Notes under the pieces: generated by a model
Seen by the model: only the letters and a program-made list of their open reading frames with translations
What the model was told of the DNA's origin: nothing
Databases searched by the model: none
From: a virus
Direction: 5' to 3' (one strand)
IMG/VR virus record: IMGVR_UViG_3300042314_002531
Span: 1 to 22,534 of that record
Length of the DNA: 22,534 nt
Position numbers and translations under genes: made by a program
Shown: positions 1 through 22,534 of the stretch, one piece after another
Position numbering within the stretch: the first letter of the stretch is position 1
How the letters are laid out: each line of letters opens with the position of its first letter

Positions 1-3000
1 AATGTTAAATTGTTCCCACTAATTAATCCACCGGCACCACCAGCACCATATCGTCCGCCACCACCACCGCCAGCTACAACTAAGTATTCAAATGGACCAT
101 TAAAGCCATTAGTGTTAAAATTGCTGTTATTTGTAAATGTGTGTATTCTATAATTTTCATAAGTTGTTACAGTGCCGCCAGTTGGATAAGAGAATGTTGG
201 AGAAGGTGTCGGAGTTGGGCTTTCTGTAACACTTGGCGTTGCACTCTCAGTAACACTTGGCGTTGGGCTATTTGTTACTGTAGGAGCAGGTGATTCAGAA
301 GGTGTAGGAGAAGGACTATTGCTAGGACTTGGAGAAGGTGTTGGACTTGGAGACCTACTAGGACTTGGAGAAGGACTTGGTGTAAAGCTTGGGCTTGGTG
401 AAGGTGTCGGGCTTGGGCTCTCACTTGGGCTTGGGCTTGGTGTAGGACTTTCAGTTACAGTTGGTGTCGGTGAAGGACTATTGCTAGGACTTGGAGACGG
501 ACTAGGTGTCGGTGAAGGACTTGGACTAGGTGAAGGTGTCGGTGAAGGACTATTGCTAGGACTTGGAGATGGAGTCGGACTTGCAGTCACACTTGGAGAC
601 GGAGAAGGTGTTGGGCTAAATGTCGGGCTAAATGTAGATGTAGGATTCTGGGTAGCAACAGGTGTAGCCGTGACGGTAGGACTTGGCTGAGGAGTTCCTC
701 CAGCATTCCACATGATCTTATTATCAGTGCCCTGCCAAACAATGAAATCATCTGGGTTCCACTCAAGGAATGCACCAGTTTCAGTTGGTGTTGGTGTAGG
801 ACTGTTAGAAGGACTTGGGCTAGGTGTAGGTGAAGGACTGTTAGAAGGACTAGGTGTCGGACTTGCAGTCACTGTAGGACTAATGCTTGGACTTGGGCTA
901 GGACTTGGAGTCGGACTAGCAGTCACAGTAGGACTAATAGATGGACTTGGGCTTGGACTTGGTGTCGGACTAGCTGTTACCGTAGGACTAATAGATGGAC
1001 TTGGTGAAGGACTTGGTGTCGGACTTGGTGTCGGACTTGCTGTTACCGTAGGACTAATAGATGGACTTGGTGTCGGACTTGGTGTCGGACTTGCTGTTAC
1101 CGTAGGACTAATAGATGGACTAGGGCTAGGACTTGGAGTCGGACTAGCTGTCACTGTAGGACTAATTGAAGGACTTGGAGAAGGAGTATTTGTTGGGTTA
1201 TTAGTAGGCGTAGGTGTTGGTGACAAACTTACGCTTGGAGAAGGTGTTGGAGAAGCTGTGGTGCTAGCCGATGGACTTGGTGTGGGGCTATTCGTTGGGC
1301 TATTTGTTGGAGTAGGCGTAGGACTGTTTGTGACGCTAGGCGTTGGTGATGCTGTTGGAGCATTACTTGCACTAGGCGAAGGTGTCGGGCTATTTGTAAC
1401 ACTCGGTGTTGGTGAAGGACTTAAAGTTACACTTGGTGAAGGTGTTGGTGTTGGTCTTGGTTCCTTAAGAGCCTGCCAGCTATAATTACCAGCAAAAACT
1501 TCACGCCAGTTTGTATCAGTTCCGATCTGAGTAATAGCAGATAAATCAGGAGCAACACCTTGGCCAAGTTGACCAAGACTATTTCTACCCCAGCTATAAA
1601 ACTTACCGTTAACATCAATAGCAAAACCGCTATTTCTACCACCAGCAATTTTAGCCCAACTTGTAAATGATCCTATTTGAGTCGGTGTTATAACATTATC
1701 ACTGCTGTTATTTCCACAACCACCAAAAGTTCCTAAGCCCCATGTCCACAAACTGTTGTCGCCCTTTAATGCAAATGAAGGACTCCAAGTCGTGCTAATA
1801 TCAGTCCAAGCATTGCTGGCACCAATCTGAACCCAACTACTAAAATTATTAACTATGCCAATTCCAAGCTGATATTGACTATTAAAACCTGTACCCCAAA
1901 TTGTTCCGTCAGTCTTAAGAGCTATGCTATAATTTTGACCACAATTAATCTTGAACCAGTTGTTTGCTGTTCCTACTTGTGTAAAGGAAGAGCGATTATT
2001 TAAATCACCAAGTCCTAATTGACCATTAGTGTTTTCACCACAGGCATATAAAGTACCATTTTGTTTAATTGCAAATACAGTACCATTGCTAAAGTTAAAT
2101 CCTGCTGCGTTTGCTGATGTTGACCAGTCAGTAGAACTGCCTACTTGAACAGGACTGCTTCTGTCAATTTGATCATTTTGACCAAGAGCACCATAACTAT
2201 TTTTGCCCCATGTCCAAAGCGTTCCATTAGTCTTAACTGCAACACTTGTATCATTAATGTCTGTAGTTGCCCAATCAGTGGCAGCGCCAATCTGAATAGG
2301 ACTACTTCTGTCAATCTTAGTGCCATCACCAATAGAACCATATTGATTTGATCCCCATGCCCATAGTTTTCCTAAATTGTCTACATAACCAAAAGTGTTA
2401 TAACCAGCAGGAGCATATTCATAAATCTTAGTGTCTACATAAAGTGGAACATCACTGTTAATAACGGAATTATTGCCAAATTGACCATTGGTGTTATCGC
2501 CTCCAACCCATCTTTCCGAAACAATAAATGGAACATCTGTTGCTGTTGGATAAGGTGTGCTAGTCGGTGAATTGGTTGGTGAAGGCGTAGGTGTCGCCGA
2601 TCCCGAAGGAGATGGGCTAGGTGTGGGACTGTTGGTCACACTAGGCGACGGTGTTGGCGTAGCTGTAGTGCTTGCAGAAGGACTGGGTGTCGGCGATAAT
2701 GTTACACTCGGAGTCGGAGTGGGGGTAAGTACATACCAGAAAATATTTAGATTTACAATTCCTGCAGGTTCTGTGTAAGCAAGCGGGTTATTTAAAGTTA
2801 ATGAAGGTTGGAAACCACTAACAGTATAAGCATCTTGTCTAGAACCACTAGCATTACGGAATAATGCCACGCCTCTTGCAAATTGATAATTATAATTACC
2901 TACATTGTTACTTTGAATATTGCCAATACTATATTGGAAATTAATATAACCATCTGCCAAAACGTTTAATTGAGTTAATATGTTGAATGCATCAGAATAA

Positions 3001-3821
3001 TTTAGATTCTGTATATTCCATCCGTTTGTAATTGGTGTCCATTGATAGTATGGATTAGCGTTCGTTGCCTTCAAGTTTCCGCTAATAAGCTCCGCAATTG
3101 GAGTCATAGAAGGCGTAGGCGAAGGACTTGGTGACGGACTGGTAGTTGGAGTCGGCGTAACACTGAAGCTAGGTGTTGGAGACGGAGATCCAGAAGGACT
3201 GGGGCTAGGCGTTGGGCTAGCAGTTGTAGATGCCGATGGGCTCGGAGTCGGTGAATCTGTAGGTGTTGGAGTCGGTGAATTAGATACAGAAGGCGTTGGC
3301 GAAGCTGTTGTAGACGCCGAAGGTGAAGGCGTTGGTGAAGCTGTTGTAGTCGGAGTCGGGCTATCTGTAGGCGTAGGGGTCGGTGAATTGGATACAGATG
3401 GCGTAGGACTGGCTGTAGTGCTTGCAGATGGACTTGGGGTCGGACTTGCCGTCACCGTTGCTGTAGGCGTATTTGTGGGGCTTTCCGTCGGGGTTGGCGA
3501 CGGGCTCTTAGATGGACTTGGCGTAGGTGTTGAACTATTTGAAGGACTTGGCGAAGGTGTAGCTGTAGCGGATTCACTAGGTGTAGGACTGGGCGACCTT
3601 GTTGGGGATGGCGTAGGCGTAGCGGTCTGTGTTGGAGTTGGACTGGGTGTAAATGTAACCGTAGGTGTAGGACTTAAAATTGGACCAACATTTAAAGTAC
3701 ATGGAAGTTGGGCTATATTGCCAGTTGAATCAATTACTTGAACAACAAATGAATAACTACCCGGTTGAGTGGGAGTGCCTGATAAAACGCCTGTTATTGG
3801 ATCTAAATATAATTCACTCAA
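1..3821 (-). CDS. Giant Pro/Thr/Ser-linker RCC1 propeller protein, 3' end outside window
   Basis: An uninterrupted minus-strand frame runs from 3821 past position 1 (at least 1273 codons). I translated it in full and saw no stop. Order of parts: residues 1-50, the C-terminal half of an Ig-like He_PIG domain ([16 protein letters not shown]); 51-238, Pro/Thr/Ser linker; 239-363, a compact domain I do not recognise; 364-425, linker; 426-785, seven RCC1-type repeats ([13 protein letters not shown] and relatives), enough for one closed beta-propeller; 786-1012, linker with 54-bp tandem repeats; 1013-1042, a Trp-rich island; 1043-1205, linker; 1206 onward, a glycine-rich domain ([11 protein letters not shown]) of the kind seen in phage tail fibres. 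Start: the only candidate near the upstream gene is TTG at 3821, overlapping its TGA, with GGGGAG five bases before it; entry by frameshift is the alternative. Probable virion fibre or adhesin (inference). Confidence 0.85.
856..1191 (-). repeat. 54-bp tandem repeat in linker of the left giant protein
   Basis: About six imperfect copies start at 856, 910, 964, 1030, 1084 and 1138 (plus-strand sequence GTCGGACTwGC...GTAGGACTAAT). The period is 54 bp, except one step of 66 bp where an extra 12-bp GTCGGACTTGGT unit is inserted. It is in frame and encodes an 18-residue unit close to [16 protein letters not shown]. Expansion by slippage or unequal recombination is the likely origin. Confidence 0.85.
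3245..3432 (-). repeat. 108-bp direct repeat in linker of the left giant protein
   Basis: Two copies of a 36-residue linker unit lie 108 bp apart, recognisable by [20 protein letters not shown] in each. The DNA copies have diverged at third positions more than the protein has, so the repeat is older than the 54-bp array or is kept by selection on the amino acids. Confidence 0.7.
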
Positions 3822-4324
3822 GGCAACTCCCCACTAACAATGCTCCAAGTTAAAGTGCCAACGCCACCAGTTGACACAAATGTATAAGAGTAGGGAACAT
3901 TGGGAACAGCTTGAGGTAAATTGCCATCATTGGTAATTCTTAATAGTTCTAAAGGATACTGTCTATCCGTGACACCTTCTCCCGCCCTACTTTCACAATA
4001 TATACGCAATAAATTACCAAAATATATATTCTCAACTTGACTTACATACCAAATTTGATTTGAACTATCCACAATTCTGCAATTCATTTGTGGAAATTCT
4101 ATTGCAGGATCCCATTCACTAATCGCTACCATAAAATGGCATCTAGTGCGCTGACCATAAGTTCCGCTACCAATATCATTGACTTCATCAGTAGATACAG
4201 GCCTTCTAAATGCCCAGTCGTAGGAATAAACCTGACCATTAGTGTTATGGAAGGTTAGAGTTTCAACATTTGCCCACCAACGATATGTAGTAGCAAAATT
4301 AAATACTGGATTGGCTGTTGGCAT
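3818..4324 (-). CDS. Neck/connector-like protein ending inside an Ig-like domain
   Basis: 168 residues. Roughly residues 1-130 form a small beta-rich domain with the pattern [31 protein letters not shown] and [17 protein letters not shown], which I associate with small phage head-closure or head-tail connector proteins; this is a resemblance, not a firm family assignment. Residues 133-168 ([14 protein letters not shown], then [10 protein letters not shown]) are the first half of a He_PIG Ig-like domain, and the stop codon cuts it mid-domain. The missing half continues in the -1 frame from 3821. The gene starts 7 bases after the 70-residue gene and follows the capsid genes, which fits a neck role. 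On its own it would carry half a fold, which suggests a frameshift, a coupled restart or a sequence indel. Confidence 0.75.
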
Positions 4325-4331
4325 AATTTTT

Positions 4332-4544
4332 TTACATCATAACGCTGGTTCTTTGGACTGGATCAAAAGCACAAATTAAAAGATTAATTTGTGATATTTT
4401 GTCCATCAATTCTTTACGCCATTCAGTGGGATGTATTGTCACTCCATCCACTGTTGAATCAGGGATTGGATTAAGACTATCTTGCACTAAAGCTTGCAAA
4501 TAGCCATCTCGTATTTTTATCAATTGTTCAATAGGTGTGGCCAT
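4332..4544 (-). CDS. Small conserved-looking phage protein (70 aa)
   Basis: 70 residues: an amphipathic N-terminal helix (IEQLIKIRDGYLQALVQ), a central segment with PIPDSTVDGVTIHPTEW, and a second helix (KELMDKISQINLLICAF). This helix-DG-W-helix layout resembles a small protein seen next to neck genes in other tailed phages, but I cannot name a family or a function. The start ATG has AGGAG seven bases upstream. It lies 26 bases after the HNH gene and 7 before the neck-like gene, so it is probably translated with the latter. A structural or adaptor role is inferred from position only. Confidence 0.7.
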   Translation of the reverse strand: MATPIEQLIKIRDGYLQALVQDSLNPIPDSTVDGVTIHPTEWRKELMDKISQINLLICAFDPVQRTSVMM

Positions 4545-4558
4545 AAGATTCTCCTACC

Positions 4559-4568
4559 CATAAATGAC
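4559..4568 (-). promoter_or_regulatory. GTCATTTATG junction motif
   Basis: Minus-strand GTCATTTATG lies two bases after the HNH stop codon and is followed by GGTAGGAG and the ATG at 4544. It is one of five copies of GTCAT(A/T)TA just upstream of genes in this window. Function unknown; a late-promoter element or mRNA processing site is possible. Confidence 0.4.
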
Positions 4569-4570
4569 AA

Positions 4571-5287
4571 TTAAGGCATAGGCAAAACTCCGTTAATTAT
4601 ATTTTTGACTTGAGCAATATATGCATCCAATATATTATGACTGACTTTCCTACACCCTTCTCTACAATTTATAATTGCATCTAAAGGTCTTAAATTTGTG
4701 TAATGATTTAGTAATATTTTTTCCTCTATTGTTCTTGCATTGCCTAATGAAATAATATGGTCTAAATTCCAAGTTTTTTCTAATTCAAATGTAGCTTTAC
4801 TTTTATTTTCCCAATTCATCCATGGCTCAAACTGTTTTTCTATATGTAATTTAAATTCTTCAATTGTGCATCCTAAAATTTGCACTGATTTATTATTTTT
4901 ATTTTTTTTTAAACTATCATTAATTAAATTTCTTATATCCAAATTTAATTTTCTCAATTGATTTTGTTTTAATTTTTCATAATAAATTTTATTATAATTT
5001 TCAATTTTTTGTCTATATTCTTTGTTTTTATTTATAATAATTGTTCTATTATTTTCATAATATTTTTTGTTTTTATTTTTGACTTTGTTTGCATTATTCA
5101 ATTTATAAAGTTTGTTTTTTAGCAATCTTTCTTTTGTGTTTTTTGCATATGCATTATAATTGTAAATTTTTATTTTTTCGCTATTGGCATCACGCCAATT
5201 TTTGTGATCATGTGTAATTTTTTCTTTATTATTTTGACGCCAAAGTTGCATATATTCTGCTTGTTTTTCTTTACTTTTAAAACCCAT
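4571..5287 (-). CDS. HNH endonuclease, homing type
   Basis: 238 residues. The C-terminal third carries an HNH nuclease core: LDHIISLG (Asp176-His177), then NHYTNLRPL with Asn194, His195 and Asn198. It is preceded by LGCTIEEFKLHIEKQF, the lead-in typical of free-standing phage HNH endonucleases. Residues 1-125 are rich in Lys, Asn and Tyr with repeated K-x-YYE-like segments, probably a DNA-binding and targeting part. The zinc cysteine pairs of some HNH groups are absent; Cys208 and Cys212 (CREGC) follow the core. The gene is clearly more AT-rich than the capsid genes and sits between a terminator and the neck genes, as expected for an inserted mobile gene. AGGAG lies seven bases before its ATG. 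It would cut DNA at a specific site and spread by homing (family knowledge). Confidence 0.9.
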   Translation of the reverse strand: MGFKSKEKQAEYMQLWRQNNKEKITHDHKNWRDANSEKIKIYNYNAYAKNTKERLLKNKLYKLNNANKVKNKNKKYYENNRTIIINKNKEYRQKIENYNKIYYEKLKQNQLRKLNLDIRNLINDSLKKNKNNKSVQILGCTIEEFKLHIEKQFEPWMNWENKSKATFELEKTWNLDHIISLGNARTIEEKILLNHYTNLRPLDAIINCREGCRKVSHNILDAYIAQVKNIINGVLPMP

Positions 5288-5312
5288 ATCATTTCTCCTG
5301 TTTTATTCTACG

Positions 5313-5343
5313 AAAAAACCCACCCTGAAAATCAAGGTGGGTT
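5313..5343 (-). terminator. Intrinsic terminator after the 186-aa gene
   Basis: On the minus strand the stem AACCCACCTTGA pairs with TCAGGGTGGGTT (12 bp, one G-U) around a TTT loop, followed at once by a T run. It starts 18 bases after the stop codon of the 186-aa gene and closes its transcript before the HNH gene. Confidence 0.9.
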
Positions 5344-5360
5344 AATTAGATTCTTTAAAT

Positions 5361-5921
5361 TTAAGCTCTTTCCATTTCTTCCCATCTAGATTGCGCATCT
5401 TCGTATTTTGCGCTACTGATATCACTGTACACATCTTCAATTTTTTCAAACCAGCTGGACAAGATTTGTTTTTTGGTTTTTTCCATAATTTTTAGTTTGT
5501 CCGAATCAACTCGCCAAGTCGAATAATATTGGATCGCATGAATGGTTTCATATGCCTGCCAAGCGCCATGATGACTGCTAAAATCCAATTGACATAGTTC
5601 ATCGGTGCAGGTTTTTATTAATTTGAATTGTGCTGCTTTCCAAAAGGAATCCTTGTGAAAACTAATTTCTAATTTTGGCAGTTTTCTCAGTATTTTTTTG
5701 CAAGGACCTTTATAGTCTGAACCTAAAGCCACAACCATGCCTACAAATGCTTCTTTTTCGCCTCTGGGCAAGCTAACAAGGTCACCAATCTCCACAGCGA
5801 TGTCGGTACTATAGGTGTAGCGACTGTTAGCATTTAGAGGCTCGACAATTATTTTTTTGGAAGAAACGGCAGGTTTGCCAACCAAGCCCATGGTCACTGT
5901 GACGCTGTATGATTCAAACAT
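5361..5921 (-). CDS. Unknown 186-aa protein with PriA-N-like segment, in its own transcription unit
   Basis: 186 residues. The first ~80 residues (RYTYSTDIAVEIGDLVSLPRG, then FVGMVVALGSDYKGPCK) resemble the small beta-barrel at the N-terminus of PriA helicase (pattern: F-x-Y, G-D-x-V-x-V-P, x-G-x-V-V). Similar stand-alone proteins occur in other phages; this is a pattern match, not a proven homology. The rest is helical and charged, with a short cysteine pair (CTDELC) and many Trp and Tyr residues; I do not recognise it. Start at ATG 5921 with GAGGG seven bases upstream. Unlike its neighbours it has its own sigma70-type promoter (6010-6037), a structured leader and a terminator (5313-5343), so it can be expressed apart from the late genes. 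Confidence 0.75.
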   Translation of the reverse strand: MFESYSVTVTMGLVGKPAVSSKKIIVEPLNANSRYTYSTDIAVEIGDLVSLPRGEKEAFVGMVVALGSDYKGPCKKILRKLPKLEISFHKDSFWKAAQFKLIKTCTDELCQLDFSSHHGAWQAYETIHAIQYYSTWRVDSDKLKIMEKTKKQILSSWFEKIEDVYSDISSAKYEDAQSRWEEMERA

Positions 5922-5929
5922 TCCATGGC

Positions 5930-5981
5930 CCTCATCAGGGAAACATCCCCCTTAAACACTTCTTGCGTTTAAGGGGGCCAG
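5930..5981 (-). promoter_or_regulatory. Structured leader that can mask the ribosome binding site
   Basis: The leader holds an 11-bp perfect hairpin (5977-5967 CCCCCGAATTTG-type stem is not present; the actual stem is minus-strand CCCCCTTAAAC at 5977-5967 with GTTTAAGGGGG at 5957-5947). It is followed by CCCTGATGAGGG, which can fold on itself and includes the GAGGG ribosome site. Minus-strand TGGCCC just before the hairpin is also complementary to GGGCCA, which overlaps that site. No T run follows, so it is not a terminator. Control of translation is an inference. Confidence 0.5.
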
Positions 5982-5987
5982 TCACCT

Positions 5988-6002
5988 AGAACTTCCTGTT
6001 CT
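5988..6002. promoter_or_regulatory. Operator-like dyad at the predicted transcription start
   Basis: AGAACTTCCTGTTCT is a perfect 5-bp inverted repeat around a 5-base centre, lying about where transcription from the promoter at 6010-6037 should begin. A repressor site is possible, but one short dyad proves little. Confidence 0.3.
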
Positions 6003-6009
6003 GCATGTC

Positions 6010-6037
6010 AGTGTAGCATGCCTTGTGCAGTTGTCAA
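6010..6037 (-). promoter_or_regulatory. Sigma70-type promoter for the 186-aa gene
   Basis: Minus-strand TTGACA (6037-6032), a 16-base spacer, then TACACT (6015-6010) preceded by TG one base before it (extended -10). The -35 box matches the consensus exactly and the -10 box 4 of 6. It begins directly after the T run of the upstream terminator, so the unit is insulated. It would be read by host polymerase early in infection (inference). Confidence 0.75.
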
Positions 6038-6072
6038 CAAAAAAATCCCACCTTGCTAAAACAAGATGGGAT
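6038..6072 (-). terminator. Intrinsic terminator closing the capsid operon
   Basis: On the minus strand ATCCCATCTTG pairs with CAAGGTGGGAT (11 bp, one G-U) around TTTTAG, followed by seven T. It lies 27 bases after the stop of the 76-aa gene and would end the late head-gene transcript. Confidence 0.92.
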
Positions 6073-6098
6073 CGGAGGCACTCAGAGGAGTTTTTTAA

Positions 6099-6329
6099 TT
6101 AACCAATTTTTTCAATGCTGTGTTTGTTAGCTGTTGCTAACACACCAGTAAATTTATCATACAAGGCTTTTGCATTAACACTATCAGTTGCTTGTATTTC
6201 CATTGGGGGCAAGCCCGGCAAGGATACTCTAAAAGTGCCTGCAGTATCATTGTCACCACTTTTTAATGCAGTGGGCAATGCATTTACATTTTCAATTAAA
6301 TTATCAAATTCATTATTTTTCTTAGCCAT
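6099..6329 (-). CDS. Small unknown protein after the capsid gene (76 aa)
   Basis: 76 residues, starting MAKKNNEFDNLIENV. I chose ATG 6329 over the in-frame GTG at 6338 because AGAGGTG lies at proper distance before the ATG, and the GTG is itself part of that site. A basic N-terminus leads into a helical stretch, then a segment with SLPGLPPMEIQATDSVNAKALYDKF. I do not recognise a family; the Leu-Pro-Gly-Leu-Pro-Pro stretch followed by a helix could be a small beta-plus-helix fold. It is the last gene of the head operon, between a hairpin (6361-6390) and a terminator (6038-6072), so a virion or head-assembly role is possible. Confidence 0.75.
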   Translation of the reverse strand: MAKKNNEFDNLIENVNALPTALKSGDNDTAGTFRVSLPGLPPMEIQATDSVNAKALYDKFTGVLATANKHSIEKIG

Positions 6330-6360
6330 CTTAATCACCTCTTAAATATATATAAGTAAT

Positions 6361-6390
6361 CCCCCAAAATTCTATCAGGAATTCTGGGGG
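6361..6390 (-). promoter_or_regulatory. 12-bp hairpin after the major capsid gene
   Basis: Minus-strand CCCCCAGAATTC pairs with GAATTTTGGGGG (12 bp, one G-U) around a six-base loop, 30 bases past the capsid stop codon. What follows is ATTACTTATATATATT rather than a clean T run. It may be a weak terminator, or an mRNA 3' stabiliser that favours capsid expression over the 76-aa gene. Confidence 0.55.
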
Positions 6391-6420
6391 ATTGGTCAAC
6401 CTCGGGAGAAGATTGTTTGG

Positions 6421-7608
6421 TTAGGATACAGCGCCGTACGCTACATAGCGGGGATCCATAATACCTGCCTTGGACATGGTCACAGCACGATAAGTAGCAA
6501 TGATATCGTTTTGGATAGACCAAGTAGAAGGTTGAGGCAATGTATCGACGGTGAGCGGACGGAAGGTCCTCATCGTGAAGGCTTTCTTAAAATCGCCTAG
6601 AATCATGAAGTTTGCGCCATCAGCGTAAGGAACGCTATTGCTGTTAAGAACATTCTGGGTCCAGATATCGCTTAGGATTTGATACTCAGAGCTAACCAAT
6701 GGGTTAGAAGCATAAGTATCGAATCTGTTAACTGCTGGATCATAGTTGCCATAACGAACGTTTTGGGCTCCAATGATAGAACGCACTTTATAGAGCGCCT
6801 GAGGAACAACCAAAATTTGCTTGTTGTCAAGCAATTGAATTGGCAATCCACTCACTGGATCAAGTTGATTGAGGATGGTCTGCTCAAGTTGGTTAACAGC
6901 TTGAAGTGAATCAATGCTAAAACCAGTAACCTTGTTTACAAACGGAGCGTTTGGAGTTGCTGCAGTGTAGTAGGTATTGAGGTTAGTCTCATTAAAGATA
7001 TAAGACTGATCATATCCCAAAACTACATTTAGAATATCATAAATCTGATTGACTCTAACCATTTGGCCTATCATTTGAGCTTGCTGAGTAAGTTCATAGG
7101 TCTTATCAGTATATACTGCTTCATATGATAGATTCATGAGACTTCCCCACTTCTTAATGGCGGGTAATCTCACGCTTTGACTTTTCACTAGATTAGAAGG
7201 AAAAGTAGCGCCTTCGTCAACAGACTCACCGATATTATAAGGAGAAGAATAGTATCCTACTACCTCACTACCGATGTTCATGTTTGACACACCGATTTCG
7301 GTGACCAAGTCAAAAGCTACGGACTTTTGTAGTTCATAAGCTTTCTTGATAATTGATAGGTAGAGCTGACCAAGAATACCGACAGAGACAGCGTTTGAGG
7401 CGCTGACAGATTCGGGGCCTTCGGTTAGTCTACGGGTGGCAAACTGTTCTGCCCAATCTGGACCATGAAAGGTCTCCATTAGGCGTCTAACAGACCAGCC
7501 TTTGGTGACATCTAGTTTGTTCTCTGAAATGGCGTCGGTTAGGCAAGCTAAAGTTTGCTCTCTGCCCGAACTTTCCATTACTTTCTTTAATTGTAATTCG
7601 AATGACAT
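6421..7608 (-). CDS. Major capsid protein, HK97 fold
   Basis: 395 residues, the usual size of an HK97-fold capsid subunit. Supporting features: a helical N-terminal part (residues 1-90) with a possible processed segment; then the E-loop and P-domain-like region (SVDEGATFPSNLVKSQSVRL, VGYYSSPYN); a central helix-rich stretch (QMVRVNQIYDILNVVLGYD); and a C-terminal part with NKQILVVPQALYKVRSIIG and FMILGDFKKAFTMRTFRPL, typical of the A-domain and spine region. No covalent cross-link residues can be assigned. It follows the protease-scaffold and decoration-like genes, the standard order. Ribosome site AAGGAG lies nine bases before ATG. I infer the fold from pattern and context; T4-like or lambda-like subfamily cannot be decided. 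Confidence 0.88.
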   Translation of the reverse strand: MSFELQLKKVMESSGREQTLACLTDAISENKLDVTKGWSVRRLMETFHGPDWAEQFATRRLTEGPESVSASNAVSVGILGQLYLSIIKKAYELQKSVAFDLVTEIGVSNMNIGSEVVGYYSSPYNIGESVDEGATFPSNLVKSQSVRLPAIKKWGSLMNLSYEAVYTDKTYELTQQAQMIGQMVRVNQIYDILNVVLGYDQSYIFNETNLNTYYTAATPNAPFVNKVTGFSIDSLQAVNQLEQTILNQLDPVSGLPIQLLDNKQILVVPQALYKVRSIIGAQNVRYGNYDPAVNRFDTYASNPLVSSEYQILSDIWTQNVLNSNSVPYADGANFMILGDFKKAFTMRTFRPLTVDTLPQPSTWSIQNDIIATYRAVTMSKAGIMDPRYVAYGAVS

Positions 7609-7629
7609 TTGTATAATCTCCTTGTATAA

Positions 7630-8121
7630 TTAGCGGGCAAAAGGCACAACTGTAGGTAGCAATCTGAACGTGGCAGTAGTCAAACTAGTGCCGGGTTCAA
7701 CGACAACACCTACGGCAGCGGCCTTGGTGGCGACTTTGACAACAATTTGAGATAGGAGGTTGTTGCTAGAAGGATTCTTAGCAAGACCTAAAAAGTCTCC
7801 AATTTTTAGGGTGGTAACGGTCTGCAATGGTGCATTGTAGGTGCCGCTGGTGGAAACAACAATTGATTCTACGTTGCCGTTGCCATAAACCTGAACATCG
7901 CCAAGTCTTTTATACTGTGGAATGTGACCGGCAAAAGCTGTTGCAAAATCAGTCTGGGTTGTGACCAAATCAGTATCCCAAGTAAAATCTGCACCTGAAA
8001 CAACAAGGCCTGCAGCATCAAATGCGGCTAGATCACCAATGTTGTATTCGAGGGCAGGATCAAAAGGTGCGGAGATCGGATTTGACTCCTCACGAATATA
8101 GATACACTGTTGAACTGCCAT
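7630..8121 (-). CDS. Decoration-like head protein
   Basis: 163 residues, rich in Val, Thr, Ala and short beta-strand patterns (EYNIGDLAAF, TTLKIGDFLGL, QIVVKVATKAAAVGVVVEPG). Position is the main argument: it lies between the prohead protease and the major capsid protein, where lambda-like phages keep the head-stabilising decoration protein, and the size is close to that class. A role as capsid cement on the head surface is inferred. The start overlaps the end of the upstream context: AAGGAG lies in the last codons of the protease gene and only three bases separate its stop from this ATG, so the two are translationally coupled. Confidence 0.65.
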   Translation of the reverse strand: MAVQQCIYIREESNPISAPFDPALEYNIGDLAAFDAAGLVVSGADFTWDTDLVTTQTDFATAFAGHIPQYKRLGDVQVYGNGNVESIVVSTSGTYNAPLQTVTTLKIGDFLGLAKNPSSNNLLSQIVVKVATKAAAVGVVVEPGTSLTTATFRLLPTVVPFAR

Positions 8122-8124
8122 TAT

Positions 8125-9339
8125 TTAGCTCCTTAATTTCTTAACTAGTTCATCTACTGTTAGGGTTCTGTGGCCTGAGGCAACTTCGCCGCTAAAAGAT
8201 ATGGGTGTTCTTGTGCCGGTAGCAATGTTCTTCCTATCCGTCACTAGATGTTCCCATTTTGATTCATTCACAGAAACCAACACATCGATGAAGGCTTCTG
8301 TTATTAACTTCTCATTCAATCCCGATTTGACACAGAATTCTTTAGCTTTACCCAAAGCCTTCTGTTGTGCTTCTTTAATTCTGTAGGACTCTAGTTCCTC
8401 AAGAATCATTTTGAAACCTGTTTTATTAGTTTTCTTAAGTGACTCTTCAGCTTTAACCTTATCATCCTCATCGGATTCATCTAAACCCATAACATCGGAT
8501 GTAAGGCCTTCCTTTTTCGTTTCCTTGTCGCACATCTCAGTCTTTTTGCAAAGACCCATGACGGCTTCAATTTTTTCCTTGACATCAATATCAGCGCCAA
8601 GAACTGCTTCTAGAGCTTCTTTAAGATCTGCATTATAAGCTTCAAGTGTTTCATACTTTTTGCTTTTCAATGCTTCCAATCTTGATTTGTGGGGAAGGTC
8701 TTTATCATCATCTAAAGCTTCCTTCATATCCTTATCATCACACATTGCTTCCATGTGATGAACTGGAACCTTGTTAGACTCAACGGTAGTATGGGGCATG
8801 TCACTAACAAGTTCCACACCTCCACTAGCATCTTTTTTCTTCATTACACTCTCCAAAATTTGGGTATAAGACTCAAATATATTCCTGTTAGTAGCTGGCA
8901 CACAAACAACATCAGTGCTCTCAACTTCTTCAATACTCTGCACTGTCTCAGTGCCATCTCTTTCCATCTTTGTTCTACATAATGCCGCATGGCTTAAACC
9001 AAGAGCATCAGGTTGGGTTTCAACAAAATACTTGAATGCAGCTGCATAAGGATGAGCAGGGTTATACATCAAGTCACCCCTAATACCATCCTCTTCCAAC
9101 CTTACATTCTTAATCTGTCCAAACCTATCTAATACAGACCTTATTTCATTAGGCTTATGATCCAAGTTGACCACACAGCCCTCATATTTTTCTAGCGCAT
9201 TCCTCATTGTACTCAATGGGTATATTCTGCCATTCTTACTGTATATACCAAGAACCTTTACGTTCTTAATTACATTGTCTTGAATATTGGCTGATTCAAG
9301 CAATTCTACAGATTCAGTGATAGTTTTATTTTTTCTCAT
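8125..9339 (-). CDS. Prohead protease fused to scaffold
   Basis: 404 residues. Residues 25-150 match the herpesvirus-assemblin-like prohead serine protease class (T4 gp21 type): VLGIYSKNGRIYPL, then VVNLDHKPNE with probable catalytic His61, then DALGLSHAA with probable nucleophile Ser116, then VESTDVVCVPATN. From about residue 160 the protein is acidic, Lys/Glu/Asp rich and predicted helical (for example KAEESLKKTNKTGFKMILEE), as expected of an internal scaffold. One protein can thus shape the prohead and then digest the scaffold during maturation. It precedes the decoration and capsid genes. No strong ribosome site is visible: AATAGGT lies directly before ATG. Confidence 0.85.
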   Translation of the reverse strand: MRKNKTITESVELLESANIQDNVIKNVKVLGIYSKNGRIYPLSTMRNALEKYEGCVVNLDHKPNEIRSVLDRFGQIKNVRLEEDGIRGDLMYNPAHPYAAAFKYFVETQPDALGLSHAALCRTKMERDGTETVQSIEEVESTDVVCVPATNRNIFESYTQILESVMKKKDASGGVELVSDMPHTTVESNKVPVHHMEAMCDDKDMKEALDDDKDLPHKSRLEALKSKKYETLEAYNADLKEALEAVLGADIDVKEKIEAVMGLCKKTEMCDKETKKEGLTSDVMGLDESDEDDKVKAEESLKKTNKTGFKMILEELESYRIKEAQQKALGKAKEFCVKSGLNEKLITEAFIDVLVSVNESKWEHLVTDRKNIATGTRTPISFSGEVASGHRTLTVDELVKKLRS

Positions 9340-9347
9340 ACCTATTA

Positions 9348-9357
9348 CATATATGAC
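9348..9357 (-). promoter_or_regulatory. GTCATATATG junction motif
   Basis: Minus-strand GTCATATATG between the sigma-like gene and the protease gene, ending only eight bases before the ATG. This spacing is too short for a normal -10 box with a leader, which weighs against a simple promoter role here. Confidence 0.35.
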
Positions 9358-9358
9358 A

Positions 9359-9898
9359 TTATGTCAACTTATTTTTGAAATCTAATAACAATTCATCATA
9401 AAATTCATTAGTTATTTTATATTTTTTGGTAATTTCGCTTTTTTTATAATTCTGTATTACCATAATTAATATGTCAATCTCAAGTATAGTATAGTGAAAA
9501 TTGATATGGTCTTGCAGCAATATAACAAATTCTTCTGTTTCATTTTGCTTGTCTTCTATCTTTTCTGGTATATCCAAAAGCAAAATTTTTCTTTCGTGTT
9601 GCAATCTTTTTGTGCCAATTAAACTTCTATAAATCCTTCCAAATATATATAATCGAGCAAAAGCGCCTAACGATACATTTTTAGATGGATCAAACCTTTT
9701 TTTAGCCATTAACAAACCATACCAGCCTTCTTGTATAGCATCTTCAAGTTCAATGCTTGAATTCATTTTTGAAAAATAAGATGCTATGTTTTTGACCAGT
9801 GGTTCATATTTCAAAATTTCATCATTTTGGTTTGATGGATCTTGTTTTAACGGACTTTTTTTCTGCGGGTTTTTTTTCTGGGATTTGTTGTTCGGCAT
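9359..9898 (-). CDS. Sigma-70 region 2 transcription factor
   Basis: 179 residues from ATG 9898, chosen because GGAGG lies directly before it; an upstream in-frame ATG at 9928 has no ribosome site. After a Lys/Asn/Gln-rich head, residues 30-95 match sigma-70 region 2: YEPLVKNIASYF, then LEDAIQEGWYGLLMAKKRFD, then NVSLGAFARLYIFGRIYRSL. The middle DIPEKIEDK segment and the C-terminal EITKKYKITNEFYDELL look like linker and a degenerate region 4. It would direct the host RNA polymerase to phage promoters, in the way T4 gp55 or sporulation-type sigmas do. The start overlaps the portal gene by 77 bases in another frame, which couples it to head-gene expression. It is not close enough to call a gp55 orthologue. 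Confidence 0.82.
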   Translation of the reverse strand: MPNNKSQKKNPQKKSPLKQDPSNQNDEILKYEPLVKNIASYFSKMNSSIELEDAIQEGWYGLLMAKKRFDPSKNVSLGAFARLYIFGRIYRSLIGTKRLQHERKILLLDIPEKIEDKQNETEEFVILLQDHINFHYTILEIDILIMVIQNYKKSEITKKYKITNEFYDELLLDFKNKLT

Positions 9899-11492
9899 TA
9901 TCCTCCACAGGTTCTGTAAACAATTCATTTATAATGTCATCAGGCAATACAGGATGGTATTGCTTCATTAGTTTTTTACCCGCTTCTGGTGTCACTCCAA
10001 CTGCCTTAATTGCCGCCACACTTTTCAAAATGTTTTCTAATCCATCATCATTCTGACTTTGCTTTTTCTGCTCATCATATTCCATACCTTGTTCAGCTGC
10101 TATTGTATTGCTGCTCTTAATTCCCATATCCCAATAAATCTTATTAGTCTGCGCTTCCTCATATGGTTCCCTCGTAATTAAACTAGGACCAGTAGGAACG
10201 ATTTTTAAATCGCTAAGAGCATTGGTAGGCAACAATCCCTTTTTAACAGCTGTGGTTATTTGCTTCCATAACAAACTTTGGTGAGGCTTGGTTCTCTTAG
10301 AAGCAAAGAAGTCGCCAACACGTTTTTGATATAAGCTAAAAGTCCTATAACTTGGACTCTCAGCCACCAAGTGACTAGCATATGCAGAACTTTCCAACTT
10401 TTGTGTCAAGTGCGCCTCAGAAATACCAAAATTGGCTGCAATGGCTCTTAGATTAACCAACAATGTAATCTCAGCCTCAGCACTATCTAAATTCTGTTGT
10501 GGGAATTCATACTCGACGTTTGCACTGCTGGTAAGAATACTACTGTTAGGCAATGTTTCAATGTTTAAAGGTTGTTGACCCGGTGCTGGATTTGTCACAG
10601 TTACATTCGTTGTCTTTGCCAATAAAGCATCTATTCCCTCAGGCGGAGCATTATCAATTTTACGAATCATACTTACTTTTGATCTGCTAATTGCCAAGCT
10701 AACCATACTATTCAAAATCTGCTCAGCATTCATAAAGTTTTGATACACAGGGAAGAATAGACTAATGCCTCTTTTTGAATTACTATAAGTTCCGGCTTTA
10801 TCATAATTAATATCATCAGCTGGCACTAAAGATGGCAGATAGGAAACACCTGTATCACTAAGTTTGTCACAAATCCAGTAGCCGACTACATCGTGCAAAT
10901 CGTCTTTTCTACAAGCAATGCCAAAAGACATATCAGGATCATTAGTATCACTTGGGGGCAAAATAAGATCGTTTTCTACCCACCTTAAATCTAAAAGACC
11001 ATCTGAGTTCTCAAATATCCTACAACAAGCTTCACCTTCTACTACAATTCTATATATGTATTCTAATTCCATCTGTTGGAAATTATTTTTTTCTACACAT
11101 AAATCAACAAGCTCTTGAGCAAGTGAAACTAATTTTGAATTAACGCCATCTTTGGTAGGTGTGACTTTATATTTAAAACCTTCGCCAACACAGAAATCTT
11201 GAAAAATAGTAATGACAGCTTGGGCAAATTCATTGTATGCATAAATATTTCTGGCTTGTTCTCTGACCTGTTTAAGCTGCCAGTTGGTTAAATAAACCTG
11301 TTTATAATAACCTGAAAGATTGTTGTATTGAGCTGCAGTAGAATATGGGTTTACACCTGAAGCATTGCCCATATAACCATATGGCCAATAACCTGAAGTG
11401 AAACTCTGAAGGCTATATGGAAAAAAGTCCATACCCTGACCAGCAGTAGGACCGGGTATTACAAAGTTTTCTTTTACAAATTTTTTGGCCAT
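9822..11492 (-). CDS. Portal protein
   Basis: 556 residues, normal for a portal. Features: YLTNWQLKQVREQARNIYAY near the N-terminus; a central part with WVENDLILPPSD and SKRGISLFFPVYQNFMNAEQ, typical of the lambda-type portal core; then SAEAEITLLVNLRAIAANFG and a long helical stretch; and a Lys-rich tail (PEKKPAEKKSVKTRSIKPK). Twelve copies would form the ring at the head vertex through which the terminase pumps DNA and to which the neck attaches. It follows terminase and precedes the protease, the usual order. Ribosome site AGGTAGGT lies just upstream. The Lys/Pro-rich tail is encoded where the sigma-like gene overlaps, so it may have been shaped by the overlap. Confidence 0.88.
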   Translation of the reverse strand: MAKKFVKENFVIPGPTAGQGMDFFPYSLQSFTSGYWPYGYMGNASGVNPYSTAAQYNNLSGYYKQVYLTNWQLKQVREQARNIYAYNEFAQAVITIFQDFCVGEGFKYKVTPTKDGVNSKLVSLAQELVDLCVEKNNFQQMELEYIYRIVVEGEACCRIFENSDGLLDLRWVENDLILPPSDTNDPDMSFGIACRKDDLHDVVGYWICDKLSDTGVSYLPSLVPADDINYDKAGTYSNSKRGISLFFPVYQNFMNAEQILNSMVSLAISRSKVSMIRKIDNAPPEGIDALLAKTTNVTVTNPAPGQQPLNIETLPNSSILTSSANVEYEFPQQNLDSAEAEITLLVNLRAIAANFGISEAHLTQKLESSAYASHLVAESPSYRTFSLYQKRVGDFFASKRTKPHQSLLWKQITTAVKKGLLPTNALSDLKIVPTGPSLITREPYEEAQTNKIYWDMGIKSSNTIAAEQGMEYDEQKKQSQNDDGLENILKSVAAIKAVGVTPEAGKKLMKQYHPVLPDDIINELFTEPVEDNAEQQIPEKKPAEKKSVKTRSIKPK

Positions 11493-11513
11493 AATTATAT
11501 ACCTACCTAGTTG

Positions 11514-11522
11514 TTAAATGAC
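11514..11522 (-). promoter_or_regulatory. GTCATTTAA junction motif before portal gene
   Basis: Minus-strand GTCATTTAA overlaps the last base of the 46-aa gene stop codon and is followed by CAACTAGGTAGGTATATAATT and the portal ATG. The same TAGTCATTTAA / TAAGTCATTTAA arrangement recurs after the giant gene at 16220-16231. Confidence 0.4.
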
Positions 11523-11662
11523 TATTTCTCATCCTCTTTAGTCGATAACATAATTAACTTTGCACCGGCCAATATCCAAACCATACTGCAACACATAATA
11601 ATATTAAATTTGACTATATCCCATACTTGATCAGCAAACCATCTAGCTAAGTCGGTTTCCAT
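11522..11662 (-). CDS. 46-aa single-helix membrane protein
   Basis: A small gene: ATG 11662, stop at 11522-11524, 46 residues. It begins METDLARWFADQVWDIVKF, continues with a hydrophobic stretch of about 20 residues (NIIMCCSMVWILAGAKLIML) that can span a membrane, and ends in a charged tail (STKEDEK). GGGGA lies nine bases before the ATG, inside the end of the C39-like gene, which it overlaps by 16 bases. One helix with a charged tail is compatible with a holin-like or other small membrane protein, but nothing identifies the role. Coupling to the peptidase suggests the two act together. Confidence 0.65.
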   Translation of the reverse strand: METDLARWFADQVWDIVKFNIIMCCSMVWILAGAKLIMLSTKEDEK

Positions 11663-12075
11663 GCTATAATTCCCCAATTTGTTAATACTTCACCATCTTT
11701 TTCATTCCACCATTCCCTCATAAACTGTTTGCAACGTATCTTGCATTCACCTTGAACGGGACAGTTGTAATATATAGAATAATCTGCTACATATTTAGCA
11801 ACTACATAATGGTCTTTTTGTAAACATATAATGGGAACTTTATAATCCATGAAGTGTTTAAGATGAGCATAATTTAAATTGCCAGCAATAACATGCATGC
11901 CTTTTTCTCTCAAGAAACTTTCAATAGTTCTAACTTGCACACCATCTATGCTATTGCTCAAGCTTTCTAAGCCTCTTTTATTAATCTTGAAGTATTCCAA
12001 TACCATTTCAACACAAGCAACGCCACAATCTGTACTTTTTTTCTGCAATATAGAAGGTAAATTATATTTCTTCAT
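11647..12075 (-). CDS. C39-like papain-fold cysteine peptidase
   Basis: 142 residues, the size of a lone C39 peptidase domain. The N-terminus has the C39 signature: Gln11 (oxyanion hole), then TDCGVACVEMVLEYF with nucleophile Cys17. The second block DHYVVAKY gives catalytic His89. The third position, usually Asp in an ADP motif, appears to be Asn104 in YYNCP, as in papain. A Cys-rich insert follows (Cys105, Cys111, Cys115). Known C39 domains cut double-glycine leaders of peptide bacteriocins during export; relatives include other papain-like enzymes. No ABC transporter or double-glycine peptide is present here, so the substrate is unknown. It lies between terminase and portal, with AGGGG before its ATG and a small membrane gene overlapping its end. 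Confidence 0.78.
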   Translation of the reverse strand: MKKYNLPSILQKKSTDCGVACVEMVLEYFKINKRGLESLSNSIDGVQVRTIESFLREKGMHVIAGNLNYAHLKHFMDYKVPIICLQKDHYVVAKYVADYSIYYNCPVQGECKIRCKQFMREWWNEKDGEVLTNWGIIAWKPT

Positions 12076-12093
12076 GATTCCCCTATATATAGA

Positions 12094-13593
12094 TTAGCGT
12101 TTGAAATGACTTTCAAAAACGGGTTTTTCAATTAAACATGCCAAGCCAAAAGAATCACCGAAATCTGGTGAACGACCTAAACGTTTTATAATTTTTTCTT
12201 TAGATTCTAAAATTATTTGAGATTTATTGTTTACCTCAAAACAAGGCATTCGTAATTCCTGCAGCAATAATTCTTGTTGTTGTTTTGGCAACATAGCGAT
12301 ACTTAATGCTTTTTTTCGGGCTAAATCCCTTGCTCTCACCCATATTTCTGAACGCTTTCCTTGTACGTATGCTTCAATATCTTCAGACGCCTTCTTATTA
12401 TTAATAACCTCAATAAAGTTATATTTATCGTTTTTAGTTCCAGCCAAGTCAATAACTCCTGCTCCAAGACCTGATCCATCAATATTGCATGGAATATTGT
12501 ATGGAGATAGGGTTTTTGTGCCGTATTTTCTGCATAATTCTTTTATTTTTTCAGCTGATTGGACTATAGAAAAGCCTTTATAAGCTTGAACTTCTACTAT
12601 GTTGGGCCCCCTACGTACCACAAATACAGTGCTACAGCTACCATAACGGGCAATATCAGCGCCAATAGTAACAAGGTAGTCTTTGTGATCGGGAATAGGG
12701 AGTAAAAGGTTTGCAAGGTCTTGTTCTGAGTAGAGTGAGAAATCGGATTGACTGGGGTATTTGCCTCTAATTTGGACATCAAAAATCGGATTCTCGCTGA
12801 TATAATTCTTGCCCTCAAACTGAAAAGCCTTGTCGATTTCATGGGAATCGGCGGGTCTACAGTCAAGTTTAAGTCTTTCTTTGACCGTATTATACGTAAT
12901 GGCACCCTCAATGACTTCTCGCTTTTCAACGATATTTGGGTGCGTAAGTGCCGACATGCTGACAATGTTATATTTACCAGTTAGGGCCTCCAAATACATA
13001 GGAGATGACTTGTTATATGGATTGCCAATGGCTAAAAAGTAATGGTTCTTTTTGCCTGACTCAAACATGCTATGGGCTCTATCCCAAAATATTTGATCAA
13101 CACTGGCACATTCATCAAAAATGATTAATATACCGCCTTTGGAGTGTTTTCCCTGAAAAGCATCACCAGAGTTGGTCGCATAACCATTTACCCACCAGCC
13201 TGAATTTTTAAACAAGCTATTGGCTTTGGGAGCGAAGTCCTTGCAATTAGGCATTATTCTCCGCATTTCCTTAAATATAATTTCGGAAATTTGGCGGTTA
13301 ACAGGTGCCGTTATTAATCCAATTGAGTCAGGATGTGTATCATAAAACCAACAGGCTAATAAAGCAGCAAGTAGAGACTTGCCCACTGAGTGAGCACTCT
13401 CTACTATTGTTGGTCTGTTAGTCAGGACGTTTTCTAAAACACGTATTTGGTCAAGGGTAAGGGTAATACCCCTGAATTTTGCATACTCAATTATGTTAGA
13501 TGGGACTGCTTGTTTCTGTGTACGGGTTTTCTGGAGGGAGCAAGCAATTTGTGTCAATCGTTCTGCCTGTTTGATTAGCTTCAAGTAACTCAT
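12094..13593 (-). CDS. Terminase large subunit
   Basis: 499 residues. The ATPase part shows Walker A ESAHSVGKS (Lys72), Walker B ILIIFDE (Asp160, Glu161) and a coupling motif LAIGNP (187-192). The RNase H-like nuclease part shows GADIARYG (Asp313), IDGSGLGAG (Asp372) and SPDFGDSFGLA (Asp477, Asp480), so both catalytic centres look intact. It is the motor that packages DNA through the portal and cuts the concatemer. Its start at ATG 13593 lies 98 bases inside the small-terminase gene in another frame and has no clear ribosome site, so the true start may be a few codons later, at a TTG; the motifs are unaffected. Confidence 0.95.
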   Translation of the reverse strand: MSYLKLIKQAERLTQIACSLQKTRTQKQAVPSNIIEYAKFRGITLTLDQIRVLENVLTNRPTIVESAHSVGKSLLAALLACWFYDTHPDSIGLITAPVNRQISEIIFKEMRRIMPNCKDFAPKANSLFKNSGWWVNGYATNSGDAFQGKHSKGGILIIFDECASVDQIFWDRAHSMFESGKKNHYFLAIGNPYNKSSPMYLEALTGKYNIVSMSALTHPNIVEKREVIEGAITYNTVKERLKLDCRPADSHEIDKAFQFEGKNYISENPIFDVQIRGKYPSQSDFSLYSEQDLANLLLPIPDHKDYLVTIGADIARYGSCSTVFVVRRGPNIVEVQAYKGFSIVQSAEKIKELCRKYGTKTLSPYNIPCNIDGSGLGAGVIDLAGTKNDKYNFIEVINNKKASEDIEAYVQGKRSEIWVRARDLARKKALSIAMLPKQQQELLLQELRMPCFEVNNKSQIILESKEKIIKRLGRSPDFGDSFGLACLIEKPVFESHFKR

Positions 13594-13942
13594 GAATTAT
13601 ATTTTTCAGTTGTTTCATTTGCTTCTGCACAATTTGGAACTCCCATCTATGAACGGCAATGTTCCAGTGCTTAAACTTACGCTCTAAATACCAAGCCTTC
13701 CACTTTTCATCCTTGCTGTTAACAAGACTGTTAACACATGCACTTTCAACAAAAGCTTCAGCTTCAATTACCTTTTTTGCAAAAACTTGATATTCAGGTC
13801 TTGGGTCTTTCATCCACCTGACTAAAGCTTTGTCGTTAATACCAGCTTCTTTACAGGCTGTGATTCTAAAATTGCCTTTACGAATACTGTTAAGAATTAC
13901 AGTTTGCGTATCAGCGTTAAATTTACAATTGTGCTTACTCAT
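13496..13942 (-). CDS. Terminase small subunit-like HTH protein
   Basis: 148 residues. Residues 8-50 form a helix-turn-helix of the phage type (ILNSIRKGNFRITACKEAGI, then NDKALVRWMKDPRPEYQVFA). A helical part with EAEAFVESACVNSLVNSKDE and WKAWYLERKFKHW follows, then a coiled helix and a Pro/Thr-rich tail. This pattern, directly upstream of the large terminase, fits the small subunit that recognises the packaging site and regulates the motor. It overlaps the gene before it by 8 bases and the large subunit by 98 bases, so all three are coupled. A plain DNA-binding regulator is the alternative. Confidence 0.8.
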   Translation of the reverse strand: MSKHNCKFNADTQTVILNSIRKGNFRITACKEAGINDKALVRWMKDPRPEYQVFAKKVIEAEAFVESACVNSLVNSKDEKWKAWYLERKFKHWNIAVHRWEFQIVQKQMKQLKNIIHELLEANQTGRTIDTNCLLPPENPYTETSSPI

Positions 13943-14147
13943 AATCGTCTATATCCTCATCTTCGATATCTAAAGCCATCAAATCATCAATATGTTTTTG
14001 TCTGTCGTAAATATCAAAAAGAATGTTCGCCAAATTAATTGCTGCGTTGCCTTTAATTAATGGATCGTTATTAGCGTTAATAATTCCAATTAGAGCTTCC
14101 AAGCTTACTTTCATTGCATCATGAATGTCGCTGTCTCTGAATTGCAT
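13935..14147 (-). CDS. Small acidic protein upstream of terminase (70 aa)
   Basis: 70 residues, predicted all-helical: MKVSLEALIGIINANNDPL, then AAINLANILFDIYDRQ, ending in a strongly acidic tail (LDIEDEDIDDYE). I do not recognise a family. It overlaps the small-terminase gene by 8 bases (stop inside the next ATG context) and begins two bases after the 112-aa gene, so it is part of the packaging operon. The acidic tail could bind a basic partner such as the HTH protein it is coupled to; that is speculation. Confidence 0.7.
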   Translation of the reverse strand: MQFRDSDIHDAMKVSLEALIGIINANNDPLIKGNAAINLANILFDIYDRQKHIDDLMALDIEDEDIDDYE

Positions 14148-14149
14148 GT

Positions 14150-14488
14150 TTATCCGTTGAATACAAAAATTGATATATGACCACCAACATTGGCTGCACC
14201 ACTGAGATTTAAAATTAAATCATCATTGGACTGCACTGTCTTAAACAAGCCAATAGGAGAACCAACACCACCAGATAGGAAATTACTAGTAGTTGCAATG
14301 CCACCTGAAGCCAATATAGGCATCGGGCCAGTCAAATCAGTAGTATTACTCTTAAACTTAATCGTAATATTGGCATCAGTCAAAAGCGTATAACTAACCA
14401 CCATAAAACACATGTTGGGATAAACGGAACCAGCTAGGATAACATTGTCTCCAGAAGCGGTAGCGAATATAGGCAAGTATTTCATCAT
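14150..14488 (-). CDS. Small beta-rich probable virion protein (112 aa)
   Basis: 112 residues, almost all beta-strand and Gly/Ser/Thr turns: YTLLTDANITIKFKSNTTDL, then TGPMPILASGGIATTSNF, then FKTVQSNDDLILNLSGAANV and GGHISIFVFNG. The pattern of a strand with KSGST-like turn, GP-LPLAANGGI and a final LNLS-AAVGG-strand is one I have seen in small conserved phage proteins of unknown function near structural genes. A small surface or receptor-contact protein of the virion is plausible, not shown. GTAGGAG lies upstream of the ATG pair at 14488/14485; either Met could be the start. Confidence 0.72.
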   Translation of the reverse strand: MMKYLPIFATASGDNVILAGSVYPNMCFMVVSYTLLTDANITIKFKSNTTDLTGPMPILASGGIATTSNFLSGGVGSPIGLFKTVQSNDDLILNLSGAANVGGHISIFVFNG

Positions 14489-14507
14489 GTCAGTTTTTCT
14501 CCTACTT

Positions 14508-14517
14508 TATATATGAC
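14508..14517 (-). promoter_or_regulatory. GTCATATATA junction motif
   Basis: Minus-strand GTCATATATA two bases after the stop codon of the 157-aa gene, followed by AAGTAGGAG and the ATG at 14488. Of the five copies this has the sequence and spacing (about 19 bases to the ATG) most compatible with a T4-late-like -10 element. Confidence 0.45.
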
Positions 14518-14519
14518 GT

Positions 14520-14993
14520 TTAATCAATTTCTGTAATTTTTAAATCAATATTTCTGGTTGTTAAATTGCTAATTTCAATTTTGGAATTATCAATGAATAA
14601 AGGTTGCATAACATCATGCACCAAACTTTTAACTCTACATCCAGAGTCTTCATAAATTACAGTAACGTAATTTCCCATAAATTCTGGTATGTTTAATCCA
14701 AGTGTCATAGGATATGGAGCAGGATCTAGACTATTGTAATGCACTGCAAGGTAACTTTTTGTGTCCTCTTTGCCTAACAGCTTAATTGAACAACTTGTAA
14801 ACCCAGTTCCTTTATCGTCTAACACCCATTTCCACCCAGCGTTATTAGCTGGAATAAACATCTTATTCTTTTTCAATGGCAGAAAAAAAACATGCGAAAA
14901 CCATATAAATTTCGCAAGAACATCCGTAATTTGAATGCTAATTTTGTCTTTGTAGACTACATTTTCATTATATTTTACGTTTAATGCTTCCAT
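14520..14993 (-). CDS. Unknown protein, 157 aa
   Basis: 157 residues from ATG 14993. The open frame extends upstream into the PhoH gene, but the extra 36 codons lie wholly in PhoH coding sequence, so I chose the first ATG after the PhoH stop; its ribosome site is weak (ACTATATAAAATT precedes). The protein has alternating strands and a hydrophobic stretch (VLAKFIWFSHVFFLPL), then AGWKWVLDDKGTGF, SYLAVHYNSLDPAPYP and a C-terminal VKSLVHDVMQPLFID. I do not recognise a family. A beta-rich fold is likely. It lies between PhoH and the 112-aa gene with 14 and 31 base gaps, so it shares their transcript. Confidence 0.7.
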   Translation of the reverse strand: MEALNVKYNENVVYKDKISIQITDVLAKFIWFSHVFFLPLKKNKMFIPANNAGWKWVLDDKGTGFTSCSIKLLGKEDTKSYLAVHYNSLDPAPYPMTLGLNIPEFMGNYVTVIYEDSGCRVKSLVHDVMQPLFIDNSKIEISNLTTRNIDLKITEID

Positions 14994-15007
14994 AATTTTA
15001 TATAGTT

Positions 15008-15721
15008 TTAGGCATTGAATTTCTGAACATACTTTTGTCGTTCCAAAATTTTGCTTACGATTTGATTGCGTGTTTGCGCTTCTGGTGGTAAAGTATAACA
15101 CAAAACGCCTTCCAACCCAAGAACCAAATTGTAAAAATCCATAAAACCAGAGTTTTTAATATCGGCTTGCGCTGAATCACCAGTAAAAATAGTTTTGCAT
15201 TTCTTGCCATGCCTTGTTGCAACAGTCATCATTTGATGAAAAGTTGCATTATTCATTTCATCAGCAATTACATAACAATCATTGAACGTACGACCACGAA
15301 GCATTCCTAAAGGTTCAAATCTTAATGCTTCTTGCACTCTTTTATGATCTTGTCCTTTTAAAGGACATGTTTGTTCAATGTTATCCAGCAACGGCAAAAG
15401 CCACGGGTGTAATTTATCCGATAAAGTGCCGGGAATAAAACCATGCTCATCACCACCTGTATGAATGCATGGTCTAGTCATATGAATTTTATGAATTCTT
15501 CTAGATAATAAAGCTTGAATGGCAGCTGTAATTGCAATAAATGATTTAGAAGTTCCTGCTTCACCAGCTATAACTATGATCTCATTTTTTGGATTTTGTA
15601 TTTGTATAAACAAATCTTTTTGAAAATCATTTAAAAAACTAAAATTAAATTTTCCATTTTGGTCAGGCAAACAAGCATCAGGTGGTTGTAATTCGTTTGT
15701 AATTTTATTTTTACGGCTCAT
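15008..15721 (-). CDS. phoH: PhoH-like P-loop ATPase
   Basis: 237 residues, standard for phage PhoH. Visible motifs: Walker A GEAGTSKS (53-60), TRP (82-84), GFIPGTLSDKLHPWLLPL (94-111), EPLGMLRGRTF (136-146), Walker B VIADEMNNAT (Asp154, Glu155), and TGDSAQAD (180-187) as sensor. PhoH proteins are cytosolic ATPases related to superfamily 1 helicases, with roles proposed in RNA metabolism; the phage role is unsettled. The usual Gly before the Walker A lysine is Ser58, a mild variation that should still bind nucleotide. AAAGG lies four bases before the ATG. It stands just after the DUF5856-like gene in the same transcript. Confidence 0.93.
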   Translation of the reverse strand: MSRKNKITNELQPPDACLPDQNGKFNFSFLNDFQKDLFIQIQNPKNEIIVIAGEAGTSKSFIAITAAIQALLSRRIHKIHMTRPCIHTGGDEHGFIPGTLSDKLHPWLLPLLDNIEQTCPLKGQDHKRVQEALRFEPLGMLRGRTFNDCYVIADEMNNATFHQMMTVATRHGKKCKTIFTGDSAQADIKNSGFMDFYNLVLGLEGVLCYTLPPEAQTRNQIVSKILERQKYVQKFNA

Positions 15722-15736
15722 ATTACCTTTATTCTG

Positions 15737-16210
15737 TTAAATTGCAGGCAAATCTTCTTTTCTGCAAGAACCGGGACTATATGGTTCTTTTCCCGCCACC
15801 GGCTCATAACCTTTCCAACATCTTTCTTCTTTTCTAGCAGTACTATCTACAAAATTCTTCAGTTTGTAAAGAGTTTTGAACAACATAAATATCATAGCCT
15901 CAATTTCATTAACAAAAAAGCCGTAAGTTTCCATGTCTCCAGCCATTTCACCCTTCGCCGTCATCAATATTCCAACATAATCCATCACACAATCTATAGA
16001 ATTTGTTTTTGGTTCTGCATGCACAATGTCAAAATCAATGTCCCCATCAAAACCTTGCCAAGCCTCTAAAAAACTGTCAAGCCACTTCAATTGAAATTTA
16101 TAAAGTTCTTCCAGTGCTATATGCTCAGGATACGATTTAGTCTTGAGATGAAGCATATGCAATTCATCTCTAAAGGCAAAACTTTTTGAAGCAAATTCTG
16201 TTATTTCCAT
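15737..16210 (-). CDS. DUF5856-like helical phage protein
   Basis: 157 residues, helical. The N-terminal part (FAFRDELHMLHLKTKSYPEH, then ALEELYKFQLKWLDSFLEAW) and the acidic middle resemble DUF5856 proteins of T4-like cyanophages, which look like ferritin-type or Dps-type helical bundles; I recall this pattern but cannot test it. The end has CWKGYEPVAGKEPYSPGSC, a short loop bounded by two Cys, found at the ends of several phage proteins and of unknown use. Function unknown. AAAAGGTAG precedes the ATG. The gene starts 18 bases after the giant gene and is 15 bases from PhoH. Confidence 0.75.
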   Translation of the reverse strand: MEITEFASKSFAFRDELHMLHLKTKSYPEHIALEELYKFQLKWLDSFLEAWQGFDGDIDFDIVHAEPKTNSIDCVMDYVGILMTAKGEMAGDMETYGFFVNEIEAMIFMLFKTLYKLKNFVDSTARKEERCWKGYEPVAGKEPYSPGSCRKEDLPAI

Positions 16211-16219
16211 GTCTACCTT

Positions 16220-16228
16220 TTAAATGAC
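16220..16228 (-). promoter_or_regulatory. GTCATTTAA junction motif after giant gene
   Basis: Minus-strand GTCATTTAA directly after the stop codon of the giant gene, followed by AAGGTAGAC and the ATG at 16210. Same arrangement as at 11514-11522. Confidence 0.4.
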
Positions 16229-19200
16229 TTAAGTGGGTGTCGGTGTGGGGAATCCAGCTTGAACTCCTTGAGCTGACATACTATTTGAACCCGGTACCTG
16301 TTCACTAAACCTGAGCCAAGTCTTAGTGTTATCTATCATAACCGGGCTGCTTTGGGCAGTAGCAAAAGTATTCAATGAAAGATTAGCATTCAAAGCTCCT
16401 ACAGCCCACAATGTGTTGTCGGATTTAATCATAAATACTGTAGTTGCACATGGCTTTACATCAATCCAAGGACCACCAATCATTTGCACCCAACTTGATT
16501 TGCTGATAACAGTCCCATCTCCAATTGTTCCACTTGTATTTGATCCCGTTGACCAAATGTTCCCAGCATTATCAAGAATAAATGTAATTGTTGAACCACC
16601 TGCAATCTTCTGGATGGTATATGCACCACCAATTTGAATAGGTGAAGAAGCAGGAATAACATTATTTAAACCAAATTGACCAGTGCTATTACTGCCACAA
16701 GTCCAATAAGTATTATTATTCTTCTTGGCAATAAAGTTAACAGTTCCTACTGTAACATCTACCCAGTTTGTATCAGCACCAATTTGAACAAATTGAGAAC
16801 GATTTATAAGGTCACTTTTACCTAATTGACCTTGTCCATTAAACCCACAAGACCACAATCTACCAGAACTATCAAGAGCTACTTGGCAGTTTGAGAATCC
16901 AAAAGATTCTACCCAATCAGTTTTGCCAAGTGATTCTTGAACAGGACTACTAGCATTAATTATTGTATTATTTGCAAGTCCACCATTTGCACCTTGACCA
17001 GCACTCCACAATGTTCCGTTAGGGAAGATTCTGGTTTGAACGTTTGATATGCCAAAAGATGCAAAATTAGCACCAGTTATTTGAACTTGACTGCTCTGAT
17101 TTACTGTTGAATTTATGCCCAACCTACCGTATGAGTTTAACCCTGCTTGCCATAAAGTGCTGTCTTGTTTTCTAAATAGACCGTTGTTTCCTATTGCCAC
17201 ATCAGCATAAACACTAGATGGATAGAAATTATTCAATGCATTTATATTAACGGCAAGTCCGTTGCCCATTTGACCATTTGTTCCTACACCCCAACCCCAC
17301 CAATTTAAGACTTCAGGGGTTGCAGAAGGAGTTGGTGTAGGAGTAGGACTTGCTGTTGCTGTTGGTGTTGGCTGAGGTAGTCCATTTGCATATGCAAATG
17401 TTTGGGGTTGGAATGTTCCTCTGATCGAATTGAAATATTGCCAGCTGAATGTATTGTCTAACATTATAGGACTGGAAACATTCACAAGTGATGCATTTAA
17501 TAATGGAGAACCACCACTGCCAACTCCCCATAAAGTATTATCAGTCTTTATAAACAATATATTGCTTCCATTAGCACAGGCATCTAGAACACCAGATGCT
17601 ATTTGTGTATAGGAACTTCTAGGTGTAATATCATTTAGTCCTAATTGTTGTTGTCCAGTTCCCCATAAATTGCCACTCGTATCAAGCAGAATTATTCCAC
17701 CCGAGCTACCAACAATTTTACTTATAGTTTTATCCGATACTACTTGAACAGGACTGCTCTTGCTTATATTGGTTCCATCACCAATTTGACCTAATGTATT
17801 GAGTCCCCAAACATAAACAGAACCATTAGTTTTAAGGGCAGCAGAAAATGCATTACTTACAAAAGTACTAGACCAATCTGTTCCTGCACCTATTTGTGTA
17901 AATGTAGATTTTGCTACATTTAAAGTATTTAATCCTTGATTGCCACTTGAGTCAGAACCAACTGTCCACAATTTGCCAGCACTATCAATTGCTAATTGTG
18001 ATGCACTTCCAATAAAATGAGTCACCCAATCTGTTTTACCTAAAATTTCTTGAACAGGAGTGCTTGTATTCAAATTTGTAAGATTTATGGCTGCAGATCC
18101 TTGACCGGCAGCACCCCAAGTCCACAATGTTCCATCGGCTTTAATACCACTAGACATGTTGACATTACTTATTGCTCTTGTCCACGAACCTGTTGCTTGA
18201 ACCATGCTTGAACGAGGTATTACATCTCCTAATCCTAATTGAGCAGATGTATTGCTACCACAAACCCACAAAGTGTTGTCTGCTTTTAAACCAAAGAATG
18301 CAGTTCCAATAGCTATTTGTGTGAAATCTGATGGTTGTGGATTGTAAAGTCCAGTAACTTGGTTTGTATTACCTATCGATAGAGAACCACCTGTGTTTGA
18401 TCCCCAACCCCACCAAGCACTAACTGTGCCAATTGTAGGACTTGGGGTAGGAGTTGCAGGTGCTTCTGAGGCACTTGGAGTCGGACTAGGTGTTTCACTG
18501 GCACTCGGACTTGGTGTTGGACTTGCTGTTGCTGGTGCAACACTCGGACTTGGTGTTGGACTAGCCGTTGCTGGCCCAATAGTTGGCTGAGGTGTAGGTC
18601 CCGGATTTGTCCACTTGCATTGTAGATAATCAGACACTTGTGTAACTTCTGCTGCACTTAGCTCTCTGTCGTATACTATAACTTCAAGAACCTTAGTGTT
18701 GGCTGGTTCATTAGCATTTGCACCTGCACCACCAAAGCAAACCTGTGCCCAGTTGCTTGTGCTGGTTGGGGTACCACTAGTTCTATCTGTGCCATCAACA
18801 TAATACTTAATTGCATTGGCAGCAGACTTAGTCATGATGCCGTTGTGCTTGCCGGTTCCTGATTGATAACCAGAAACTATAGATGCTCCATAGAAGCAAC
18901 CAATAGGAGTAGGTCCACCATATTGATTCAAACTGATAAGTGCATTAATTGAACTAGATTGAACTGTTCTGTGACTTGGACTAATTGAGGCTGGTGCATC
19001 TTCCATAACCACTATTGTACAAGCCCCAGAAAGGCTATAAGCACCATTAGTTGTCATGCCATCAGCATTTGCCCCAGCTGTATTGTCAAATAGAACGTAA
19101 CTTCCAGCAACAGTGCCATCTGAGAACCAAGTGGGTTGTTTCACACTTGTTGCCTGTTGCATACCAGTCCATGTAGCATTCGTTGTGCTATTGCCCCAGC

Positions 19201-22200
19201 TAGATACTTGAACACCATTGGTAGGAGTGCCACCATTGATCTTGCTTGTATCACTTGCATCAAACCAACCTACCATTCCACTTGTCACAGGCAATGGCAC
19301 TGGTGTGCATGTTGCCGTAGGAGATGGAGTAGGACTTGGTGATGGACTTGGTGTTGGTGAAGGTGTAAATGTCGGTGTTAAAGTCGGTGATTCACTAGGA
19401 CTTGGAGATGGTGTAGGACTTTCCGTTGGAGTTGGGGAAGGACTCTCACTAGGACTTGGAGTCGGACTTTCCGTAGGTGAAGGTGTAGGACTTTCACTAG
19501 GGCTAGGAGATGGTGTAGGACTTTCCGTTGGAGTCGGTGTAGGACTCTCACTAGGACTTGGTGTTGGGCTCAGAGTAACTGTCGGGGTTGGAACATTGGC
19601 TTGTCTGAAAGCAAACACACCCGATTGAACACAATCTAAGTCAATCCAATAGTTATCAGCAATTACTGTTTGAACCATGCTGCTTTTATTTAAAGCAAGA
19701 CTAATTCCTAACATTCCTGTTCCAGCAAGACCACATCCCCATAATGTTCCATCAGTTTTAACACCAATAATAACACTTCCTCTACTCCTAGCAATTCTCC
19801 AGCTGCCAGCTATTTGAACAGGACTTGAACGGGATATGATATCATTTTGACCCAGTTGACCCGAACTGTTAAAACCCCAAACCCATAATTCATTGAGTGT
19901 GTTTAAAGCACAAACACTGCTTTGCATAGTGCCTTCAACCCAATTGTTTGCTGTGCCAATTTGTGTCCAAGAAGACCTATTTATAGTATCTCCTAGACCC
20001 AATTGACCAACGGAATTGGTTCCAGTTGACCACATAGTGCCATCGGTTTTAAATGCTAAGAAGTTTGCTCCACCCCAGTTAGTCACAATTTTCCAGTTAG
20101 TATCAGTTCCATATTGTGTGAAACTGCTGTATGAAACTTGTAGGGCAGATCCAAAGCTGCCAGACAACCATAATGTTCCGTCATTCTTAACTAAAGTCGT
20201 GCCTATATTACTGGGAGCTTGTCCTATGTTTGTCCAACCAGTTTCAGTGACTAATTGTATTGGGCTACTAATTGTATCAAAAATTGATATAATATTACCC
20301 AATGCAGATGAACCATTACTGCCCCATCCCCACAAAGTTCCATCTTTCTTGATAGCCAAACTATTTGTATTACCAATAAGTATTTGACTCCAATTATTCT
20401 CAGTTCCTAATTGGACAGGACTAGAATAATTAATTACATTATTTAAACCTAAACTGCCTTGAGTATTATTGCCCCAAACCCATGCTGTTCCATCTGATTT
20501 AACAATGCCTGCATTACTTCCAGCAACACTATACGGTGGATTTACTCCAACATATTCACTACTTTGTGATTGGAATGTAGGAGTAAAACGAGTTATTGTA
20601 TCATTTAAACCTAACTGACCATTTGCATTACTGCCCCATGCATACAAGTCGATCAGAGTTGTAGGACTTGGACTTGGTGTTGGAGTAGGACTCTCAGAAG
20701 GACTTGGTGAAGGAGTCGGACTTGGTGATTCACTAGGTGAAGGAGTCGGACTTGGTGATTCACTTGGTGAAGGACTTGGAGTAGGACTTTCAGTCACAGT
20801 AGGACTTAATGTTGTCGTTGGAATAGGACTTTCACTAGGACTTGGTGTAGGTGTCGGTGTACTAGCAATAGTTGCTGTAGGTGTAGAAGTTGCAGCATTA
20901 ATCCTTACAATTCCAAAGCTAGTTCTGTTGTTTGCACTGCATGTAAACCAGTTTAGTCCACCAGATACCAAAACAGGACTGCTTTGATTTTGAGTTGTAT
21001 TGATTCCTAATTGGCCTGCAGAACCAGTTCCCCAGCCCCACATAGTTCCATCAACCTTACGTCCCAACATTGAAGCATAGCCACACTCAATCTGTGCCCA
21101 TGTGGTTTCACTACCAACTTGTGCAGGACTACTACGGTTAAATGCAGAACCAATATTAGACCCTAGGGAGCCGTTTGTGTTTTGACCCCATGTCCAAAGT
21201 GTACCATCACTCTTTATTGCACCTACTGGCCAATAATCTGCACTGACTTGTGTCCAATTGCTATTAGTGCCAACTTGTGTCCAACTAGATCTATTAATTG
21301 TATTGTTAATACCCAAACTGCCATTCGTATTAATACCACAAGACCATAATGTGCCATTAGTTTTGATAGCCAAGGCAAATCTTTGACCAGATACTGCCAC
21401 ACTAGACCAGTTCAAGTCTGCACCAACCTGAACAGGACTACTACGATTCACTGCATCTATAAATCCTAGCTGTCCGGCACTGTTGTTACCCCAAGCCCAC
21501 AAACTACCATTAGTTTTAATTGCAAATGCACTATCAAATGCAGCACCACTATAGAACCTAGATACATAAACTCTTGACCATGTATTGTCAGCACCAATTT
21601 GAACAGGACTAGACCTACTAACAATATCATTTAGACCCAATTGTCCACTACTATTATTGCCCCAAGCCCAAAGTGTGCCGTTAGTCTTGACACCAATTGT
21701 AAATCGGTCATTCATAACCCATGACCAATCAGAAGAAACTCCTACTTGTGTAGGTGTAGAACGATTAATTATATTATTTTGACCCAACTCACCACTACTA
21801 TTTAGACCCCACATGTATAGGGTGCCATTATTCTTTACACCAGATATTGAATCTCCACCACTAGGAATAGTTGCCCAATCAGATACTGCAATGAAGATTG
21901 GTGTGGACCTTTGTGTAATACCACCTTGTGTATTATTAGAATACTCACCAGTCGTGTTATCACCCCAAACATAGAATTGATCTGCCAAAGGTGCAATGCT
22001 AGGTGTCGGTGTTGGTGCAGTGCTACTCGGTGTAGGTGGTGCAGGTGTCGGTGTTGCTGTTCCCGTAGGTGCAGGACTACTTGTCACTGTTGGTGTCAAT
22101 GTGTTAGTCGGAGCAGGTGTCGGTGGGAACGTTGCTGTAGGAGTCGGTGTAGGACTTAATGTTGCTGTCGGTGTAGGTCCAGTTCCACTCGGTGTCGGTG

Positions 22201-22534
22201 TTGGAACAGCATTGCCTATCAATCTAATCGTATTATTATTTGCTGCTCCCTGAACAGCAAAATTCAACCACTCATAGCCAACATTGCCAAGCTGAATCAA
22301 ACTACTTGCATTACCATTGCCGGGCAAACCATTTCTAGTTAATAACTTGCCACTTAAATAACTACCAGCTCCCCACAACTTATTGTTAACATCTATAGTA
22401 TAAATATTATTTATAATTGGATAATAATAATTGTATGTTCCTAACAATACCGGACTACTTCTATTAATTACATTGTTTTGAGCTAGTTGACCAGAAGTAT
22501 TTACACCCCAACCCCAAACTGTTGAATCACCCTT
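16229..22534 (-). CDS. Giant multi-propeller RCC1 and LamG protein, 5' end outside window
   Basis: Open from the window edge to TAA 16231-16229, at least 2101 residues; the TTG at 22447 is inside the coding region, since the frame continues upstream as more RCC1 repeat ([15 protein letters not shown]). Residues counted from the edge: 1-110 end of a propeller; linker; 179-547 seven RCC1 repeats; linker; 627-978 seven; linker; 1082-1310 a LamG/concanavalin-like domain (MVGWFDASD through [22 protein letters not shown]); linker; 1371-1716 seven; linker; 1741-2095 seven; a C-terminal PTPTPT stub. RCC1 repeats (COG5184 type) build seven-bladed beta-propellers that bind other molecules, and LamG domains often bind glycans. 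No signal peptide can be judged. A virion adhesin or tail fibre is the likely role (inference); it precedes the head genes in one transcript. Confidence 0.9.
20706..20765 (-). repeat. 30-bp direct repeat in linker of the right giant protein
   Basis: Two adjacent 30-bp copies (20706-20735 and 20736-20765) differ at the last base only. They encode a 10-residue Ser/Pro/Thr/Glu linker unit. Near identity shows recent duplication. Confidence 0.85.

Follow-up and report, generated by a model that had tools for sequence, protein, structure and literature searches.

What would a phage do with a gene for a string of RCC1-type propellers held apart by Pro/Thr/Ser-rich linkers, and where would its product act? 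The window analysed here is an entire IMG/VR record of 22534 bases, in which this gene, chain gene 1, is located in the late structural gene cluster. PhoH and sigma-like genes are on the same strand as chain gene 1, and so are the terminase, portal and capsid genes, which bears out the phage origin assumed in the earlier note. The record ends before the 5' end of chain gene 1 is reached; the gene is complete in contig IMGVR_UViG_3300043772_004289 (99.9% identical to the window), where its 2846-aa product consists of six seven-repeat propellers and a LamG block. Its start, beyond the record, lies 4 nt past the stop of a 442-aa gene. INPHARED contained neither a near DNA match of the window nor a match to its capsid protein, and a terminase search of genome contigs gave 28 pattern stretches, none of them confirmed. 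The listed 20 of the 308 terminase matches in INPHARED are 21.9–27.6% identical and provide little information on the host. The part of chain 1 that falls in the window is organized as follows, from its N-terminal to its C-terminal end.

16229..22534, minus strand: chain gene 1, 2101 aa within the window, 5' end beyond the record
22205..22534, minus strand: incomplete propeller with the final two of its seven repeats (aa 1–110), complete in contig L013
21989..22204, minus strand: Pro/Thr/Ser-rich linker (sequence composition)
20891..21988, minus strand: propeller A, seven RCC1 repeats (aa 183–548), structure predicted
20663..20890, minus strand: Pro/Thr/Ser-rich linker (sequence composition)
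19592..20662, minus strand: propeller B, seven RCC1 repeats (aa 625–981; repeat count)
19289..19591, minus strand: Pro/Thr/Ser-rich linker of 101 aa (sequence composition)
18605..19288, minus strand: probable LamG-like (Laminin_G_3) domain of 228 aa (Pfam match), 84% identical in contig L016
18425..18604, minus strand: Pro/Thr/Ser/Ala-rich linker (sequence composition)
17378..18424, minus strand: propeller C, seven RCC1 repeats (aa 1371–1719; repeat count)
17315..17377, minus strand: short Pro/Thr-rich linker of 21 aa (sequence composition)
16253..17314, minus strand: propeller D, seven RCC1 repeats (aa 1741–2094; repeat count)
16229..16252, minus strand: C-terminal stub FPTPTPT and stop codon, also present in contig L017

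The matches of the chain gene 1 ORF to the Pfam families WD40_RLD (2e-135) and RCC1 (1.2e-89) place its RCC1 assignment beyond chance, and the protein also matches the phage families phrog_7220 (4.5e-123) and phrog_4219 (3.2e-117). The earlier note had counted exactly seven repeats in each of the four complete blocks, and a count with a minimum spacing of 40 residues returned the same number for each, while a single regular expression without a spacing rule yielded 8, 7, 5 and 6 repeats for blocks A–D. A blade HMM counted 7, 7 and 14 on these blocks, the last figure arising because propellers C and D, with their short linker, are merged. The part of a fifth propeller mentioned in the same note is likewise real, with two repeats inside the window and seven in contig L013. 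Seven repeats were counted in every one of the lineage's eight complete propellers: the window ORF contributes four, chain gene 2 and L016 one each, and the upstream part in L013/L018 two. Blocks truncated by the ends of L016 and L017 did not enter this count. As a check for whole-propeller duplication, blades were compared one by one: 20 of the 28 propeller pairs (two of them ties) had their best mean match at shift 0, so that blades in the same position tend to match best, though not always.

Propeller A was the one propeller submitted to structure prediction, and the model (28 strands, pLDDT 85, pTM 0.86) closes, as the earlier note had expected. The prediction is thus of seven blades, each with four strands, arranged in a closed ring of the RCC1/RLD type. 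Its best structural match in VIA-align is RLD2 of HERC2 (Z 50.4, rmsd 1.6 over 350 residues), followed by UVR8 (6xzl, Z 44.9), human RCC1 (1a12, Z 44.5) and BLIP-II (1jtd, Z 28.4). The last of these relatives binds beta-lactamase, and the propellers could by analogy be an inhibitor or decoy that captures a single host protein. We consider this very improbable: with only 30–40% identity to propeller A, the other seven propellers do not look like repeated copies of a single binding site, and members of the same PHROG are present in coliphage W70 virions (PMC11370258).

The six inter-domain linkers of chain 1 contain 68–85% Pro, Thr and Ser (84–93% when Ala and Glu are included), and the N-terminal segment of the full-length protein contains 58%. 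The linkers had been described as almost pure Pro/Thr/Ser; the strong enrichment stands, although the wording was a little too strong. A similar qualification applies to the LamG domain. The block between propellers B and C does match Laminin_G_3 (E 4.8e-6, residues 152–215 of 228), but the match is borderline at 27.2 bits against a cut-off of 27.6, and we regard the block as a probable LamG domain. It has a weak match to phrog_10356, a family of virion structural proteins (1.9e-4). Its profile had one match in the PDB, at a chance level (E 0.34), and a structure prediction from two sequences did not yield a usable fold (pLDDT 35). Of five queries against NCBIfam, the LamG block alone had a match, at E 0.14.

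The LamG block is also far better conserved between the window and L016 than the propellers are, and only one propeller follows it in L016 as against two in the window. Such a pattern might be expected if the chain were a passive spacer or decoration without specific binding, in which the number and sequence of propellers drift freely. We give this idea little weight, as the seven repeats have been retained in every complete propeller of the lineage and the 13 sites that differ in chain 1 between the window and L013 (9 of them third codon positions) comprise 9 synonymous and 4 nonsynonymous changes.

The N-terminus of chain 1 is MVLASTSLLLLHAGLSSSRSAS, followed by a linker. By eye, no recognizable virion anchor was seen in this upstream stretch; within the window, Pfam reported RCC1-type families only, and PHROGs reported RCC1 families and one match to a linker. 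The short hydrophobic N-terminus might also pass for a poor signal peptide, a reading in favour of secretion. The chain architecture resembles that of bacterial surface adhesins. The product might, on these grounds, be a multivalent binder that is secreted or released at lysis and acts outside the virion, coating host cells, debris or extracellular polymer. This we regard as unlikely, and equally so its possible roles in cross-linking or masking receptors, given that phrog_4219 proteins have been found by mass spectrometry in W70 virions (PMC11370258) and that RCC1 repeats occur within a fibre-type protein of Pseudomonas phage PollyC and beside fibre genes of other phages (see below).

The coordinates given by the earlier note omit a second chain gene (3–3821), which carries one more seven-repeat propeller.

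3818..4324, minus strand: 168-aa ORF whose end falls within an Ig-like (He_PIG) domain (profile search)
3..3821, minus strand: chain gene 2, in frame -1 relative to the 168-aa ORF, 3' end open, longer in contig L011
1455..2531, minus strand: propeller of chain 2, seven RCC1 repeats (repeat count, profile)
3..182, minus strand: beginning of a Gly_rich_2 domain that L011 contains in full (E 1.4e-16)

The He_PIG domain is split between two frames: its first half is in the 168-aa ORF, and its second half forms the beginning of chain gene 2. On its own, the chain 2 half matches He_PIG at 1.4e-7 and the half in the 168-aa ORF has no He_PIG match; joined, they match at 9.9e-11 in the -1 reading and at 2.2e-13 with one residue fewer. 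Chain 2 and the possible frameshift site show no differences across three assemblies (including L011 and L012), and no canonical X XXY YYZ slippery heptamer was seen by eye at the CCTTGAG junction. The 168-aa ORF has no family match in Pfam or PHROGs, and its INPHARED matches (E 0.02–0.9) cover the Ig-like part only and are to tail proteins of Gordonia and Rhodococcus phages. By position and by eye, its N-terminal part is a possible head-completion protein. One could imagine adhesive whiskers from two loci, with chain 1 as a free-standing fibre of six propellers and chain 2 as an extension of a small protein of the head-completion type. Ribosomal frameshifting inside the Ig-like domain would then add more than 1500 residues. 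This extension, present on a minority of the neck or capsid subunits, would comprise one propeller, a Gly-rich domain and Pro/Thr/Ser spacer sequence hundreds of residues long. We mention this elaboration as a rather doubtful one.

The earlier note had implied that RCC1-type proteins are rare in phages, but they turned out to be common: there are at least 592 confirmed stretches in IMG/VR, 28 records out of the 50,697 in INPHARED have a match to chain 1 at E ≤ 1e-5, and BFVD contains many RCC1-type viral models. A survey covered the best 80 loci by blade similarity among the matches listed, plus four more loci; the count left out ORFs with fewer than four blade matches, ORFs at locus ends, duplicates of identical sequence and L032 (this phage). 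The number of repeats was a multiple of seven in 98 of the 108 distinct complete ORFs, which still include related ones; after clustering at 70% identity, 76 of the 86 clusters had a modal count divisible by seven. The ten exceptions had 5 (one ORF), 8 (three), 12, 25, 34 and 57 (one each) and 87 repeats (two). With the same blade model, BUCT-ZZ01 gave 14 repeats, Synechococcus phage S-SRM01 gave 7, 7 and 6, and PollyC gave 5; with counts of 6 and 5 among these, either the model may overlook divergent repeats or the rule of seven is not without exceptions. Chains with at least five Pro-rich runs were found at 2 of the 83 other survey loci. Among the open-licence papers listed for RCC1 phage proteins, none had a title or opening of its abstract that dealt with Pro/Thr/Ser-linked propeller chains; 'RCC1' in PMC12906663 and PMC5723332 refers to strain numbers only, and PMC8557907 has no mention of it.

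The three RCC1 PHROGs are classed under 'DNA, RNA and nucleotide metabolism', and the annotation 'regulator of chromosome condensation' would place chain 1 inside the virion, with a role in condensing or spooling the genome. A DNA-organizing role has been suggested for the RCC1-type protein of phAPEC6 (PMC7247149), and the authors describing W70 repeat this suggestion for such proteins (PMC11370258). The name, however, was transferred from eukaryotic RCC1, and the long Pro/Thr/Ser linkers and LamG-like domain of chain 1, the Ig-like and Gly-rich domains of chain 2 and the RCC1 repeats in the fibre-type protein of PollyC all indicate an outside location; genome condensation is, in our opinion, quite improbable here.

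Several phages connect RCC1 repeats with the virion or with its fibres. Three proteins assigned to phrog_4219 were detected by mass spectrometry in virions of W70 (PMC11370258), and GAP_001, the RCC1 protein of GAP32, is stated to be a structural protein, again by mass spectrometry (PMC5259590). The hairs of phage CBB were dropped as a parallel, as the same source gives CBB as being without the RCC1 protein of GAP32 (PMC5259590). In PollyC gp38, RCC1 repeats stand behind a match to the N-terminal domain of the T7 tail fibre (6.7e-5; 23.1 bits, under the cut-off of 25.2). The S-SRM01 genome has an RCC1 gene immediately after the gene for a 'long tail fiber protein distal subunit', and in BUCT-ZZ01 the RCC1 gene is the second one past a 'tail fiber protein' gene. 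The earlier note's call for the same arrangement in other phages was answered by Pro/Thr/Ser-linked RCC1 chains on at least two other contigs, L083 and L088. In L088, the first gene past a tail-fibre gene (phrog_7760, 2e-10) encodes an all-linker chain and the third one encodes the propeller chain; in L083, the chain directly precedes a module of portal, adaptor, closure, protease and major head protein genes. None of seven window proteins matched the L083 and L088 stretches at E ≤ 1e-4, with L016 and L017 as the positive control.

Comparison with W70, PollyC, S-SRM01 and the L083/L088 context thus lends support to the adhesin-like role proposed in the earlier note. Since RCC1 proteins occur in W70 virions, in a fibre-type protein of PollyC and beside the fibre gene of S-SRM01, we consider it fairly probable that chain 1, and also chain 2, are late structural proteins that form multivalent adhesin fibres of a tailed phage. 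By analogy, we infer that the chain protein is part of the virion, lies on its outside and binds the host. The two chains would be flexible or semi-rigid fibres, with the closed seven-bladed RCC1 propellers and the LamG-like jellyroll as binding heads and the Pro/Thr/Ser-rich segments of 21–101 residues as spacers that keep the heads apart. Many weak contacts with glycans or proteins of the host surface could then tether the virion before the main receptor is engaged. Propeller chains with spacers and with LamG-like, Ig-like and Gly-rich domains near fibre genes argue for surface binding modules. If this is true, many of the phage proteins labelled 'regulators of chromosome condensation' deserve a new annotation as candidates for receptor binding, and the seven-blade unit would serve as a binding head that lends itself naturally to exchange.

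Chain 1 has relatives at several levels. The L083 and L088 chains from IMG/VR have the same beads-on-a-string layout with seven-repeat propellers; three propellers were seen in the former and one in the latter, which has a second, all-linker chain gene. PollyC gp38 shares the RCC1 repeats, there behind a fibre-type N-terminus, and differs in the T7 type of that N-terminus, in having five repeats by the blade model and in its weak similarity (E 1e-3). Among the RCC1 families of phages (phrog_4219, phrog_7220 and phrog_16766), the first two have strong profile matches to chain 1, whereas most of the surveyed ORFs have one propeller, or several with short gaps. A beta-propeller-like domain has also been solved for gp131 of phage phiKZ (4gbf), but as a fold match to propeller A it is much more distant (Z 16.8, rmsd 3.9, 11% identity). 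With the RCC1/RLD superfamily (RCC1, the RLDs of HERC2, RPGR, UVR8 and BLIP-II), chain 1 has in common the seven repeats of ∼ 50 residues and nearly the same predicted fold, and it differs in having six tandem propellers in one 2846-aa polypeptide with Pro/Thr/Ser linkers. Unlike RCC1 proper, it shows nothing that points to a role connected with Ran or chromatin; a Ran or nucleosome partner is not expected in a phage, and we do not claim such a role for it. RCC1 proteins are already common in phages, and chain 1 is a variant of something seen in other phages.

The complete 22534-base record, which IMG/VR places in the virus class, encodes on its minus strand (16229–22534) 2101 residues of the RCC1-propeller chain (chain 1), with no upstream stop codon inside the window. 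Pfam searches matched RCC1-type families throughout (WD40_RLD, 2e-135; RCC1, 1.2e-89), and cutting the protein at its Pro-rich segments yielded a partial block, two RCC1 blocks, one non-RCC1 block and two further RCC1 blocks. The observation made in the earlier note is real and its main points were correctly read: all complete RCC1 blocks of the window (propellers A–D) have seven repeats each, and the block at the window edge, described there as part of a fifth propeller, is a full seven-repeat propeller in L013 (IMGVR_UViG_3300043772_004289), a 28670-base contig recovered in a terminase scan of viral contigs and 99.89% identical to the window across 17755 bases. Chain 1 is entire in L013 (2846 residues), starts at an ATG 4 nt past the stop codon of a 442-aa gene and has one further propeller upstream of the block cut by the window edge; thus, its order is linker, P1, P2, A, B, LamG, C, D, where P1 and P2 are the two propellers before A. 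Within chain 1, the window and L013 show 13 differences, nine of them at third codon positions (nine synonymous, four nonsynonymous), as expected for a coding gene. The 442-aa gene directly upstream (positions 1996–3324 of L018, a contig that also carries the upstream part of chain 1) contains repeats of GxxN type, which on visual inspection resemble the YadA-like head repeats of fibres; Pfam and PHROG searches with it gave no significant match.

The six inter-domain linkers of chain 1 span 25–101 residues and consist of 68–85% Pro+Thr+Ser (the Pro-rich core of the C–D linker is 21 residues), and the N-terminal segment is 58% Pro+Thr+Ser. At ~0.31 nm per residue of fully extended polypeptide, the 498 linker residues of the whole chain would reach ~150 nm at most.

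Structure prediction for propeller A used an eight-propeller alignment of its lineage, in which the other seven are 30–40% identical to A. The model (mean pLDDT 85.0, pTM 0.86) has 28 strands and closes; Foldseek placed domains of UVR8, HERC2, HERC1, RCC1 and RPGR on top (TM 0.82–0.88 by query length, rows 1–23), and VIA-align superimposed A on HERC2 RLD2 with Z 50.4 and 1.6 Å over 350 residues. Closure, which the earlier note had proposed for every complete block, is therefore predicted for one and assumed from repeat number for the rest. In each block the first repeat starts at the core motif, and the closing residues can supply the missing strand; in known RCC1 propellers the missing strand of the first repeat is likewise supplied by the end of the domain. 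The non-RCC1 block (18605–19288) is a probable LamG domain: it matched Laminin_G_3 slightly under the curated cut-off (E 4.8e-6) and, at residues 8–226, the virion structural protein family phrog_10356 (1.9e-4). A fold model built from two sequences did not resolve it (pLDDT 35). The copy in the relative L016 is 84% identical.

Genes for the terminase large subunit (phrog_2), portal (Phage_portal_2), PhoH, a sigma-70 region 2 protein and a capsid-family protein (Phage_capsid_4, 28.5 bits versus a cut-off of 27) lie on the same strand as chain 1. Close relatives in IMG/VR are few, with five loci confirmed by terminase and six by capsid alignment (the contig sets overlap), and an INPHARED search with the window found no near match. 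The sigma-70 region 2 gene (9359–9928) and the portal gene (9822–11492) overlap in different frames at the 3' end of the latter, and a similar overlapping ORF is present in L016. Beside the terminase 3' end (12075–12104), the near-identical contigs L011, L012, L014 and L015 have ~530 extra bases, which in L011 hold a 171-aa ORF. Between terminase and portal, L016 (7680–8804) and L017 (4936–5952) carry a putative DNA methyltransferase gene, recognized by eye; no such ORF was seen in this interval of the window. The gene at 4571–5287, in very A+T-rich sequence between the capsid gene and a 168-aa ORF, putatively encodes an HNH-type homing endonuclease, again by eye.

A second chain with long Pro/Thr/Ser segments (chain 2; 3–3821, same strand) includes one propeller:

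1455–2531, minus strand: propeller of chain 2, seven repeats

The window also holds the start of a Gly_rich_2 domain of chain 2, completed in L011 (E 1.4e-16). L012 terminates precisely at window base 1, so that two assemblies break at one base within chain 2; L011 extends 750 bases further. The TTG start of chain 2 and the stop of the 168-aa ORF overlap, GGGGAG lies five bases before the TTG, and an Ig-like He_PIG domain is divided between the two frames at 3818–3821, GGGGAGTTGCCTTGAGTG. The half in the chain 2 frame matched He_PIG alone (1.4e-7), that in the 168-aa ORF gave no He_PIG match by itself, and the joined halves scored 9.9e-11 when read in -1 and 2.2e-13 when one residue shorter. 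The junction is identical in three assemblies (window, L011 and L012) and is thus not a one-off assembly error, and these three look like one viral population. The break may reflect programmed frameshifting, a restart at the TTG or a fixed mutation; Ig-like domains reached by frameshifting are described for phage coat and tail proteins (PMC5009743; PMC9022992).

Analogy supports chain 1 being a virion protein. It matched phrog_4219 at 3.2e-117; three phrog_4219 proteins are listed from W70 virions by mass spectrometry (PMC11370258), and in GAP32 the RCC1 protein was identified among the structural proteins (PMC5259590). Three other phages support a surface position: in PollyC, gp38 (annotation 'tail fiber assembly') carries RCC1 repeats behind an N-terminus that matched the T7 fibre at 23.1 bits, below the cut-off of 25.2; in S-SRM01, an RCC1 gene directly follows that for the long tail fibre distal subunit; and in BUCT-ZZ01, an RCC1 gene is the second past a tail fibre gene. 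Less probably, chain 1 might be secreted as a binder, act as a passive spacer or an inhibitor, or organise DNA internally; the last role has been proposed for phage RCC1 proteins in two papers (PMC7247149; PMC11370258), whose relevant passages put no experiment behind it. We therefore favour, with moderate confidence, a multivalent virion adhesin as the most likely reading of chain 1.

The blade alignment matched at least 599 stretches in IMG/VR, 592 of them confirmed among the matches listed. In the survey sample (the best 80 loci by blade similarity plus four more; 83 besides this phage), the repeat number is a multiple of seven in 98 of 108 distinct complete RCC1 ORFs, or 76 of 86 clusters at 70% identity. 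For five genes of three named phages the blade model counted 14, 7, 7, 6 and 5 repeats, so two of the five break this rule or carry repeats that the model misses. The search for the same arrangement suggested in the earlier note was successful: RCC1 chains with five or more Pro-rich runs, Pro/Thr/Ser-linked as here, occur at two of the 83 other loci, L083 and L088. In L083, genes for portal, adaptor, head closure, protease and major head protein come directly after the chain; the portal and major head protein of L083 fall into other PHROGs, so this contig represents a different phage type from the window. In L088, counting from a tail-fibre gene, the next gene encodes an all-linker chain and the third encodes the propeller chain. 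Seven window proteins had no match in the 83 loci at E ≤ 1e-4, a comparison that for L088 covers its surveyed stretch; the same search recovered L016 and L017. In L040 fibronectin type III domains serve as spacers between propellers, in L029 a stretch that looks LamG-like by eye precedes two propellers, and L033 (2429–15583), L035 and L109 have viral ORFs of 4385–4389 aa with 87 RCC1 repeats by the blade model, nearly linker-free. The less expected part of the find is chain 2, with the break between frames close to the head genes; the constituent parts are already known, phage RCC1 proteins are frequent and the Pro/Thr/Ser-linked form is also found on other contigs.
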